Translations under genes and position numbers: made by a program
The notes under the pieces: generated by a model
The model's input: only the letters and a program-made list of their open reading frames with translations
Told to the model about the DNA's origin: nothing
Databases searched by the model: none
DNA from: Thiohalorhabdus sp. Cl-TMA
GTDB lineage: Bacteria > Pseudomonadota > Gammaproteobacteria > Thiohalorhabdales > Thiohalorhabdaceae
Assembly: GCF_041821045.1 (NCBI RefSeq)
Contig: NZ_JBGUAW010000007.1
Coordinates: 62,001-126,000 of the forward strand
Direction of reading: 5' to 3'
DNA length: 64,000 nucleotides
In this document: positions 1-64,000 of the stretch, piece after piece
How the letters are laid out: the number at the start of each line of letters is the position of its first letter
Numbering within the stretch: the stretch's first letter is position 1

Positions 1-1
1 T

Positions 2-3000
2 CCCACGCCCGTCCAGGCGGAGGCCTGGCCCGCGGTGGCCTCCGGCCGGCATGCCCTGATCGCCGCGCCCACCGGCTCCGGCAAGACCCTCGCCGCCTTC
101 CTGGCGGCCCTGGACGATCTGGTCCGGCAGGCCGAGGCCGGTCCCCTGGAGAACGCGGTCCAGGTGGTCTACGTCTCGCCGCTTCGGGCGCTCTCCAACG
201 ACATCCGCCTCAACCTGGAGGCGCCGCTGGCGGGAATCGAGGAGCGGCTGAACGCGGCGGGCTCCGCCCCCACCGGTATCCGCACCATGGTGCGCACCGG
301 CGACACGCCCCAGGCGGAGCGCGACGCCATGCGCAAGCGCCCGCCGCACATCCTGGTGACCACGCCCGAGTCGCTGCACATCCTGCTCACCTCCGAGTCC
401 GGGCGGGGCATGCTGGAGACCACCAGGACGGTGATCGTCGACGAGATCCACGCCATGGCCCCCTCCAAGCGCGGCGCCCACCTGGCCCTTTCCCTGGAGC
501 GCCTGGAGGCGCTCGCGGACCGGCCGCTGACCCGGGTGGGCCTGTCCGCCACCCAGAAGCCCATCGTGGAGGTGGCGCGCTTCCTGGTCGGGGCCGGCCA
601 CCTGGATGCCGAGGGCAATCCCGACTGCCGCGTCATCGACGCCGGTCACTACCGGCGCGCCGACTTGGCGGTGGAGGTGCCGCAATCGCCGCTGGAGGCG
701 GTGATGGCCAACGAGGTGTGGGAGGAGGTCTACGACCGGATCGCCGACCTGGCCGCCGGGCACCGCACCACCCTGGTGTTCGCCAACACCCGACGCACGG
801 CGGAGCGGGTGGCCCGCCACCTGGGCGAGCGCCTGGGCGAGGAGCAGGTGGCCGCCCACCACGGCAGCCTGTCCCGCGACCGCCGGCTGGCGGCGGAGCG
901 GGCCCTGAAGCACGGCGAGATCCGCCTGCTGGTGGCCACCGCCTCCCTGGAGCTGGGCATCGACATCGGCGAGGTGGACCTGGTGGTGCAGCTCGGCTCC
1001 ACCCGCACCATCGCCAACTTCCTGCAGCGCGTGGGCCGCTCCGGCCACGCCGTGACGGCCACACCCAAGGGTCGGCTGTTCCCCCTCTCCCGCGACGACC
1101 TGGTGGAGTGCATCGCCCTGGTACGGGCCGCCCGCGACGGCGCGCTGGACCGGCTGTGGATCCGGGAGGCGCCCCTGGAGGTGCTGGCCCAGCAGATCAC
1201 GGCGGAGGTGGCCGCCGAGGGCGAGCTGGCGGAGGCGGAGCTGCTGGCGCGCTTCCGCCGCGCCTACCCGTACCGCGCCCTGTCGGACAAGGCGTTCGCC
1301 GACACCGTGCAGATGCTCGCCGATGGCTTCGCCACCGGGCGCGGCCGCAAGGGGGCGCTGATCCACCGCGATTCGGTGAACCGGGTGCTGCGGCCCAGGC
1401 GCGGCGCCCGCCTCACGGCGGTGACCTGCGCCGGGACCATCCCCGACCAGGGCGACTTCGACGTGGTGCTGGAGCCCGAGGGCCAGGTGATCGGCTCGGT
1501 GAACGAGGACTTCGCCCTGGAGGCCATGAGCGGCGACATCTTCCAGCTCGGCAACCGCAGCTACCGCTTCCTGCGCATCCAGGCGGGCCGCGTGCGCGTG
1601 GAGGACGCCAACGGCCTGCCGCCCAGCCTGCCCTTCTGGTTCGGCGAGGCGCCGGGGCGCACTGAGGAGCTGACCGCCTACGTCTCCGACACTCGGCGCG
1701 GGGTGGAGGAGCGATTGGGGCTGGCGCCGGATGGGCAGCCCGGAGTGGAGGATGGCGGCGGGGACGCCCTGGAGCCCGCCGTAACCTGGCTCGCCGGGAC
1801 CGAGGGCGTGACCCGGCCGGCCGCCGAGCAGGCGGTCGCCTACCTGGCCGCGGCCCGCTTCGCCCTGGGCGCGCTGCCCGCACTGGACACGGTGGTGCTG
1901 GAGCGCTTCTTCGACGAGTCCGGCGGCATGCAGCTGGTGGTCCACAGCCCCTTCGGCAGCCGGGTGAACAAGGCCTGGGGCCTGGCCCTGCGCAAGCGCT
2001 TCTGCCGCAAGTTCAACTTCGAGCTGCAGGCGGCGGCCACCGAGGACACGGTGATCCTGTCCCTGGCCACGGCCCACAGCTTTCCCCTGGAGGAGGCGGC
2101 CCGCTACCTGAGCCCGGAGACGGTGCGCGAGGTGCTGGTCCAGGCCCTGCTCGACGCGCCGCTGTTCACCACCCGCTGGCGCTGGAACGCCACCACCGCC
2201 CTGGCCATCCGCCGCTTCCGCAACGGCGGCCGCACCCCCCCGCAGCTCCAGCGCATGGAGGCCGAGGACCTGATCAGCGCGGTATTCCCCGACCAGATCG
2301 CCTGCTTCGAGAACCTGGCCGGAGACCGCGAGGTGCCCGACCACCCGCTGGTGAACCAGACCATCCACGACTGCCTGCATGAGGCCATGGACATCGAGGG
2401 CCTGGAGCGGGTGCTCGCCGCCATGGGCGACGGCGGCATCCGGGTGGTGGCCGCCGACCTCACCGAGCCCTCGCCCCTGTCCCACGAGATCCTCAACGCC
2501 CGGCCCTACGCCTTCCTCGACGACGCCCCGGCCGAGGAGCGCCGCACCCGCATGGTGCAGACGCGGCGCTACCTGGACCCGGCCACCGCCGCCGACATCG
2601 GCCACCTGGACGCCGACGCCATCGCCCGGGTCCGGGAGGAGGCCTGGCCCGACGTGCGGGACCGCGACGAGCTGCACGACGCCCTGGACCTGCTCGGCGC
2701 GGTCACCGCCGAGGAGGGCGGGACCCACGGCTGGGGCGAGGCCTTCCAAGCCCTGCGCGAGGAAGGCCGGGCCTTCCGCGTTACCGTGGGCGACGGGCCC
2801 GCCCTGTGGGTGGCGGCGGAGCGGTGGGTAACGGTCCGCGCCGTCCATCCCGAAGCGGTGGCGGAGCCGGTACCCCCGGAAAGCCCGGAAGCGGCCCCCG
2901 AGGCCGGGGAGGCCCTGCGCGAGCTGGTGCGGGGCCGCCTCGACGGCCTCGGCCCCACCACCGCCGAGGCCCTGGCCGCCGACCTGCGGGTAACGGTTCC

Positions 3001-4258
3001 TGCGGTGGAGGGGGCGCTGGCCGCCCTGGAGACGGAGGGTGCCGCCTTCCGCGGCCGCTTCACCCCGGACGCGGGCGGTGAGGAGTGGTGCGAGCGGCGG
3101 CTGCTGGCGCGCATTCACCGCTACACCCTCGACCGCCTGCGCCGCGAGATCGAGCCGGTGGAGCCGGCGGACTACACCCGCTTCCTGCTGGAGTGGCACG
3201 CCCTGGCCGGGGAGCCGGCCGCGGAGCATCGCGAGGGCCCCGAGGCGCTGCTGGCGGTGATCGAGCAGCTGGAGGGCTTCGAGGCGCCCGCCGCAGCCTG
3301 GGAGAGCGAGATCCTGCCGGCCCGGCTGCCCGGCTACGATCCGCAGTGGCTGGACCAGCTCTGCCTGTCCGGGCGGGTGGTGTGGATCCGCCTGACACCG
3401 CCCGGGGTGGCGCGCGGGCGCGCGCGGCGCGCCGGCTCCGTGCGCACCGCGCCGGTGGCGCTGGTGCAGCGCAAGAACCTCCCGGACTGGAAGGACCTCG
3501 CCGCCTCCGTGCCGGTATCCGAGGACGGCCTGTCGGGCAAGGCGGCCAAGCTGGAGGAATGCCTGCGCGAGCGCGGCGCGCAGTTCTTCGACGAGCTGGC
3601 GAGCTGCTCCGGCATGCTGCGCACGGAGGTGGAGGAAGCCCTGGGCGAGCTGGTGGCCTGGGGCCGTGCCTCCAGCGACAGCTTCGCCGGCCTGCGCGCC
3701 CTGCTGAAGCCGGCGGAGTCGCGCTCCCGGCGACCCGCCCGGCGCGGCCGGGGGAGGCGCCGCCTGCTCGCCGCCCCGGAGCGGGGGGTGGAGGAGGCCG
3801 GGCGGTGGGCACCGGTGGCTCCCGCCGCCACGCCGGACCCGGAGGGCGGCGCCGATCATGACCCCGCTGCCGTGGAGGCGGCCGCCTGGACCCTGCTGGA
3901 GCGCTACGGGGTGGTGCTCCGCGCCGTGCTGGCGCGCGAGCCGGACTGGCTGCCGCCCTGGCGCGAGCTGCTGCGCGTGCTGCGGCGTCTGGAGGACCGC
4001 GGCGAGGTGCGCGGCGGGCGATTCGTGGCGGGCTTCTGGGGCGAGCAGTTCGCCCTGCCGGAGGCGGTGGGCGCCCTGCGCAAGGTGCGCAAGCGGGGCA
4101 AGGAAGACCACGCGGTCACCGTCGCGGCCACCGACCCCCTCAATCTGGTGGGCATCCTAACCCCGGGGGAGCGGGTCACCGCCCGCACCGGGGAGCGCCT
4201 GCGCTACCGGGACGGCGTGCCCGAGGACCGGAGCGCTTCCCGGTCCCCCGCCCCTTGA
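2..4258 (+). CDS. lhr: Lhr-type ATP-dependent helicase, 5' end outside window
   Basis: Large superfamily 2 helicase of the Lhr family, 3'-5' nucleic-acid unwinding linked to DNA repair. The reading frame is open to the left edge, and the first eleven codons read [11 protein letters not shown], the Q-motif region that normally precedes Walker A. The GTG at 35 is therefore probably not the start, and some upstream codons are missing. Walker A (APTGSGKT), a DEIH Walker B (VDEIHA), the SAT motif (LSATQKP) and the motif VI region (QRVGRSGH) follow in order. About 1000 further residues form the winged-helix and C-terminal domains typical of long Lhr proteins (about 1500 residues in E. coli). The C-terminal third is arginine-rich around 3720-3780. 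Family assignment is secure; exact role in this organism is inferred. Confidence 0.93.
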
Positions 4259-4343
4259 CGGGCCCCGAGGGCCCGCCGGCCGTTGCACCCGAGCCCGCGG
4301 CCATTACGGTGTCCGGAGGCTGTCTCCCGGCCCGACGGGTTTC

Positions 4344-4367
4344 TTGACATACCATTAACAGTACAAT
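4344..4367 (+). promoter_or_regulatory. possible promoter elements upstream of the BTAD gene
   Basis: A perfect TTGACA lies at 4344-4349 and a TACAAT at 4362-4367, in the only AT-rich patch of the 180-base gap after lhr. The spacing is 12 bases, too short for a standard sigma-70 promoter, so either one element belongs to another promoter or this is not one. The remainder of the gap (4259-4439) shows no gene. Confidence 0.25.
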
Positions 4368-4439
4368 AGGGCCGCCTGTTATCCATTGGACAATGTCCGA
4401 GCGGCGGACTCGTTCCTTTCACGAACCGGGAGCTGGCGA

Positions 4440-5798
4440 ATGAAAGCCGGGGTGATCCGGATCCAGCTTTTGGGGGCACTGGAAGCGCGCGGTCCGGGCG
4501 AAGCATGGATCGCCCCGCGCGGCACCGCCGTGCGCGCGCTGCTCGCCTACCTCCTCGCAGGACCGGAGGAGCGGCCCACGCGCGAGCGCCTGAGCCTGCT
4601 CCTTTGGCCCGACGCGGAGCCGGACGCGGTCCTGGGAAGACTGCGCCAGGTGCTCATCAAGCTGGAGGGGCAGCTGTCCGACTTGCTCCCGGGCCGCTAC
4701 CTCCTGCGCGACCGCAACAGCGTGGGCATCGACCCCGCTGCGCCACTGGAGACCGACTGGGGCGAGCTGCAGCGGCTGCTGAACCAGGGGGCGCCCCGCA
4801 GGGCGGTCGGGCTGGTGGGCGGCCAGGCGCTCGCGGATACGGCCCCGACCTCCCCGGAGCTGGAGGAATGGATGGAGGCCTTCCGGTGCCGGGCCCAGGT
4901 GGCCCAGCTGGCGATCCTGGAGGACGCCGCCAGCGCGGCTCTGAAGGCCGGAGCCCCCGCGGAGGCTCGCCGCCATGCCGACCACATGCTCACCCTGGAG
5001 CCGTGGCACGAGCAGGGGCACCGGCTCATGATGGAGGCGCTCACCGCCCTCGGCGCCCCCGGGGCGGCCATGGCGCAGTTCGAAAGCTGCCGCGCCGTCC
5101 TCCGCAAGGCGCTGGATTCGGAGCCCGAGGAGGCCACCTGCGCCGCCGCCGAGGCCGTCCGCCAAGCCGCGCAGCACCCGGTTACGACCCTGCCCGCCCC
5201 GTACGCCCAGGACCCCCGGTCCTGGCTCCATCCGCTGCCGCGCAAGAAGCTGGAGCACCTTTTCCGGGTCCTCGACGAGGACGGGGACGGTTTCCTGGAG
5301 GAGACGGATTTCCTGCGCAAGGTGGAACGGCTCCGGGAGCCCTTCCGGGTGGGGCGGGGCTCGGCGACCCTGGAAACGGCGCGCGGCTATCTGCAGGGCT
5401 GGTGGCAGCTCATGGCGCCCTGGGCGGGCGGCGACCATTCCGCGGGCGGCCTTAGCCTCTCCGATTGGCTGCGGTTCTGGTGGAGCCAGCAGCAGATCGC
5501 CGGCGAAGTGCTGGAGGATCTGCCCGGGGCCTATTCCTCCCATGACCGGCTCACCACCGAGCTCCTCTTCCGCATCACCGACCGCTCCAGCCAGGGCCAT
5601 CTCACCGAGCGCGACTTCGCGCTCTGGCTGACGAGCTGGACGCCCCACCTGGATGTGGACGCGCCCCGCGCCTACCGCCACCTCACCGCCGGAAACGGCC
5701 TCCTGGACGTGAACGCGGTGGTCCGCGCCACCTACGAGTTCAAGTTCGGCACCATGCCCGGCACGGCCGGCGACGCCCTCTTCGGCCTGCTGCCGTAA
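4440..5798 (+). CDS. BTAD (SARP-like) regulator fused to EF-hand domain
   Basis: A 452-residue protein from the ATG at 4440, which has GGGAG upstream; a TTG at 4386 in the same frame lacks a ribosome site. Residues 1-90 look like the winged-helix of SARP/OmpR-type activators (RIQLLGALEARG, then TRERLSLLLWPD). Residues 90-250 look like a bacterial transcriptional activation domain (BTAD) of helical repeats. The C-terminal 200 residues differ: a canonical EF-hand loop DEDGDGFLEETD at about 279-290 (Asp at 1, 3, 5, Gly at 6) and a degenerate one, DRSSQGHLTERD, near 381. A DNA-binding activator with a calcium-binding half is unusual, so calcium-responsive transcription or protein-protein signalling is inferred. 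It is convergent with dgt, with 8 bases between. Confidence 0.75.
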   Translation: MKAGVIRIQLLGALEARGPGEAWIAPRGTAVRALLAYLLAGPEERPTRERLSLLLWPDAEPDAVLGRLRQVLIKLEGQLSDLLPGRYLLRDRNSVGIDPAAPLETDWGELQRLLNQGAPRRAVGLVGGQALADTAPTSPELEEWMEAFRCRAQVAQLAILEDAASAALKAGAPAEARRHADHMLTLEPWHEQGHRLMMEALTALGAPGAAMAQFESCRAVLRKALDSEPEEATCAAAEAVRQAAQHPVTTLPAPYAQDPRSWLHPLPRKKLEHLFRVLDEDGDGFLEETDFLRKVERLREPFRVGRGSATLETARGYLQGWWQLMAPWAGGDHSAGGLSLSDWLRFWWSQQQIAGEVLEDLPGAYSSHDRLTTELLFRITDRSSQGHLTERDFALWLTSWTPHLDVDAPRAYRHLTAGNGLLDVNAVVRATYEFKFGTMPGTAGDALFGLLP

Positions 5799-5806
5799 CC
5801 GATTGC

Positions 5807-7204
5807 TCAGCCCCGGTGCGGCAGGGATATGCCGGTGAGCTTCTTGTACAGGGAGACGGCGTAGCCGTCGGTCATGCCGGAGACGAAGTCGGTGAGGTTC
5901 AGCAGCAGCATGTAGGGATCGGTAAGCCGCTGGCCGCTGACCGGGTCATAGAGGAACTGGTCCGGCACCAGCTGCGCCACGGTGCGGCTGTGGGCGGAGG
6001 CATCCTCGCGCAGCCGCCCGGCGCGCTCGGCCTCGGCGGTCTCCCGCACGGGATGGTAGAAGGTCTCCAGCAGGCCGCCGAGCACCCCGAAGCCGGCGGC
6101 GTCGATCTCCAGCACCCCCTTGGCGTTGTAGATGCGGTCGAAGGAGGTCCGCTTGATCTCCGCCATGGCGTCGGCGGAGGGGATGAGCTCCTTGAGCTCG
6201 CGGTCGAAGGCGCCCGCCAGGATCTCCGCTTCCCGCTCCAGGAAGACTGCGGCGGTCTCCTCCACGAGCTGGTTGATGGCCCGGGCGCGGAGGTACTCCA
6301 CCCGCTCCTTGTCGGAGCCGATCTGGCCCAGGCGTCTGGTGAGCCGCTCGTCGTCCCGCAGGATGGGGCGGATGTGGCGCTCCACGTCCTCGAAGCTCAG
6401 CAGGCCCAGCCGGTAGGAATCCTCGAAATCCACGATCTGGTAGGAAATGTCGTCGGCGGCCTCCATGAGGAAGGCCAGGGGATGCCGGCAGTACACCTCT
6501 CCGGTGTCGTCCACGGGCAGCATGCCGGTCTTCTCCACCACCCGCCGGAAATGGCCCTCCTCCGCGGCGAAATAGCCGTGCTTCTTGCCGCTGACCCCGT
6601 CTTGGGGATCGGTCCGGTGGGCCGGACGCGGATACTTCAGCGCCGCGCCGAGGGTGGCGAAGGTGAGCTGGAGACCGCCCTCGTTGTCGGGGTTCTGGAG
6701 CCGGGTGACCACGCGCAGGCCCTGGGCGTTGCCCTCGAAGCGCCGGAACTCGGCCGCCTGCCGCCCGGACAGTGCGCCGAGGGCCTCCGCGCCGATGACG
6801 CTGGTGGCGAACCAGTGCTGGATGGCGTCCTCCCCCGAATGGCCGAAGGGCGGGTTGCCGATGTCGTGGGCCAGGCAGGCCGCGGCCACGATGGCTCCGA
6901 AATCGCCCGGGTCCACCAGCTCGAAGCCCTCCCGGGCGGCGACTTCCTCGCCCACCTTGGTGCCCAGCGACCGGCCCACGCAGGACACCTCCAGGCTGTG
7001 CGTGAGGCGGGTCCGCACGTAGTCGCTCTCCGCCAGGGGGAAGACCTGGGTCTTGTCCTGCAGGCGGCGGAAGGCCGAGGAGAAGACGATGCGGTCGAAG
7101 TCCTGCTGGAAGTTGGTCCGGTGCCGCTGCGGCACCACGTCCGCCTCGCGGCCCAACCGCTCCTGGGTGACCAGGTGCTCCCATGCCATACGCGCTTGTG
7201 CCAT
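5807..7204 (-). CDS. dgt: deoxyguanosinetriphosphate triphosphohydrolase (dGTPase)
   Basis: HD-domain dNTP triphosphohydrolase that removes triphosphate from dGTP. The N-terminal region has the family signature HRTNFQQDFDRIVFSSAFRRLQDKTQV, with RLTHSLEVSCVGRSLG and the metal-binding HD pair in LAHDIGNPPFGHSGE. The chosen ATG at 7204 (MAQARMAW) has an AGAGG-type ribosome site and gives 465 residues, close to the family size; the frame stays open upstream to 7696, but that extension has no dGTPase similarity. Divergent from the hydrolase at 7352. Confidence 0.93.
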   Translation of the reverse strand: MAQARMAWEHLVTQERLGREADVVPQRHRTNFQQDFDRIVFSSAFRRLQDKTQVFPLAESDYVRTRLTHSLEVSCVGRSLGTKVGEEVAAREGFELVDPGDFGAIVAAACLAHDIGNPPFGHSGEDAIQHWFATSVIGAEALGALSGRQAAEFRRFEGNAQGLRVVTRLQNPDNEGGLQLTFATLGAALKYPRPAHRTDPQDGVSGKKHGYFAAEEGHFRRVVEKTGMLPVDDTGEVYCRHPLAFLMEAADDISYQIVDFEDSYRLGLLSFEDVERHIRPILRDDERLTRRLGQIGSDKERVEYLRARAINQLVEETAAVFLEREAEILAGAFDRELKELIPSADAMAEIKRTSFDRIYNAKGVLEIDAAGFGVLGGLLETFYHPVRETAEAERAGRLREDASAHSRTVAQLVPDQFLYDPVSGQRLTDPYMLLLNLTDFVSGMTDGYAVSLYKKLTGISLPHRG

Positions 7205-7351
7205 TCCTGCCTCTTTCCGGTCGATGCGCGCCAGGGGGCATCCTAGCACGCGGTCCGCGGCCCGCGCCCATTCCGGTGGCCCGCCGCGGCACACTCTGGT
7301 AAGGGTTAAAAAAACTGCGGAGAACCCGGGGCCGCAAAGGGGGGATCGACC

Positions 7352-8905
7352 ATGGCCATCCGAGCACCGTACCTGCCCATTGTCTACGTGCGGGGCTATG
7401 CCGCCCGCATGGACGAGATCGAGGACACCGTCGCCACGCCCTACATGGGCTTCAACCTGGGCGCCACCAAGCTGCGCCAGGACCACGACGGCAAGCCTCT
7501 GCGCTGGATCTTCGAATCGCCCCTGATCCGGCTCATGAAGGATCACGGCTATATGGATGCCTACGCCGACGGCGACTTCCTCTCGGAGCCGGGCGGCGCG
7601 CCGGTCCGGAGCGTGTGGATCTTCCGCTACTACGAGCCGGTTTCCGAGTCCCTCGGGGAAGGAGACCGCCGCACCCTGCCGGAGCTCGCGGCCCATCTAA
7701 GGCGATTCCTGCTCCATACGGTGCGACCGGCGGTCTGCGGCGACGACCCGGACCTCCTGGCCGATTTCCGGGTCCACCTGGTGGCCCACTCCATGGGTGG
7801 ACTGCTCTGCCGCACCTACCTCCAGAACCTCTGCCACAAGGGAACGGGGGACCCGCAACGGGACGAGGCCCTGGAGCTGCCCGGCGATCCGCTGGTGGAG
7901 CGCGTCTTCACCTACGCCACGCCCCACAGCGGCATCGACCTGGAGGGGGTCAATGTTCCGGATCTGGGGACCTGGGACAAATGGCACATCCGCAGCTTCA
8001 ACCGGGACGTGATGCGGGACTATCTCGATCTCCCTGGCGGAACCGAACGGCTGGACTCCCTGAACGGGCGGTTCCCGCCGGAGCGATTCTTCTGCCTGGT
8101 GGGCACCAACTACAAGGATTACCGGGCCTTCCACGGCCTATCCGCACGGGCCACCGGCCCCATGTCCGACGGACTGGTCATGATCCGCAACGCCACCGTG
8201 CGGGATGCCCCGCGGGCCTTTGTCCACCGCAGCCACAGCGGCGACTACGGCATCGTCAATTCCGAGGAGGGCTACCAGAACCTGCGGCGTTTCCTGTTCG
8301 GCGAGGTGCGCGTGGATGCCCGGCTGCACGCCGAGGAGATCACCCTGCCCCGGCCGGTGCAGGAGAAGAAGGACGCCGGACACGCGGTGCGCGCCTCCTA
8401 CCACATCGATTCCGCCGTCAGCCTGCGAAACGCCACCTGCTTCCTGCACGAGCGCCGTTCGGAGCACGGTTCGGCGCTATTGAAGTCCTACGATGCCTGG
8501 GTGAAGGAGGGACGCCCCGCCTATCTGTTCTCCGGCTTTCTCATGCGCGCCGGGAAAGGCCGGGATCAGGGCGACACCGCCCTGGCCTTCGCCCTCCACG
8601 TGGCTGTGCGGGTTCCCGTCTACGAGGTGGACAACCGGTTCTGGCTGGATGGACACTTCGAGGGTGGACCGGTGCTTCAGGACACCGTGACGGTGCATGT
8701 CCGCCCGGACGGCCGCAAGACCACCATCGCCTATGGCTTGGCCTCCCGGGACGGCCTCGGCGAGGCCCGGCGGCGGGCGGGCGTGCAATGGGAGACGGAA
8801 CAAACGGCCCGGGTCCGTTTCCCCCTGGGATTCGCCGAGGACCAGCGACGGGTGAAACGGCCGGGATTCCGGGGCCATCTCGCCATTGACGTCCATGTCC
8901 GCTGA
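7352..8905 (+). CDS. lipase/PGAP1-like alpha/beta hydrolase
   Basis: A 517-residue protein beginning at an ATG preceded by a purine-rich AAAGGGGGG. The nucleophile elbow is AHSMGG with Ser at about residue 147, preceded by a hydrophobic strand (VHLVAHSMGG), as in triacylglycerol lipases and PGAP1-like esterases. After residue 310 the sequence loses hydrolase character and may be a beta-rich accessory domain (residues 320-510). No signal peptide is visible, so a cytoplasmic location is likely. Substrate is unknown. A short C4-loop-G4 hairpin at 8907-8919 with a T-rich tail may be a weak terminator. Confidence 0.7.
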   Translation: MAIRAPYLPIVYVRGYAARMDEIEDTVATPYMGFNLGATKLRQDHDGKPLRWIFESPLIRLMKDHGYMDAYADGDFLSEPGGAPVRSVWIFRYYEPVSESLGEGDRRTLPELAAHLRRFLLHTVRPAVCGDDPDLLADFRVHLVAHSMGGLLCRTYLQNLCHKGTGDPQRDEALELPGDPLVERVFTYATPHSGIDLEGVNVPDLGTWDKWHIRSFNRDVMRDYLDLPGGTERLDSLNGRFPPERFFCLVGTNYKDYRAFHGLSARATGPMSDGLVMIRNATVRDAPRAFVHRSHSGDYGIVNSEEGYQNLRRFLFGEVRVDARLHAEEITLPRPVQEKKDAGHAVRASYHIDSAVSLRNATCFLHERRSEHGSALLKSYDAWVKEGRPAYLFSGFLMRAGKGRDQGDTALAFALHVAVRVPVYEVDNRFWLDGHFEGGPVLQDTVTVHVRPDGRKTTIAYGLASRDGLGEARRRAGVQWETEQTARVRFPLGFAEDQRRVKRPGFRGHLAIDVHVR

Positions 8906-9005
8906 TCCCCCAATAGGGGTTATTGTTAACTGGACATCAATTGGGTAGAACGGGTCTATGGGTTTTCGACTGTTCAGCCATTCACTCCCAACCGGGGAGA
9001 ACATT

Positions 9006-9353
9006 ATGCGCAAGCACATCGTAGCGGGAGCTTCCGTCCTGTTCATCGGCTTGACCTTCGGGTCCACTGCGCACGCCCAGAACGGCGAGGCGGCGGCCCA
9101 GGCCCTCGGCTGCACGGCCTGCCATGCCGCGGAGACCAAGCTGGTGGGACCGGCTTATGTAGACGTCGCGAAGCGGTACGGCGGCGACACCGACAAGATC
9201 CTGGAGCGCATCAAGGCCGCCGTGAACAACGGGGCTTCCGGTAACTGGACCGATGTGACCGGCGGAACGCCCATGCCGCCGCAGCCCCAGGCCTCCGGCA
9301 AGGAGAAGGAGCTGAAGCAGATCGCCGAGTGGATCGCCGGCATGGCCAAGTAA
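9006..9353 (+). CDS. periplasmic class I cytochrome c (c551/c552-like)
   Basis: A 115-residue precursor from the ATG at 9006 (GGGGAGA ribosome site). The signal peptide ends near TAHA. One haem site (CTACH) lies near residue 37, and the distal Met is probably in the PMPPQP segment of TDVTGGTPMPPQP. This is the small c551/c552 electron-carrier pattern, donating electrons to periplasmic or terminal reductases. It is followed by a strong terminator and then by a lipoprotein paralogue with a nearly identical cytochrome domain, so the two arose by tandem duplication. Confidence 0.9.
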   Translation: MRKHIVAGASVLFIGLTFGSTAHAQNGEAAAQALGCTACHAAETKLVGPAYVDVAKRYGGDTDKILERIKAAVNNGASGNWTDVTGGTPMPPQPQASGKEKELKQIAEWIAGMAK

Positions 9354-9372
9354 AGGCCGGGCCGCAGCGCGC

Positions 9373-9407
9373 CGGGCCGCCGGGGCTTCCCGGCGGCCCG
9401 CGTTTTT
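9373..9407 (+). terminator. rho-independent terminator after cytochrome c
   Basis: An 11-base stem (CGGGCCGCCGG at 9373-9383 with its complement at 9390-9400), a six-base loop and a TTTTT run at 9403-9407. It separates the two cytochrome genes into different transcription units. Confidence 0.85.
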
Positions 9408-9516
9408 GGATTCCCGCCCCGAAGGGTGTCATTGCATTCCTTCCCCGGATGGCTTAGGCAGGGGTAATGGACCTGAAATAAAACCCGAGCACGGAGCCAT
9501 ACCGGGAGGCGTCCCG

Positions 9517-10059
9517 ATGCGAACCATAACCCGGACCGCCGCCGCGCTGCTGGCGGGGCTTTCCCTTGCCGCCTGCGACCAGGGTGGCGAGCCGCAGACC
9601 GGCGGATCCCAGGAGCAGGAGCAGGGAACGGGGCAGGCACCCTCCGGCGGCGGGCAGGACGGCGGAGGCGGTGGTCAGGGCGCCTCCGATGGCTCCGCCC
9701 CCGGCGACCAGGCCAGCCCCGAGCGGCAGGCGCAAAACCAGGGTGGTGGAACGGGCGCCCCGGCCGCCGGCTCCGGAGACACGGCACCGGGCGAGCAGGC
9801 GGCCGCGGAGCTGGGCTGCACGGCCTGCCACGCCGAGGAGAACAAGCTGGTGGGTCCCGCCTACCAGGATGTGGCGAAGCGGTATAATCATGACGTAAGC
9901 GAGATCCTGGAGCGGATGCAGGCCGCCGTGGAAAACGGCTCCTCCGGCAACTGGACCGATGTTACCGGCGGAACGCCCATGCCGCCGCAACCGCAGGCGG
10001 CGAGCCAGGAGAAGAAGCTGAAGCAGATCGCCGAGTGGATCGCCGGCATGGGCCGCTGA
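9517..10059 (+). CDS. lipoprotein-anchored cytochrome c with long flexible linker
   Basis: A 180-residue protein from the ATG at 9517 (GGGAGG ribosome site). The N-terminus has a lipobox (LSLAAC), so Cys is expected to be lipidated. About 70 residues rich in Gly, Gln, Ser and Pro form a disordered tether. The C-terminal 85 residues are a class I cytochrome c with CTACH and a TDVTGGTPMPPQP segment, nearly the same as the soluble cytochrome encoded just upstream. It probably works as a membrane-tethered electron carrier moving between a membrane complex and periplasmic partners; partner unknown. Confidence 0.88.
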   Translation: MRTITRTAAALLAGLSLAACDQGGEPQTGGSQEQEQGTGQAPSGGGQDGGGGGQGASDGSAPGDQASPERQAQNQGGGTGAPAAGSGDTAPGEQAAAELGCTACHAEENKLVGPAYQDVAKRYNHDVSEILERMQAAVENGSSGNWTDVTGGTPMPPQPQAASQEKKLKQIAEWIAGMGR

Positions 10060-10151
10060 ACCGGGCCTGGCCGCAAGTCCGGGGCCCGCGAACCCAATGC
10101 GGGACCGCGTCGGAATCGCGGCGCGGTCTCCGGCTTTCCGGAGGGTCGAGA

Positions 10152-10685
10152 ATGGCGGTACGGGAAGTGCTCCGGATGGGGGATCCCCGCCTCCTGGAGG
10201 AGGCCGCGCCCATCGCCGACCTGGATTCGGAAGGGCTGCACGGCCTGGTGCGGGATCTCTGGGACACCATGGCCGCCTACGGCGGTGTCGGGCTGGCGGC
10301 CACGCAGATCGGCGTGCCCAGGCGGGTAGTGGTCTTCGCGGTGGCGGACAGCCCCCGCTACCCCGATGCGGAGGCGGTTCCGGCCACCGCCCTGGTCAAC
10401 CCGGCGCTCCACCCCATGCCGGGAGACAAGGAGGAGGCCTGGGAGGGCTGCCTGAGCATCCCGGGCATGCGGGGTCTGGTGCCCCGCTATGCCCAGCTCC
10501 GCTATACCGGCTTCACTCCGGAGGGCGACCCCGTGGACCGGGAGGTTTCCGGATTCCACGCCCGGGTCGTCCAGCATGAGTGCGACCACCTGGACGGCAT
10601 CCTGTATCCGCGGCGAATCCGGGACCTGCGTAATTTCGGCTTCGAGGCGGAGCTGGTGGGACACCCCTCCCACGTTCCCGAGTAG
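10152..10685 (+). CDS. def: peptide deformylase
   Basis: Removes the N-formyl group from nascent proteins. All three family motifs are present: GVGLAATQIG, EGCLSIPG and the metal-binding QHECDHLDG. The length of 177 residues and the ATG at 10152 with GGAGGG upstream fit. It sits alone here, without fmt, and is convergent with the protease gene. Chromosomes often carry more than one def, so this may not be the only copy. Confidence 0.93.
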   Translation: MAVREVLRMGDPRLLEEAAPIADLDSEGLHGLVRDLWDTMAAYGGVGLAATQIGVPRRVVVFAVADSPRYPDAEAVPATALVNPALHPMPGDKEEAWEGCLSIPGMRGLVPRYAQLRYTGFTPEGDPVDREVSGFHARVVQHECDHLDGILYPRRIRDLRNFGFEAELVGHPSHVPE

Positions 10686-10736
10686 GACGCCCCCGGCGCG
10701 CTGGGCGGCCGCCGTCCCCGGCGGGGATGCGGCCCT

Positions 10737-11963
10737 TCACGCCGCGCGGGGGCCGGGTCCCGGGCGCCAGGCAGCGGGCTCGGCGGCGCTCCGGTTGCCG
10801 GCCGAACGGGCTTCCTCCAGCGAGCCGAGCACCACTGTCCGCTCCATGCGCTCGCCGTCCCGCAGCAGCGTCAGTATGAGCTCGTCGCCGGGCTGCTTGC
10901 CCCCCACCAGGGGCGGAATGTCCGAGGCCTTGTCGATGGCCTCGCCGTCCACGGACAGGATCACGTCTCCGGTGCGCAGTCCCGCCTGCGCGGCGGGCCC
11001 CTCCGGAACCACCCGGGCCACCACGCCGCCGCGCGGCTCTTGCAGGCCCAGCGACCCGGCCAGGCGCTGGTTCACGGTCTGGATGGAGACCCCCAGCCAG
11101 CCATGGCGCACCTCCCCCGTCTCGCGGAGCTGGGTGGTCACGTCCTGGACCACGCGGGAGGGAATGGCGAAGGAAAGGCCCATGTAGCCGCCCGATTTGG
11201 AATAGATCTGGGCGTTCACCCCCACCACGGCTCCCTGCAGATTGAACAGCGGTCCGCCGGAATTACCCGGGTTGATGGCCACGTCCGTCTGCAGGAACGG
11301 CACGTAGATACCGCTTTCGCCCGGCAGGCTGCGGCCCTTGGCGCTCACGATCCCCGCCGTGACGCTGCTGTCGAAGCCGAAGGGCGAGCCCATGGCCACC
11401 ACCCACTCCCCCACCTGGGGCCGGGAATTCCCGGCCATGCGCACCGCAGGCAGCCCCGAGGCATCCACCTTGAGCAGTGCGATGTCGGTGATCATGTCCT
11501 TGCCGACCACTTCCGCCGCCAGCTGGCGGTGATCCTGGAAGTGCACCAGCACCTGGTCCGCCCGGGCGATCACATGGGCATTGGTGACGATGTAGCCCGC
11601 GGGGTCGATGATGAAGCCCGATCCCAGGGAGCGCGTTTCATGCTTCCTGCGGGGCGCCTCCTGACCGAAGAAGCGTCGGAAGAAGCGCTCCAGCGGGCCG
11701 CCAGCCCCTTCCTTTCCGGCGGCGGCCGTTTCCCGGACCGTGCTGATGTTCACCACCGCGGGCCGGTTCCGCGCGGCCACCCAGGCGATCCCGCTCTTGC
11801 CGGCGAGGGCTTTCTGCGTGACGGCGGGGGCGCGCTGCTCCTGGCCGGGGCGCTCGGTGGAGGCTTCATGTGGGGATTCGGAGCAGCCCGCAGCGATCAG
11901 GGCGCCTGCGAGGGCCAGCATGGCCGGCAGCGGGACATTCCGGCCCCGTGGACTGGAGGACAT
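10737..11963 (-). CDS. HtrA/Deg-family serine protease, lipoprotein with one PDZ domain
   Basis: A 408-residue protein from the ATG at 11963 (AGGAGG ribosome site). A lipobox (LIAAGC) puts a lipidated Cys near residue 27, followed by a 30-residue linker. The trypsin-like domain has His130 (TNAHVIA), Asp160 (MITDIALLKVD) and Ser235 (NPGNSGGPLF). A single PDZ domain occupies residues 290-385. One PDZ plus a membrane anchor is the DegS arrangement rather than DegP/DegQ (two PDZs, soluble), though DegS is held by a transmembrane helix instead of lipid. The likely job is envelope protein quality control or regulated cleavage; whether it cleaves an anti-sigma factor cannot be told. Confidence 0.88.
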   Translation of the reverse strand: MSSSPRGRNVPLPAMLALAGALIAAGCSESPHEASTERPGQEQRAPAVTQKALAGKSGIAWVAARNRPAVVNISTVRETAAAGKEGAGGPLERFFRRFFGQEAPRRKHETRSLGSGFIIDPAGYIVTNAHVIARADQVLVHFQDHRQLAAEVVGKDMITDIALLKVDASGLPAVRMAGNSRPQVGEWVVAMGSPFGFDSSVTAGIVSAKGRSLPGESGIYVPFLQTDVAINPGNSGGPLFNLQGAVVGVNAQIYSKSGGYMGLSFAIPSRVVQDVTTQLRETGEVRHGWLGVSIQTVNQRLAGSLGLQEPRGGVVARVVPEGPAAQAGLRTGDVILSVDGEAIDKASDIPPLVGGKQPGDELILTLLRDGERMERTVVLGSLEEARSAGNRSAAEPAAWRPGPGPRAA

Positions 11964-12310
11964 CGGGCCTCCTGTTCGGTTTGGGTTGGCGTTTTTCGGG
12001 TGCGTCCACCCGGGGGCTCGTGCCTCCCGGAGCGCAAGGATGGCACAAATCCCTGCAATATTCCGTATTTCCGGGTCTGGGAGTACGGTAACGGAGCGCG
12101 GCAACCGCCCCGTCCCTCATGGGGCGTCGAATGGCGGGTACAGCCGGCACCGTTGTCCCACGGCGGCGAGACCGGGAGACCGGAGGAAGTGCCGTAAGGG
12201 GTGCGCCGAACCGGCCGACCGCCTTCGCTCCGCGCATCCGGCGGACGGCGACGGACGGTCCGGTTACGGCGATAGCTCGGCGGTATGGAAGGAAGAGTGG
12301 CGGGGTGCGC
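11964..12310. other. intergenic gap between protease and response regulator
   Basis: About 350 bases upstream of the Deg-type protease and downstream of the response regulator. No credible coding frame, tRNA or strong hairpin was seen. It presumably carries the protease promoter; a modestly AT-rich patch lies at 12055-12080. Confidence 0.5.
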
Positions 12311-12949
12311 TCAGGCCTCTTCCTCCGTGGTGGTCCAGTCGGCGGCGATCAGCATCTGGACGAGCTCGGCGGTGGAGCCCGCCTCCATTTTCTCCATGAC
12401 CCGGCCCCGATGCACCTCGACGGTCTTGGGACTGAGGTCCAGCTCCCGGGCAATCGCCTTGTTGGAATAGCCCTGCACCACCCGCTTGGCCACCTGGCTC
12501 TCCCGGGTGGTCAGCCTTCCGGCCCGGCGGCGCAGCTCCTCCCGGCGGCTGCCCAGCTCGCGCCGCTGTTGATCCTGCTCGATCGCCTTCTGGACGGTCT
12601 CGATCAAGTACTGGGCATTGTACGGCTTCTCGATGAAATCGAGGGCGCCGCCCTTCATGGCCCGCACGGCGGCCGGAACGTCGGCGTGGCCCGTGAGGAT
12701 GATGACCGGAATCTCCAGCCCCTGATCACGGAGCCATTCCTGCAGCTCCAGGCCACTCACGCCCGGCATCCGAATGTCCAGCAGGACCACGCCCGGCTGC
12801 TCCGGCTTCAGGCCTTCCAGGAATTCCTGGGCATCCGCGTAGACCTCCACCTTGTGGTTCACGGATTCCAGCAGCCATCGGATCGAATCCCGCATTCCCG
12901 CGTCATCGTCAACGACGAAGACGGTTGGTGTCTCCTTGTCCTGGCCCAT
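12311..12949 (-). CDS. FixJ/NarL-type response regulator
   Basis: A 212-residue two-domain regulator. The receiver (residues 8-122) has the acidic pair DDD, the phospho-acceptor Asp in LLDIRMPG, Thr in ILTGH and Lys in EKPYN. The C-terminal LuxR-type helix-turn-helix is at about 145-200 (LTTRESQVAKRVVQGYSNKAIARELDLSP). Its start overlaps the 3' end of the kinase by 41 bases, so the two are translated together and are almost certainly partners. The combination of PAS sensor kinase and FixJ-like regulator is typical of redox, oxygen or aromatic-compound sensing. Confidence 0.92.
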   Translation of the reverse strand: MGQDKETPTVFVVDDDAGMRDSIRWLLESVNHKVEVYADAQEFLEGLKPEQPGVVLLDIRMPGVSGLELQEWLRDQGLEIPVIILTGHADVPAAVRAMKGGALDFIEKPYNAQYLIETVQKAIEQDQQRRELGSRREELRRRAGRLTTRESQVAKRVVQGYSNKAIARELDLSPKTVEVHRGRVMEKMEAGSTAELVQMLIAADWTTTEEEA

Positions 12950-15092
12950 CGGGACCCTCTTCGCAGTTTTTCTGTTCTTGGCAAACAGGCAGTGTCAGAT
13001 GAAAAGTGGTTCCGGGCTCGGGGCTATTGGGCGCTGCCCAAAAGTACCCATTATGGGACTCCACAATGGACCGGCAAATGGAGATCCCCAATCCCATCCC
13101 CCCCGATTTGGTGGTAAAAAGCGGCTGGACCAAGTCCTCCTGAAGATCCTGGGGCAGTCCTCTGCCCTGGTCCGCCACCTGAACCTCCACCATTTGATCA
13201 GAATGGCGCCTGGTGCGCACGGTTACCACGCCTTGCTCTTCCCCCTCCTCTTCCGCCGCTTCCATGGCATCCACGGCGTTCTGGATCAAGTTGCTGAAGC
13301 ACTCCTGCAGGAGGATGGGGTCCGCTTTCACATGCGGCAGGCCGGGATCCAGGTCCAGGTCCAGGCGGAAGGAATGCATCCCGTCCTGCAAATGATCGGG
13401 TGTCAGCCTCCGGATCAGCTGATTGAGCTCCGTGGGGCGGGCTTTGGGCTCCCCGCTGCGCAGGAAATGCCGCACCCCCCATACAATCTCTCCGGCCTGG
13501 CGGACATAGTCCAGAATCTGCTCCAGGCCATACTGGATACTACCTGCCTCATCCTGGCTTTCCAGCCGCTGCAAGGCCCCCTGGGCGAAATTCATGGCCG
13601 TGGCCAAGGGCTGGTTCAGCTGATGGGCAAGTACCGAGCCCAGCTCTCCCAGGGTAACCAGACGCCGGGTGCGCTCCAATTCGGCCTGCTGACTCTTGAA
13701 TTGACTAAGGTCATGGGCCATTACCGAGAAACGCTCGACCTGACCGGCATCGTCCTTGTGCGCCACCGCCACCATGGCGACCGGGATGTCCCGTCCCTTT
13801 GCGTGGCGAAGCGTCATCTCCCCCATCCAGAGCCCGGCCTTCCGGGCTTCCGGGAACACCTCCTGCTGCAGACGCTCCGCGGAAGCGGGGGCCAGGAAAT
13901 CCCCTAAGAGCGCCCTGTCAGATTCGCAGCCCGGCGACCGCCCTACCATCCGGAAGGCCCCGGGGTTGGCGTACAGGATTTCCCCAAGGGAATCTGCGAT
14001 GGTTACCGCATCCGGGGTGGCATTTAGGAGCTCCACGAGGCGGTCCCGCTCCCGCTCTGCCTGGTACTGGGCCTGCCGCGCCCGGAAGGACACCATGGCA
14101 TTCGCCGTTTCGTCGGCCAAGCGGCAGAGGAGGTTGAGCTCGTAGGCATCGAAGGCCTCCGCCTCATCGGCGTATATGCACAGCACGCCGAGGACCCGGT
14201 CCTCGTCCCGCAGCGGCACGGCGAGCACGGACTGGAAGCCCCGGCCCGCCGCCTGCTCTCCCCAGAGGGCGAACTGGGGCGTCAGGGCCACATTGGCCAC
14301 CAGGGCGGGCTTGCCCGTCTCCAGGGCCTGACCGAAGGGTCCCCGACCGTGGGGCAGGAAGCCCCAGGCGATGGGGTCCTGGATCCGTTCCAGGCAGCCG
14401 TCCAGATCCGCCGAGGCGAGCACCCGTATGCCCTGCTCGTCCATTCGCGCGGGCTCGCCGATCCAGGCCAGGGCATAGCCGGCGCCGCGCACCAGGAAGT
14501 GGCAGATCTCCTGGAGCAGGGTGTGCTCGTCGGGTGCCCAGCGCATGGCCTGGTTGGCCGCGTTGAGGGCCCGCAGCGCCCGGTCGGCGCGATGCTGCAG
14601 CTGCTCCGCCTCCCGCTTGCGGGAGATATCCCACCCCGTGAGCAGCGCCAGCTCTTGACCCCCCGGACGAGCCCGGCTTATGGCCCCTTCCAAGGCCACG
14701 GTGGCATCGCGTCCGTCCCCGGGCTTCAGGTGCACCTCCAGACTGGCCCGGCCGATGCCGGCGAAGAGCTCGCCGAGGAACCCCTCCAGCTCGGGCTTCT
14801 CCGAGCCCAGCAGGAAATCCTGCAGGGACCGGCCGAGGAGCTGCTCCCGGTTCCGGTCCAGCAGGTCGCAGCCGGCCCGGTTGACGGAGTACACCTTTCC
14901 CGTCCGGTCACAGGTGAAATAGGCCACCGGCGCGGACTCGTAGAAATCCGCGTAGAGCTCCACGAGGGCTTCCGGACCGTGTACCGAATGACCGCCCTCG
15001 GCCTCGTCCTCCTCCGGCTTCCGCAGGGCGGGCACTGGTGGCCCATTCACGGGGATCGTATTCCCTTCGCTCTCGTCCAGCCGATTCGTCAT
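12909..15092 (-). CDS. soluble PAS-GAF-PAS sensor histidine kinase (FixL/TodS-like)
   Basis: A 727-residue protein from the ATG at 15092, with GGGAGGG nine bases upstream. Domain order: PAS (about 45-165), GAF (about 190-345), PAS (about 365-490), dimerisation helix with the phospho-acceptor His in LAHQLNQPLATA (about 515), and an ATPase domain with N-box NLIQNAVDAME, G1 DQGRGLP and G2 GGMGLGI. No transmembrane segment, so it senses a cytoplasmic signal. The HQLNQPL box is typical of the FixL/DctB-like group. Haem binding by a PAS domain cannot be judged from sequence alone. It overlaps the regulator gene and is divergent from the FNR operon. Confidence 0.9.
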   Translation of the reverse strand: MTNRLDESEGNTIPVNGPPVPALRKPEEDEAEGGHSVHGPEALVELYADFYESAPVAYFTCDRTGKVYSVNRAGCDLLDRNREQLLGRSLQDFLLGSEKPELEGFLGELFAGIGRASLEVHLKPGDGRDATVALEGAISRARPGGQELALLTGWDISRKREAEQLQHRADRALRALNAANQAMRWAPDEHTLLQEICHFLVRGAGYALAWIGEPARMDEQGIRVLASADLDGCLERIQDPIAWGFLPHGRGPFGQALETGKPALVANVALTPQFALWGEQAAGRGFQSVLAVPLRDEDRVLGVLCIYADEAEAFDAYELNLLCRLADETANAMVSFRARQAQYQAERERDRLVELLNATPDAVTIADSLGEILYANPGAFRMVGRSPGCESDRALLGDFLAPASAERLQQEVFPEARKAGLWMGEMTLRHAKGRDIPVAMVAVAHKDDAGQVERFSVMAHDLSQFKSQQAELERTRRLVTLGELGSVLAHQLNQPLATAMNFAQGALQRLESQDEAGSIQYGLEQILDYVRQAGEIVWGVRHFLRSGEPKARPTELNQLIRRLTPDHLQDGMHSFRLDLDLDPGLPHVKADPILLQECFSNLIQNAVDAMEAAEEEGEEQGVVTVRTRRHSDQMVEVQVADQGRGLPQDLQEDLVQPLFTTKSGGMGLGISICRSIVESHNGYFWAAPNSPEPGTTFHLTLPVCQEQKNCEEGPDGPGQGDTNRLRR

Positions 15093-15693
15093 GGCGCGCC
15101 CTCCCGTGTCCTCCGAGCTTGGTCTCCGGGGAACCGGAAGGCCTCCGTTCGCGCGCCAGTGGGCGCGCCCTCCGGACACCTACGCCGCTCGGATTGGGTC
15201 CCCCTTTGCTTGCACGGTCTTCCCCTCTCCCCACCGGATATAAGGACAAACATCCAGAGGGTTAAGGATCATCCGAAATTCCACCGTAAACGGATAAATA
15301 TCTCCGCGCCTACCCTGTTTCCGGCGAGCGTCCTGCAGCGTCCTTTTCGTACTCCTTTCCTGACCAGCCTTAAAACAATATTTACCCATCCGCAGAACCC
15401 CGGCATTACAGTCTCCAGCGATACTGAACGGCTCTAAGTTCTTTTATTGCCGATCTTTTAGATTAGGGAAATCCCCTAAATATTTAAGCCAACATCCCAA
15501 TTGGACCCCAACTCCCTGTGTCCTAAAAAGAACGCTACCGAGCGGGCAGCAATAGCAACCCGCCGATTTTCTGAATATCCGAGCCGGATGCGGAGTGGAT
15601 GCCTCCGGATCCGGCAGGCCCCCGGAACCGCCAGCGGTTCCGGGCAGCCCTTCCGGAGCCGCGGCTCCGGATGCAAGGGGGGGAGCCCGAAAC
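15093..15693. other. AT-rich divergent intergenic region
   Basis: Six hundred bases between the sensor kinase (minus) and the DUF1722/FNR operon (plus), clearly richer in A+T than the surroundings, especially 15230-15560. No believable coding frame. It should hold both divergent promoters, and it contains the palindromic box listed separately. Confidence 0.6.
15463..15479. promoter_or_regulatory. palindromic box, candidate FixJ-like regulator site
   Basis: TTAGGGAAATCCCCTAA is an interrupted palindrome (six-base arms TTAGGG and CCCTAA plus an inner A:T pair). It lies about 215 bases before the DUF1722 start. On the minus strand it contains GATTTCCCTAA, and closely related boxes (AATTTCCCTA and AATTTCCCT) occur at 38884 and 39516 near the second FixJ-like regulator. 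Binding is inferred from position and symmetry only. Confidence 0.45.
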
Positions 15694-16458
15694 ATGAGCA
15701 TCAACACGGTACGCATCGGGATCGACCAAGTGCAGGCGAGCGCAGTCGAACCGGGACGCAGACAGCCGCTGTGGGACGAGCTGGTGGGACCACTGTTCCC
15801 GGAAGGGGTGGAGCTGGTTCCGGTGAAGGAGATGGAAGCCATCAAACCGTACGGATACGGCCGAGGACGCGGGTCGGACCTGAACGGCATGGTCCGTCCG
15901 GGCGAGCGGGAGCTCTACGCCACGCTTCCCCAGATGCCGGTGACGTCGCTGGACGAGCTCCGGACACCGTCCGGGCGGCATGGCTTCCGTCAAAGGGTCC
16001 GGTCCTTCCGACGCTGGAAGGAGCTGGTCGCGGAGATGGACACCACCGCGGCGCTGCACACCTTCCACCGCGAGCACGAGCTGGCGGTCATGGCCCGGGA
16101 TCCCCGAGAGCACGCCCGCCTGTCCGCCCTGGTCGCGGAAGCCGATGACGGGGCCTACCCCGTTGAGCAGCTGACCCGCTCCTATCTGGAGCGCCACATG
16201 GGGGCGCTGGGTCGCCCGGCGTGCTCCCAGGGTATTGGAGCCGTCCTGTGCACGGTCTGGGACCGGCTCTCCCATTGGATGACGAAACAGGAGCAACGGG
16301 AGCTCGGCCATGAGATCTGGGCCTTCATGCGCGGACGTATCCCGCTGGAAAGCGTGCTGTATCGCGCCGAAGCCCTGCTGATTCGCTACCACCAATCCGA
16401 CCTGGCCGCTCGGCTGCGCGATCAGCTTCGCGACCCGGACGGCACCGATCTCGACTGA
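15694..16458 (+). CDS. DUF1722 (YbgA C-terminal type) protein
   Basis: A 254-residue protein; the ATG at 15694 follows a purine-rich AGGGGGGGAG. Residues 125-245 match the DUF1722 pattern: a FHREHELAVMA helix, then ARLSALVAEAD, a conserved LSHWMTKQEQRELG segment and the RGRIPLESVLYRAEALLIRYH segment. In YbgA-type proteins this domain is often fused behind DUF523; here it stands alone with a 110-residue N-terminal region of no recognised family. Molecular function unknown. It is the first gene of a five-gene same-strand run with small gaps that includes FNR, suggesting a role in anaerobic or redox adaptation. Confidence 0.75.
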   Translation: MSINTVRIGIDQVQASAVEPGRRQPLWDELVGPLFPEGVELVPVKEMEAIKPYGYGRGRGSDLNGMVRPGERELYATLPQMPVTSLDELRTPSGRHGFRQRVRSFRRWKELVAEMDTTAALHTFHREHELAVMARDPREHARLSALVAEADDGAYPVEQLTRSYLERHMGALGRPACSQGIGAVLCTVWDRLSHWMTKQEQRELGHEIWAFMRGRIPLESVLYRAEALLIRYHQSDLAARLRDQLRDPDGTDLD

Positions 16459-16480
16459 ACAACCTCGAAGGGGGTCAAAA

Positions 16481-16774
16481 GTGAGCTTTAACTTCTCGAC
16501 GCGCGGACGGAAGAACCTGGGCTACCTGGTCAAGGATCGCGAGTTCATCTCGGTGGTCAATTTCCGGCTCGACCAGGAAGAGGACGAGTGGGGACGGCCC
16601 CGGGTCTACGGGGATATGGAGCTCAAGGGCAAGAACCACAAGCCCACCGACTACGAGGGTCCCCTGACCATCCACTCCAACCAGGGGTACAGCCTCAATC
16701 TGGAGATCACGCGCTACCTGGCCAAGGGCCGGTACGCCTTCCAGGTCAAACGGGCCAAGCAGCCCACCTCCTGA
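16481..16774 (+). CDS. small conserved-looking protein, unknown function
   Basis: 97 residues starting at a GTG with AAGGGGG eight bases upstream, 22 bases after the DUF1722 gene. The sequence is charged and beta-rich in appearance, with alternating hydrophobic/charged stretches (EFISVVNFRLDQEEDEW, RVYGDMELKG) and no cysteines or membrane segment. I do not recognise a family. Good ribosome site, tight operon spacing and normal codon use support a real gene. Confidence 0.65.
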   Translation: MSFNFSTRGRKNLGYLVKDREFISVVNFRLDQEEDEWGRPRVYGDMELKGKNHKPTDYEGPLTIHSNQGYSLNLEITRYLAKGRYAFQVKRAKQPTS

Positions 16775-16850
16775 GGGAGGAGCTTGTTCGGCGCCGGCTC
16801 CGCGCCCGCGGGGCCGGCCTTTCATCGAATACCCACTCAGGAGGCCGGAC

Positions 16851-17201
16851 ATGGCGACCGTAGAGAATCATCCCGCCCTGCCCGAGCAGGTGCTGCTGTA
16901 CCACAACAGCATTCCCGTGGCCATTTGCTCCACGAAGCTGTTCACCCACGACAGTCTCGAGCTCTATTGCGGGCCCTTGCGCTATGAGCGCAACACCGAC
17001 CTGGAGGTGGAGGTGCAATTCGATCCGGGCCAGCCGGAGAGTCGGTTCCGCCTGCCCATGCGGGTAGTGCGCTGCAACAAGAACCACCTGGTGCTCTGCT
17101 ACGAGTCCATCCCGGAGGAAGCGGAGGCTTACCTCCAGGACCGGGAAGACATGGCGGTGACGGCCTATGCCGATCCCGCCCCCTCCCATTACGCGCACTG
17201 A
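16851..17201 (+). CDS. small protein, possibly PilZ-like beta-barrel
   Basis: 116 residues from an ATG with GGAGG upstream, in the same operon, 12 bases before fnr. The middle (LEVEVQFDPGQPESRFRLPMRVVRCNKNHLVLCYESIP) has the strand pattern of PilZ-like folds, but the RxxxR and D/NxSxxG c-di-GMP signatures are not evident, so this is only a shape-level suggestion. Function unknown. Confidence 0.6.
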   Translation: MATVENHPALPEQVLLYHNSIPVAICSTKLFTHDSLELYCGPLRYERNTDLEVEVQFDPGQPESRFRLPMRVVRCNKNHLVLCYESIPEEAEAYLQDREDMAVTAYADPAPSHYAH

Positions 17202-17213
17202 GGCTAGCCCGCC

Positions 17214-17945
17214 ATGACGGCACAAAGGCGTCCCCGAACGGCCACCGTCGAGTCGCTAGGGGCAGAATGCGACACCTGTAGCAACCGGACCGCCTGCCTG
17301 GCGGGACATCTGGAGGACAGCGACCGCCGGGCCCTGGATGCCCGGATCATGCGCGGTCGCCCCCTGGGCAAGGGGGAGGATGCCTTCGAGCAGAATGATG
17401 CCTTCGAGTACCTGTACCTGCTGCGCTCCGGACTCATGGAGACCTTCCATACCGACTCCAAGGGGCAGGCCACCATTACCGGCTTCCACCTGCCGGGGGA
17501 CATCCTGGGCCTGGACGCCATCGCCCAGGGAAGGCACACGGAGACCGCGCGCGCCCTGGACACCACCAGCATTTGCGCGCTGCCCTTCACCGCGGCCCTT
17601 TCCGGGCGCACCGGCGGCCTGTACGCCGAGCTCCTGCGCGCCATGAGCCAACGGATCGCCCGGAACGGTACCCGGCACCGCCTGTTCAGCCGGCGCTCCG
17701 CTTTGTACCGGATCGCCCACTTCCTGGCCGAGCTGCATACCCGCACCCCGAGCTCTTCGGCGTCGGCCGCCACCTTCCGCATCCCCAAGCGGGACCTGGC
17801 CAATTTCCTCGGCCTGGCGCCGGAAACCCTGAGCCGCGGTCTGGCCCGTCTCCACGAGCTGGAGCTGGTGGAGGTCTCCAAACGGGGCTTCAAGGTCCGG
17901 GACGCAGAGGGTCTGGAGAACATGACCCGAGAGGAGCTGGAATGA
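17214..17945 (+). CDS. fnr: FNR-type oxygen-sensing transcription regulator
   Basis: A 243-residue Crp/Fnr-family protein. The N-terminal cysteines C19-x2-C22-x5-C28 and C121 (in TTSICALPF) match the four ligands of the oxygen-labile 4Fe-4S cluster of FNR. The cyclic-nucleotide-like fold covers residues 35-150 and a winged helix residues 165-235, with the recognition region in PKRDLANFLGLAPETLSRGLARL (E, SR as in FNR). It should activate anaerobic or microaerobic genes and repress aerobic ones. It sits fourth in the DUF1722-CBS operon and overlaps the CBS gene by four bases. Divergence from a FixLJ-like pair suggests a FixLJ-to-FixK style cascade. Confidence 0.93.
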   Translation: MTAQRRPRTATVESLGAECDTCSNRTACLAGHLEDSDRRALDARIMRGRPLGKGEDAFEQNDAFEYLYLLRSGLMETFHTDSKGQATITGFHLPGDILGLDAIAQGRHTETARALDTTSICALPFTAALSGRTGGLYAELLRAMSQRIARNGTRHRLFSRRSALYRIAHFLAELHTRTPSSSASAATFRIPKRDLANFLGLAPETLSRGLARLHELELVEVSKRGFKVRDAEGLENMTREELE

Positions 17946-18430
17946 GCGCCGAGACCCGGTCCGTCATGCCGCCCCAGGGGATCGGCGAGTACTGCAAGCG
18001 GGAAGTAGTGATCACTCGGCGCGAGCGCACCATCCGCGATGCCGCCCGGCTCATGCGTAACCACCACGTGGGCGATCTGGTGGTAGTGGAAGAGTACGAG
18101 GGCGAGACCATCCCGGTGGGCATGATCACCGACCGCGACCTGGTGGTGGAGGTTCTGGCCGAAGAGGTGGGCATGGACGAGGTCACCGTGGGCGACGTCA
18201 TGAGCGCCGAACCGGCCCTGGCCCGCGAGGAGGACGATCTCTGGGAAACGCTGATGCGCATGCAGAGCTGGGGCGTCCGCCGCTTGCCGGTGGTCGATGC
18301 CGCCGGCGTGCTGCAGGGCATCATCACCGTCGATGACCTCCTGGAGCTCTGCACCGAATACCTGCACGACCTGGTGAAGGTGGTCACCCGCGAGCAGGAG
18401 CGGGAGCTGGCGCGCCGCGGCGCCAGATGA
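17942..18430 (+). CDS. tandem CBS-domain protein
   Basis: 162 residues, with the ATG overlapping the fnr stop (ATGA). Two CBS motifs cover residues 14-75 and 82-145, each ending in the usual GMITDRDLV or GIITVDDLLE segment. Stand-alone CBS pairs bind adenosine ligands and usually report energy state. Translational coupling to FNR suggests a shared redox/energy response. The last gene of the operon, followed by a strong terminator. Confidence 0.88.
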   Translation: MSAETRSVMPPQGIGEYCKREVVITRRERTIRDAARLMRNHHVGDLVVVEEYEGETIPVGMITDRDLVVEVLAEEVGMDEVTVGDVMSAEPALAREEDDLWETLMRMQSWGVRRLPVVDAAGVLQGIITVDDLLELCTEYLHDLVKVVTREQERELARRGAR

Positions 18431-18533
18431 GCCGGAATACCACCCCGGAGTCTTCCCGCACGGCGACTCCTTGCCCGCAAGGGTGCCTGCCGGAGCACCG
18501 GCAATAGGCCGGAACAGGCTTTCCTCCCTCGAG

Positions 18534-18571
18534 AACGATTCCTGGGTCGTCCGACCCAGGAATCGTTTTTT
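18534..18571 (+). terminator. strong rho-independent terminator of the FNR operon
   Basis: A perfect 14-base stem (AACGATTCCTGGGT at 18534-18547 with its complement at 18554-18567), a six-base loop and a run of T to 18571. Marks the 3' end of the DUF1722-fnr-CBS unit. Confidence 0.9.
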
Positions 18572-18703
18572 GCTTCTACGGCATTCCTCTCCGTTCGCCG
18601 GCCGAATCCACCACACAGGTGCGGCGGCGGGGATACGGGCCGGACATACGGGGATTCGGTTCGGGATACAGGAATACATAGGCAGGGCGCTCACGCTCGG
18701 GGC

Positions 18704-18982
18704 TTACCGGGAGCGCGATTGCCAGCGGCTGAGGCGGCCCACCACCCCTCGGGCGCTGTGCGGATTGGGCGCGGTCTCGGCCAGCACCGCCAGGCGGCGC
18801 AGATGGGCCTTGGCCCGAGATGCCCAGGCGGAGCGCTCGCGGAGTGCCTCCTCGGGGGATCCGTAGGTGGCCGCCCCCTCCAGGTTGCGGTCGATGACAT
18901 CCCGCTTCTTGAGCGCGCTGCGCGCCTCGCGGAGGTGCTTCACCCACCTGCCGTGATCCCACTGCGTGTCCTTCCGGGTCAT
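18704..18982 (-). CDS. small basic helical protein, unknown
   Basis: 92 residues, many Arg/Lys and Ala, predicted mostly helical (WVKHLREARSALKKRDVIDRN). The ATG at 18982 is preceded by a GGGGGGAAG purine block, which supports translation. I recognise no family. It lies alone between two terminators, so it has its own transcription unit if real; the arginine-rich composition leaves some risk of a spurious frame. Confidence 0.45.
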   Translation of the reverse strand: MTRKDTQWDHGRWVKHLREARSALKKRDVIDRNLEGAATYGSPEEALRERSAWASRAKAHLRRLAVLAETAPNPHSARGVVGRLSRWQSRSR

Positions 18983-19094
18983 TCTTCCCCCCTCATCGGA
19001 TAAGCATTCATACCCTTTTAGACGCGCGCCGGCCCGGGGCGTGCGCGGGCCCGAACCGCCACCTTGATCGGCATCAAATGATAATCACCCACAC

Positions 19095-19120
19095 AAAAAG
19101 GCCGCCCCTCGGGGCGGCCT
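19095..19120 (-). terminator. terminator of the RND efflux operon
   Basis: Stem AGGCCGCCCC with its complement around a tiny TC centre (19099-19120); read on the minus strand it is followed by TTTTT (19095-19099). It lies 28 bases after the end of the RND permease gene. Confidence 0.85.
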
Positions 19121-19147
19121 GGCATCGCGAACGGTGCCGCTGCGGAA

Positions 19148-22100
19148 TCAGGTGGAAGCCTCCTCCTCCCGAGCTCCGCCATGGTCCTTGCCGAGGACCA
19201 TGTACATGGTGGGTACCACGAACAGGGTGAACAGGGTGCCGATGGAAAGGCCCGTGGCGATCACCAGCCCCAGGGCGTAACGGCTCTGCGCGCCGGCGCC
19301 CGTGGCCATGATCAGGGGGATCACGGCGAGCACCAGGGCCGCCGTGGTCATGAGGATGGGGCGCAGCCGGATCCCCGCGGCATCCTCGATGGCCTTGCGC
19401 TTGCTAAAGCCCTCGCCGATCTGGAGCTGGTTGGCGAACTGCACGATCAGGATGCCGTGCTTGCTGATCACGCCGATCAGGGTCACCAGCCCGATCTGGG
19501 TATAGATGTTCATGGTGGCGAAGCCCAGGCTCAGGAACACCAGCGCCCCGGCGATGGACATGGGCACCGAGATGAGCATCACCAGCGGGTCCCGCCAGCT
19601 CTCGTAGAGGGCCGCGAGCATCAGGAAGATCAGCACCAGCGCCAGGAAGAAGGTGACCACCAGCTGCTGCCCCTCCTCCACGTACTTCCGCGACTGGCCC
19701 GCGTAATCGATGGAATACCCCTGGGGGAAGACTTCCTGGGCCTTGGATTCCAGGAAGTCCAGGGCCCGGCCCATGGAGACCCCCGGCGCCGGGATGGCGG
19801 AGATGGTGGCGCTGTTGAGCTGCTGGAACCGGTGGAGCTGCTCCGGCTGCACCTCCCGCTGCAGCGAGACCACCGTGGACAGCGGGATCATCTCCCCCGA
19901 GGGCGTATTGATGTGGTAGCGCAGGAGCTGCTCGGGATTGAGCCGCTTCACCCGCTCCACCTGCGGGATCACCTGATAGGCCCGACCCTGCATGCTGAAG
20001 CGGTTCACATAGGCCCCGCCGAGCATGGAGGAGATCTCGCTGCCCACCGAGCGCATGGTCAGCCCCAGGTCCGCCACCTTGTCCCGGTCGATCTGGATCC
20101 GGGCCTGCGGCTGGTCGTACTTGAGGTCCGTGTCAGTGAACACGAACAGGCCGCTCTGCTGGGCCGCCTGCAGGATCTGCTGCGAAACATCATAGAGCGC
20201 CTGCGGCTCGTCGGTACTGCCGATCACGAACTGCACGGGCAGGCCGCTGCCGCTTCCGGGCAGCGCCGGCGGGATGAACACCGCCGACCGCAGGCCGGGG
20301 ACCGCGCCCAGCTTGCCCTGCAGGATGGGCTTGATCTCCATGGCCGTGCGATCGCGCTTGCTCCAGGGCTTCAGCCGCAGGATGGAGAAGGCGCTGTTGG
20401 GCTGGGCGGCCCCGCCGGGGGAGATGCCGTTGGCGTTGAAGTAGACGTCCGTGGCCGGGAAGCTCTCGAAGATGGGGTTGTACATGTTCGTGAACAGCTC
20501 GGTCTGGTCCAGGGTGGCATCGGGCGCCCCCGTGGACAGCACGAAGATGGAGCCCTTGTCCGCGTCGGGCGCCAGCTCGCTCGGCGTGGTCACGAACAGG
20601 AAGTAGCAGCTCGCCAGGACCGCGAGGCCGAACACCACCCCCACCGAAAGGTAGTTCAGGGTGCGGTGCAGCAGCCGCTCATAGGCCCAGCGCAGCTTCT
20701 CGAAGCTCTTGTCCAGGAAATGCGCCAGCCCGCCGCTGCCCGTATCCGCCTTCAGCATGCGCGAGGCCATCATGGGCGACAGCGTCAGGGCCACCACCCC
20801 GGAGATCACCACCGCCCCGGCCAGGGAATAGGCGAATTCCGAGAACAGCGTTCCGGTGACGCCGCCCATGAAGCCGATGGGCGCGAACACCGCGACCAGG
20901 GTCAGGGACATGGCCACGATGGGGCCCGCCAGCTCCCGGGCGCCGTAGATGGCGGCGTCGAAGGGCCGCTCGCCGTTCTCGATGTGGCGGTGGATGTTCT
21001 CCACGACGATGATGGCGTCGTCCACCACCAGACCGATGGCGAGCACCATGGCCAGCAGGGTGAGCACGTTCAGCGAATAGCCCATGGCGAACATCAAAAA
21101 GCCCGTCCCGATCAGGGACAGGGGGACGGCGATCACGGGGATGGCCACCGCCCGGAACGAGCCCAGGAACAGGAAGATCACCACCACCACGATGAGGAAG
21201 GCCTCGATCAGCGTCTTCTCCACCTCGCTGATGGACTCCTCGATGAACTCCGTGGCGTCGTAGACGATGGTGTGCTCGAGCCCGCCGGGATAGTTGGCCT
21301 CCAGGTCGGGCAGGGTATTCCGTACGTCCTCGATGACGGTCAACGGATTGGCCGTCGGTACGGTCTGGATGCCGACGAAGGTGCCCGGGTTGCCCTGGAA
21401 GATCACCGAGCTGTCGTAGGATTCCGCGCCCAGCTCCACCTCCGCCACGTCCTCCAGGCGAATGGTGCCCTCGGAGGTCCGCTTGACCACCAGCTGGCGG
21501 AACTGCTCGGCGGATTCCAGGCTGGTATCCGCCCGCAGCCGGATGGTCACCATGGTGCCCTTGGTCCGCCCCACCCCGGCCAGGTGGTTGTTGGCCTCCA
21601 GGACCTGGAAGACCTCCGAGGGCGTGACGCCCACCGCCGCCATCTTGTCCGGCTTCAGCCAGGCGCGCAGGGCGAAGGGCCGCCCGCCGAGGATCTCCGC
21701 CTCCTGGACCCCGGACACCGAGTTCAGCTTGGGCTGCACCACCCGGTTCAGGTAGTCGGTGATCTGGTTGGGCTCCAGGACCTCGCTGTGGAAATTGATG
21801 TACATGGTGGCCGTGGTCTCGCCCACGGCCACGTTGATGGTGGGCTCCTCGCTCTCCTCCGGCAGGTCGCTGCGCACCTGATCCACCTTGGCGGAGATCT
21901 GCGTCAGGGCCTGATAGGGGTCGTAGTTGAGCTCGATGTGGGCCTGGATGACGCTGATGCCCTGGATGGAGGTGGACTCCAGGAAATCGATGCCGTCGGA
22001 GGTGGCGATGGCCTCCTCCAGGGGAGAGGTGATGAAGCCCTTAACGAGCTGGGCGTCCGCACCGGGATAGGCGGTGCGCACCGTGACCACGGAGTCGGTG

Positions 22101-22219
22101 GTCTCGGGGTACTCGCGCACGTTCAGGAGCTGCAGCGAGCGCGCCCCCACCAGCAGGATAAGGAGGCTGACCACCGTGGCCAGGACGGGGCGACGGATGA
22201 AGATGTCGGTGACATTCAT
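19148..22219 (-). CDS. HAE1-family RND efflux permease
   Basis: 1023 residues, the usual size of AcrB-like inner-membrane proton/drug antiporters. It begins MNVTDIFIRRPVLATVVSLL, with TM1 at once, two large periplasmic loops (about 30-330 and 560-860) and a TM cluster with the conserved acidic pair in GLVVDDAIIVVEN, which relays protons. It acts in a tripartite pump with the adaptor encoded nine bases upstream in the same operon. No outer-membrane TolC-type channel gene is in the window. The substrate cannot be read from sequence. Confidence 0.93.
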   Translation of the reverse strand: MNVTDIFIRRPVLATVVSLLILLVGARSLQLLNVREYPETTDSVVTVRTAYPGADAQLVKGFITSPLEEAIATSDGIDFLESTSIQGISVIQAHIELNYDPYQALTQISAKVDQVRSDLPEESEEPTINVAVGETTATMYINFHSEVLEPNQITDYLNRVVQPKLNSVSGVQEAEILGGRPFALRAWLKPDKMAAVGVTPSEVFQVLEANNHLAGVGRTKGTMVTIRLRADTSLESAEQFRQLVVKRTSEGTIRLEDVAEVELGAESYDSSVIFQGNPGTFVGIQTVPTANPLTVIEDVRNTLPDLEANYPGGLEHTIVYDATEFIEESISEVEKTLIEAFLIVVVVIFLFLGSFRAVAIPVIAVPLSLIGTGFLMFAMGYSLNVLTLLAMVLAIGLVVDDAIIVVENIHRHIENGERPFDAAIYGARELAGPIVAMSLTLVAVFAPIGFMGGVTGTLFSEFAYSLAGAVVISGVVALTLSPMMASRMLKADTGSGGLAHFLDKSFEKLRWAYERLLHRTLNYLSVGVVFGLAVLASCYFLFVTTPSELAPDADKGSIFVLSTGAPDATLDQTELFTNMYNPIFESFPATDVYFNANGISPGGAAQPNSAFSILRLKPWSKRDRTAMEIKPILQGKLGAVPGLRSAVFIPPALPGSGSGLPVQFVIGSTDEPQALYDVSQQILQAAQQSGLFVFTDTDLKYDQPQARIQIDRDKVADLGLTMRSVGSEISSMLGGAYVNRFSMQGRAYQVIPQVERVKRLNPEQLLRYHINTPSGEMIPLSTVVSLQREVQPEQLHRFQQLNSATISAIPAPGVSMGRALDFLESKAQEVFPQGYSIDYAGQSRKYVEEGQQLVVTFFLALVLIFLMLAALYESWRDPLVMLISVPMSIAGALVFLSLGFATMNIYTQIGLVTLIGVISKHGILIVQFANQLQIGEGFSKRKAIEDAAGIRLRPILMTTAALVLAVIPLIMATGAGAQSRYALGLVIATGLSIGTLFTLFVVPTMYMVLGKDHGGAREEEAST

Positions 22220-22228
22220 ATCCTGGGC

Positions 22229-23356
22229 CTATTTGTTCGGCGGGGTGGGGGAGGGATTGGAATCCGGCCGCACCTCGTTGTTCACCTTGATCCGGGCGCC
22301 CTCCCGCAGCTTGAGCTGGCCGGAGGTCACCACTGTCTCGCCGGCCGACACGCCTTCGCTGACGGCCACCTGGCTGCCGCGCCGGTCGCCGGTCCGCACG
22401 AAGCGCTTGGTGACGGTCTTCACCGGCTTGCCGTCCGGGCCCTTCTTCTCCTGCACCACGAATACCGAGTCGCCGTAGGGCTGGCTGGTAATGGCGGTCT
22501 TGGGCAGGGTCACCACCTCGCGCTGCTCGGGCAGCTGCACCGCCACGTCGGCGAACATCCCCGGGCGCAGGCGCTTCTCCTTGTTTTCCAGGGTGGCCCG
22601 TACGGCGAAGTTGCGGGTACTCTGGGCCACCCTGGGGTCCAGGGCGGTGATCTCGCCACGGAAAGTCCGGTCCGGATAGGTGTCCACCGTCAGCTCCACC
22701 GGCATCCCCTCGCGGATATGGCGCAGGTTCTGCTGGGGCAGGGTGAAGTCCACGTACAGGGGCTGGAGCGCCTGCAGATTGACCAGGTCCGTGCCCGGCG
22801 AGACGTACTGCCCCAGATCCACCTTGCGGATGCCCACCACGCCGCTGAACGGCGCCCGGATGTTCATCTTGTCGATGATGGTGCGCTCACGGGCGATCTG
22901 GGCGGACAGGGTCTCCACCTCGGCGGCCGCCTGGTCCACCTCGGCCTGGGAAGTCTGGTTCTTGCTCCGCAGCTCGCGCACCCGCCGGAGCTGGGTCTCC
23001 GCCAGGTCCTTCTGGGCCTGGAGCCGATCCAGCTCCGCCTCTTCGGTGCTCGTGTTGAGGGCCACGAGCAGCTCGCCCTTGCGCACCCGGCGTCCCGACT
23101 GGAAGCGGATGTCGATGACCCGGCCGGCCACCTCGGGACTGACGCTCACGCCGCGAACCGCCTGGAGGGAGCCCACGGCATGCAGCTCCGGCTGCCAGGT
23201 GGTGGCCTCCGCCTCGTAAGTGGTCACCGTGGACGGCGGCGGCTTCATGCTGGCCATCCGCTGCTGCATGAGCATGGCGGTATAGTATTTCCAGCCGAAA
23301 ATGCCCCCGAACACCAGGGCGAGGGCAATCAGCATCAGGAGCATGCGCTTGATCAT
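22229..23356 (-). CDS. RND efflux periplasmic adaptor (membrane fusion protein)
   Basis: 375 residues with an N-terminal signal anchor (about residues 5-22, LLMLIALALVFGGIFGW), a biotinyl-lipoyl-like half motif (VSPEVAGRVIDIRFQSGRRV), an alpha-helical hairpin of about 65 residues (about 105-165), a second lipoyl half (RAPFSGVVGIRKVDLGQYV) and a beta-barrel domain. No lipobox, so it is tethered by the N-terminal helix. First gene of the pump operon, with a symmetrical candidate operator upstream. Confidence 0.92.
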   Translation of the reverse strand: MIKRMLLMLIALALVFGGIFGWKYYTAMLMQQRMASMKPPPSTVTTYEAEATTWQPELHAVGSLQAVRGVSVSPEVAGRVIDIRFQSGRRVRKGELLVALNTSTEEAELDRLQAQKDLAETQLRRVRELRSKNQTSQAEVDQAAAEVETLSAQIARERTIIDKMNIRAPFSGVVGIRKVDLGQYVSPGTDLVNLQALQPLYVDFTLPQQNLRHIREGMPVELTVDTYPDRTFRGEITALDPRVAQSTRNFAVRATLENKEKRLRPGMFADVAVQLPEQREVVTLPKTAITSQPYGDSVFVVQEKKGPDGKPVKTVTKRFVRTGDRRGSQVAVSEGVSAGETVVTSGQLKLREGARIKVNNEVRPDSNPSPTPPNK

Positions 23357-23419
23357 GGGCGGGGCTTTCCTTGGGCGGACTTACCGGAGCCGGGCCGATC
23401 CGGCGGGACGGCCCAAACC

Positions 23420-23431
23420 GACCGATCGGTC
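23420..23431. promoter_or_regulatory. perfect 12-base palindrome upstream of efflux operon
   Basis: GACCGATCGGTC, centred about 70 bases before the adaptor start codon and within the expected promoter zone. ACCGAC/GTCGGT half sites of this sort are common TetR-family operators of efflux operons. No TetR-type gene lies next to it, so a regulator acting from elsewhere is assumed. Confidence 0.5.
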
Positions 23432-23594
23432 AGTAAAGACCCTAAAGCCTGCGACATCGCCCGCGGGACGTCAAGACGCGGGCCCGCCGGCGGTGTCCCG
23501 GGGACGCGCCATGTCCTCCGGCGCGGCACTCTGGGGCGGCCGGCCCGAACAGGTATAATTCCGCTCCGGCATCCGACGAACAGAGGCGACCCGC

Positions 23595-25118
23595 ATGGAA
23601 ACCGCCAACGCCGGCGCGGCGCACCGCCCCCGTCCCAGCCTGGCTCTGGCCGTGCTGCCCATCGCCGTAACCATGGGGCTCATGCTGCTGCAGCTCGCCG
23701 TGCTCGACGAGTTCGCCCCGCAGATCCCGCTGGCCCTGGGCATCGCCTTCACCGGCTTCCTCGCCTGGACCCGGGGATTCCGCTGGAAAGACATGGAAAC
23801 GGGCCTTTTCCACGTGGTGCACATCGGCCTGCCCTCGGTGGCCATCCTGATGACCGTGGGTATGATCATCGGCACCTGGATCCTCTCGGGCACCGTCCCG
23901 CTGCTCATCTATTACGGCCTCCAGCTCATCACCCCGCAGTTCTTCCTGCTCGCCGCCATGCTGATCCCGGCGGTGGTGTCCGTGGCCATCGGCACCTCCT
24001 GGGGTACCGTGGGCACGGTGGGCCTGGCCCTGGTGGGCATTGGGGAGGGTCTGGGCATCCCCGCCGCCTATACCGGCGGCGCCATCGTTTCCGGGGCCTT
24101 CTTCGGCGACAAGATGTCCCCGCTTTCGGACACCACCAATCTGGCCCCGGCGGTGACCGCCACCAATCTGTTCAGCCATATCCGCAACATGATGGCCACC
24201 GCCGTTCCGGCCATGCTCGCGGCGGGCACCCTGTTCTGGGTCCTCGGCCTGCAGTACGCCGGGCAGAACCTGCACACCGAGCAGGTGCGCACCATACTCG
24301 CCGCCCTGGAGGAGCGTTTCACCTTCCATCCCGCCCTGCTGCTTCCGGCGCTGCTGGTGGTGGTGCTGGCCGTGCGCCGCTTCCCCGCCATTCCCACGCT
24401 GTTCGCCGGTGTGCTGGCCGGGGCGGCCACCGCCCTGATCGCCCAGGGCGCCTCCTTCCACCAGGTCTTCGTGGTCATGCAGGAAGGGTTCTCCAGCACC
24501 ACCGGGGTGGCGGCGGTGGACGAGCTCCTGTCCAAGGGCGGCATCCAGTCCATGATGTGGACCATCTCGCTGGTACTCATCGCCCTGGCCTTCGGCGGCA
24601 TCGTGGAGCAGACCCGGTGCCTGGAGGTGATCCTCAACGCGGTGATGCGCCGGGTGCGCGGCCGCTTCTCCCTGGTGACGGCGAGCACCGGGGGCGCGGT
24701 GGGCACCAACCTGATCACCGGAGACCCCTACCTGTCCATCGCGCTGCCCGGCCGGATGTTCTCCCCCGCCTACCGCGGCCAGGGCCTGTCCACGCTGAAC
24801 CTGTCGCGCTCCATCGAGGAGGGCGGCACCCTGATCAACCCGCTGGTGCCCTGGAGTGCGGGGGGCGCCTTCACCGCGGGAGCCCTGGGCATTCCCACAC
24901 TGGCCTACGCCCCCTTCGCCGTGGCCTGCTGGCTGTCGCCGCTCATCGGCCTTCTGTTTGCGGCCCTCGGCTGGTACATGCCACGCGCCTCGGATGCGGA
25001 GCGTGCGCAGTGGCAGCGCGATGAGGAGCCCGTCATGGTGGCCGGCGAGATGGTCAGCGCTGCACAGCTTGACCCCGAAGGGCTGGAGCGGGCCTTCGAC
25101 GCCTATCGGCGGGAATAG
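23595..25118 (+). CDS. nhaC: NhaC-family Na+/H+ antiporter
   Basis: 507 residues with about 11-12 membrane segments. Family landmarks include GTSWGTVGTVGLALVGIG, the GDKMSPLSDTTNLAP motif and the GNLITGDPYLSIALPGRMF-like segment near residue 375. Exchanges sodium for protons across the inner membrane, useful in saline or alkaline settings. ATG at 23595 with an AGAGGCGA ribosome site. Its 3' end overlaps the convergent EEP gene by 65 bases. Confidence 0.92.
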   Translation: METANAGAAHRPRPSLALAVLPIAVTMGLMLLQLAVLDEFAPQIPLALGIAFTGFLAWTRGFRWKDMETGLFHVVHIGLPSVAILMTVGMIIGTWILSGTVPLLIYYGLQLITPQFFLLAAMLIPAVVSVAIGTSWGTVGTVGLALVGIGEGLGIPAAYTGGAIVSGAFFGDKMSPLSDTTNLAPAVTATNLFSHIRNMMATAVPAMLAAGTLFWVLGLQYAGQNLHTEQVRTILAALEERFTFHPALLLPALLVVVLAVRRFPAIPTLFAGVLAGAATALIAQGASFHQVFVVMQEGFSSTTGVAAVDELLSKGGIQSMMWTISLVLIALAFGGIVEQTRCLEVILNAVMRRVRGRFSLVTASTGGAVGTNLITGDPYLSIALPGRMFSPAYRGQGLSTLNLSRSIEEGGTLINPLVPWSAGGAFTAGALGIPTLAYAPFAVACWLSPLIGLLFAALGWYMPRASDAERAQWQRDEEPVMVAGEMVSAAQLDPEGLERAFDAYRRE

Positions 25119-25854
25119 CCTCCGCGCGCGGGAAGGAGAAATGGGCGGTTACCGGAAGATGGTCGGAGGCCACCCGGGCCAAGGGGCTGCGCCAGGGACG
25201 GACGGCCTCCAGGCCTTCCCTGGGAAACGCCCAGATGCGGTCCAGGGCCAGGAAGGGAAAGGCCGATGGGAAGCCCGCCGGGGCGGGCGCCCGGCCGAAA
25301 ACGCGGCTCAGCATCCGCACCGAGCGCGCCCAGGGGAACCACTCGTTTATATCGCCGAGGAGCACGGTGGGCCCCGTGGGCCCGCCGCCCAGATGCTCCA
25401 GCAGCCACCGAACCTGGCGCACCCGCTCATAGGGCCAGAGCCCCAGATGGGTGGCGATGACCCGCAGAGGCTCCCCGTGCACACGGAGCTCCACGTCCAG
25501 GGCGCCGCGCGGCTCGCGCCGGTACACGCTCAGGTCGACGTGGTGGATGCCGTCCACCGGGTAGGCGGACAGCAAGATATTGCCGAAATGGTAATCGAAG
25601 CGGGTATGGGTGGGCCCCGCCACCGTTGTGTAGCCGGAGGCCTCCGCCAGATAGTCAATCTCGTGCACCCACGGCAGGCTGCCCTGCCGCGTGTCCACCT
25701 CCTGGAGGGCGATGATCCCGGCACCCAGGTTGCGGATCACCGAGGCGATCCGGGGCGGGTCGCGCCGTCGGTCCCGGCCGATGCCCTGGTGGATGTTGTA
25801 GGTGGCCACTCGCACCCCCACCTTCCCCCCTTTTTTCTCCGGTTCCTCAGCCAA
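25054..25854 (-). CDS. endonuclease/exonuclease/phosphatase (EEP) family protein, YbhP-like
   Basis: 266 residues with EEP landmarks: RVATYNIHQGIG, the metal-binding Glu in IIALQEVDTR, VIATHLGLW, LLGDINEW and the final ASDHLPVTAHF. No signal peptide. It starts eight bases inside the end of the phospholipase D/VTT gene. The PLD plus EEP pairing resembles E. coli ybhP-clsB, so a role in phospholipid or headgroup metabolism is inferred; catalytic activity of the EEP protein on lipid is unproven. Confidence 0.85.
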   Translation of the reverse strand: MAEEPEKKGGKVGVRVATYNIHQGIGRDRRRDPPRIASVIRNLGAGIIALQEVDTRQGSLPWVHEIDYLAEASGYTTVAGPTHTRFDYHFGNILLSAYPVDGIHHVDLSVYRREPRGALDVELRVHGEPLRVIATHLGLWPYERVRQVRWLLEHLGGGPTGPTVLLGDINEWFPWARSVRMLSRVFGRAPAPAGFPSAFPFLALDRIWAFPREGLEAVRPWRSPLARVASDHLPVTAHFSFPRAEAIPADRRRRPAPALRGQAVQR

Positions 25855-27996
25855 GCGTGGCCTCCCGGTCTCCGGAGCGCGCCGCCCGGGCCCGCAGCCA
25901 GCGCCGCACCACCAGGGCGCCGCCCACCACCGCGCCGGTGACCCCGGCGAGGATCCCCGCGCCGGTCCAGTTGGGGTCGAGGATGACCGCCAGGAGGCTG
26001 TCGGCGAACACGGCGATGGCCAGCGTCCCGGGAATCATCCCAATCACGGATCCCCAGAAGTAATTGCGGAAACGGATGTGCACCGCGCCCGCCACCAGGT
26101 TGACGATGATGAAGGGAGCCACGGGCAGGACGCGGAGGGTGGCCACCGCCACGACACCGCGGTTGGACAGCCATTGGCTGATGCGGTTAATCCGCGAGCC
26201 GGCCAGGCTGGTGACGGCCTGCCGGCCCAGCATGGCCCCCAGCGCGTAATTCAGGACCGCGGTGACCAGGGCCGCCACCATGGCGTACCCGAATCCCAGC
26301 CAGGGGCGAAGGTAATGGCCGTGCCCACGATCATCACGGCCAGGGGCAGCGTGAGCAGGGACGCCACAACGTACACCAGGATCACTGCCGGCAGGGCCAC
26401 GGGGCTGTACCGGACGCCGTCCAGCCAGGCGGCGACCTTGTCCGCCTCCACCCATTCCGCGAGCGGGGTCATCTGCCAGATCACCGCCAGGCCCACGAGC
26501 CCCAGCAGGAAAGCCACGAACAGCGATGCCTGGCGCCTGCCGGTCTTGCGGTCCTCCGGAGGCACGTAGATCTCCACGAACTCGTCGGGGCCCGCCGGCC
26601 GCTCCGGATCGATGACCGCGGAATCGGGCACCAGGCGCTCCGACGAGGCGTTCACGGTGCCGTCCAGGGGGCGTAGACTGCGCCCGGACTCGGTGCGGAG
26701 GGACTCGATGGCGGCGACGGGGGATTCCGCGGCCAGGGCTTCCGCCACCTGTTCCTCTGTCACATCCAGGTGCTCCGCGAGCAGGCGGTTGCGGAGCCCG
26801 GCGATCACTGCGCGGACCGCCTCCTCGCCGGGTCCCGCTTCCACCGCCAGATCGCATTCCGTGTCCAGTCCCATGGAGCGGTTGCTCATGTTGGCGGAGC
26901 CCAGCCGCACCAGCCGATCGTCGGCCACCAGGACCTTGGAGTGGACACTCACCCATTCCCTGCCCAATCCCGGGATATGGGGGTAATAAACCCGCAGCCG
27001 GTGGTGCTGGTCCGCCGCACGCAGCTGCCTCAACAGCCGGGTGCGTAGCACGTCCATGGTCTGCCGCTCCAGCCACCCGTCCTTGCGCAGGGGCAGCACG
27101 ATGGCCACTTCCGGCCCGTCGACCTCCGCGAGCCTTCCGGACAGGGCCTGCCCCACCGCGTGGCTGGTCAGGTACTGGTTCTCGATGTAGATGAAGCGCC
27201 TTGCGGCGGCGATGGCGTCCAGATGCAGGGCCTCGATCTCGCGCGCCTCCGGCTTACCCTCGTAGGCCGGATGGGTCCGGGCGATGCCCACGCGGACGTC
27301 GCGAAGCTCCGGCTCCACGCCGGCGGGCCAGGGATCCCCCGCCACCGCCTCCGTGGGCTCACGGCGTCCGCCGGCCCGGCTCCACCGCTGGCGGCACAGG
27401 TCACCCAGAGCGGCCGCGGCCTCGCCGTCCACCACCATCTGCACGTCGTGGAAGGGCGGATAGGGATTCCCTTCCGGATCCACCCGGATGGGGTCCCCCG
27501 GACGGTGCCCGGAGGTATCCCAGCGCCATTTGCTCAGATCGAAGCCCCCTACGTACCCCACGGCATCGTCCACCACCACCACTTTCTGGTGATGGCAGGC
27601 GCCCACCGGGTGGGAGCCGTCCATGCGGAAATGGAGGCGCCGATGGGACCGCCATCCCAGGTTCACGCTGGGGATCGGCTCCCGCTCCAACGCATAGATC
27701 ATGGCGTAGTCCCAGAGCAGCACATAGAGGTGCAGCCCGGGCTTCCGGGCGCACAGCGCGCTGAGAAAAGGGGAGAGCGTCGCGGGCAGACCATCGGGCA
27801 CGGGACCCCGGTCCAGGCGCAGGCGCCCGTCGATATCCCAGGCCAGCACCCAGGCGGCCCCTTCCGCCCTGGAAAGGCTGTCCACCACCGCCGGATAATA
27901 GCGGTGGCCGTCGATCAGGAAGGCGAGCCGATCGGCTCGGCATATCCGCCAGCAGTTCCGTCCCTCGCGCAGGATCCTTGGCTCGTTCGCGCTCAT
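25847..27996 (-). pseudogene. phospholipase D - VTT (TVP38/DedA-like) fusion with one-base frameshift
   Basis: From the ATG at 27996 (GGAGGTG upstream), the first about 570 residues give a cardiolipin-synthase-like phospholipase D with two HKD motifs (HQKVVVVD and HSKVLVAD) and then a TM segment. Near 26303-26306 the frame breaks. The intended protein continues in another minus-strand frame with WLGFGYAMVAALVTA, NYALGAMLGRQAV and two more TM segments, the VTT/TVP38 domain, ending at 25847. One missing C in the minus-strand run CCCC before TGGCTGGG would restore AITFAPWLGFGYAM. Real mutation, phase variation or sequencing error are all possible. Without the shift the protein ends shortly after at 26251. 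Confidence 0.85.
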
Positions 27997-28154
27997 CAGG
28001 GTGTGATCCACCTCCTTTCCCTTCACCCTGCCGCACTAAAGTAAGCGCTTCCATACCCGCATTCGCCCTGGACCCGCATTCTCCGTTCGGTTTGCCCCCT
28101 TCCCCCACCCTGATAAGCTGTAGCCTCCACCGGCCTCCCCGAACCGGAGCCCCC

Positions 28155-29135
28155 ATGTTCAAGGCCTTGCTGCTCGACGCCCCCGAATCCGAACCCCGGG
28201 TGCAATCCCTCAAGGAAGCCGACCTGCCCGCGGGCGACGTCACGGTTGCCGTGGAGTATTCGGGGCTGAACTACAAGGACGGTCTGGTGCTGACCGGTCG
28301 GGGCGGCTTGGTGAAGCACTATCCGCACGTGCCGGGCATCGACCTGGCCGGCACGGTGGCCGAGAGCGCCCATCCCGGTTTCAGCCCGGGAGACGGCGTC
28401 CTGCTTACCGGATGGGGGGTGGGCGAGCGTCACTGGGGCGGATACGCCGAGAAGGCCCGGGTCCGGGGTGACTGGCTGACCCCGCTCCCGGCGGGACTGG
28501 ACAGCCGGCGGGCCATGGCGGCGGGCACTGCGGGGCTGGCGGCCATGCTGGGCGTCCTGGCCCTGGAGGAGCACGGGGTGACGCCGGGCGATGGACCGGT
28601 GCTGGTGACCGGCGCCACCGGCGGGGTGGGCTCGCTGGCGGTGGCCCTGCTGGCCCGCGCGGGGCATCGGGTCGCCGCGGTAACCGGACGTCCGGAGCAC
28701 CGCGACTACCTCCTGGCGCTGGGTGCCGGGGAAGTCCTGGACCGCGCGGAGCTGGCGGGCCCGCCCGAGCGGCCCCTGGAGCACCAGCGATGGGCGGGCT
28801 GTATCGATGCAGTGGGGGGCGACACGCTGGCCCGGGTCCTCGGCCAGATACGCTACGGCGGCTCGGTGGCGGCGGTGGGCCTCGCGGGCGGAGCGGACCT
28901 CCCCGCCTCGGTCGTCCCCTTCCTGCTGCGCGGCGTCAATCTGCTGGGGATCGACACGGTGTACTGCCCACCGGAGCGCCGCAGCACGGCCTGGCAGCGC
29001 CTGGTCCGGGACCTGCCCCGCGAGACGCTGGACGGCATGGTCCGGGAAGCGGGCCTGGAGGAGCTGAAGACGCTGGGTCCGGAGATTTTGCGTGGCGGGG
29101 TGCGCGGCCGGGTGGTGGTGACTCCGGGGGCCTAA
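28155..29135 (+). CDS. acuI: YhdH/AcuI-type NADPH-dependent acryloyl-CoA (quinone) reductase
   Basis: 326-residue zinc-free medium-chain dehydrogenase. It opens with the GroES-like half (MFKALLLD, YSGLNYKDGL, PGIDLAGTV) and has the nucleotide site VTGATGGVGSLAVALLARAGH. The YhdH/AcuI subgroup is recognised by SGLNYKDGL and the LLGIDTVYCP segment, where acryloyl-CoA reduction is the known reaction. Start ATG at 28155 follows CCGGAGCCCCC. It overlaps the convergent mscS-like gene by four bases. Whether acryloyl-CoA or a quinone is the substrate here is inference. Confidence 0.85.
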   Translation: MFKALLLDAPESEPRVQSLKEADLPAGDVTVAVEYSGLNYKDGLVLTGRGGLVKHYPHVPGIDLAGTVAESAHPGFSPGDGVLLTGWGVGERHWGGYAEKARVRGDWLTPLPAGLDSRRAMAAGTAGLAAMLGVLALEEHGVTPGDGPVLVTGATGGVGSLAVALLARAGHRVAAVTGRPEHRDYLLALGAGEVLDRAELAGPPERPLEHQRWAGCIDAVGGDTLARVLGQIRYGGSVAAVGLAGGADLPASVVPFLLRGVNLLGIDTVYCPPERRSTAWQRLVRDLPRETLDGMVREAGLEELKTLGPEILRGGVRGRVVVTPGA

Positions 29136-29992
29136 ACGTCCGCGGCGCGCTCCGTCTCCCCCACCACCCGCACCGGGAAGGGCTCGGAGACCGCCCCCGC
29201 GTAGAGGCTACGGTGCGGGAAGGGGATCTCGATGCCCGCCTCGTCGAAGGCGGCCTTGATCTCCGGCTGGATGGAGCTCTTCAGCTCCAGGTAATGCTCA
29301 CGGGCGGCCCAGACCGAGAACTGCAGATCCATCCCCGACTCGCCGAAGCCCAGGAAGAGGAACAGGGGCTTGGGCTCCTCCAGGCACAGCGGGTTGCGCG
29401 CCGCCGCACCCTCCAGCACCGCGCGCACCCGGCCCACGTCCTCCTTGTAGGCCACCCGCAGCAGCACGTCCAGGCGCCGGATGGGGAACTGGGTGAGGTT
29501 GGTCACCTCGGACTTGATCATGGTCTCGTTGGGAATGCGCACAAAGAGGTTGTCGAAGGTGCGCAGCTTCACGGACAAAAGATCCACGGCCAGCACCTCG
29601 CCGGTGTAGCCTCCCACCTGGATGATGTCCCCCACCACGAAGGGCTGCTCCCCGATCAGGAACAGGCCGCTGATGATATTGGAGGCGGAGGTCTGGGAGG
29701 CAAAGCCCACGGCCACGGTCAGGATGCCGGCGGCGCCCAGCAGCACACCGAGCTCGAAGCCCAGCTCGCGCAGCGCGGACACCACCGTCAAGCCCGCCAC
29801 CATGTAGAAGATAGCGCGGCGGATGACCATGGCGCGCTGGGCATTGGCGTAGCGCGCCGAGGCGCGGACCACGGCCACGCTGGCCAATTTGGCCAGGAGG
29901 AAGCCCACGCCCAGGATCAGGAGCGCGCGAACCACCGTCCAGACCCGGTCGTCGACCAGCCACGCCCCCAGGCCGTTTCCCAGCGATTCCAT
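29132..29992 (-). CDS. mscS: MscS-family mechanosensitive channel
   Basis: 286 residues. Three N-terminal TM helices, with TM3 (GAAGILTVAVGFASQTSASNIISG) carrying the glycine/alanine pore pattern, followed by the MscS beta domain (PFVVGDIIQVGGYTGEVLAVDLLSVKLRTFDN and RIPNETMIKSEVTNLT) and the C-terminal alpha/beta domain. Opens under membrane tension to release solutes on hypo-osmotic shock. Last gene of a three-gene minus-strand operon with the DUF599 and unknown envelope genes; GGGAGG ribosome site. Confidence 0.92.
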   Translation of the reverse strand: MESLGNGLGAWLVDDRVWTVVRALLILGVGFLLAKLASVAVVRASARYANAQRAMVIRRAIFYMVAGLTVVSALRELGFELGVLLGAAGILTVAVGFASQTSASNIISGLFLIGEQPFVVGDIIQVGGYTGEVLAVDLLSVKLRTFDNLFVRIPNETMIKSEVTNLTQFPIRRLDVLLRVAYKEDVGRVRAVLEGAAARNPLCLEEPKPLFLFLGFGESGMDLQFSVWAAREHYLELKSSIQPEIKAAFDEAGIEIPFPHRSLYAGAVSEPFPVRVVGETERAADV

Positions 29993-30018
29993 GGTTCACC
30001 AGCCTCCCGGTCTGTCTC

Positions 30019-30660
30019 TCAGGGACGATCCTGGCGAGCCAGCGCCAGCAGCACCACCACCGCACCACCCAGCAGCAGCTCCGGGCCGAACACCCAAAGC
30101 GCCAGGGGCACGGCCAGATAATAGGCCCGCATGCCCAGGGTGTAGTGTACACCGCCCTGGTTCAGGCCCCTCGCCACCGTTTCCGGGGTCACCCGGGGAT
30201 CCCGTCCAGCCGGCAGGGCCAGCTGGTAGGCGGCGTGGTTGTAATAGCGGATGGCCAGGGCGAAGTTGAAAAAGGCGAACAGGAACACCCCCGCCACCGC
30301 CATGAGCTTGATCAGGGTAAAGCGGGCATCCGCCCCTTCCAGGAAGGTGAGCAGGCGGGAGACCTCCAGGGCGCGGGCGCTGGTGGCGGCAATGCTCAGG
30401 ATGCCGAGGGCGATCAGCATGGCGGTGGAGGCCAGAAAGGTGGCGGCCATGGTCCAGTTGCGGAGCGTTTGGACCGCCAGGATGTCCCGGCGCTCCGCCA
30501 TCACCAGCTCCACCCATACGTCCCGGACGCGGCGGGCCACGCCGAGCGCGGTGGTCTCCGGGGCGGCGCGCATCCGGTGGAGCAGACGGAGATGGTAGCC
30601 CGCCAACAGGAGGAAGGCCAGGATGGGCAGGCCCGCCTCCAGGAGCACGTGGATACGCAT
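30019..30660 (-). CDS. DUF599-family membrane protein
   Basis: 213 residues with four predicted TM helices (about 8-25, 72-92, 115-135, 180-205). The DUF599 signature region is AVQTLRNWTMAATFLASTAML and the later RYYNHAAYQL segment. Function unknown for the family. It lies between the unknown gene (two bases away) and mscS (26 bases), so the three are probably co-transcribed. Confidence 0.8.
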   Translation of the reverse strand: MRIHVLLEAGLPILAFLLLAGYHLRLLHRMRAAPETTALGVARRVRDVWVELVMAERRDILAVQTLRNWTMAATFLASTAMLIALGILSIAATSARALEVSRLLTFLEGADARFTLIKLMAVAGVFLFAFFNFALAIRYYNHAAYQLALPAGRDPRVTPETVARGLNQGGVHYTLGMRAYYLAVPLALWVFGPELLLGGAVVVLLALARQDRP

Positions 30661-30662
30661 TC

Positions 30663-31478
30663 CTAGCCGATCAGGGAGCTGAGCGCCCGGACCAGCCGAT
30701 TACGCTCCGGGCGGCTGCGGGGCTCGTGCAGTGGCTTCGCCCGCCGGGCCTCGGCGGGCTTCGCTTTCTCCATGACCACCGCCGCGGAGTCGGAATCGGG
30801 CCCCAGGGTAAGGGTCACATTCTCCGTCCACAGCCGGCCGTCGCCGCCCTCATACAGCGTCAGGTTGGGCACCGGCAGGTTGAGCCGCTCCATGGGCATG
30901 GGGGTCCGGGTCTCGTTGCGCAGCCGCACCCTGGTTATCGCCCAGTGCGGAGTGGGGGGCAGCCCGTCCGGATCCAGCCGGGCCTGGGTGCGGGCGGCAT
31001 AGGCCAGCTCCCCCTCGCGGGTGGTGGGCCCGAACCAGGTATCGGAAGGCCGGGATACCGGCATCTCCCGCAGAAGACGGCGCTCCTCGCCCGTTTCCAG
31101 CCGCACCCAAAGCGGGCTGCTAACGTAGAGACACACCTCCGCTCCGGCGAGGATGAACAGGGGACTGTCCGGCCGGGCCACCACCGAGCGGTCCGCCAGG
31201 TAGGGCGTCAGCACCACGGTCTCTGCCGTCTTCCCCACCACATACCGCAGGCGCTGCTCCTCCGGGACCCCCGGCCCACTCGGGGCCGGTACGGAAACGG
31301 CCGCCGGCCGATCCTCGGCTCCGGAGCCCGGCAGATCCACCAGGGTCCACTCGGACGGCAGGCGCCGGAGCCAGAGATCGAGCGGACCGACCGCCCAGTG
31401 TCCCCATTCCCCCAGGGCGAGCTGGAAGCGCCCCCACCAGGAGGCTGCCGTTTCCTCCACTGCTACTGGCGACTCCAC
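30663..31478 (-). CDS. hypothetical protein co-encoded with DUF599 and MscS
   Basis: 271 residues from a GTG at 31478 with GGGAGGG nine bases upstream. No signal peptide or TM helix. The middle looks beta-rich (RLRYVVGKTAETVVLTPYLADRSVV; SPLWVRLETGE) and the C-terminus is basic. I do not recognise a family; a cytoplasmic partner of the channel or DUF599 protein is possible from position alone. Confidence 0.7.
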   Translation of the reverse strand: MESPVAVEETAASWWGRFQLALGEWGHWAVGPLDLWLRRLPSEWTLVDLPGSGAEDRPAAVSVPAPSGPGVPEEQRLRYVVGKTAETVVLTPYLADRSVVARPDSPLFILAGAEVCLYVSSPLWVRLETGEERRLLREMPVSRPSDTWFGPTTREGELAYAARTQARLDPDGLPPTPHWAITRVRLRNETRTPMPMERLNLPVPNLTLYEGGDGRLWTENVTLTLGPDSDSAAVVMEKAKPAEARRAKPLHEPRSRPERNRLVRALSSLIG

Positions 31479-31595
31479 CCGGCGGACCCTCCCGTCCTCG
31501 CGCTTGATGGGGTTCTCCCGTACTACCGCCCCACCAACCTAACGAAGTCCCCGAGCCGGGGGAAGCCCGCAAGCCTTTTTTCAGAGGAGCGAACA

Positions 31596-32033
31596 TCACC
31601 GCCGCACCGGAATCCAGGGGCCGTCCTCCCCGACCTGACGGACGGAGCCAGGCTTCCGTAGCTCAGCCGTCTCCGTCCGGATGTCCGATGAAGCGGGCAG
31701 ACGGGTCCCGAACAGGTATCCCTGCCCCGCCACGCAGCCCTTGGCCTGGACCCGCTCCTCCTGATTCGGCTCCTCGACCCCTTCGGCGTTGGAGCGCAGA
31801 TCCAGCATGGAGGACCTCCGCAGGAGGGTGTCGGTAATGGTCCGGCTCGGGGCGTTCCAGGACAGATCCTGGATGAAGGGCTTGTCCACCTTCCGCGTCT
31901 AAACCGGAAGCTGCTTGAGGTTGATTCGCGAGGAATGGCCGGTCCCGAAATCGTCCACGGCGAACTGGACGCGCCGGGCGTTCAGGGCCGCCTGAAGGAT
32001 CCAGGCACCCAGCTGGAGGTTGGGATACCCCAT
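31596..32033 (-). pseudogene. decayed EAL (c-di-GMP phosphodiesterase) fragment
   Basis: On the minus strand, LGAWILQAA is followed directly by VQFAVDDFGTGHSSRINLKQLPV, then an in-frame TAG (31899-31901), then KVDKPFIQDL, SNAEGVEE and VQAKGCVAGQGYLFGTRLP. These are the DDFGTGYSS, KIDxxF, AEGVE and QGYLF landmarks of EAL domains in the right order, in one frame apart from the stop. The EAL motif itself and the 50 or so residues before DDFG are deleted. No start or ribosome site. It lies next to an intact GGDEF gene on the other strand. Confidence 0.8.
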
Positions 32034-32198
32034 TGACGGGAGAGACAGAGCCCCGGCCACGGGACCGAGGCGGGCAATTGACCGGCGCACCGCAAGGGGA
32101 GCATGGTTGCCGACACCGGCCGCATTCCCATGCGGCGTTCCACGACACGGCATGCGGCGGTTCCGGAAGGAACCGTTCGGAATCATAAAGGGCAGAAC

Positions 32199-33206
32199 AT
32201 GGAAGGCCCCGCCACCCCGTCCAACGAAACGGAGCGGCAAGCCTGCGTTACCGCGCTCGGACTCACAAGCCCGGAGGTGGAGGAGAGCTTCGACCGTATC
32301 ACGAGGCTGCTGGCCCAGGTCCTGGAGGTACCCATCACGGCGTTTTCGCTGATCGACGGGGACCGGCAGTTCTTCAAATCCTGCACGGGCCTGAACATCC
32401 AGGAGACCCCGCGCCAGGTTTCCTTCTGCGGGCATACCATCCTCCAGGACGACATCCTGGTCATCGAGGATGCGACGCAGCACTCCGGCTTCCGGGACAA
32501 CCCCCTCGTCCAGGAGGCGCCCCATATCGGCTTCTACGCCGGTATCCCGGTCCGGTCCCCGGAGGGGCACAAGGTCGGCAGCCTCTGCGCCATCGACAAC
32601 CGGGCCCGGGCGTTCACCGAATCCATGAAGCAGTTCATCATCGATCTGCGGACCCTCCTGGAGAACGAGCTCCTGCTCCGTTCCGAGGCCATTCGTGACC
32701 ATCTCACCGGCTTGTACAACCGACGCCACTTCGATGCCGTCCTCGACCAGGAATGGCGCCGCGCCTTGCGCCTGGAGGGCCACATCGGCCTGGTGCTGGC
32801 CGACATCGATTACTTCAAGAGCTACAACGACCGCTACGGCCATCACCAGGGTGATGCCTGCCTGCAGCGCGTGGCGCGGGCCCTGCGGTCGCAGTGCCGG
32901 AGGGCGGGGGATGTGGTCTTCCGGCTGGGCGGAGAGGAATTCGCCATCCTGATACCCGACAGCTCGGAATACGGTACCCGGGACCTGGGGGAGCGCGCCA
33001 AGCGGGCCGTGAAGGAGCTGAACCTCCCCCACCAGGGCGCCCCGCTCGCACAGGTCACCTTGAGCGCAGGGGCGGTTACGGCGAAGTCGGCGCAAGTGCC
33101 CTCGGCAACGCCCAAGCAGTTCTCCCGCAAGGCGGATTCCCTGCTCTACGAGGCGAAGGCCCGTGGCCGGGACCTAATGGTCGCCGATTTCCTGACGGAA
33201 GAGTAA
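32199..33206 (+). CDS. GAF-GGDEF diguanylate cyclase
   Basis: 335 residues from the ATG at 32199 (AAAGGG upstream; the frame is open further upstream without support). A GAF domain spans residues 15-160 (ITAFSLIDGDRQFFKSC, VSFCGHTI, GFYAGIPVRSPEGHKVGSLCAID). The GGDEF domain spans residues 170-330 with the active-site motif RLGGEEFAIL and metal Asp in LADIDYFKSYND. Makes c-di-GMP in response to a cytoplasmic ligand. No RxxD inhibitory site is visible at the usual position. Convergent with the PAS kinase gene. Confidence 0.9.
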   Translation: MEGPATPSNETERQACVTALGLTSPEVEESFDRITRLLAQVLEVPITAFSLIDGDRQFFKSCTGLNIQETPRQVSFCGHTILQDDILVIEDATQHSGFRDNPLVQEAPHIGFYAGIPVRSPEGHKVGSLCAIDNRARAFTESMKQFIIDLRTLLENELLLRSEAIRDHLTGLYNRRHFDAVLDQEWRRALRLEGHIGLVLADIDYFKSYNDRYGHHQGDACLQRVARALRSQCRRAGDVVFRLGGEEFAILIPDSSEYGTRDLGERAKRAVKELNLPHQGAPLAQVTLSAGAVTAKSAQVPSATPKQFSRKADSLLYEAKARGRDLMVADFLTEE

Positions 33207-33222
33207 CCGGTTCGCAAGCGGC

Positions 33223-35100
33223 TTATTCCGTCTGCAGGGGAAGCCGGATCCGGAAGGTGGCCCCTTCCCCGGAGGCATTGCGCCTCGCCTCCAGCCGGCC
33301 GCCATGGCCCTCGAGTATGGAATAGGCTACCCAGAGCCCTAGCCCGATGCCCCCCTTCTTGGTGGTGAAGAAGGGCCGCACCAGGGCATCCGTGTCCATC
33401 TCATCGGGGAGGCCCGGGCCCTCGTCCACCACCTCCACCACCACCTGGCTCCCTTCCCGGCGGGAGTTGAGGAAAACCGGACTCGGATTCGCGGGGGCGC
33501 TTTCCAGATTCGCCTCGCGGGCGTTATGGATCAGGTTGTGGAGGACCTCCTGGAGCTGGAGCCAATCGCCGACCACGGGCGGCAGGTCCTCCGCCAACCG
33601 CAGGCGGACGGGTATCTGACCGGTGGTGGTGGAATCCTTCAGGAACGGCGGCAGCCGGCGGATCAGGTCGTTCAGATCCAGGGCGCGGAAATCGGGCCCC
33701 TCCCCCTTCAGGAACTTCCGGACGTGGACGACGATGTCGCTGGCCTTGCGGGTCTCCTCGCTGATGTTCTCCAGCAGCCCCCGCATGTGCGCGGATTCCG
33801 GGCACTCCCGCGCGATCAGTTGGTTTCCGGCGGCGGCATAATTGGTCAGCGAGGCCAGGGGCTGATTGAGCTGATGCGCCAGCAGGGAAGCCAGCCCCTC
33901 CATGGATATCAGCCGGCTGATGCTGCGGAGCTGCTCGGCATACTGGCGCCTCTTCTCCTCGGACAGATTCTGCACGGACTGATCGATGCCCACGATGGAG
34001 AACCGGCCCACCCCGCCGAGCTTGTCGTAATGGGCCACCACCGTGACCAGGAACGGCACTTCCCGGCCCACCTTATCCAACAGGGCGCTCTCCCCCACCC
34101 AGTACCCTTCCCGGGCGGCGGCGGGCAATGCCTCCTCCCGCATGACCTGGAAGGCCCACTCCGGGTGGGTTCCGCGCACCGTGACATTGGTGGACTGGTC
34201 CGCACCCAGCAGGTCCTTGGCGTAACGGTTGTGGTAGAGGAACTCCAGGTGGTCGTCGCACATGCCGATCAGGCCGGGGAAGGACTCGAGGACCTGCATG
34301 AGCTGATCGGCGAACTCCTCGCTCTGCTTGAGCCGGGTGAGATCGGTGATGAAGACGATGGAGGCCACCGGGCTTCCCTGCCCCTCGTAGCAGGTAGTGG
34401 CGTTGGCCAGCACCGGCACCCGGCGGCCGTCACGGGCCACGAAACGGACCTCGTAGAGGCGGCTGCCCTTTTCCCCGCGCCGCTCGGCCTCGCGCCAGAA
34501 GGTCCCCTGGTCATTCAGGTCCAGCCAGGAATCCGGCCGCTCCCCGAGCAGCTCGCATCGGGGCCGGTCCAGCATCCGGCACAGGGCCTCGTTGACCTCC
34601 AGCGCCTCCAGGGACTCGAAGTCCACCAGGAGGAAGCCCTCGGTTGAATAGTGGAAGATGTGCTGGAGCAGCCGCCACGCACCCACTCCGATCCACTGCT
34701 GGTAGCCCGGCTCCCAGGAACCGGCCGCCGAGATCTCCCGGACGAGCACGTGCAGCCAGGTACGGCCCGCCAGACCCAGCACCATGCCCCGCAGCTGCAG
34801 CGTCCCGCCCCCGCCTTCTTGCGCGTCACCGCGGGACAGGTGCAGGGAGTCGCTCTGCCGTGCCTCTACGCGGTCCAGAAACGCCGCAACCTTCCCCTCC
34901 GAGCCGGGGAACAGCTTCGGGAACGGCATTTCCCGGAAATCCGCGCCGTTGAATCCGGAGAAGCCCCGGGCAGCGGGGTTGGCGTAATGGACGGCGCGGG
35001 TCTGCGGATCGAGCACCAGACGCGGAAGGGAGCCGTCCCAGAAGAGCTGCTCGAACAGGCGCGTCTCGGGAGCAGGCTCTGAATTCGGGGTCGCGTGCAT
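33223..35100 (-). CDS. multi-PAS sensor histidine kinase (FixL-like)
   Basis: 625 residues from the ATG at 35100 (AGGAGGG site). Three PAS-like segments (about 15-110, 130-245 and 255-375) are followed by the His box LLAHQLNQPLASLTNY (about residue 415) and an ATPase domain with HNLIHNAREANLE, DEGPGLP and GGIGLGLWVAYS. No TM helix, so cytoplasmic. Closely similar in its His box to the first kinase (12909-15092). No regulator is adjacent, so it is an orphan by position; the FixJ-like regulator at 37866-38543 is the obvious candidate partner. Confidence 0.9.
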   Translation of the reverse strand: MHATPNSEPAPETRLFEQLFWDGSLPRLVLDPQTRAVHYANPAARGFSGFNGADFREMPFPKLFPGSEGKVAAFLDRVEARQSDSLHLSRGDAQEGGGGTLQLRGMVLGLAGRTWLHVLVREISAAGSWEPGYQQWIGVGAWRLLQHIFHYSTEGFLLVDFESLEALEVNEALCRMLDRPRCELLGERPDSWLDLNDQGTFWREAERRGEKGSRLYEVRFVARDGRRVPVLANATTCYEGQGSPVASIVFITDLTRLKQSEEFADQLMQVLESFPGLIGMCDDHLEFLYHNRYAKDLLGADQSTNVTVRGTHPEWAFQVMREEALPAAAREGYWVGESALLDKVGREVPFLVTVVAHYDKLGGVGRFSIVGIDQSVQNLSEEKRRQYAEQLRSISRLISMEGLASLLAHQLNQPLASLTNYAAAGNQLIARECPESAHMRGLLENISEETRKASDIVVHVRKFLKGEGPDFRALDLNDLIRRLPPFLKDSTTTGQIPVRLRLAEDLPPVVGDWLQLQEVLHNLIHNAREANLESAPANPSPVFLNSRREGSQVVVEVVDEGPGLPDEMDTDALVRPFFTTKKGGIGLGLWVAYSILEGHGGRLEARRNASGEGATFRIRLPLQTE

Positions 35101-35301
35101 GGCTGCCCTCCTGAGGCGGGGATGGCGGATGCCCGCGCATTCCCGGAGCCGGGCGGGTCGCACTTCGAGACATGAGCGCCTTGGAATCGATTCGGACGGC
35201 CGGGCGCTGGCAGCGGCCTCGTTCCAGATATAGCACGGAGCGCTCGTACCTGTATGCAGACCTTTTGCCGGACAGCGCTGGCGGGGCTGTGAAGCACCAC
35301 G

Positions 35302-35328
35302 AAAAAAGCCGGGGCGCAGGGCCCCGGC
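35302..35328 (-). terminator. terminator of the double-propeller gene
   Basis: GCCGGGG/CCCCGGC stem (35308-35314 and 35322-35328) with a seven-base loop, followed on the minus strand by TTTTTT. Thirty bases after the stop of the dehydrogenase-like gene. Confidence 0.85.
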
Positions 35329-35357
35329 CTCTGTTTCGCGCCGCTGTGGGCTGGGGA

Positions 35358-37301
35358 TCAGGGCACGGGCACGTAGTCCAGCGCCCCGCCCTTCATGTCC
35401 GGCACCAGCAGGTGGCGGCCGTCGGCGCTGATGCCGATATCGGCCGCGGCCTTGTACGCATCGGACAGGAGCTTGGGCGTTGCCGTGGGGCTGCTCAGCA
35501 GGAACAGGCGACCATTGCCCCAGTCACTGACGTACAGGTTGCCACGGGCGTCCCGGACCAGGCCGTCGGCGGCGCCGAGCCCCCGGTTCAGCCCGGTAAG
35601 CTCGCCGCTGGCCAGATCCAGGCGGATCAGCCGGCCGGATCCGAAATCGGCCACGAGCAGATGCTTCAGCCCGTCCATGAGCAGGCCGTTCGGCCGGACG
35701 CCGGCCTCCAGGGTCGCGCTGCCGATCACCTCCGTTACGCCGCCGTCCGGCGCGATGCGGTAGACCCCGGCGTGGCCGCCGTCCTCGGTCCCGCTGTCGG
35801 AGACGTAGACGTTGCCGCCGCCGTCGATCTCCACGTCATTGAGGAAAGTGGGGGTGCCCGGGAAGGCATCGGCCGCCGCCAGCACCTCGGTGGACCCGTC
35901 CAGCCCCACCTTGACCACGCGGGTCTTGTCAGCCACGTAGAGGCTGCCGTTCCAGAGGTCCAGGCCCTTGGGATCGTTCAGCCCCTCGGCGAGCACGCTC
36001 TTGCCGCCGTCCGGGGCAATGGCGCGGATGCGGCCGTCGCCGTCCTTGTTGAAGCCGCCCACCTCGGAAACGAACACCCGGCCGTCGGGATGCGCCACCG
36101 CCGACTCCGGCGCGGCGAGGCCCTTCACCATGGCCTTTCCGGTCCGGGTGCTCCCGGCACCGGAGGCCGCGCCGCCGGTCCGCTCGCCGTAGCTGATGCG
36201 GTATATCACCCCGGCGTAGTCATCCGAGACCAGCAGGGAGCCGTCCGGGAGCTGGAGGGTATCCACGGGCCGACCCCAGGCCTCGCCGTTCTGCAGCCAG
36301 CCGTCCACGAAGACCTCCTTGCCGGCAGCGCTCCCGGAATCGTCGAAGCGCACCCGCATGAGCCGGTAGCCGATGGGGGAGGAACGGTTCCAGGAACCGT
36401 GCTGCGCCACGATGGCGTCCCCGCGGTAGGCCGCCGGGAACATGCCTCCCGTATAGAAGTCAAGGCCAAGATTGGCCGTATGGGCACGGAAGGTCTCCAC
36501 CGGGTAGGTCACCTGCTGCGGCGGCTGCTTGTCCGCCCACTGCTTCTGCCGGTCCTTGCCGCCCGCATAGTAGGGGAAGCCGAAGTGCATTCCCGCCTCG
36601 GGCGCCGCGTTGAGCTCCCCGGCGGGGCGCTCGTCGCCCATCATGTCCACGCCGTTGTCGGTGAAGTACAGCGTGCCGCTGCCGGGCTGGAAATCCATGC
36701 CGACGGAATTGCGGATTCCCTCGGCATAGACCTCCACGTCGGAGCCATCCGGGTCCATGCGGATGATGCTCGCCTCTATGTCCTGCGGATCGCAGATGTT
36801 GCACGGCGCGCCCACGGTGACGTAGAGCTTGCCGTCGGGCCCGAGCTCCAGGTAGCGCCAGCCGTGATGGGCCTTGTCCGGCAGCCCCGTGAAGACCTCC
36901 TGCCGCATCTTCTCGAAGGGCATGTTCAGGTCGAAGCCGACACCGCCCACCCGCGTGATGCGGTGCTGCTCCGCCACGTACAGATTGCCCTCGTGCATGG
37001 CCACGCCGTTGCCGACCTTGAGGTCGTCCATCAGCGTCAGCACGCGGTCGGCGCTGCGGTCCTTGTCCTTGTCCACCACGGCGTACAGCTTCTTGCCGCG
37101 GGTACCCACGAATACCGTGCCCGTGGACTGGCCGAGCGCCATGGAGCGGGCGCCCGGAACCTCCGCGTAGATTTCCACGTGAAAGCCGTCCGGCAGGTTC
37201 AGTTTCTCCAGGTTCTCCTCCATGGCCGGGCTGGCGGCGGAGGCTGAGCCCGCCGCCAGGAGCAGCAGGAGCCCGGTAATTATTTTTCGGTAATGACGCA
37301 T
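35358..37301 (-). CDS. secreted PQQ-type sorbosone dehydrogenase-like and SMP-30/NHL double propeller
   Basis: 647 residues with a Sec signal peptide (LLLLLAAGSASA). The N-terminal half (about 30-370) resembles the glucose/sorbosone dehydrogenase propeller that binds PQQ (LPDGFHVEIYAEVPGARSMAL, YVTVGAPCNICDP, RNSVGMDFQPGSGTLYFTDNG, AQHGSWNRSSPIGYR, GRPVDTLQLPDGSLLVSDD). The C-terminal half (about 390-645) is a run of NHL/SMP-30-like repeats with ending pattern NLYVSDWGNGR. Periplasmic sugar or polyol oxidation is inferred; PQQ use is not proved and no pqq genes lie nearby. ATG at 37301. Confidence 0.82.
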   Translation of the reverse strand: MRHYRKIITGLLLLLAAGSASAASPAMEENLEKLNLPDGFHVEIYAEVPGARSMALGQSTGTVFVGTRGKKLYAVVDKDKDRSADRVLTLMDDLKVGNGVAMHEGNLYVAEQHRITRVGGVGFDLNMPFEKMRQEVFTGLPDKAHHGWRYLELGPDGKLYVTVGAPCNICDPQDIEASIIRMDPDGSDVEVYAEGIRNSVGMDFQPGSGTLYFTDNGVDMMGDERPAGELNAAPEAGMHFGFPYYAGGKDRQKQWADKQPPQQVTYPVETFRAHTANLGLDFYTGGMFPAAYRGDAIVAQHGSWNRSSPIGYRLMRVRFDDSGSAAGKEVFVDGWLQNGEAWGRPVDTLQLPDGSLLVSDDYAGVIYRISYGERTGGAASGAGSTRTGKAMVKGLAAPESAVAHPDGRVFVSEVGGFNKDGDGRIRAIAPDGGKSVLAEGLNDPKGLDLWNGSLYVADKTRVVKVGLDGSTEVLAAADAFPGTPTFLNDVEIDGGGNVYVSDSGTEDGGHAGVYRIAPDGGVTEVIGSATLEAGVRPNGLLMDGLKHLLVADFGSGRLIRLDLASGELTGLNRGLGAADGLVRDARGNLYVSDWGNGRLFLLSSPTATPKLLSDAYKAAADIGISADGRHLLVPDMKGGALDYVPVP

Positions 37302-37392
37302 TGGTTGTTCCTGTTGGGTGCGGGCTGGTCCGTCCGGCGCGGGCCATCGACCAGCCGGTGGAAGCTCGCGATACTGTGCCCCAGCAGGTAAT

Positions 37393-37409
37393 ATTGATCC
37401 AATATCAAT
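37393..37409. promoter_or_regulatory. inverted repeat ATTGAT-N5-ATCAAT
   Basis: Six-base arms around CCAAT, in the gap between the double-propeller gene (minus) and a LysR-type remnant (plus), about 100 bases upstream of the former. It resembles an FNR/Crp-type site (TTGAT-ATCAA) but the spacer is five bases, not four. A LysR-type operator is also plausible. Confidence 0.4.
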
Positions 37410-37472
37410 TCCGGATTTCGTGATGCACTGGAAGTATCTATCCCGGGTTCAGCTGGGCGAGCTGGAGGCCGC

Positions 37473-37664
37473 GGCATAACCGGCACGGTGCGCATCGGCT
37501 TCTCGGAGGCGGCCATGTCCAGTTTCCTGCCGCTGCTGCTCCGGGCGGTAAAACGCGCCTGCACCGGCTGCAGCCTGGAGGTCGCCGAGGGGGTACGTAC
37601 CCGGCGCTTCGATGCGGGGTTCGCACTGGCTCGGCCCCGGGCCACGGAGCTGGACGTGGAGTAG
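37473..37664 (+). pseudogene. LysR-type regulator remnant (effector domain only)
   Basis: A short frame reads GTVRIGFSEAAMSSFLPLLLR, then SLEVAEG and RRFDAGFALARP, ending at a TAG. This is the start of the LysR substrate-binding domain (LRIG, LLP, LExxEG, LDxGL pattern). There is no room upstream for the helix-turn-helix in the same frame, and the rest of the effector domain is missing. LysR regulators are commonly divergent from their target; here it faces the double-propeller dehydrogenase, suggesting it once controlled that gene. Confidence 0.65.
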
Positions 37665-37865
37665 CGAGCCCGGCGGATGGCCTATCGAAATCCCGGGCTT
37701 TCCAATTTGCGACTGCGGCTCCCGGCCAACTTGCCGGCCTTCGGCAAGACCGACGATGGGGGCAGGGCACAGGCAGGAGCTGGGGGGACGCAGGGACAGG
37801 GCGCCCGCGGGATCTCCCTCACTGTGGGCCATGGGGAGATTGCGGCGGTCCCACTCCGGAGAAGC

Positions 37866-38543
37866 CTAGTCGTCCGAATCGGGCATAGCGAATACCTGAT
37901 CAAGAATCGTTTCGGAGGCAGTATCCATGTTGGCCCCGAGGAGCATGACCATCTTGGTCAGCTCCGCCGGGGACCGGGCCTCCATTTTCCTGAGCAGGTT
38001 CGAGCGGTGGACATCGACGGTCTTATTGGACATGTTCAGCTTCCAGGCAATGGTCTTGGTGGGCAATCCGTCACAGAGGAGCCGGGCCACCTCGCTTTCC
38101 CGGGCCGTCAAAGTGCTCAACCGTTCCTGAACAGCCCTCCGTTGCTGCCGAGCTTGCTGGGCCTCCAGATTGGACTGCAAGGCCCTTTGCACCACTTCAA
38201 TGAGCTCTTGGTCGTTGCAGTTCTTCCCCAGAAAGTCGGCCGCCCCGTTCTTTAAGGCCCGGCGAGCCAGGTCATGGTCCCCGTGGCCGGTCAAGAAGAT
38301 AACCGGCAGCTCGGGATAGTTCTCCCGGACCCAGCCGAACAGCTCGAATCCGCTTATCTGGGGCATCCGAATATCCAGGAGCAAACAGCCGTTCCCCCCG
38401 GCATAATTGTCCATGAATGCCTGGGCCGAGGAGAAAGTTTCGGTTTGGATCCCCACCGAATCAAGCAGCACATCGAGGGCCTTACACACCCCTTCATCAT
38501 CATCCACGATGAAAACGCAGTTCTCGCTGGTCTGTGGCTCCAA
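37866..38543 (-). CDS. FixJ/NarL-type response regulator with altered receiver motif
   Basis: 225 residues, TTG start with GGGAGC upstream. Receiver: DDDEG acidic pair, phospho-acceptor in LLDIRMPQ, Thr in FLTGHGD, Lys in FLGKNCNDQEL. The usual E-K-P-(F/Y) segment reads G-K-N-C, so the conserved cis-proline is lost. LuxR-type helix-turn-helix near 155-205 (LTARESEVARLLCDGLPTKTIAWKLNMSNKTVDVHRSNLL). No kinase adjoins it; the orphan PAS kinase 2.8 kb away is the nearest candidate. Confidence 0.9.
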   Translation of the reverse strand: MEPQTSENCVFIVDDDEGVCKALDVLLDSVGIQTETFSSAQAFMDNYAGGNGCLLLDIRMPQISGFELFGWVRENYPELPVIFLTGHGDHDLARRALKNGAADFLGKNCNDQELIEVVQRALQSNLEAQQARQQRRAVQERLSTLTARESEVARLLCDGLPTKTIAWKLNMSNKTVDVHRSNLLRKMEARSPAELTKMVMLLGANMDTASETILDQVFAMPDSDD

Positions 38544-39138
38544 TCTACTGCTCCCACGAATTGGCCCCGTACGGGCCGCCTAAAGGGTTTTCCCCGAGTG
38601 GCCGCCATACGATAAGGCTGTTGCCCTGAAGTGCTGTAACTGCCCCCCATCCCCCCATACACCGACACCAACCGGTACCTGACCGTTCAGCTTCCGTTCG
38701 GCCGCAGCCGGTGGTGCGCCAGAAGGCGCTGCGGCAGCCGGCGGATACCCAAACCGCGGCACTCCCGCCGTCCCCCGAGAACGGTAACAGCCGGCGTCGC
38801 CTGTAAGCACCCGGCCGAAGAGGCGGGCACCCCGGTAGCCGGGCCGCGCGAAGCGCCGCACCACGCGCCCGCATGGTCTAAAGAATTTCCCTAGTAAGGG
38901 CCAAGGATCGGGGGGACTTTCTCCTATTGTCGGGGTATCGACCCATTTTTAGCCTAAGGTCAGTTCTTGACCGGCGCCAGGGGTGGGCCCCATTGGGCTC
39001 CCGGGGCTTTCCGGTCAGCCGGGGTATCGGAGCAAGAGCAGACCGAATGGCATCACCCTCCGTTCCGGAGGGCTCTTATAACAGCCAGAGCGGCCGGGCC
39101 CGAAAGATGCCGGCCGGCGGATGGAGGATGGACCGGTC
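38544..39138. other. intergenic region upstream of second FixJ-like regulator
   Basis: About 600 bases between the regulator (minus) and a small HTH gene (plus). No credible coding frame. The stretch around 38880-38960 is relatively AT-rich and carries the ATTTCCCTAGT box listed separately. Confidence 0.5.
38883..38900 (+). promoter_or_regulatory. GAATTTCCCTAGTAAGGG box
   Basis: Shares ATTTCCCTA with the palindromic box upstream of the FNR operon (minus strand there) and ATTTCCCT with a box at 39516. It contains an imperfect CCCT/AGGG symmetry around AGTA. Located between the FixJ-like regulator and the small HTH gene. Binding by a FixJ-type regulator is a hypothesis. Confidence 0.35.
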
Positions 39139-39459
39139 ATGGCGAGTGGAAACCAGCGCAGACACCCGAACCGGGACCGACGCATAGCCCGGGAGGTTCT
39201 CTCCGGGCGCTCCTTGCGGCAGATCTCGGAACGGGAAGGAATCAGCAGGGAACGGGCCAGGCAGATTGCGCTTCGGATCATCAGGGAATTGCTGGCCAAA
39301 CATCCCGAGATCAAGAAGCAGATGCTCGATAAATACCGGGGGACGCAAGCGTCCGGTATGGAAAAGCTCCGTGGGATCTCTCATTTGCTCTATCCCCACC
39401 TGGCGGGATGGGGCGAGGAAATGAGCGGCTCACCCGGGCTATCCCATCCCTGTCCCTGA
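39139..39459 (+). CDS. small sigma-70 region-4-like HTH protein
   Basis: 106 residues from the ATG at 39139, with GGAGG ten bases upstream. Residues 17-60 (REVLSGRSLRQISEREGISR then ERARQIALRIIRELL) look like the sigma-70 region 4 helix-turn-helix, where SRERARQI is the recognition part. No region 2 is present, so it is not a complete sigma factor. It may bind promoters or RNA polymerase as a small accessory factor. No membrane segment or metal motif. Confidence 0.65.
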   Translation: MASGNQRRHPNRDRRIAREVLSGRSLRQISEREGISRERARQIALRIIRELLAKHPEIKKQMLDKYRGTQASGMEKLRGISHLLYPHLAGWGEEMSGSPGLSHPCP

Positions 39460-39515
39460 GCGCCGGGGCGCGGAGAAATTTCCAGAGTTAGCGCATCCCC
39501 AGCGCCCGGCTTGGC

Positions 39516-39527
39516 AATTTCCCTTTA
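39516..39527 (+). promoter_or_regulatory. AATTTCCCT box before the CPxC/CxxC gene
   Basis: AATTTCCCTTTA, about 45 bases before the ATG of the small zinc-ribbon-like gene. Same ATTTCCCT core as the boxes at 15463 and 38883. Position would suit an activator or repressor site. Confidence 0.3.
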
Positions 39528-39569
39528 CTGGTCCCCGCCAGGAACCTACCCATTACCCGGGGAGGCATC

Positions 39570-39779
39570 ATGCCCGAGGAATTCCATAATCTAGAGATCG
39601 CCCTTACCTGCCCCGAGTGCGGACACGAGCGCAAGGCGCCCATCTCCCGTCTGACCCCCGACGGGTCCCTGCCGTGCTTCCAGTGCTACGCCGACATCTT
39701 CATCTCCCGGGAGGAGGTGACCAGTATCCACCACCGCTTCCGGCGCCTCATCCACTCCCTCGCCGATACCCACCCGTAG
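39570..39779 (+). CDS. small zinc-ribbon-like protein
   Basis: 69 residues from an ATG with GGGGAGG upstream. Two cysteine pairs, CPEC (residues 14-17) and CFQC (about 36-39), fit a four-Cys zinc ribbon. Basic/histidine-containing tail (IHHRFRRLIHSLA). Function unknown; such proteins bind nucleic acid or a partner protein. Confidence 0.7.
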   Translation: MPEEFHNLEIALTCPECGHERKAPISRLTPDGSLPCFQCYADIFISREEVTSIHHRFRRLIHSLADTHP

Positions 39780-40035
39780 AGGGAAAAGCGCAGGTTCGAG
39801 CGCCGAATCAGCGGGTTGGCCCCGACCAAACGGACGGGGAGCCAGGCCGCGCGTCAGTTACCTTGCGGCCCGGCCATTCCTGTTGGGACAAGGGGCAAGC
39901 ACGCCGGCATGCCGGGAAAACCCGGCTGGAAGAATCCGCGGGGAAAACTGTGACAAAAATTCGGGCCGCCGGGCTCACCGGCAGGACTGCCGAGTGGGAA
40001 GTGAGCCGGGCGACCCGAATTTTCAAAGGCTTGTA

Positions 40036-40112
40036 TGGTGCGCGATGCAGGATTCGAACCTGCGACCTTCGGCTCCGGAGGCCGACGCTCTATCCAGCTG
40101 AGCTAATCGCGC
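40036..40112 (-). tRNA. tRNA-Arg (anticodon CCG)
   Basis: A 77-base cloverleaf with encoded CCA. Acceptor arms GCGCGAT/ATCGCGC pair perfectly; D arm GCTC...GAGC; anticodon stem TCGGC/GCCGA with loop CTCCGGA, giving anticodon CCG (Arg, codon CGG); TPsiC arm GCAGG-TTCGAAT-CCTGC. It stands alone in a non-coding stretch. Confidence 0.97.
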
Positions 40113-40382
40113 TTGGGAAGTTTATTAGGATACCGTTACGCGACTCGGCCTGTCCACCCTTTCGGCCTTCCGTTTCGCGGCCTGGCCGATCCGGAAAGAA
40201 ACCTACCTCCTCTCCCCGACCCTATGGGGCCGGGCCGCACCCAGCCGTTTCAATACCTCCCGGCCGGAAGAATCCCCGCGCCTTTCCGGTCGAAATTCCT
40301 ACCCATAACGGCCATCGACCCGGCTTTGGTGCCGGGCTGGAGGCTTCATGGACCAACGGATACGCCAACGAGGATGCATACC

Positions 40383-40811
40383 ATGCTCAACCAAGCATCG
40401 CGGGGCAGTTTGCCGGCCATCCTGGTCGCCTGGCTCCTCGTTCTGCTTCTGGCGGGCTGCCAGAATCTGCCGGGAACCCGACAGCAGCAGACCACCGCCG
40501 GGGGCGCGGCCGCCGGCGCTGCGCTGGGCGCCATGATGACGGAGAACAATGTCACCGGGGCCTTGCTCGGCGGTGCCCTGGGCGGGGGCGGCGGCTATCT
40601 GCTCGGCGGCGAGAGCAGAGACGAGGACGATGCCCGTCAAGCCGCCCGGGAGGCGCAATCCGATCCGGTAACCGCGGCACAGGTGGAGGAGGACGGGGAT
40701 ACGGTCGACATCAACGACAACGGCTTCGTGACCATGGACGAAGTCATCGCCATGGAAGAGGCCGGGCTGAGCGATGAGGAAATAATCGACCGCCTCGAGG
40801 CCACCGACTAG
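40383..40811 (+). CDS. glycine-zipper lipoprotein, apparently split by an amber codon
   Basis: 142 residues to the TAG at 40809. N-terminal lipobox (LLLAGC), then two glycine-zipper-like helices (AAAGAALGAMM, ALLGGALGGGGGYLLGG) that could sit in the membrane, then an acidic C-terminal part (NGFVTMDEVIAMEEAGLSDE). The frame after the TAG stays open to a TGA at 40911 and reads LSESQQGLLRDEGVSGDVIEAM, the repeat that usually follows IIxRLxATD in this family. So the true gene probably runs 40383-40913 and has acquired a stop, or reads through it. Confidence 0.75.
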   Translation: MLNQASRGSLPAILVAWLLVLLLAGCQNLPGTRQQQTTAGGAAAGAALGAMMTENNVTGALLGGALGGGGGYLLGGESRDEDDARQAAREAQSDPVTAAQVEEDGDTVDINDNGFVTMDEVIAMEEAGLSDEEIIDRLEATD

Positions 40812-40953
40812 GAGCTCGCGCTCAGCGAATCACAGCAGGGGCTCCTGCGCGACGAGGGCGTAAGCGGCGACGTCATCGAGGCCATGGAAGAGATGGGCTC
40901 CGAAAACGCCTGAGCCGACTCCCGGGACAACGGCCACGGGCGCCGGAACGGGC

Positions 40954-41733
40954 CTACTCCTCGTTGACCCGGATGCGCCGGATGCTCGTGCAGGCACCGG
41001 TGGCCTCATCCACCTGAACCAGCACGGAGTTCAGCTCGGCGGGCCCGCTTGCGGCCTCGAAGCGCTCGGGCAGCTTGTGGACCATGCGCTTGAGGACGTT
41101 CTCCTTCTTGATGCCGATCACGGAATCGAAGGTACCGGTCATGCCCACATCGGAGATGAAGCCGGTATGGTCCTTGAGGATGCGCTCGTCGGCCGTGGGG
41201 ACGTGCGTGTGCGTGCCCACCACCACCGAAGCCCGTCCTGCCAGGTGCCAGCCCATGGCCCACTTTTCGCTGGTGGTCTCGCAGTGCATGTCCACGAACA
41301 CCGTTTTCACGTGGTCCGGCTTCTCGGACAGGATGCGGTCGGCGGTCTGGAAGGGGCAGTCCACAGGGTCCATGAACACCCGCCCCATGAGGTTCAGCAC
41401 GCCCACCGCATGACCGCCGGCGCTTTCGAATATGTACCAGCCCCGCCCCGGGGTCGTGGGCGGATAGTTCTGGGGCCGCAGCAGGCGGCGCTGGCGGGCG
41501 ATGTAGGGCTGGGTCTCCTTCTTATCCCAGATGTGGTTGCCGGAGGTGATCACATCGGCCTTGGCCAGGATCTCCTCGCCCATCTCCTCGGTGATGCCGA
41601 ATCCGCCCGCGGCGTTCTCGCCGTTGACTATCAGCAGGTCCACGTCCAGACGCTGCTTGAGGTTGTCGATCTGGTCCCGGAAGATCCGGCGGCCGGGCTT
41701 GCCGAAGATGTCGCCCACGAAGAGGATATTCAT
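40954..41733 (-). CDS. ymdB: YmdB-family metallophosphoesterase
   Basis: 259 residues matching the TIGR00282/YmdB family: NILFVGDIFGKPGRR with the first metal Asp, LIVNGENAAGGFGIT, ITSGNHIWDKKE, DMHCETTSEKWAMG and VGTHTHVPTAD. The known family activity is hydrolysis of cyclic nucleotides (2',3'-cAMP in B. subtilis). It lies directly downstream of RNase Y, as in Firmicutes, suggesting a shared RNA-decay or nucleotide-signalling role. ATG at 41733. Confidence 0.9.
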   Translation of the reverse strand: MNILFVGDIFGKPGRRIFRDQIDNLKQRLDVDLLIVNGENAAGGFGITEEMGEEILAKADVITSGNHIWDKKETQPYIARQRRLLRPQNYPPTTPGRGWYIFESAGGHAVGVLNLMGRVFMDPVDCPFQTADRILSEKPDHVKTVFVDMHCETTSEKWAMGWHLAGRASVVVGTHTHVPTADERILKDHTGFISDVGMTGTFDSVIGIKKENVLKRMVHKLPERFEAASGPAELNSVLVQVDEATGACTSIRRIRVNEE

Positions 41734-41922
41734 TTCGCTAGTGCCTTTGGTCCTTTTCCTGCCGCGCACGGCCAGGCCTGAGGTGCGGCCGGAGTGCCGA
41801 TACGCCGACGTCCCCCCAGTTCCGGCCCCATTCGAGGCCGGGGGTTCCGTTTCCGCGCTTTTTTCCCGAGGGAGGGAAGCTATGGGCGGGAGCCCGCCGC
41901 CTCCCTTCCTCTATTCTGCACC

Positions 41923-43491
41923 CTAATGGGCGACCTCGGTGGCCCGGGTCTCCCGAATCACCGTCACCTTGATCTCGCCCGGGTAGGTGAGCTCGTCCTC
42001 GATCTCATGGGCGATCTTGCGGGAAAGCATGAAGGCGCCCTGGTCGTCCATCTCGTCCTGCCGGGCGATGACCCGGAGCTCCCGGCCGGCCTGCAGGGCG
42101 TAGGCATGGGCCACGCCCGGAAACCGCCCGGCGATCTCCTCGAGGTCCTCGAGGCGCTTGATGTAGCTGGTCATCTGCTCGCGGCGGGCGCCGGGCCGCG
42201 CGGCGGACAGGGCGTCGGCGGCGTGCACGAGCGGAGTGTAGGGGGAAATGGAAGTCACGTCGAAGTGGTGGCCCTCGATGGCGTTGACCACCTCGTCCTT
42301 CTCCTTGTACTTGCGCCCCAGATCGCCGCCGATGGCCGCGTGCCCGCCTTCGTGCTCATGGTCCACGGCCTTGCCGATGTCGTGCAGCAGGCCCGCCCGG
42401 CGGGCCAGGACCGGATCCAGACCCAGCTCGGAGGCCATGATTCCCGCGAAATGGGCCACCTCGATGGAGTGGTAGAGGACGTTCTGGGTGTAGCTGGTGC
42501 GGAATTTCAGCTGGCCGAGGATATTGACCAGGTCTTCGGGCACGCCCCGCACATCGGCGTCCATGAGGGCGTTCTCGCCAGCCTCCTTGACCTCGGCGTC
42601 CATGGTCTCCTGCTGCTTCTTGACCGCCTTTTCGATCCGCTCCGGGTGGATGCGGCCGTCCTCCACCAGCTCCTCCAGCACCCGGACGGCGATGGTGCGC
42701 CGCATTGGGTTGAAGCAGGAGACCACCACGGCGCCGGGTGTATCGTCGACGATGATGTCCACGCCCAGCTCCCGTTCCAGGGCGCGGATGTTGCGGCCTT
42801 CGCGGCCGATGATGCGGCCCTTCATCTCGTCGCCGGGCAGGTTGACCACGGACACCGTGCGCTCGGCCACGTACTCACCGGCCCACCGCTGAATGGCCGT
42901 GGCCATGATCTCGGTAGCCTTCGCCTGGGCACGGGCCTTGGCGTCGGCCTCCACCTCACGGATGTAGCTGTCGGCCTCGCGCTGGGCGTCGTCCTTGAGG
43001 ACGGCCACCATCTCCTTGCGGGCATCCTCCAGGCTGTAGCCGCTGACCTCCTCCAGCCGTTTCCTGCGCTCCTCCTCGAGACCGTCCAGCTCCTGGCGCT
43101 TTTCCTCCAGCTCCTTCTGGGACTGCTCCAGGCGGTTCTCCCGCTCGACGAGGTGGGTCTCCTTCTCGTCGAGGGCCTCGAGCTTGCGGATCACCTTTTC
43201 CTCCCGTTCCCGGCTATGGCGTTCCCGCTCGGCCACCTCCTCGAGCCGCTTATTGGACTCCGACTCCCGGTCCTTGGCCCGCTCTTCCGCCTTGTCCTCG
43301 GCCTCCCGCCGTATTTCCTGCTCCCGCCGTTCCAGGCGTTCTTCCAGCTCCCGCTCCGAGCGCTCGCGCTCGGCATCGAGGCGTGCTTGCTGTTCCCGGC
43401 GCAGGCGCCGGGCCCATATATACGTCCCTGCGCCCATCCCGCCTGCTCCGATAAGCAGGCCGATGGCCAGTCCGATCAAGGTTTCCACCAC
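41923..43491 (-). CDS. rny: ribonuclease Y
   Basis: 522 residues with an N-terminal TM helix, a long coiled coil (about 25-190, mostly E/R/K), a KH domain ([25 protein letters not shown]) and an HD domain ([17 protein letters not shown]). This is the full endoribonuclease architecture: a membrane-bound initiator of mRNA decay. GTG start with GGAGGATAA. Unusual for a gammaproteobacterium, where RNase E normally does this, though some lineages carry it. In operon order with ymdB; downstream of 6S RNA. Confidence 0.95.
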
Positions 43492-44096
43492 TTATCCTCC
43501 GCATCATTGGTCACCAACCCGGCGGCTCGCGGCCACCGGCAACGACCTCCATGGCTAGCGGCACCCGGGGAATCCCATCCCGCCACGGGGATCCGACCCG
43601 CGAGGGCCGAAAGTCCGTGAAACGGGGCAAGAATGGGTGCCTCCCCCGGGGTGAATCAATGAAAAATCCGGCCGGCCCCGCGGATCCACCCGCGACGGGG
43701 CCTGCATGCCCGTTTCGGCGGGACCCCGGCTTCGGGCTTTCCGGATCCCACCGGCAGACAAACGACCCCGACCGCGGATTCCGTGCAGCGTCGGCACCCG
43801 CTATGATTCGGCATCTCGGGAATGGTTCGCGCATGCGGGACCGCGCCGGCCCCAGAGTGCGGCGTGCATCATCGGCGGGGAAGGGGGATTGCCCAGGCTT
43901 TGGGGCGGGCTCGTGGGGGCGGGAGCGTTCGTCCGCCTCCGGGACCGGAGACGGAGAATGCTCGCCTCCCCCGGTCACGGGCCACCCCGCACCGGGCAAC
44001 GAATCGAGCCGCGTGCCGCCCGCTTCGCCCCCGGGGGCGAAGCGGGCGGCCATCCGGGATCGGCGGAACCGCGCGAATCTCGATTCGTCAGGCATA
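43492..44096. other. gap between 6S RNA and rny
   Basis: About 600 bases with no gene I can support, although GC-rich open frames run through both strands. fau (ygfA), which follows 6S RNA in E. coli, is absent. A 36-base perfect palindrome lies at 44015-44050. Confidence 0.55.
44015..44050. repeat. perfect 36-base palindrome
   Basis: GCCGCCCGCTTCGCCCCC at 44015-44032 followed at once by its exact reverse complement (44033-44050), with no loop. No T-run on either side, so not a standard terminator. It lies 47 bases beyond the 3' end of the 6S RNA. Confidence 0.85.
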
Positions 44097-44279
44097 AAAA
44101 AACATCCCCCGCTGGTGTCGCTTGGCCGCGTATTTGAACCCACGCTCAACAAGTGGGCGCCCCGTTAACGCTTCCGGAACCCGGCTAGCGGGCTCTCTTC
44201 CACGTCAAGTGAGGGCTCCCTGGGTTCAAAAGTGTTGGTTCAAGTTACGCTTCGGCGTTTGCGAACACCGCAGGGGATG
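44097..44279 (-). ncRNA. ssrS: 6S RNA
   Basis: Minus strand, 183 bases, matching the usual 6S length. The ends pair: CATCCCC at the 5' end with GGGGATG at the 3' end, next to GGTGT/ACACC; a second long stem joins TTTGAACCCA with TGGGTTCAAA. The 5' part contains GGTGTTCGCAAACGCCG, close to the GATGTTCGCAAGCGGGC of E. coli 6S. A run of T follows the last stem. It lies immediately downstream of zapA on the same strand, the conserved proteobacterial location. 6S RNA binds the sigma-70 holoenzyme in stationary phase. Confidence 0.88.
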
Positions 44280-44289
44280 TCAAATCGGG

Positions 44290-44628
44290 CTATTCGGCTG
44301 ACCGGTCGGGCAGACCGCCTTCGCCTTCCTCCTCGTCCAGGAGTCGCTGGACCGTTTCCAGCATCCGGGAAGTACGGGCCCCGACTTCTTCCGCCTCCTC
44401 GCGTCGCCTGTCCTGCATATCGAACAGTTCGTTTGCGATATTAAGCGCGGTCAGAACGGCTATCCGGTCCGTGCCCAGGGCCGCGCCGGAATCGCGCACC
44501 TCGCGCATCTTCTCGTCCACGAAGCGGGCAAGCCGTTCGAGGCGTTCCCGCTCGGTATCCGGGCAGCGAACCCAGTACTCCTTGCCCAGAATTACCACCG
44601 GAACGGTTTGGGTGCCATCCGTTTTCAT
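44290..44628 (-). CDS. zapA: cell division protein ZapA
   Basis: 112 residues with the ZapA pattern: VPVVILGKEYWVRCPDTERERLERLARFVDEKM, then TDRIAVLTALNIANELFDM and a C-terminal coiled coil. Cross-links FtsZ protofilaments. ATG at 44628, overlapping the upstream ZapB-like gene by four bases, and followed 11 bases after its stop by 6S RNA. Confidence 0.93.
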   Translation of the reverse strand: MKTDGTQTVPVVILGKEYWVRCPDTERERLERLARFVDEKMREVRDSGAALGTDRIAVLTALNIANELFDMQDRRREEAEEVGARTSRMLETVQRLLDEEEGEGGLPDRSAE

Positions 44629-44864
44629 TCGCTGTCCGCGATCGCCGCATCCACCCGGCGAAGCAGGGCCGCCAACCGCTCTCGCAGCCGGCCGCGCTCC
44701 GCCTCCAGGTACTGGTTGCGTATCCGCAGCCCTTCAACCTGCCGGCGGAGCTCCGCGCAATGCTCCAGCTCCCGGGTCAGGCGATCCCGTTCCGCCCGCA
44801 GGTCATTGATCTCGGCCGCCAATCGGGCCAGCTCGGCCTCGAGCTGTGCCAGCCTATCACGCAC
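44625..44864 (-). CDS. ZapB-like coiled-coil protein (TIGR02449-type)
   Basis: 79 residues, almost entirely one coiled coil (LAQLEAELARLAAEINDLRAE), as in the small proteins usually encoded just before zapA in gammaproteobacteria. Likely helps organise the Z-ring. Four-base overlap with zapA indicates coupled translation. Divergence from no neighbour: the promoter is probably in 44865-45045, which shows no gene. Confidence 0.82.
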   Translation of the reverse strand: MRDRLAQLEAELARLAAEINDLRAERDRLTRELEHCAELRRQVEGLRIRNQYLEAERGRLRERLAALLRRVDAAIADSE

Positions 44865-45045
44865 GAACTCCCCTTAAAGGAAACGGTGCTCGTTCGACGT
44901 GGCCCTATTGTGGCCTATCTGCAAGCGGCATTAAAGTTGACACCGACGCCTTGTCCGGATCCCGGTGTCGCGGCGCACGGCTTCGCTACCCACGCGGACC
45001 TGCAGCCACTGCGTCCGCGCCCTCTGAGACCCCGGCGGCCGGCGC

Positions 45046-47067
45046 TTAGTTCAGCAGGTTGCGCATCTGGTCGAGGCTGGCCGCGCCCAGGGCCTGGCTC
45101 TGCTCGGGATCCTCGGCCTCCAGGCGGTCCCAGCTGAGCTCTTCCTCGGGAAGCTCGTCGAGAAACCGCGACGGCTCGCATTCCAGGGTCTCGCCGTAGC
45201 GGCGGCGGCTGCGCGCCCAGGACAGCGTGAGGCCGTATTGTGCCCTGGTGAGGCCCACGTAGGCCAGACGCCGCTCCTCCTCCACCGTATCGGCCTCCAG
45301 GCTGTTGCGGTGCGGCAGGATCTCCTCCTCCATGCCCACCAGGAAGACGTAGGGAAACTCCAGCCCCTTGGCGGTATGCAGGGTCATCAGGTGCACCCCG
45401 TCGGCCTCCTCCGCCTCTTCCTGCCGGTCCAGGGCGGAGAGCAGGGTCAGCCGGCGGACGAAGGCCCCCATGGGATCGTCTTCGGCGCCCTCGTTTTCCT
45501 CATGGAACCGCGTCAGCCAGTTGAGCAGGTTGTCCACGTTGCCCGCCCGGCGCTCCGCCCCCTTGTCGCTTTCGGCGCGCTCGGCGATGAAGTCCTTGTA
45601 GCCGATTTCCTCCACCAAGTCGCAGGCGGCCCGGCCAGGATCCTCGTTGTCGCAGCGGGCCCCGTAAGTCTCAATGAGCCCGGCGAATTCCGCAAGCCCC
45701 GTGGCCGCCCGCTTGGGCAGCTGGTCGCGCAGCTCCGTGTCCCCCGCGGCGGCGCACAGGCTGATGCCCGCCTCGGTGGCCAGCCCGGCGAGCCGCTCGA
45801 GGCTTTCGGCCCCCACGCCGCGCCGGGGCGTGTTCACGGCCCGCAGGAAGGCGATGTCGTCATCGGGGTTGGCCAGAAGCCGGAAATAGGCCACCACATC
45901 CCGGACCTCCGCCCGATCGAAGAAGGACATGCCGCCGTATAGCTGATACGGGATGCCCTGGTCGCGCAGGGCCCGCTCCAGCTCCCGGGACTGGTGGTTG
46001 GAGCGGTACAGCATGGCGTAGTCGCCGTAGCGGGTGGCGTTCTGGAAGCGGTGGCGCAGGAGGGCGGAGATCACCCGCTCCGCCTCGTGCTCGGCGTCCT
46101 TGGCCTCCAGCACCTGAATCGCCTCTCCCCCGCCCCGGTCGGACCAAAGGCGCTTCTCGAACAGATGGGGATTGTTGGCGATCAGACGGTTGGCGGCGTT
46201 GAGGATGCGGCCGCTGCAGCGGTAGTTCTGCTCGAGCTTCACCACCTGGAGCGCCGGATAGTCGGCCTGCAGGTGGTGAAGCAGCTCCGGGGAAGCGCCG
46301 CGCCAGGCGTATATGGACTGGTCGTCGTCCCCCACCACCGTGACGCTGCCCGCATCCCCCACCAGCTTGCGCATCAGTGCGTACTGGGCGCCGTTGATGT
46401 CCTGGAACTCGTCCACCAGCAGGTGGCGGCAGCGCTCGCGCCACCGGTCGCCCACGTCGGGGTGCTCCTCGAACAGCCTGACCGGCAGGCCGATCAGATC
46501 GTCGAAATCCACCGCGTTGTGGGCATGGAGGGACTCCTGGTAGCGGGCATAGACCCGGGCGGCGCGCAGGTCGTGGTCGTTGGCCGCCTGCTCCAGGGCG
46601 GCCGCCGGGCCCACCAGATCGTTCTTCCAGTCGGAGATCCGGGCGCGCACCTCGTCCGGCTGGGTGGCGCCGAAGTTGCCCGTTTCCTGCATGAGCCCGC
46701 GCACGAGGCCGATCTGATCCTCGGTGTCGAAGATGGAGAAGGGCTCACGATAGCCGAGCCGGGTGATCTCCCGCTGCAGGATCTTCATGCCCAGGCGGTG
46801 GAAGGTGGACACGGTTAGGCCGCGCGCCGAGCGGTCCTCCAGCCGCTCGCGGACACGGCCTTCCATCTCCCGGGCCGCCTTGTTGGTGAACGTGACGGCG
46901 ATGATGGAGCGCGCCGGCAGTCCCTCGGATTCGATCAGGTGCGCGATCTTGGCGGTGATGACCCGGGTCTTTCCGGAACCGGCTCCGGCCAGCACCAGCA
47001 GCGGCCCCTCGCTCGTGAGCACAGCGCTGCGCTGCTGCGGATTGAGTCCCTCGGCATGACCGCTCAT
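45046..47067 (-). CDS. rep: ATP-dependent DNA helicase Rep
   Basis: 673 residues, identical in length to E. coli Rep. UvrD/Rep superfamily 1 motifs in order: LNPQQRSAV, Walker A GAGSGKT, VTFTNKAAREM, VDEFQDIN, VGDDDQSIYAWRGA, LEQNYRCS, then VHLMTLHTAKGLEFPYVFL and VGLTRAQ. Removes protein roadblocks ahead of replication forks. ATG at 47067 overlaps the stop of the upstream gene (ATGA); a GTG at 47100 would overlap it further and is less likely. Confidence 0.93.
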   Translation of the reverse strand: MSGHAEGLNPQQRSAVLTSEGPLLVLAGAGSGKTRVITAKIAHLIESEGLPARSIIAVTFTNKAAREMEGRVRERLEDRSARGLTVSTFHRLGMKILQREITRLGYREPFSIFDTEDQIGLVRGLMQETGNFGATQPDEVRARISDWKNDLVGPAAALEQAANDHDLRAARVYARYQESLHAHNAVDFDDLIGLPVRLFEEHPDVGDRWRERCRHLLVDEFQDINGAQYALMRKLVGDAGSVTVVGDDDQSIYAWRGASPELLHHLQADYPALQVVKLEQNYRCSGRILNAANRLIANNPHLFEKRLWSDRGGGEAIQVLEAKDAEHEAERVISALLRHRFQNATRYGDYAMLYRSNHQSRELERALRDQGIPYQLYGGMSFFDRAEVRDVVAYFRLLANPDDDIAFLRAVNTPRRGVGAESLERLAGLATEAGISLCAAAGDTELRDQLPKRAATGLAEFAGLIETYGARCDNEDPGRAACDLVEEIGYKDFIAERAESDKGAERRAGNVDNLLNWLTRFHEENEGAEDDPMGAFVRRLTLLSALDRQEEAEEADGVHLMTLHTAKGLEFPYVFLVGMEEEILPHRNSLEADTVEEERRLAYVGLTRAQYGLTLSWARSRRRYGETLECEPSRFLDELPEEELSWDRLEAEDPEQSQALGAASLDQMRNLLN

Positions 47068-47513
47068 TCCGGCGCACCAATGCGGAGCATACGCTTCCAC
47101 CAGGTCCGCTTCCCCTCGCGGCCTTCCCCACGGGGGGCGAAAACGGTGGGGTCCACCGGATAGCGGCTGAGCACCAGCCAGGGCCGCACGGGCTCGCCGC
47201 CCACGCGGCAGGCGTCCCCGGCCCGCCTGGGATGGAAGATCTTGATCAAATTAGGCGCCTCGGCATCATCGACGAAAACCAGATTGCAGAATTCCCCCTT
47301 CTTGAGTCGGCGCATCTCGGCGAGGCGGGTGCGCAGGAGACGCGCTGCGCCGGCGCCGTCCAGGCGCTCCGCATCGTCGCTCTCCTCCGCTTCGGGCCGG
47401 GCCGCGTACCAGACACCGCCCATGGCCTCCACCCCCCGGGCCGCGTCCTCCGCCTGCTCCCAGCGGATACAGCCGGTGAATCGGCCCCAGTAACGCTCGG
47501 CGAACCGCTCCAT
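47064..47513 (-). CDS. hypothetical protein translationally coupled to rep
   Basis: 149 residues from the ATG at 47513 with AGGAGGGG upstream. Aromatic-rich N-terminus (MERFAERYWGRFTGCIRW) and a basic C-terminus (KRTWWKRMLRIG). No signal peptide or TM helix. I do not recognise the family. The ATGA overlap with rep implies co-translation, so a role with Rep is a reasonable guess but no more. Confidence 0.7.
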   Translation of the reverse strand: MERFAERYWGRFTGCIRWEQAEDAARGVEAMGGVWYAARPEAEESDDAERLDGAGAARLLRTRLAEMRRLKKGEFCNLVFVDDAEAPNLIKIFHPRRAGDACRVGGEPVRPWLVLSRYPVDPTVFAPRGEGREGKRTWWKRMLRIGAPE

Positions 47514-47633
47514 AGCCGGTACCCCCTCCTGGCTGGCTGGGCGAATTCTAGCCCCGATCCGTCCCGCTGCCCACCGGCGCGGCGGAAACACGGATCGTAT
47601 CGTCCCCTACCGTCCCGGGAGCCGCGACGGGCC

Positions 47634-49895
47634 CTACGCCTTCCTGGCGTTCCACTTGCGGATGCAGTCCGGGAAGGTTTCGGCGGGCACCGGCCGGGCG
47701 TAGAGAAAGCCCTGGCCGTAGGTGCAGCCCATGGCATCCAGCGCCTCGCCCTGCTCCGCCGTCTCGATGCCCTCGGCAACGGTCTCCAGGCCCATTCCCG
47801 CAGCCATTTCCAGGATCACCGACGCCAGGGGCGTGGTCCCCTCGGGCGCCGGCAGGGGATCGACGAACTGCTTGTCGATCTTCACGGAATCGATGGGCAG
47901 GCGGTGGATATAGGCCAGGGAGGAATACCCGGTGCCGAAATCGTCCACGGCCACCCGCACCCCGGCTTGACGCAGATGCTGCAGGTTGGCCACCGTGGCC
48001 CCGCCCTCCGGCCCGGCCAGAACCCGCTCGGTAACCTCCACCTCAAGGGCGGATCCGGCCACGCCATGCCGGCGCAGCCGCTCCAGAACCCCCTCGGCCC
48101 AGGCGGGATCGTGGAGCTCGGGGGCGGCGACGTTCACGGCACCGTACAATCCGGGCACCACGGCCCCCTGGTTCCACTCCGCCAGCCACGCCACCGCCTG
48201 ATCCAGCACCCACTTGCCCAGATCCACGATCAGACCGGATTGCTCTGCGGCCGGAATGAATTGACTCGGAGGCACCGAGCCCAGCTCCGGATCCTCCCAG
48301 CGCAGCAGGAATTCCCCCCCGGTCATGGTCCAGTCGCTCAGGCGAACCTGGGGCTGGATAAACAGACGCAGCCCGCGGTTCCGCTGCAGGGCCTCCCGCA
48401 GCCCTGCCTCCATCCGCGCCTTGTGGTCCTCCGACTCGCGCAGGGCGATATCGTGCCGAACGATCCGGGAGATGCGATGGCGCTTGGAGGACACGAGCGC
48501 GGTATTGGCGTCCCGGAGGAGGTCGGCGGGCGCGGCCCGTTCGTCACCGTCCCGGAAGGACCGGACGCCGAGCCGGTAATCGGTGTGGAACAGTGCGTAC
48601 CCCGTGCGCACCTCCCTGGGCAGCGCCGCCAGCAGCGAATCCATGTCGGCCCGGTCCAGCGCGGCGCCGTCGCCGGGCACCACTCCGAACAGGGCGCCGT
48701 CGATGCGGGCCACCACGGTTTCCGCACCGAAGCGCTCCATGACGGCATGCCTCAGCGCCTCCCCCACTTCCGCCAGCATGGCATAGGCCGCCTGGTATCC
48801 GCCCTGGGCCACCTTGACGCCGAAACGATCCAGGCCGACCAGGAGCACCCCCGGGCGGTGGCGCGCATCCAGCACCTCCAGCAGCCACTGACGATTGGGC
48901 AGGCCGGTGGGCGCGTCCTCGTAGGCCATCCGCCGCAGGCGGTTCTCGGCGCGCCGCCTTTCGGTGATATCCCGGGCGTACAGATGGTACTTCTGCAGGT
49001 CGGCCAGCCAGCCCCATTCGATCCGCAGGATCCGTCCGCCCCGCTCCACTTCCCGGCTGCCCTCCCGGCGCTCCAGAACGGCGGTGCGCGTCGCTTCATC
49101 CAGGAGGTCTCCCCCATGCGCACCCGGCCCGATCAGGGCGCCGGCCAGCCGATCCGCACCGGGATTGCTGTACGTCACGCGTCCGGATCCATCCAAGGTC
49201 AGCACCGAATCCGGATTGCGTCTGGGAAACTCGGCCAATGCCTGGTTTTCCCGGGCGATGCTCCGTATACGCCACAGGACCCAGCCCACGGCCAGGGCGA
49301 TCAGGAAGATCACCACCGCGTACAGCGTTACCAGGCGGGACATGAAGGCGAGATTGTCCCGGTTGTCCGCGTCGGCCGCCATGGCTCGATCTTCGAGCTG
49401 CTGCTGCAGCGCCTCAAGGTGCAGGGCCATGGCCTCGCGGTGCTCGGTCATGGCGGCCAGCTGGGCACGGGCAGCGTCCCAGTCCGTCTCCGGGGAGCGC
49501 AGATTGGCGAAGAGCCGGCGGGACTGCGCGCGGATGATGGACCAGTGCTCGGCGAGGCGGGCGACCCGTTCCCGGGATAGCCCCCATCCGGATAAACGGG
49601 GCCACCTTTCGCTGATCTCCCGCCGGACCGACTGCTGCCGGCCGGCCAGCCGATCGGGCTCGACGGCGCCGTAAGCCTCGTAGGCCAGGCGCTCGTGCTC
49701 CAGCAGTCTCGTGCGGAAGGCATCCAGCGCCCGTGTCTGCCCCATTGCCTCCCGCACCAGCGCCCTGCTGGAGCGGGACGTATCCTGCGCCGCCTGGCGA
49801 ACCAGGAGCGACGCCACGAGACCGACGGCGAGAATGGCAAGGATCAGGACGTACAGAACGGCACGGTAACGGTTCACCGAGCCGGATGGTTCCAT
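47634..49895 (-). CDS. membrane sensor with degenerate GGDEF and probably active EAL domain
   Basis: 753 residues from the ATG at 49895 (GGAGG). TM1 (about 12-30), a 160-residue helical periplasmic region, TM2 (about 195-215), a PAS domain (about 235-340), then a GGDEF domain whose signature reads DGALFGV and so should be inactive, then an EAL domain. In the latter the EAL triplet reads EFL, but the other catalytic landmarks are kept (NVA, EVEVTERV, VDDFGTGYSS, VKIDKQF, AEGIET, GQGFLYARP). Expected to degrade c-di-GMP, perhaps with GTP-type allostery. Confidence 0.88.
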   Translation of the reverse strand: MEPSGSVNRYRAVLYVLILAILAVGLVASLLVRQAAQDTSRSSRALVREAMGQTRALDAFRTRLLEHERLAYEAYGAVEPDRLAGRQQSVRREISERWPRLSGWGLSRERVARLAEHWSIIRAQSRRLFANLRSPETDWDAARAQLAAMTEHREAMALHLEALQQQLEDRAMAADADNRDNLAFMSRLVTLYAVVIFLIALAVGWVLWRIRSIARENQALAEFPRRNPDSVLTLDGSGRVTYSNPGADRLAGALIGPGAHGGDLLDEATRTAVLERREGSREVERGGRILRIEWGWLADLQKYHLYARDITERRRAENRLRRMAYEDAPTGLPNRQWLLEVLDARHRPGVLLVGLDRFGVKVAQGGYQAAYAMLAEVGEALRHAVMERFGAETVVARIDGALFGVVPGDGAALDRADMDSLLAALPREVRTGYALFHTDYRLGVRSFRDGDERAAPADLLRDANTALVSSKRHRISRIVRHDIALRESEDHKARMEAGLREALQRNRGLRLFIQPQVRLSDWTMTGGEFLLRWEDPELGSVPPSQFIPAAEQSGLIVDLGKWVLDQAVAWLAEWNQGAVVPGLYGAVNVAAPELHDPAWAEGVLERLRRHGVAGSALEVEVTERVLAGPEGGATVANLQHLRQAGVRVAVDDFGTGYSSLAYIHRLPIDSVKIDKQFVDPLPAPEGTTPLASVILEMAAGMGLETVAEGIETAEQGEALDAMGCTYGQGFLYARPVPAETFPDCIRKWNARKA

Positions 49896-50040
49896 GGGTG
49901 CCTCCGGACGCGGACGGAGCCGGACCGCCGTGCGCCCGGAATGCGGGCGGGGCGATTCACCGGCGACAATGGCCGAATGTGCCGGAGGGAGGGGCTGTCT
50001 GTCCACTCTTCCCCGGTGCCCGGGACGGCCCCGTGTCCCC

Positions 50041-50450
50041 TCAGCGCCCCATGCGCCCCGCGAGCAGATGGTCGAAGCTCATCCGGTCCGCGCCGCGCAG
50101 GATCAGCGGCAAGAGCATGACCAGCAAGAGCCGCCGCGCTTCCAGCCGTTGTCACAGACGTTGTAGCCCTGCCCGGCGTGGACGGCGTACCAGGCCACCA
50201 CGTCCAGGAGCATCGGCGCGGTAGGGAAGTACCGGGTTGCCAGGCCCACCAGCAGGGCCCGGGCCCCCGCGGTCTCGATGGCCGTGGCAGGAGCCAGCTG
50301 GCCTCCGCCGGCAGGACATTGGAGGGGAACGGGAATTGTCCCTGGATCTGGCCGAACCGGAAGAATTTCCGGTTCCTCGGCCAGGCGGTTCAGGTATTGG
50401 CGCACTTGCCCTCGCCGCATTTCCCCTCGGCGCCGCGGCATAGAAGGCCC
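50041..50450 (-). pseudogene. DoxX-family membrane protein, broken by frameshifts
   Basis: Three pieces in different minus-strand frames: GQFPFPSNVLPAEASWL (about 50298-50350), then ATAIETAGARALLVGLATRYF...VVAWYAVHAGQGYNVCDNGWK (about 50135-50300), then RLLLVMLLPLILRGADRMSFDHLL to a TGA at 50041. Together they are the last three quarters of a DoxX-like protein. At least two one-base shifts separate them, near 50298 and near 50130. The N-terminal helix is not found. It lies between the EAL gene and glk. Confidence 0.75.
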
Positions 50451-50458
50451 GCCGGCGC

Positions 50459-51439
50459 TCAAGCGGAAAGTGCGTACCGCGCGGCGCCCAGCAGGGCAAT
50501 CCGGTCATCGCGTATCACGGTGACGGGGATCCGTTCCATAAGGGGGCGCATCCGCCCCTTGGCGAGAAAGCCCTCCAGCAGCGCGCCCTCCCGAAGGCGG
50601 CCCACCATCCGGGGGGCGATGCCTCCGCCCAGATACACCCCGCCGGTGGCCATGACCTTCAGGGCCAGATTCCCCGCCTCCATGCCGTAATAGCGCAGGA
50701 AACGGTCAACGGCCTCCACGCACACCGGGCAGCGCCGTTGCTCGGCGGCGGCCGCGACGGCGGAGGCCGGGTCGCCGGCGCGCATCTCCTCGGCCAGCCA
50801 CTCCGGCGGGGACAGGTCGCGATAGCTGCACAGGAAAGCGTGGATGTTGACCAGACCGGGGCCGGAGACGACCTTCTCCCAGCTCACGTGGTCGTGCCGG
50901 TCTGCCAGGTAGCGATGCAGGGCGTAGTCCACCGTGTCGGCGGCGGCGAAATCGGCATGGCCGCCTTCCGTAGCGAAAGGGTGGTACCGGATGCCGTCCC
51001 AGAACAAGGCGGCCTCCCCGAGGCCGGTCCCCGCGGCGATCAGAGCGCGGTTGCCGCCGCGCTCCGCGCTCCCCTCGGCAATGACTGCCAGATCCTCCGC
51101 GGCCAGCTCGCCGATGCCGTAGGCGGCAGCCTCCAGATCGTTCAGCAAATGGACCCGGTTCACGGCCAGAACCTCGGCAAGGTCCTCGACGCGGACCTTC
51201 CACGGCAGGTTGGTGGTCCGCACATGGCCGCCCAAGACGGGCCCGGGCAGCCCGAAAGCCGCGGCCTGCACGCCGGATTCCGGATGCTCGGCCAGAAAGG
51301 CCCGGACCACCTCTTCCAGGCCGGAGAACTCCGGACTCGGGAAGCGGGCATCCACGGTAACCTCCAGCCGGCCGCCGGTGGCCTTCACCAGCGCCAGCCG
51401 GGTCTTGGTGCCGCCCACGTCACCGACCAGGACCTTCAC
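50459..51439 (-). CDS. glk: glucokinase
   Basis: 326 residues of the bacterial Glk (ROK-related, ATP) family: LVGDVGGTKTRLALV, AAFGLPGPV, NLPWKV, LLNDLEAAAYG with the catalytic Asp, ALIAAGTGLGEA, ATEGGHADFA and GGVYLGGGIAPR. Phosphorylates glucose to glucose 6-phosphate. The second GTG (51439) is best placed behind GGAGG; a GTG at 51445 touches it. It follows the ECF sigma/anti-sigma pair by 40 bases in the same orientation, so may be co-transcribed with them. Confidence 0.92.
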   Translation of the reverse strand: MKVLVGDVGGTKTRLALVKATGGRLEVTVDARFPSPEFSGLEEVVRAFLAEHPESGVQAAAFGLPGPVLGGHVRTTNLPWKVRVEDLAEVLAVNRVHLLNDLEAAAYGIGELAAEDLAVIAEGSAERGGNRALIAAGTGLGEAALFWDGIRYHPFATEGGHADFAAADTVDYALHRYLADRHDHVSWEKVVSGPGLVNIHAFLCSYRDLSPPEWLAEEMRAGDPASAVAAAAEQRRCPVCVEAVDRFLRYYGMEAGNLALKVMATGGVYLGGGIAPRMVGRLREGALLEGFLAKGRMRPLMERIPVTVIRDDRIALLGAARYALSA

Positions 51440-51481
51440 GCGCACCCTCCTTTGGACCCGCGTGCCGGGCCCGAACGGGTA

Positions 51482-52201
51482 TCACAACCGGATCCAGGAC
51501 TCCCGAAAGACCACCTTGCCCCGGGGCTTGTCCAACGGCATACCGCTCCTGGGCTCAACGCTCACCACCACCCGGCTTCCCGGCAGTGGATTTTCCATAT
51601 CCTCCGGCAGCGGCAGCGTATGCGTGCCGGGCTTCTCGGGCAGGACGCCCACCATGCGGGTGACTCGCCCGTTCTCCCATTGCAGCCACAACGGGCAAAC
51701 CCGGTCCGGGCCCATGCCCGGACGCCGTACGGTACGGACACGCAGGACCCCGGCGTCTCTGTCGGCGGTAACCACCCATACGGGCTGGGATTCCTGGTTC
51801 CTTACCATCACCATACGGTCGGGAACGGCCGGCGTGGAAGCGGGACCCAGAGCCCAAACCCCCGTCACCAGCAGCAGGACCACGGCCGCCGTTGCCGTCC
51901 CCCGCCAGAAAGGAAGGCTGTTCCACAGCCACCGAACCCGGCGCCCACGGGGGAAGCCGGGCCGCTCCGGCTGGCCTTCGAGGCGATGGAGAACCGCGCG
52001 CCAAACCCCGGGCGGAGGCTCGACCGGCTCGGTCTCCTCCACCAAAGCGCCCAGACGGGATTCCCAGGCGGCCACACGGCGCCGCAGCTCGGGCTCCTCG
52101 GCGAGCCGCTGCTCGAAGCGCGCCCGCTCGGCCCCCGCCAGGGTACCCAGAACGTACTCGGCCGCCAGCAGATCGTGCTCTTCGGAGTGGTTCTCGCTCA
52201 T
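51482..52201 (-). CDS. anti-sigma factor, RskA-like
   Basis: 239 residues. An N-terminal anti-sigma-like helical domain (EEHDLLAAEYVLGTLAGAERARFEQRL), one TM helix (about 99-117, TATAAVVLLLVTGVWAL) and a periplasmic RskA-type C-terminal domain (PVWVVTADRDAG, LPEDMENPLPGSRVVVSVEP). Holds the co-encoded ECF sigma factor at the membrane until cleaved or signalled. The ATG overlaps the sigma stop (ATGA). Confidence 0.88.
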   Translation of the reverse strand: MSENHSEEHDLLAAEYVLGTLAGAERARFEQRLAEEPELRRRVAAWESRLGALVEETEPVEPPPGVWRAVLHRLEGQPERPGFPRGRRVRWLWNSLPFWRGTATAAVVLLLVTGVWALGPASTPAVPDRMVMVRNQESQPVWVVTADRDAGVLRVRTVRRPGMGPDRVCPLWLQWENGRVTRMVGVLPEKPGTHTLPLPEDMENPLPGSRVVVSVEPRSGMPLDKPRGKVVFRESWIRL

Positions 52202-52761
52202 CGCTCCAGACAGTTCCTTAGCTGCAGCAAGGCCCGGCGGATCCAGGTCTTGACGGTCCCCAGAGGCTGTTGCAGCCGCTCCGCCAGCTCGGGATGCGTC
52301 AGGCCCTCGAAGAACGCGAGGTGTAGGGCCTTCCGCTGCTCTTCCCCAAGCTCCTCCAGGCATTTGGCCAGATCCTCGCGGCCCTTCGCATACCCCTCGG
52401 CGCCGCCATGGCGGTCCGGGTCGTCCAAGAGGTTTTCCAGATCCTCGGGATCCGCCAGGAGCCGCTCCCGGCCCGGGCCGCGCAGCATATCCAGGGCGCG
52501 CCGCCGGACGATGATGCCCATCCAGGTCATGGGGGCGCCCCGGGCCTCCCGGTACGACCCGGCGTGCTCCCAGATGCGGATGAATGCCTCTTGGAGGCAC
52601 TCCTGGGCCCGGCTTTCCTCCCTCAATATACGCAGCGCCAGGCCGTACAGTTTCGGCCCCGCCGTCCGATAGAGCCGCGCGAGCGCCGATCGATCCCCGT
52701 CGGCACAGGCATGCAGGAGCACGCGCATATCCCGCTCGTCGCCTCCCTGAGAGCCCGTCAC
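52198..52761 (-). CDS. ECF sigma-70 factor
   Basis: Region 2 (LARLYRTAGPKLYGLALRIL through WMGIIVRRRALDML) and region 4 (LGEEQRKALHLAFFEGLTHPELAERLQQPLGTVKTWIRRAL) are clear. The start is uncertain: GTG at 52761 is given, a GTG at 52782 and an ATG at 52728 (with a more distant GGGAGG) are possible. Pairs with the overlapping RskA-like anti-sigma gene. Such SigK/RskA pairs answer envelope or oxidative stress; the signal here is unknown. Confidence 0.88.
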   Translation of the reverse strand: MTGSQGGDERDMRVLLHACADGDRSALARLYRTAGPKLYGLALRILREESRAQECLQEAFIRIWEHAGSYREARGAPMTWMGIIVRRRALDMLRGPGRERLLADPEDLENLLDDPDRHGGAEGYAKGREDLAKCLEELGEEQRKALHLAFFEGLTHPELAERLQQPLGTVKTWIRRALLQLRNCLER

Positions 52762-52883
52762 CTCTTCACCCCCGGCACACACGGAACGGCGCGGAGGTGT
52801 AAGAATGGGACGGAGCCCCGGGCGCGCGGCGGCGCCTTGACAAGGCCGACCATTCGGGGCACTCCGGGATACAGGGAGGGGTT

Positions 52884-53804
52884 ATGGCGGAACTGGTCAC
52901 TTGTGGCGAGTGCTTGGTGGACATGGTCCCCGACGCGAATGGATGCTTTTGCCCCCATCCGGGGGGCGCCCCCGCCAACGTGGCGGTGGATGCGTCCCGG
53001 CTGGGCCTGTCCGCCGCCTTCGTCGGCAAGCGCGGAGATGATGCCTTCGGGGAGATCCTGCAGGCCTACCTGGCTGACGGCGGCGTGGACACCAGCGGGT
53101 TCACCGTCACCCGCGAGGCCCTGACGGCCCTGGCCTTCATCCAGTATCGGGACGGACAGGTTCCGGAGTTCAGCTTTTACCGCAGCCCCGGAGCCGACGA
53201 GCTCCTCCGCCCCCAGGACTTCCCCCCTCGGCTTCTGGACGGTGCCAAGGCCTTTCATTTCGGCAGCATCTCCCTGTACAGCGAGCCGGCGGCGGGCGCC
53301 ACCCGGGCCGCGGCGGACAAAGTGCGGGCCCATGGCGGACTGGTCAGCTACGATCCCAACCTGCGTCCCGCCCTGATGAATACCCGGCCCGGTGCCCTGG
53401 AAGCCGCGCGCTCCGCCATCGGGCGAGCCCACATCCTCAAGGCCAGCGGAGAGGAGCTTGCTCAGCTTACGGGGCTTGCCCGGGAAGACCAAGCCCTGAC
53501 CTACCTCTTCGAGCACGGGGTTCGCCTGGTAGCCATTACCCGCGGGCCCGACGGCGCCACGCTCACCACCTCCGCGGTCCGAGTGGACCTGGCCAGCGAG
53601 CCGGTTGCCGTGGTGGACACCACGGGTGCGGGAGATGCCTTCACCGCAGCCCTTGTCACCGGCGTGCTGGAACGGGGACTGGAGCCTCCCGATCTGGAAG
53701 CCCTCGACCGGGAGACACTCCACGCCCTCTGCCAATGGGCCAACCGGGTGGCCGCCCTGGCCACCACCCGAACCGGAGCCACCCGCGGAATCCAGCGCCC
53801 GTAA
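52884..53804 (+). CDS. PfkB-family sugar kinase, probably fructokinase
   Basis: 306 residues from an ATG with AGGGAGGGG. Signatures: GECLVDMVP near the N-terminus, PGGAPANVAVDASRLG, and the PfkB active-site motif DTTGAGDAF with the catalytic Asp. The CGECLVDM/GGAPANVA combination is usual for fructokinases of the ScrK type. Phosphorylates fructose (inferred). It is divergent from the ECF sigma gene and close to glk and pgi, consistent with shared hexose use. Confidence 0.88.
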   Translation: MAELVTCGECLVDMVPDANGCFCPHPGGAPANVAVDASRLGLSAAFVGKRGDDAFGEILQAYLADGGVDTSGFTVTREALTALAFIQYRDGQVPEFSFYRSPGADELLRPQDFPPRLLDGAKAFHFGSISLYSEPAAGATRAAADKVRAHGGLVSYDPNLRPALMNTRPGALEAARSAIGRAHILKASGEELAQLTGLAREDQALTYLFEHGVRLVAITRGPDGATLTTSAVRVDLASEPVAVVDTTGAGDAFTAALVTGVLERGLEPPDLEALDRETLHALCQWANRVAALATTRTGATRGIQRP

Positions 53805-53932
53805 GATCATTGTAAGCAATGCCCCGCCACTGCATCTTTCGTTTTCCCTCCTGGACGCGTATTTTTTCCTGGCGCACTACAGATCCAGGCGGCAGAGAAC
53901 CCGGCAGTTGGCGACGCACCTCTTTTTATGTC

Positions 53933-53953
53933 TAAATAAAAATATTTTATTTA
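53933..53953. promoter_or_regulatory. AT-rich palindrome upstream of TSUP gene
   Basis: TAAATAAAA-N3-TTTTATTTA, nine-base arms, 57 bases before the ATG of the TSUP exporter, in a 190-base AT-rich gap. Could be an operator or the promoter core itself. Confidence 0.4.
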
Positions 53954-54009
53954 CGGCCCATAAAAACAAAAGTGCCGGGTAATCACAAAATTATGGATTG
54001 GGAGGCCGC

Positions 54010-55017
54010 ATGCAGACGCTAGCTAAAAAGGTTCCCGAGCTTTCATTGCTTATAGGATTAAGCATTATAGCCTACTTTGTAATGGGAGCCTTTAATCAGG
54101 TCACCACAACGGGAGCCCTGGACGGCGATGCAGCCTTCCTGCTGGTACTCACCTCTTTTATTCTCAGTACCCTGATCGCCATTATCGCGGTGATAGCCGG
54201 CGTCGGCGGCGGCGTACTGTTCACACCCATCATGCTGGCCTTCACAACCATCGATACTCTGATCATCCGCTCCACCGGCCTGGTGGTGGCCATGTTCAGC
54301 GGCCTGGTCTCTTCCGGCCCCTTCATGCGCAAGGGCCTCGCGGATGTGAAGATCGTTTTTTACTGCGCCATTCCCATTATCCTCGGCGGCATGCTCGGCT
54401 CCTACGCCGCCATCGCCCTGTCGGAGATCATGGGCGCCGAAGGGGACGCCATCGTCCGTCTCCTGCTCGGAGTGATCCTCGTATTCATCGCCATCCTGTT
54501 CATCGTGGGCGGCTCCAAGACCGAATATCCAGAGGTCAAGAAAGTCAGTCCGTTCAGCGCCTGGCTGAACCTGCAAGGATCCTACTATGAGGAGTCCCTG
54601 GGCCGTGTGGTCCACTACCAGTCCACGCGGGCGGGCATCGGCGGGCTGCTTTTCCTGCTCGTGGGCTTCACCGGCGGTTTCTTCGGCCTTGGGGGCGGCT
54701 GGGCGGTGGTCCCGGTACTGAACCTGGTGATGACCACGCCGCTGAAGATCTCGGCGGCGGGCAGCGGCGTGCTACTGGCCATGGGGAACTCCGCGGCCAT
54801 CTGGCCCTATATCACCTACGGTGCGCTGATCGCGGCCCTGGCGGCGCCCTGGATGCTTGGTCAGGTGATCGGCGGCATCATGGGCGCCCACATCCTGGCC
54901 CGGGTCAAGGCCACCTTCATCCGCTACATCCTGATCTTCCTGCTGTTCTTCACGAGCATCAAGCTCATCGCCCGCGGCGCCGAATCCCTGCTCGGCATCG
55001 AAATCCCGATTCTGTAG
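54010..55017 (+). CDS. TSUP-family (TauE/SafE) anion exporter
   Basis: 335 residues from the ATG at 54010, just behind GGGAGG. Eight to nine hydrophobic segments; the duplicated TSUP motifs are AGVGGGVLFTPIMLAF and GFFGLGGGWAVVPVLNLVM. A 30-residue polar loop lies near 165-200. Exports sulfite, sulfonates or other anions in known members; a sulfur link would fit the suspected lifestyle but is inference. Followed 12 bases later by a small membrane gene. Confidence 0.88.
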   Translation: MQTLAKKVPELSLLIGLSIIAYFVMGAFNQVTTTGALDGDAAFLLVLTSFILSTLIAIIAVIAGVGGGVLFTPIMLAFTTIDTLIIRSTGLVVAMFSGLVSSGPFMRKGLADVKIVFYCAIPIILGGMLGSYAAIALSEIMGAEGDAIVRLLLGVILVFIAILFIVGGSKTEYPEVKKVSPFSAWLNLQGSYYEESLGRVVHYQSTRAGIGGLLFLLVGFTGGFFGLGGGWAVVPVLNLVMTTPLKISAAGSGVLLAMGNSAAIWPYITYGALIAALAAPWMLGQVIGGIMGAHILARVKATFIRYILIFLLFFTSIKLIARGAESLLGIEIPIL

Positions 55018-55029
55018 GAGAGAATAGCC

Positions 55030-55482
55030 ATGCCCCACGAGCAGCAAGACAACGCCCCGCATCCGGAAATCCCGCTTTCGGGGATCCTCTACGGCGACAT
55101 CATCTACTGGGGAACCATCGTCTCGGCCATCATCACCCTCGTCGGCCAGGTGGTCAGCTTCGTCACCCAGGCCAACCACATCCCGCCTTCGGTGATGCTG
55201 TCCCGGATCTGGGAGGGCCAAAAGGTCCAGGCCATCTGGGAGGATACCGTGGGCACCCAGCCCGCCGGGCAGCACTGGTACTTCGACGTCCTGCATACCG
55301 GCGACGGCCTTACCCAGCTCGGCATCGCCGTGGGCGTCTTTATCGTAATCCCGGCCATCCTGGTCAGCGCCCTGGTGATGTTCACCAAGGAGAAACGGCC
55401 GTTCTTCGGTACCTTGGCCACCATCGCCGCCCTGATTACCCTCGCTTCTTTCCTGGGCATCCTGGAGCTGCCCGTGGGCTGA
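55030..55482 (+). CDS. membrane protein paired with TSUP exporter
   Basis: 150 residues with three TM helices (about 25-45, 98-118, 125-145) and a 50-residue loop between the first two. Function unknown. Its place directly after the TSUP gene resembles the position of DUF1634-type partners, but I do not recognise DUF1634 motifs. Ends before a strong terminator. Confidence 0.72.
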   Translation: MPHEQQDNAPHPEIPLSGILYGDIIYWGTIVSAIITLVGQVVSFVTQANHIPPSVMLSRIWEGQKVQAIWEDTVGTQPAGQHWYFDVLHTGDGLTQLGIAVGVFIVIPAILVSALVMFTKEKRPFFGTLATIAALITLASFLGILELPVG

Positions 55483-55503
55483 GATCCGACCCCGAAAACA
55501 GCG

Positions 55504-55530
55504 AGGCCCGCCTATGGCAGGCGGGCCTTT
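55504..55530 (+). terminator. terminator of the TSUP operon
   Basis: Ten-base stem AGGCCCGCCT/AGGCGGGCCT (55504-55513 and 55519-55528) followed by a short T run and TTTC. Could also serve the convergent HIT gene. Confidence 0.8.
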
Positions 55531-55559
55531 CCGTTTCACACCCATAACCGCCCGGGAAG

Positions 55560-55949
55560 CTACATCTCGGCGCGGATCTTCCCGGCCATGTCTGCCAGCT
55601 CGTTGGCGGGCACCTCAGCGGCCTTGCCGAAATCCAGATCGCTGATCCGATCCATGGGCACCAAGTGGACATGGCAGTGGGGCACCTCCAGACCGGCCAC
55701 CATCACGCCCACCCGGGTACAGCCGGTGGCCCGCTGAATGGGCCCAGTAAGCTGCTTGGCGAAAGGCAGCAGCCCGCCGAGGGTCTCGTCGTCGAGATCG
55801 AAGATATAGTCCGTTTCCTGCTTGGTAACCACCAGGGTATGTCCGGGACGGATGGGACGGACGTCCAGGAAGGCGAGGAAGCGCTCGTCCTCGGTGAGCT
55901 TTTCGGCGGGAATTTCGCCGTTAATGATCTTGGTGAAGATGGTCGCCAT
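55560..55949 (-). CDS. HIT-family nucleotide-binding protein
   Basis: 129 residues with the histidine triad HCHVHLVP, preceded by MATIFTKIINGEIPAEK and RPGHTLVVTKQE. HIT proteins hydrolyse AMP-linked substrates (Hint/HinT branch). ATG at 55949 with GGAGG. Confidence 0.92.
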   Translation of the reverse strand: MATIFTKIINGEIPAEKLTEDERFLAFLDVRPIRPGHTLVVTKQETDYIFDLDDETLGGLLPFAKQLTGPIQRATGCTRVGVMVAGLEVPHCHVHLVPMDRISDLDFGKAAEVPANELADMAGKIRAEM

Positions 55950-56064
55950 TACAGCCTCCTGCCCGGTGCTGATGCGCGGGGGATCGGGGGTTGAAAAATC
56001 GGGCGTGCAGCTTACCTACCCTGCATCGGGCAAGCAAAAACCAAGCGCCCGGCCGGGCACCCCT

Positions 56065-57390
56065 TTACAGGCTCAGCTGCCCTTCCATGCGCGCCAGGTA
56101 CTCGCGGGTGAGGATCTTGCCCTCCTCCACGGCCGGCTGATCGAAGGGATCCACCCCCAGCAGCTCCGCCACCACCACGGTCTCCACCTCCAGCAGCATG
56201 ATCAGCTCCCCCAGGGTGAAAGCATCCAAGGCGGGCATGCGAATGGTCCGATTGGGCCGGCCGTTTCGGGTCAGGGTCTCCCGGGTGGCCATGAACTCCG
56301 CGGCCAGGAGCTCGCCCACGGAGTGGCCCGCCAGGGGGGACACCGCGGGGATATCCTTGAACCGGGCCGGAATGCGGTCTCCGTAATAGACCATCTCGTC
56401 GGCGATGAACAGGGTGAACTGTTTGTCGGCGGGCCCCTGGAGGTAGAGCTGGAGCTGGGAGTGCTGATCGGTGGCCCCCAGGGCCCGGGCCGGGGTGAGG
56501 CCGCGATGGTTCCCCGCGGCATCCAGCTTGCCCAGACTTTCCGCCCAGAGCTGGCGGAACCACGAGCCCACCTTGTTGAGGCGCTCGAAGTAGGGCATGA
56601 GGATGGTCTGGTTCTTCCCCTGCTCGGCGAGGAGATACTGGGTGGCGCCGCCCCAGAAGGCGGGATTCTCGCGCATGTCGCCGCTCAGGCAACGCTCGGC
56701 CATGCTGGATGCGCCATCGATGATGCCCTCCACGTCGACGCCGGCTACGTAGCCGGGCAGCAGCCCCACCGTGGATAGTACGGAGTAGCGGCCCCCCACC
56801 GGGGGATGGGGAACGATGGGCGCCCGCAGGGTGCGCCCCACCTCGGCGAGACCGCCGCGCTCGTCCTCGGTAATGACCACCAGATGGTCCTTCACCGCCC
56901 GGGCACCGATGGCCCGCTCCATATGGGGGAGCAGGGTCAGGAGCTGGGCGAGGGTCTCCGCCGTATTCCCGGACTTGGAGATGGCGAGGACCATGGTGCC
57001 GCTCCATTCCACGCCCTCCAGAGTCTCCTCGATCCGGACCGGATCCACGTTGTCGATGAACAGGACGTCGCTGAACTCTTCGGAACCGCCCAGACAGTGC
57101 ACCAGCATCTCCCCGCCGAGGCTGGAGCCGCCCATGCCCAGCACCAGCAGCTGCTCGAATCCGGCGGTGATCTCCTGCCCCCACTCGTAGACGGTTTCCA
57201 GGTGCTCCGGCTCGAAAGGCAAGTGGAAGAAGCTCGGCTCATTACCCGACCGCCAGCGGGCAAGCCGGTCCCTGAGCCCGTCCAGCCGAGGGCTCAAGGC
57301 CTCCACCTCCGATTCGGCGACGCCGTCCTCCCCCACCGCGTCGGAAAAGAAATTGGTCATGTCGATCATGAGGCGGTTGGCTGCGGTCAC
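56065..57390 (-). CDS. pgi: glucose-6-phosphate isomerase
   Basis: About 441 residues from a GTG at 57390 (GGGAGAG close upstream; an ATG at 57369 is the alternative). Two SIS-type domains; PGI landmarks are GMGGSSLGGEMLVH, SKSGNTAETLAQLL and the later DQHSQLQLYLQGP with the active-site Glu/His region. The size is that of the shorter bacterial/archaeal PGI branch, not the 550-residue E. coli type. Interconverts glucose 6-phosphate and fructose 6-phosphate, matching glk and the PfkB kinase nearby. A long hairpin precedes it. Confidence 0.9.
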   Translation of the reverse strand: MTAANRLMIDMTNFFSDAVGEDGVAESEVEALSPRLDGLRDRLARWRSGNEPSFFHLPFEPEHLETVYEWGQEITAGFEQLLVLGMGGSSLGGEMLVHCLGGSEEFSDVLFIDNVDPVRIEETLEGVEWSGTMVLAISKSGNTAETLAQLLTLLPHMERAIGARAVKDHLVVITEDERGGLAEVGRTLRAPIVPHPPVGGRYSVLSTVGLLPGYVAGVDVEGIIDGASSMAERCLSGDMRENPAFWGGATQYLLAEQGKNQTILMPYFERLNKVGSWFRQLWAESLGKLDAAGNHRGLTPARALGATDQHSQLQLYLQGPADKQFTLFIADEMVYYGDRIPARFKDIPAVSPLAGHSVGELLAAEFMATRETLTRNGRPNRTIRMPALDAFTLGELIMLLEVETVVVAELLGVDPFDQPAVEEGKILTREYLARMEGQLSL

Positions 57391-57453
57391 CCTCTCCCAC
57401 CTTTGGTGCTGGATTGTTGGTTGGCGCGAAATCGAGGAAGGGCTGATGAAACA

Positions 57454-57483
57454 GCCCGATAGGATCAATCTATCCTACCGGGC
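57454..57483 (-). promoter_or_regulatory. long hairpin in the pgi leader
   Basis: GCCCG-A-TAGGAT around CAATCT with the complement ATCCTA-C-CGGGC: eleven base pairs with one mismatch, in the leader 64-93 bases before the pgi start. No T run, so an attenuator of unusual type, a protein-binding RNA hairpin or a DNA operator are all possible. Confidence 0.5.
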
Positions 57484-57527
57484 AGGCGGGAAGCCAGCGG
57501 ATTGCAGCTCAGGAATCAAATGGACAT

Positions 57528-57553
57528 AAAAAAAGCCCTCCCGAAGGAGGGCT
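57528..57553 (-). terminator. terminator after the 22-residue peptide
   Basis: AGCCCTCC/GGAGGGCT stem with a CGAA loop (57534-57553) and TTTTTTT on the minus strand (57528-57534). It ends the unit carrying the small membrane peptide before the pgi leader. Confidence 0.85.
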
Positions 57554-57694
57554 GTCCCCCACACCCCGGATCACGGGGATTCCCATGGAACCAGGTGTAA
57601 TCTTAAGGGCCCTGGGGGCGGGCCCGCCGGCTGTGTTCCCCCCACATTTCCCGGCCCAGCTAGAATTCGGTACTGCCGCTCCCCGAGGAGGGGG

Positions 57695-57763
57695 CTACAT
57701 GAACTTGGGCAAACCCCAGGCCATGGCTACGAAGATCAAGAGGAAAAGCAGTCGCCCCGTCAT
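57695..57763 (-). CDS. 22-residue single-helix membrane peptide
   Basis: Minus-strand MTGRLLFLLIFVAMAWGLPK and two more residues, then TAG. GGAGG lies seven bases before the ATG. The peptide is one hydrophobic helix with a basic start, typical of small membrane proteins that tune larger complexes. It has its own terminator (57528-57553) and an AT-rich upstream region, so it is an independent unit. No known family recognised; too short for homology to be safe. Confidence 0.55.
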   Translation of the reverse strand: MTGRLLFLLIFVAMAWGLPKFM

Positions 57764-58482
57764 GGCAGGCCTCCTAGAGCAATCGAGCTGCTGGTTTCAC
57801 AACCGCCTGCGGAGCGGTTCACCCCCTATAAGGCAACCCACGTGCCAAATAAAAATATGTATTAATAATCAATCACATAAACCGGGGTGTTCGCGCACCC
57901 CGCCCGAAACCGCCCGGCCACCCGCGACGCTTTTGTCCCCGATGAACGACACCCGAATCGCCACATAACAAATAAAGTTTTGATTTTAATAATCTTTTTT
58001 CTTGTCGCTCCGCAACGACAAGTCGCCCCGGGCTGTACCTTGCCACCGACATCCGCCCCGATCCCCCCGGCCGCAGGCCTGCCATTCGCAACGGCCATCC
58101 CACCGCCGAGCGGAAGGCCTTTCTCAAGATGCGGGAATTCCGGAAGCAAGACAGGTATCGAGCTCCTCCTATGGCCCCGTCGGGAAAGGAGCCCCGTCCC
58201 CAAGACGCAACGGGACCTCGTTCCATGCCCTGCGATGGGCTTCGCCTACGTTCCCAATGGTGGTTCTGAAGCGCCCTGTGGGGCAACGCTTCCAGCCGGA
58301 CCGACCCCGCCGACCGACACGTCCGGACCCCCAGAGGAAGGTGGAATGGCTCCATTCCATCTTAGGAATATCAGAATCTTCCGAAAAAACGAAATATTTT
58401 CAGCATGTTGACAGTTTTTTAAATAAAGGCAATTTTTAGACTTAGTAAAAACTCATACCTTGTTTACAGAGGAGGTCGCCCG
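57764..58482. other. AT-rich intergenic region before the peroxidase operon
   Basis: Seven hundred bases without a supported gene. A hairpin (GGGGTG/CACCCC near 57883-57900) and AT-rich stretches at 57845-57890, 57960-58010 and 58370-58470 are the only structures. GC-rich frames at 58000-58350 look like noise. TTGACA is present at 58408 but without a clean -10 at the right spacing. Confidence 0.5.
58434..58443 (+). promoter_or_regulatory. TTTTAGACTT motif before the MauG-like gene
   Basis: Ten bases found 40-49 upstream of the start of the first di-haem peroxidase gene, and again in the same orientation relative to the second peroxidase (62401-62410, minus strand). Embedded in TTTTTAGACTTAGTAAAA, which is partly symmetrical. 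Confidence 0.35.
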
Positions 58483-59613
58483 ATGCGTCTTACCTTCCCA
58501 TGGCTGGTCGGGGGAGCATTGCTCCTGCTCGGCGGGAGCGCGCCGGCGGAGATCCTCGACCCCGGGGATCCGCCGTTGGGCCTTCCCCCGGTACCGGTCC
58601 CCGAGGAAAACCCCATCACCAAGGCCAAGGTCGAGCTGGGCGAGCAGCTCTTCAAGGAAAAGCGGTTCAGCGGCAACGGGAGCATAAGCTGCTCCCATTG
58701 CCACAAGCCGCAAATGGCCTTCACCGACGGGCTGCCCATCGCCCAGGGCATCCGGGGCAAGAAGGGCACCCGCCACACACCTACGGTAATCAACGCCGTC
58801 TATTACAAGACGCAGTTCTGGGACGGTCGTCGCGAGAGCCTGGAGACGCAGGCCCTGGACCCGCTGACGAATCCCGTGGAGCACGGCCTGAAGAGCCACG
58901 GGGCGGTGCTTGACGTGGTTCGCGACGATGCGGACTACCGCGAGCAGTTCCGGGAGGTCTTCGGGGTCGCGCCCGGGGACATCAAGATCGGACATGTCAC
59001 CAAGGCAATAGCCGCCTTCGAGCGGACCCAGGTCTCCGGCAATTCGCCCTTTGACCGGTACCTCTTTGGAGGCGAGCAGGACGCCATCTCCGAGTCCGCC
59101 AAACGGGGCCTGAAGATCTTCCGCAACAAGGGCCGCTGTGTGGACTGCCACACCATCGAGCAGAACTACGCCACTTTCACCGACAACGAGTTCCACAACC
59201 TGGGCGTCGGGTTCGACCGGATCCGGGATGAGCTCTTCACGCTCGTGGACAGCTTCCGGCGCATGAAGCAGCAGGACAAGAAGGGGGACATCGACAACAA
59301 AGTGCTCACCGACAAGAAGGTCACGGAGCTGGGCCGTTTCGCGGTGACCCTGGACCCCCAGGACGTGGGCCGCTTCAAGACCCCCACCCTGCGCAACGTG
59401 GCGGTTACGCCGCCCTATATGCATGACGGCAGCGAGGAGACGCTGATGGAGGTGGTGAAGTTCTATAACCGGGGCGGCAATCAGAACCCCCTGCTCGACG
59501 GCGGCATCAAGCAGCTCGATCTCACCGAGCAGGAGCAGCTGGACCTGGTGAACTTCATGAAGACGCTGACCAGCCCGCGCTTCAGCCACTTGGCGAAGGA
59601 CGGCGGTAAATAA
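58483..59613 (+). CDS. di-haem cytochrome c peroxidase/MauG-family protein
   Basis: 376 residues with a Sec signal peptide (ending near SAPA). Two haem sites, CSHCH (about residue 71) and CVDCH (about 218), in the CcpA/MauG arrangement, with NPITKAKVELGEQLF, FWDGRRESLETQAL, VTKAIAAFERT and FKTPTLRNVAVTPPYMHDG. Reduces peroxide or oxidises a protein partner in the periplasm. First of three genes; GAGGAGGT ribosome site. The co-encoded small cytochrome is a likely electron donor. Confidence 0.92.
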   Translation: MRLTFPWLVGGALLLLGGSAPAEILDPGDPPLGLPPVPVPEENPITKAKVELGEQLFKEKRFSGNGSISCSHCHKPQMAFTDGLPIAQGIRGKKGTRHTPTVINAVYYKTQFWDGRRESLETQALDPLTNPVEHGLKSHGAVLDVVRDDADYREQFREVFGVAPGDIKIGHVTKAIAAFERTQVSGNSPFDRYLFGGEQDAISESAKRGLKIFRNKGRCVDCHTIEQNYATFTDNEFHNLGVGFDRIRDELFTLVDSFRRMKQQDKKGDIDNKVLTDKKVTELGRFAVTLDPQDVGRFKTPTLRNVAVTPPYMHDGSEETLMEVVKFYNRGGNQNPLLDGGIKQLDLTEQEQLDLVNFMKTLTSPRFSHLAKDGGK

Positions 59614-59636
59614 CCTGCCAAAAGGGAGAGCCGATC

Positions 59637-60734
59637 ATGAGCGACCGATTCAAACGCCGCGACTTCCTCAAGGGCGCCATGGCCACCGGGGCCGCCACCG
59701 CGGTTCCCTTCAGCCTGGTGGAGCTGAGCTGGGGCGCAGGCGGCACGCCGGAGTCCGCCGAAGCGCAGAATTTCACCTTCGCCTACATCTCCGATTCCCA
59801 CCTCACCCACATCAAGGGCCAGAACTTCAACGAGAACTTCGACGGCGGCCTGAAGCGAGCCGTCACCGAGCTCAACTTCATGTCGCCCAAGCCGGACTTC
59901 GTGATCTACGGCGGCGATCTTTCCCAGCTCGGCAAGAAGGAGGAGCTCGATCACGGCCTGGAGATCATGTCCGGCATCCGCAACCTGGACGTGAAATGGG
60001 TGATCGGCGAGCACGACTACTATCTGGACCTGGGCAAGTACTGGCAGGACAACATCTCCGACCTGTACTACAGCTTCGACCACAAGGGCGTCCACTTCGT
60101 GGTCCTCAACAGCATTCTCACCTACGACGAGTGGACTCATGACCGCTGGCCCACCGCCATGGAGCGCATGCAGCAGATGGCCCGCCTGGACAATCCGGAG
60201 GGCTCGCCCTTCATGGTCGGCAGGGAGCAGCGGGAGTGGCTCGCCAAGGATCTGGAGCAGGTAAGCAAATCCACGCCCATCGTGGTGCTGTCGCACTCGC
60301 CGCTGTACCAGGTCTACAAGCCGTGGAACTTCTGGACCGACGACGCCGCCGAGGTACAGCAGATCCTGCAGCAGTTCGACCAGGTAAATGTTCTGCACGG
60401 ACATGTGCATCAGATCATGTACAACCAGATCGGAAACATCACCTTCCAGGCCATGATGGCCACCGCGTGGCCGTGGCCGTATCCGGTCTCCTATGCCCAG
60501 CACGACAACTCCGTGCCCAAGACCACGGTGTTCATGAACCGGGCGGACCCCCACAACTCCCGGGATGGAACCGGCTGGGGCTCCGTGGACCTGATCACGG
60601 GCCGCGAGACCATCCACCACACCCTGTGGCGCAACACCAACCGCACCATCGCCTTCAGCGAGGAAAAGGGGCATCCCGTGGATTCCAAGTACCAGAAGCC
60701 GAAGAATCAGATCCCGCCCCAGGACCACTACTAA
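59637..60734 (+). CDS. Tat-exported calcineurin-like phosphoesterase
   Basis: 365 residues with a twin-arginine signal (RFKRRDFLKG, then an alanine-rich hydrophobic stretch). Metallophosphoesterase metal motifs: SDSHLTH, GGDLSQLG, GEHDYY (in place of GNHD), LSHSPLY and HGHVHQ. Tat export implies a folded, metal-loaded periplasmic enzyme. Sits 24 bases after the peroxidase gene and 25 before the cytochrome gene, so one operon. Substrate unknown. Confidence 0.88.
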   Translation: MSDRFKRRDFLKGAMATGAATAVPFSLVELSWGAGGTPESAEAQNFTFAYISDSHLTHIKGQNFNENFDGGLKRAVTELNFMSPKPDFVIYGGDLSQLGKKEELDHGLEIMSGIRNLDVKWVIGEHDYYLDLGKYWQDNISDLYYSFDHKGVHFVVLNSILTYDEWTHDRWPTAMERMQQMARLDNPEGSPFMVGREQREWLAKDLEQVSKSTPIVVLSHSPLYQVYKPWNFWTDDAAEVQQILQQFDQVNVLHGHVHQIMYNQIGNITFQAMMATAWPWPYPVSYAQHDNSVPKTTVFMNRADPHNSRDGTGWGSVDLITGRETIHHTLWRNTNRTIAFSEEKGHPVDSKYQKPKNQIPPQDHY

Positions 60735-60758
60735 CCCGGCACGAGGAGGTAATCATCC

Positions 60759-61169
60759 ATGTGCTACAAAAGGATTTCCCTGCTGGCCCCGGCCCTGGTG
60801 GTTCTGGGCCTGACGGCGCACCCCGCGGCGGCCGACGAGTTCACCAAGGAGGAGCTGCAGAAATGGCGCCAGCAGTTCCGTACCGTGGTGGAAAAGGGCG
60901 AGAAGCTTTTCCACAGCTCCGAGCTGGGGAGCAACGGGCATAACTGCGCCGGCTGCCATCCCGATGCCGCCAACACCCACCCGGAAACCTATCCCAAGCT
61001 CCAGAAGCAGCTCGGACAGGTGGCGGAGCTGCGCAACATGATCAACTGGTGCATCGAGAATCCGCTGGAGGGCAAGCCGCTCCCCCTGGATTCCGAGGAG
61101 CTGATGCAGTTGGAGGCCTATATCAACTGGGAGCGCCGGGGCGTGGCCTTGGATCCCGGAAAGCACTAG
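60759..61169 (+). CDS. small mono-haem cytochrome c
   Basis: 136 residues with a signal peptide (ending near AAADE). One haem site, CAGCH. The segment NMINWCIENPLEGKPLPLDSEELMQLEAYI resembles the C-terminal part of SoxA-like cytochromes (partner Cys, then the helix of xxLxxLExYI), but no second haem motif is present. Probably passes electrons to or from the peroxidase encoded first in the operon. Confidence 0.85.
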   Translation: MCYKRISLLAPALVVLGLTAHPAAADEFTKEELQKWRQQFRTVVEKGEKLFHSSELGSNGHNCAGCHPDAANTHPETYPKLQKQLGQVAELRNMINWCIENPLEGKPLPLDSEELMQLEAYINWERRGVALDPGKH

Positions 61170-61180
61170 GTCGGCGGCCA

Positions 61181-61210
61181 AAAAAAGGCGCCCGCTTAGC
61201 GGGCGCCTTT
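61181..61210. terminator. bidirectional terminator between convergent cytochrome and peroxidase
   Basis: Ten-base stem AGGCGCCCGC/GCGGGCGCCT (61186-61195, 61199-61208) flanked by A7 on the left and TTT on the right, so it can end transcription from both sides. Confidence 0.88.
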
Positions 61211-61230
61211 CAGGGAGCAAGCGGCGGTTT

Positions 61231-62325
61231 TCAGTGTCCGCCGCCTCCGGCCGGTGCCGCACCATCCACGAGCGTCTCGCCCGGCTTGCTGGGCAGACGC
61301 GGCATGGTGATCTCCGGGAATTCCCCGGTCAGGGACTTGAGGAAGGCCACGATGTCGGCCACCTGCTTGTCGGACAGGTCCCGATTGAGCTGGACCTTGC
61401 CCATGACTCGGACCGCCTCGGACAGGGACTCCACGGCCCCGTTGTGGAAGTAGGGGGCGGTAAGCTCCACGTTCCGCAAGGTGGGCACCTTGAACATGTG
61501 CTTGTCCCCTTCCTTCTTGGTGACCTTGTAGCGCCCGGGATCCTCGGCCAGGTTGTATTTCTCCACGTACTTGCTGTCCATGAAGGTCGGGAACTTCCGG
61601 AAGAAGCCCTGGCCGGAGGGCATGCTCGGCTGCGGACCGTTGAAGGCCGCACCGGAGTGGCAGGACGTGCATCCCACCTGATTGAAGGTCTTCATGCCCC
61701 GTACCTGCTGTTCGGTAAGGGCGTCCTTCTTGCCCTCGACGTAGTGGTCGTAGGGGCTGTTGGGCGTGATCAGGGTCCGTTCGAAGGCGGCGATGGCCTT
61801 CACGGCATTGTCGATGGTCACCGGATTCTCGCCATCGAATACCTTGTTGAACGCTTGGCGGTAACCGGGCACCTCCTTCACGCGCTCCATGACCTTGTCA
61901 TGGGAGGGCATGCCCATTTCCGGATGCGCCAGCAGGGGACCTTTGGCCTGTTCTTCCAGGCTGTCGGCGCGGCCATCCCAGAACTGCGTGGACATGAAGG
62001 CCGAATTCCACACCGTCGGTGCGTTACGCGGGCCCACGCGGCCGTGCACACCCATGGAGGAGGGCCGCCCGTCATCCCCGCCTTCCCTGATGTTGTGGCA
62101 GGTGTTGCACGAAACAGTGCCGGTCTCCGACAGCCGGGGATCGAAATAGAGCTTCTTGCCGAGCTCCACCTTGGCTTCCGTGGTCGGGTTATCCTGAGGC
62201 GCCTCCACGGACTCCGGCAGGGACTGCCAGTCATAGGCCAGCGCGGGACCCGCCGCGAGCAGGCCGGTGGCGGCACCGGCCACCATGAGCCCGTGAACGA
62301 CGTTCTTCCGGAAGGCTCGTGCCAT
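61231..62325 (-). CDS. ccpA: di-haem cytochrome c peroxidase
   Basis: 364 residues with a signal peptide (ALA-YDW). Haem sites CNTCH and CTSCH; LYFDPRLSETGTVSCNTCH, FWDGRADSLEEQAKGPLLAH, AIAAFERTL and FKVPTLRNVELTAPYFHNG are classic bacterial cytochrome c peroxidase elements. Converts hydrogen peroxide to water with electrons from small cytochromes. ATG at 62325 with AAGGAGGGG. The C-terminus is Gly/His rich. The second such enzyme in 4 kb, convergent with the first operon. Confidence 0.93.
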   Translation of the reverse strand: MARAFRKNVVHGLMVAGAATGLLAAGPALAYDWQSLPESVEAPQDNPTTEAKVELGKKLYFDPRLSETGTVSCNTCHNIREGGDDGRPSSMGVHGRVGPRNAPTVWNSAFMSTQFWDGRADSLEEQAKGPLLAHPEMGMPSHDKVMERVKEVPGYRQAFNKVFDGENPVTIDNAVKAIAAFERTLITPNSPYDHYVEGKKDALTEQQVRGMKTFNQVGCTSCHSGAAFNGPQPSMPSGQGFFRKFPTFMDSKYVEKYNLAEDPGRYKVTKKEGDKHMFKVPTLRNVELTAPYFHNGAVESLSEAVRVMGKVQLNRDLSDKQVADIVAFLKSLTGEFPEITMPRLPSKPGETLVDGAAPAGGGGH

Positions 62326-62400
62326 GAACCAACCCCTCCTTGTCAGGTTGTTGAATAGCCGCTGAAAAGTGTGCGCTTAGTATATATAAAAAGTTAGAAG

Positions 62401-62410
62401 AAGTCTAAAA
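62401..62410 (-). promoter_or_regulatory. TTTTAGACTT motif before ccpA
   Basis: Same ten bases as at 58434-58443, in the same orientation relative to a peroxidase gene, 76-85 bases upstream of its start. Confidence 0.35.
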
Positions 62411-62413
62411 TAT

Positions 62414-62434
62414 TTCCATATTAATATTATGGAA
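62414..62434. promoter_or_regulatory. inverted repeat in the ccpA-cobC divergent region
   Basis: TTCCATA-TTAATAT-TATGGAA: seven-base arms with inner A/T symmetry, 21 bases in all, about 90-110 bases before ccpA and 83 before cobC. A good operator candidate for a dimeric regulator. Confidence 0.5.
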
Positions 62435-62516
62435 TAAACAAATCCGGCGAACAACGCGGGCGGCGAATGGGCTACAATCGGGGCACTAGCCACCAAGCCC
62501 GAATTCGCTCTTTTCT

Positions 62517-63119
62517 ATGGATACGCCAGATACGCTTATCGACCTGATCCGCCACGGCGAACCGGAAGGCGGGAAGAAGTACCGCGGCCAGACCGACGAC
62601 CCGCTCACGGAGCGGGGCTGGCAGCAGATGTGGACCGCCGTGGGCGGGCACCGCCCCTGGCGGCGAATCGTCAGCTCGCCTCTATCCCGCTGTGCCGCCT
62701 TCGCCCATGCCCTGGCTGGGGAAATGGGGCTGGAGGCGGCCACCGACCCCCGACTCATGGAGGTGGGCTACGGTCCCTGGTCCGGACGCACCACCGACGA
62801 GATCCGGGCGGAGGAGCCCGATGCCATGGCGGCCTTCCTGCGGGACCCGTGGAGCAACCGGCCCGTAGGGGCCGAGGATATGGAGCGCTTCACGGCGCGG
62901 GTGCTCGCCGCCTACGAGGAGCATCGCTCGGGAGACGACGGCCCCCTGCTGATCGTCGCCCACGCCGGGGTACTGCGCACCGTCATCGCGCACAACCTGG
63001 GCATGCCCCTGGAGAACCTCTTCCATCTCCAGATCCCCTACGCTGGCCGCGCCCGATTCCATGCCCCCGACGGACGCCTCCGTCTAACCCATCTCGCGGC
63101 GCGGCCGCCGGAGCGCTGA
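62517..63119 (+). CDS. cobC: histidine phosphatase, probable alpha-ribazole phosphatase
   Basis: 200 residues of the phosphoglycerate-mutase-like histidine phosphatase family: LIDLIRHGEPEG with the catalytic His, YRGQTDDPLTERGWQQ, SSPLSRCAAFA and VAHAGVLRTVIAH. Sits one base before cobS, which supports the cobalamin role (dephosphorylating alpha-ribazole phosphate). The ribosome site is poor; a TACAAT lies 39 bases before the ATG. Confidence 0.85.
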   Translation: MDTPDTLIDLIRHGEPEGGKKYRGQTDDPLTERGWQQMWTAVGGHRPWRRIVSSPLSRCAAFAHALAGEMGLEAATDPRLMEVGYGPWSGRTTDEIRAEEPDAMAAFLRDPWSNRPVGAEDMERFTARVLAAYEEHRSGDDGPLLIVAHAGVLRTVIAHNLGMPLENLFHLQIPYAGRARFHAPDGRLRLTHLAARPPER

Positions 63120-63120
63120 G

Positions 63121-63864
63121 ATGCTTCCGCCCCTGGTGGCCCTGGCGGACCTGACCCGCATCCCGGTACCCCGAACCTCCCGGGCCGGCGCGGCGGATCA
63201 TGCCCGCGCCGTGCCCTGGTATCCAGCCGCGGGCCTGGTAATCGGGGTGCTCCTCGTCACCACCGCCTTCCTCCTACAGGGGCTGCCGGTGTTTCTGGTG
63301 GCCATTGCCGTTACAGGCCTGTGGATCGGCCTCACGGGCGCCCGGCACCTCCAGGGGCTGGCGGACACCGCCGACGGCTTCATCGGCGGCTACGGCAACC
63401 GGCGACGCATCCTGCGGATCATGCGGGACCGCCAGGGCGGGATGGGCGCCCTGGCGGCGGTGATCCTGGTGGTCCTGGCCAAGGCCTTCGCCGTCGGCTG
63501 CCTGCTCCACCATCAACAGTGGGCCAGCCTGCTGGCCGCGCCCGTGGCCGGGCGGGTGCTCCTGGGAGGCATCCTTGCCACCACCCCCCACGTTCCCGAC
63601 GACCCGGGCGACCTTCCCCTGTTTCCCCACCTGGACCGGGCGGCGGTGATGGCGGGGATCCTGGCCGGGGCCCTGCTGCTCGGCGCGGCCATGACCGGCG
63701 GCCTGGCGGCGCTCGCCGTGCTGGCGGTGCTCGCCGGCCTCCTTCGCTGGGCATCCAAGCAGGCCCTGGGCGGATTCAATTCGGACATCCTCGACACCGC
63801 CTGCGAGCTGGGCGAGCTCGCCGCCCTGGGCGCGGCCCTCTGGGGCGCGGGCGCATGCCTGTAA
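63121..63864 (+). CDS. cobS: cobalamin synthase (adenosylcobinamide-GDP ribazoletransferase)
   Basis: 247 residues, seven or so TM helices. CobS signature: FLTRIPVP-like N-terminus (LADLTRIPVPR), HLQGLADTADGFIGG and RIMRDRQGGMGALA. Joins adenosylcobinamide-GDP and alpha-ribazole in the last step of B12 assembly, in the inner membrane. Overlaps nothing but follows cobC by one base. No cobalamin riboswitch precedes the pair. Confidence 0.92.
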   Translation: MLPPLVALADLTRIPVPRTSRAGAADHARAVPWYPAAGLVIGVLLVTTAFLLQGLPVFLVAIAVTGLWIGLTGARHLQGLADTADGFIGGYGNRRRILRIMRDRQGGMGALAAVILVVLAKAFAVGCLLHHQQWASLLAAPVAGRVLLGGILATTPHVPDDPGDLPLFPHLDRAAVMAGILAGALLLGAAMTGGLAALAVLAVLAGLLRWASKQALGGFNSDILDTACELGELAALGAALWGAGACL

Positions 63865-63885
63865 CCCCGCACCGGACGGCTCGCC

Positions 63886-64000
63886 GTGCCTGAGCTGCCG
63901 GAAGTAGAGGTCACTCGCCTCGGCATACAGCCCCATACCGAAGGGCGGCTCCTGGAAGGGGCGCGCATCCGGGAGCCGCGCCTGCGCTGGCCGGTCCCGG
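63886..64000 (+). CDS. mutM: formamidopyrimidine-DNA glycosylase, 5' part
   Basis: GTG start followed by [13 protein letters not shown], the invariant N-terminus of Fpg/MutM, where the exposed Pro after Met removal is the catalytic nucleophile and Glu the next catalytic residue. Removes 8-oxoguanine. The gene is cut by the window end after 38 codons. Confidence 0.93.

Follow-up and report, generated by a model that had tools for sequence, protein, structure and literature searches.

A SARP-type regulator joined to a calerythrin-type EF-hand domain in Thiohalorhabdus sp. Cl-TMA, with a possible role in calcium sensing

The DNA analysed here (the window) is a stretch of 64,000 nucleotides from Thiohalorhabdus sp. 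Cl-TMA (contig NZ_JBGUAW010000007.1, positions 62,001 to 126,000 of the forward strand). Near its beginning, one open reading frame encodes a protein in which a SARP-type regulator is followed by a calerythrin-type EF-hand domain (Table 1). The frame opens with an ATG at 4440 and closes with a stop codon at 5796-5798, as in the original prediction, and GGGAG is found about 9 nt upstream of the ATG. Its neighbours are an Lhr-type helicase gene (35-4258) on one side and a dGTPase-like HD-domain gene (5807 to about 7250), encoded on the opposite strand, on the other. Operator-like direct repeats, such as SARP regulators bind at promoters when activating transcription, were not found upstream of it, and the regulator has no obvious target gene.

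GC content by codon position stays even where the two halves meet, with GC3 values of 0.86-0.96 in every 50-codon window from residue 26 onward, and of 0.906 and 0.914 for the halves as such. The two halves are, therefore, read as one protein, and the same steadiness rules out a frameshift or read-through origin of the fusion. Export or membrane anchoring leaves no sign in 19-residue Kyte-Doolittle windows; as the most hydrophobic of these averages 1.1, with none above it, the protein is expected to be cytosolic.

Table 1. Features of the fusion gene; positions refer to the window.
Feature	Position	Strand	Residues	Basis or remark
Whole gene, SARP-type regulator fused to calerythrin-type domain	4440..5798	+	452 aa	
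OmpR/SARP-type winged helix	4440..4754	+	1-105	alignments; recognition helix about aa 61-80
BTAD, helical activation domain	4797..5162	+	120-241	PF03704, E 3.1e-16
Proline-containing linker	5163..5228	+	about 242-263	sequence, between BTAD and EF matches
Four-EF-hand domain of calerythrin/sarcoplasmic-calcium-binding type	5229..5795	+	264-452	1nya, E 1e-9; Streptomyces matches; shuffles
EF1 loop DEDGDGFLEETD	5274..5309	+	279-290	complete set of calcium ligands; position 12 is Asp; EF-hand_6 match aa 271-292
EF2 region GGDHSAGGLSLSD	5427..5465	+	330-342	degenerate: no Asp at position 1, one residue inserted; alignment
EF3 loop DRSSQGHLTERD	5580..5615	+	381-392	weak: position 3 is Ser, position 5 is Gln; alignment
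EF4 remnant LTAGNGLLDVN	5682..5714	+	415-425	deletion of one residue; no Asp 1 or Glu 12; alignment

Judged by alignment, residues 1-245 are a SARP-type winged helix followed by a BTAD, which bears out what the original prediction had proposed for this half. The BTAD characteristic of SARP regulators is detected by Pfam at 60.5 bits against a cut-off of 22.1 (PF03704, E 3.1e-16), and a profile of N-terminal-half sequences matches AfsR (8hvr, E 1.2e-19) and EmbR (2fez, E 8.7e-14; positions 3-245). The winged helix, i.e., the first 105 residues, has no Pfam match on its own, Trans_reg_C included. The N-terminal OmpR-type fold of this family is recognized there through the alignment with three paralogues that match Trans_reg_C (PF00486; E-values 2.7e-8 to 5.6e-4, with one above the curated cut-off), and through the same profile, which for the winged helix alone matches AfsR and EmbR at E of about 3e-6. 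In addition, the stretch from W56 to P99 aligns without gaps with the sister protein L064.

For the C-terminal half, one canonical EF-hand loop and a degenerate second one had been predicted. EF1 does carry every calcium ligand and EF2 is degenerate, but the count was an understatement, as the 189 residues behind the linker make up, by their alignments, a whole calerythrin-type domain with all four EF-hands. Calerythrin (1nya) matches this half end to end (residues 270-439, E 1e-9), as do free-standing Streptomyces EF-hand proteins at 25-29% identity, and these alignments yield the four EF-hands, in two pairs over about 180 residues, by which the calerythrin family is defined. The match does not depend on the canonical loop: when EF1 is left out, the remainder still reaches z = 12.6 against calerythrin and 13.0 against the Streptomyces proteins, with none of 500 shuffles attaining the score in either case. 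Pfam places the EF-hand (PF13405) just above its cut-off of 25 in the whole protein (25.5 bits, E 8.7e-6) and at 28.4 bits when the C-terminal half is searched alone. The HMM support that had been looked for in both halves is thus found for the BTAD and the EF-hand, and is missing for the winged helix taken by itself; both halves, in addition, match proteins of solved structure. Structure prediction was of partial help: the single-sequence model of the whole protein is poor (pLDDT 40), and that of the C-terminal half displays the helix order at a pLDDT of only 53. With the latter model, the best Foldseek match is weak (E 0.018) and falls on juvenile hormone diol kinase, an EF-hand protein, which is mild support.

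The layout of four EF-hands over the whole domain and the Asp at position 12 of EF1 are both shared with calerythrin, and the C-terminal end of the domain is shared with the Streptomyces proteins P0004 and L026. These proteins and calerythrin are free-standing (176-187 aa), whereas here the domain is joined to a regulator. The loops differ as well. Calerythrin has three binding loops, EF1, EF3, and EF4, whereas a full set of ligands is present in EF1 alone in the fusion protein; EF1 looks like the sole loop able to bind calcium. Since its ligands are complete and EF2-EF4 are degenerate, one calcium site of the calerythrin type is expected, with EF1 beside a non-binding EF2. This is the arrangement reported for calerythrin itself, in which EF1 binds calcium beside a non-binding EF2, and in which changing the Asp at position 12 of EF1 impairs calcium binding (PMC6586675).

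The genome of Thiohalorhabdus sp. Cl-TMA encodes four clear BTAD proteins, the fusion included. The other three (L062, L063, and L064) are about 1250 aa long and share 29-32% identity with the fusion protein over their front 245 residues; each consists of a winged helix, a BTAD, and an AAA_16 domain, and two of them have weak TPR matches. L063 also has a weak guanylate-cyclase-like match between the BTAD and the AAA domain. The contrast drawn in the original prediction with BTAD proteins bearing NB-ARC or TPR modules, therefore, holds within this very genome: the 452-residue fusion protein has no AAA, NB-ARC, or C-terminal TPR match in Pfam, and so lacks the NOD/AAA plus TPR sensor that stands behind the BTAD in large SARPs (AfsR-like STAND proteins). 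Because the sister proteins carry AAA, and partly TPR, behind the same front half, the EF domain appears to occupy the place of a sensor. Only two other proteins of the genome have EF-hand_7 matches, L061 (G000:C3:159267-159410) and L059 (G000:C10:84609-84755); both have signal-peptide-like N termini, and one has several EF-like repeats. The fusion protein is, thus, the sole predicted cytosolic EF-hand protein found in its genome.

AfsR and other large SARPs of Streptomyces, as well as EmbR, likewise combine an N-terminal OmpR-type winged helix and a BTAD with an extra C-terminal module. This module is NOD/TPR in AfsR and FHA in EmbR, whereas the fusion protein has the calerythrin-type domain instead. 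The combination of BTAD and EF-hands would, accordingly, be a new variant of the large SARPs, represented by one sequence. For AfsR, inhibition of the SARP half by the modules behind it has been described, and ATP relieves it (PMC10936776).

The protein is tentatively read as a cytosolic SARP-type one-component regulator, the calcium module of which acts as a sensor, with activity following calcium; this reading is the likeliest of those considered, if somewhat short of probable. The stronger form, a bacterial one-component transcription factor in which a SARP-type activator depends on calcium directly through the four-EF-hand domain, is possible though rather doubtful. The fusion itself, the family of each half, and the one intact and three degenerate calcium loops are shown by the sequence, whereas calcium binding, DNA binding, a restraining role of the C-terminal domain, and the direction in which activity would change are inferred. 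The protein would follow the large-SARP plan, with the winged helix and BTAD, which in AfsR contact the promoter and RNA polymerase, at the N terminus, and the calerythrin-type domain where the sister proteins hold their AAA/TPR sensor. The EF domain would restrain or shape the SARP half; calcium at EF1 would order the EF1-EF2 half of that domain and so alter the restraint, and the activity of the regulator would then follow cytosolic calcium. The presence of both domains in one frame, the end-to-end calerythrin match, the sister architecture, and the lack of an export sign count for the calcium-sensor reading, as do, by analogy, the ATP-relieved inhibition in AfsR and the EF1/EF2 arrangement of calerythrin. 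On the other side stand the loss of DNA-backbone contacts, the degeneration of three of the four EF loops, and the role of calerythrin-type proteins, which are described as buffers and not as sensors (PMC10574481); the lack of a second example, of upstream direct repeats, and of an obvious target gene also counts against it.

Alternatively, the EF domain could be a structural or dimerizing module, in which EF1 holds calcium permanently for stability, leaving the regulator blind to calcium changes. This is unlikely, though far from negligible. A canonical loop in EF1 only would suit such a role, and a paper listed in PMC6586675 describes apo calerythrin in its title as a molten globule, so that one calcium could serve folding alone. 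The SARP domain of AfsR, moreover, acts as a side-by-side dimer (PMC10936776). Nothing specific speaks against the structural role, as a canonical loop with Asp at position 12 fits either one.

The main doubt on the regulator reading comes from the DNA-binding helix. The DNA contacts reported for AfsR (PMC10936776) were mapped onto the fusion protein through the profile alignment and compared with 19 homologous sequences gathered in this analysis. W74, P79, and R87 of AfsR are kept as W56, P61, and R69, and R92 is replaced by K74, whereas the contacts to the DNA backbone are changed, Q48 to A30, R94 to E76, and K95 to G77. At position 30, every one of the 19 homologues has Lys, Arg, His, or Gln, and at position 76, 18 of them have Arg or Lys. 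In L018, an apparent 'EG' at the recognition helix proved to be a misaligned wing segment and was not counted. These apparent losses are the strongest reason to doubt ordinary DNA binding, and would, together with a winged helix that has no Trans_reg_C match of its own, fit a SARP half that no longer binds DNA and works via protein contacts of the BTAD helices or as a calcium buffer. This reading is nevertheless improbable: W56, P61, and R69 are retained, a basic residue (K74) stands at the base contact made by R92 of AfsR, and the stretch from W56 through the wing is equal in length to that of L064. Owing to the remaining basic residues, the net charge of the recognition-helix segment (+1) also stays inside the homologue range (-1 to +5). 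The direct link from calcium to transcription drawn in the original prediction is, at this stage, best worded as a proposal, because the DNA-binding helix has lost AfsR-type backbone contacts and EF1 alone looks calcium-competent.

The fusion was seen in no other genome searched. Neither of two same-genus genomes (one of them 82% complete) contains a homologue, or any BTAD match to the fusion protein. In the other one, the flanks are 87-89% identical in DNA, and the helicase and dGTPase genes lie about 0.4 kb apart, with the fusion gene cleanly missing. The gene could also be a decaying orphan, or one that recently arose as an accessory gene, devoid of conserved function. Its absence in one relative, both at the syntenic site and genome-wide, and in the second, incomplete genome would be in line with this, as would the degeneration of three EF loops and, in part, of the DNA-binding helix. 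With 452 open codons, a codon-position GC bias undiminished in both halves, and a fully intact EF1, however, this reading is quite improbable.

The search for further examples was extended well beyond the genus. No match to the C-terminal half was found in 368 other genomes of the class, and no whole-length family-profile match outside its own genome among 398 genomes of the phylum; the phylum profile matches that were read out are EF-hand proteins that have repeats or begin like a signal peptide, and none of these has a BTAD-like front half. Altogether, about 740 genomes of class and phylum gave no second fusion. One BTAD homologue comes from an Anaerolineae MAG; the profile found no match either in about 300 genomes of this MAG's phylum, in a search run without a positive control. 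Six exact peptide patterns, with which diverged copies can be missed, revealed no second fusion in 84,980 species and only two relatives, each matching in the BTAD half alone. Viral contigs contained no relatives of the protein, and plasmids no second fusion; a plasmid BTAD protein of Azospirillum, which aligns up to residue 309, was rejected as BTAD plus TPR with no EF-hand. The genome-by-genome sampling covered the class, its phylum, and the phylum of the Anaerolineae MAG; both halves are common in Actinobacteria, and the fusion may exist there. As no second example was found, purifying selection on it is not measurable. No paper joining BTAD or SARP with EF-hands was found among 5.39 million open papers.

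There is no settled answer to whether cytosolic calcium serves bacteria as a direct signal to their genes; the routes known so far mostly pass through two-component systems or calcium-binding proteins with unclear targets (PMC10574481, and partly general knowledge). An activator half and a calerythrin-type half in one polypeptide would, if the reading is true, offer a direct and easily purified test case of a calcium switch.

On the far side of the dGTPase gene lies an alpha/beta-hydrolase-like gene (7352-8905, + strand), which is absent from the syntenic place in one same-genus relative. It has no match in either same-genus genome, and relatives were found, at about 50% identity, in two further genomes of the class. 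A functional link with the fusion gene was considered and is unsupported, as the hydrolase relatives occur in genomes with no fusion match. Further along, two adjacent cytochrome c genes (8958-10059, + strand) align, each at about 79% identity, with a single stretch of the same-genus locus; this pair may, therefore, be a tandem duplication present only in the Thiohalorhabdus sp. Cl-TMA genome.

Follow-up and report, generated by a model that had tools for sequence, protein, structure and literature searches.

A FixJ-type kinase-regulator pair facing an FNR-containing operon in Thiohalorhabdus: a variant of a known circuit, distinct from FixLJ-FixK

Does a FixJ-like two-component pair that faces an operon with an FNR-type gene amount to a FixLJ-FixK cascade, as an earlier note proposed for a locus of Thiohalorhabdus sp. 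Cl-TMA? Positions below refer to the window, the whole 64,000-nucleotide stretch that was analysed, unless another contig is named; its genome (G000) has 3.74 Mb, and G001 and G002 are the other two species of the genus. The pair lies on the minus strand, divergent from five co-directional genes on the plus strand (15694-18430), with a gap of 601 bp between them. The content ascribed earlier to this operon, namely a four-cysteine FNR, a CBS protein, a DUF1722 protein and two small unknowns, was recovered in full. The entire set is present in G001 in the same gene order, with identities of 96-97% for a 97-aa orphan protein, 95% for the regulator (58% in G002), 90% for the FNR, 85-86% for the CBS protein, 70% for both the kinase and a PilZ-like protein and 46-49% for the DUF1722 protein. 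The orphan and the FNR are therefore far better conserved than the DUF1722 protein.

The kinase gene (12909-15092, minus strand, ATG at 15092) shares 41 bp with the regulator gene, and its product has the order PAS-GAF-PAS-HisKA-HATPase_c. The description of this kinase as a soluble PAS/GAF protein stands, because the maximal Kyte-Doolittle value over 19-residue windows is only 0.97, too low for a membrane helix in any of them. FixL is the closest model of the kinase core in NCBIfam and also its closest relative by phmmer in the PDB, the NCBIfam resemblance being limited to the core (model positions 245-484 of 485). The haem-PAS signature H-x(2,3)-Y-[ILV]-x2-Y-x2-[TS]-G, known from FixL sequences and taken by us as the mark of a haem-binding FixL, is absent from the kinases of G000 and G001 and present in the control, the FixL of the gammaproteobacterium G027. 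On the missing signature a haem-FixL identity was rejected, and judged by this motif the kinase is not FixL.

The regulator (12311-12949, minus strand, 212 aa) combines a receiver with a LuxR-type helix-turn-helix (Pfam Response_reg, 104 bits; GerE, 73 bits). It scores 235.5 bits against the NCBIfam FixJ model (NF006900), under the equivalog cut-off of 255, which the FixJ of G027 exceeds as a control with 260.6 bits. The best solved relative is FixJ 5xso (E 3.3e-49), whose recognition helix reads SPRTIEVYRANVMTKM against SPKTVEVHRGRVMEKM in the regulator. The pair is related to the oxygen-sensing FixLJ yet distinct from it. G000 encodes three more close FixJ-like regulators with 44-49% identity to this one; the copy inside the window (37866-38543, minus strand, 44%) has a different recognition helix, SNKTVDVHRSNLLRKM.

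The FNR-type protein (17214-17945, plus strand) carries C-x2-C-x5-C and a fourth cysteine (Cys19, 22, 28 and 121), and its recognition helix ETLSR agrees with the E-x2-SR pattern; the G001 copy is alike in these features. It reaches 149.5 bits against NCBIfam Fnr (NF008365), under the cut-off of 228, and is the second FNR of the genome, 43% identical to the other one at C7:23371. In a 15-row tree, in which row G036a was read short because of an in-frame stop, the two FNR groups stand next to each other, weakly supported (82/77), and the window branch is long (1.67). By its sequence, the window FNR is a diverged, fast-evolving second copy.

These features bear directly on the proposed cascade, in which haem-bound O2 would block the kinase and low O2 would release it, FixJ then turning on the FNR gene. 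The divergent layout, the FixJ-type box described below, the closeness of the kinase core to FixL, and the existence in G027 of a set with haem-signature FixL, FixJ and cysteine FNR would all suit such an oxygen cascade, but the haem-PAS signature found in the G027 FixL is missing here, the FixL model is covered in its core only, and the FNR retains its Fe-S cysteines, the lack of which marks FixK in the available part of PMC4999443. We consider this reading quite unlikely. The identity of the cascade fails on three tested defining features, that is the haem signature, the FixJ score and the FNR cysteines, and the FixLJ-FixK name is unsuitable and should not be used here. What survives of the proposal is its other half: control of the facing operon by the FixJ-type regulator is most likely, as indicated by a box of FixJ-type form that is conserved, at an unchanged distance from the candidate promoter, throughout the three species. 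In the way it would work, with a FixJ regulator placed over a CRP/FNR gene, the locus resembles FixLJ-FixK without being a member of it.

The palindromic box reported for the gap is there and is conserved in position. It reads TTAGGGAAATCCCCTAA (15463-15479), a perfect 6-bp inverted repeat with half-sites TTAGGG and CCCTAA around the 5-bp spacer AAATC; a FixJ-type palindrome thus stands ahead of the CRP/FNR operon, as it does in FixLJ-FixK, with a spacer of 5 instead of 4. The exact pattern TTAGGGN5CCCTAA occurs once in the window and in none of 100 dinucleotide shuffles, and TTAGGGN{4,5}CCCTAA has a single site in the whole G000 genome (0 for the reversed control). Across genomes this pattern matches in 6 of 37 and its reversed control in 9 of 37, so that about a quarter of genomes can be expected to hold an exact match. 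With two mismatches allowed, the window holds one box against 1.1 expected, and the looser TWAGGGN{4,5}CCCTWA, which 8 of 20,000 mononucleotide-shuffled gap sequences contain, is not rare in the genome (3 sites in G000 against 3 for the control; 5 against 3 in G001). The evidence for the box is its position and conservation, not its count. Counterparts lie at the orthologous place in G001 (TTAGGGTTTTCCCCTAA) and in G002 (TAAGGGCAAACCCTAA), the latter being the sole genome-wide TWAGGGN{4,5}CCCTWA match in that species; the spacer has 5 bp in the G000 and G001 operon boxes and 4 bp in the G002 box.

In form the box agrees with the published FixJ site of S. meliloti, given in the available part of PMC4999443 as TAAGTAATTTCCCTTA with a 4-bp spacer and a footprint from -69 to -44. 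Read on the other strand, it shares 9 of the last 10 and 3 of the first 6 bases with that site (reference from the same part of PMC4999443), and the agreement suggests a candidate operator for the operon. A literature search for the exact box strings found no paper. Downstream lies a candidate promoter (15498-15529, plus strand) comprising CAATTGG with the -35-like TTGGAC (15501-15506), a 17-bp spacer and the -10-like TAAAAA (15524-15529). We infer it from conserved spacing, because a sigma-70 consensus scan gave no match over the threshold: the succession of box, 18 bp, CAATTGG, 19 bp and TAAAAA/TATAAA is identically spaced in G000, G001 and G002. In the 70 bases past the box, 63 are identical between G000 and G001, and 28 between G000 and G002, where all offsets in the G002 gap give a mean of 18 and a maximum of 28.

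The looser pattern also occurs ahead of the DUF2244-coxB operon (aa3 oxidase) in G000 (C1:142881) and G001, 260-290 bp from the start and with a 4-bp spacer. At 12 of 16 positions the G000 cox box is identical to the FixJ site of S. meliloti as cited in PMC4999443. The two cox boxes were not aligned in one column by MAFFT and have a similar gene distance (about 275 and 290 bp) and unlike flanks; upstream of DUF2244-coxB in G002 only one poor match with three mismatches was found, so that the cox box is absent there. The two sites suggest that the pair's regulator or a close paralogue may also act on the DUF2244-coxB operon. A further FixJ-type box was noted in G001 (C10:125273; L104:1501), where a GAF-PAS histidine kinase gene begins about 100 bp downstream.

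Given the three paralogues and the related boxes at cox promoters unlinked to the pair, the box could be owned by another FixJ-like regulator of the genome, the adjacent pair controlling something else. This is improbable, since the box sits in the pair's own gap in all three species, and neither the fetched regions around two paralogues (L035, L036) nor the locus of the third, inside the window, yielded a box with at most one mismatch. Very unlikely is autoregulation of the kinase-regulator genes through the box, with the operon driven otherwise, for example by FNR: the divergent gap is 601 bp long and the kinase promoter is unmapped, but the conserved block flanks the box toward the operon and keeps the -35/-10 spacing, and TTGA-N6-TCAA is missing from the gap. 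FNR autoregulation from the gap was rejected on the same absence.

Which gene of the operon is the conserved target was decided by G002, for which an 82% complete genome was available. On one continuous 4,963-bp contig of this species, the beginning of the kinase gene is followed by the box-bearing gap and then by the orphan gene and an RND permease, with nothing else between. The single FNR match in G002 (search at E 1e-10; 34% identical) lies elsewhere in the genome, as does the only DUF1722 match; the search for the PilZ-like protein gave no match and that for the CBS protein none at E 1e-18. Because G002 keeps the pair, the box and the orphan at a locus from which the FNR is missing, the putative target conserved in all three species is the 97-aa orphan, not FNR. 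The four other operon genes were either gained around the orphan in the line of G000 and G001 or lost by G002.

The orphan gene (16481-16774, plus strand, GTG start) is the most conserved of the operon and the only one that also follows the G002 box, where its product is 52% identical. The protein matches no Pfam family and gave matches in 4 of 369 genomes of the class (E 0.01), of which only the three from this genus are known to have it; the fourth match is a 55-residue stretch with two stops (E 0.004). Its model, built from only 2 sequences, is all-beta with a pLDDT of 76, and PilZ domains are frequent among the top VIA rows for it (Z from 8.3 down to about 6), whereas the best Foldseek E is 0.09, to proteases, and a PDB profile search gave only CtpB (E 0.05-0.1).

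The first operon gene (15694-16458, plus strand) encodes a stand-alone DUF1722 protein of 254 aa (Pfam 32.8 bits, cut-off 22.5), with a start codon conserved in G001 and cysteines at positions 177 and 186 only. It has the DUF1722 domain in common with RudS and YbgA, as described in the available part of PMC11417400, and differs from them in having no detectable TudS domain and no cluster cysteines in its N-terminal part. A search for the TudS desulfidase domain detected only DUF1722, and the candidate identity as a RudS tRNA desulfidase was rejected with that domain and the three cluster cysteines missing.

The PilZ-like protein (16851-17201, plus strand, 116 aa) is degenerate, with 17.7 bits against the Pfam PilZ cut-off of 22.5 and a poor fold prediction (pLDDT 59). 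The DxSxxG motif of PilZ proteins is lost in this protein and kept in its paralogue, a clear PilZ protein (Pfam 53.4 bits) encoded about 3 kb from the FNR at C7:23371 in G000 and likewise placed in G001. A scan of genome contigs for the 116-aa protein yielded none out of 35 candidate stretches.

The two-CBS-domain protein (17942-18430, plus strand) starts at an ATG that overlaps the FNR stop (ATGA). Similar CBS proteins were found in 7 of 37 relatives (E 1e-18), four of which (G000, G001, G016 and G035) have a FixJ-like gene within about 5 kb; the stretches fetched from G012, G023 and G024 (9.4-13 kb) contain none near the CBS gene. The combination of a FixJ-like regulator with CBS thus recurs, in two families together with PilZ.

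We favour, as probable, activation of the facing operon by this FixJ-family two-component system. The PAS-GAF-PAS kinase would sense a cytoplasmic, probably redox or respiratory, signal and phosphorylate the FixJ-like regulator, a dimer of which would bind 15463-15479 and recruit polymerase, thus activating rather than repressing; TTGGAC-17-TAAAAA predicts a transcription start about 65 bp downstream of this site. The conserved output would be the orphan, to which two of the three species add DUF1722, PilZ-like, second Fe-S FNR and CBS proteins. FNR synthesis would need the kinase signal, and the activity of FNR, if functional, an intact Fe-S cluster, which sets two conditions in series. Several points speak against FixJ activation: the operon spacer of 5 against the published 4, the three paralogues, the control-level frequency of the looser pattern, the absence of the cox box in G002, the incompleteness (82%) of the G002 genome despite the unbroken contig of its locus, the NCBIfam Fnr and FixJ cut-offs left unreached and the lack of a sigma-70 consensus promoter.

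A wider proposal, tentative and on balance doubtful, is that the non-haem FixJ-family system runs a genus-private regulon, in which a duplicated, fast-evolving Fe-S FNR is produced along with two PilZ-fold proteins that no longer have the c-di-GMP motif. If true, one signal would govern gene expression and another protein activity, and respiration, both aerobic (aa3 oxidase) and anaerobic, would come under a two-key switch. The locus offers a candidate FixJ-type circuit that departs from the haem-FixL model of Alphaproteobacteria and lends itself to testing: an operator and a second target, the aa3 oxidase operon, are predicted, and the orphan protein is the output conserved best. From it one could learn if the form of FixJ boxes persists through changes of sensor and target, and if an Fe-S FNR can be subject to an additional layer of control.

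One site of FNR type lies just past the operon: TTGATCGGCATCAA (19064-19077) is one of four exact sites in the genome and is conserved in G001 (L029:9512). The 92-aa ORF behind it (18704-18982, minus strand; 78% identical in G001, no Pfam match) is a possible FNR target. Other FNR-type sites in the genus lie near nitrate transporter-like (G001) and terminal-oxidase-like (G002) genes, as read from translations.

Compared with described systems, the locus is a variant of the known FixJ circuit and not a new kind of circuit. With FixLJ-FixK of Rhizobiales and Caulobacterales (PMC4999443) and its counterpart in Burkholderia dolosa (PMC9104464), in the available parts of both papers, it shares the FixJ-type regulator, the adjacent kinase with a FixL-type core and the palindromic site ahead of a CRP/FNR gene; it differs in a kinase that lacks the haem signature and has an added GAF domain, in a CRP/FNR protein that keeps the Fe-S cysteines, in an orphan gene as the conserved target and in the PilZ-like and DUF1722 partners. 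The thiosulfate sensor ThsSR, according to the available part of PMC5408782, likewise has a FixJ-like ThsR with kinase and target promoter adjacent, and its operator, which is 18 bp long and contains a 6-bp inverted repeat, resembles the FixJ site; sensor input, targets (thiosulfate reductase) and operator letters differ. In the G027 set (L038 4627-8886), too, a kinase, a FixJ and an FNR with cysteines are encoded within 5 kb, and the FNR ORF is preceded at about 70 bp by the palindrome ACTAGGTATTTTCCCCTAGT; this set differs in having a haem-signature FixL, a FixJ over the cut-off, a same-strand layout and an FNR only 26% identical to that of the window.

Clusters in G016 (C22) and G035 (C53) combine a FixJ-like gene with one for a CBS protein that has 46-53% identity to the window protein, but lack the FNR, the 97-aa orphan and a box of the window form, and have in their stead Hsp20 and VIT1 in G016 and a ribosome hibernation factor in G035. 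The G016 row (L119 4574-15828) contains kinases, a FixJ-like regulator, three PilZ-type genes (two above the Pfam cut-off, one with 21.9 against 22.5), Hsp20, CBS and VIT1, and looks like a stress cluster. That of G035 (L013 419-3268) runs FixL-like, FixJ-like, ribosome hibernation factor with a cold-shock domain and CBS protein. In two other families, FixJ-type palindromes lie directly behind fixJ-like genes (L032 of G036 at 7297; L033 of G016 at 8652), a periplasmic-binding-type sensor kinase is present and the genes that follow read as sox genes from their translations; these clusters are probably thiosulfate-type circuits with the same box.
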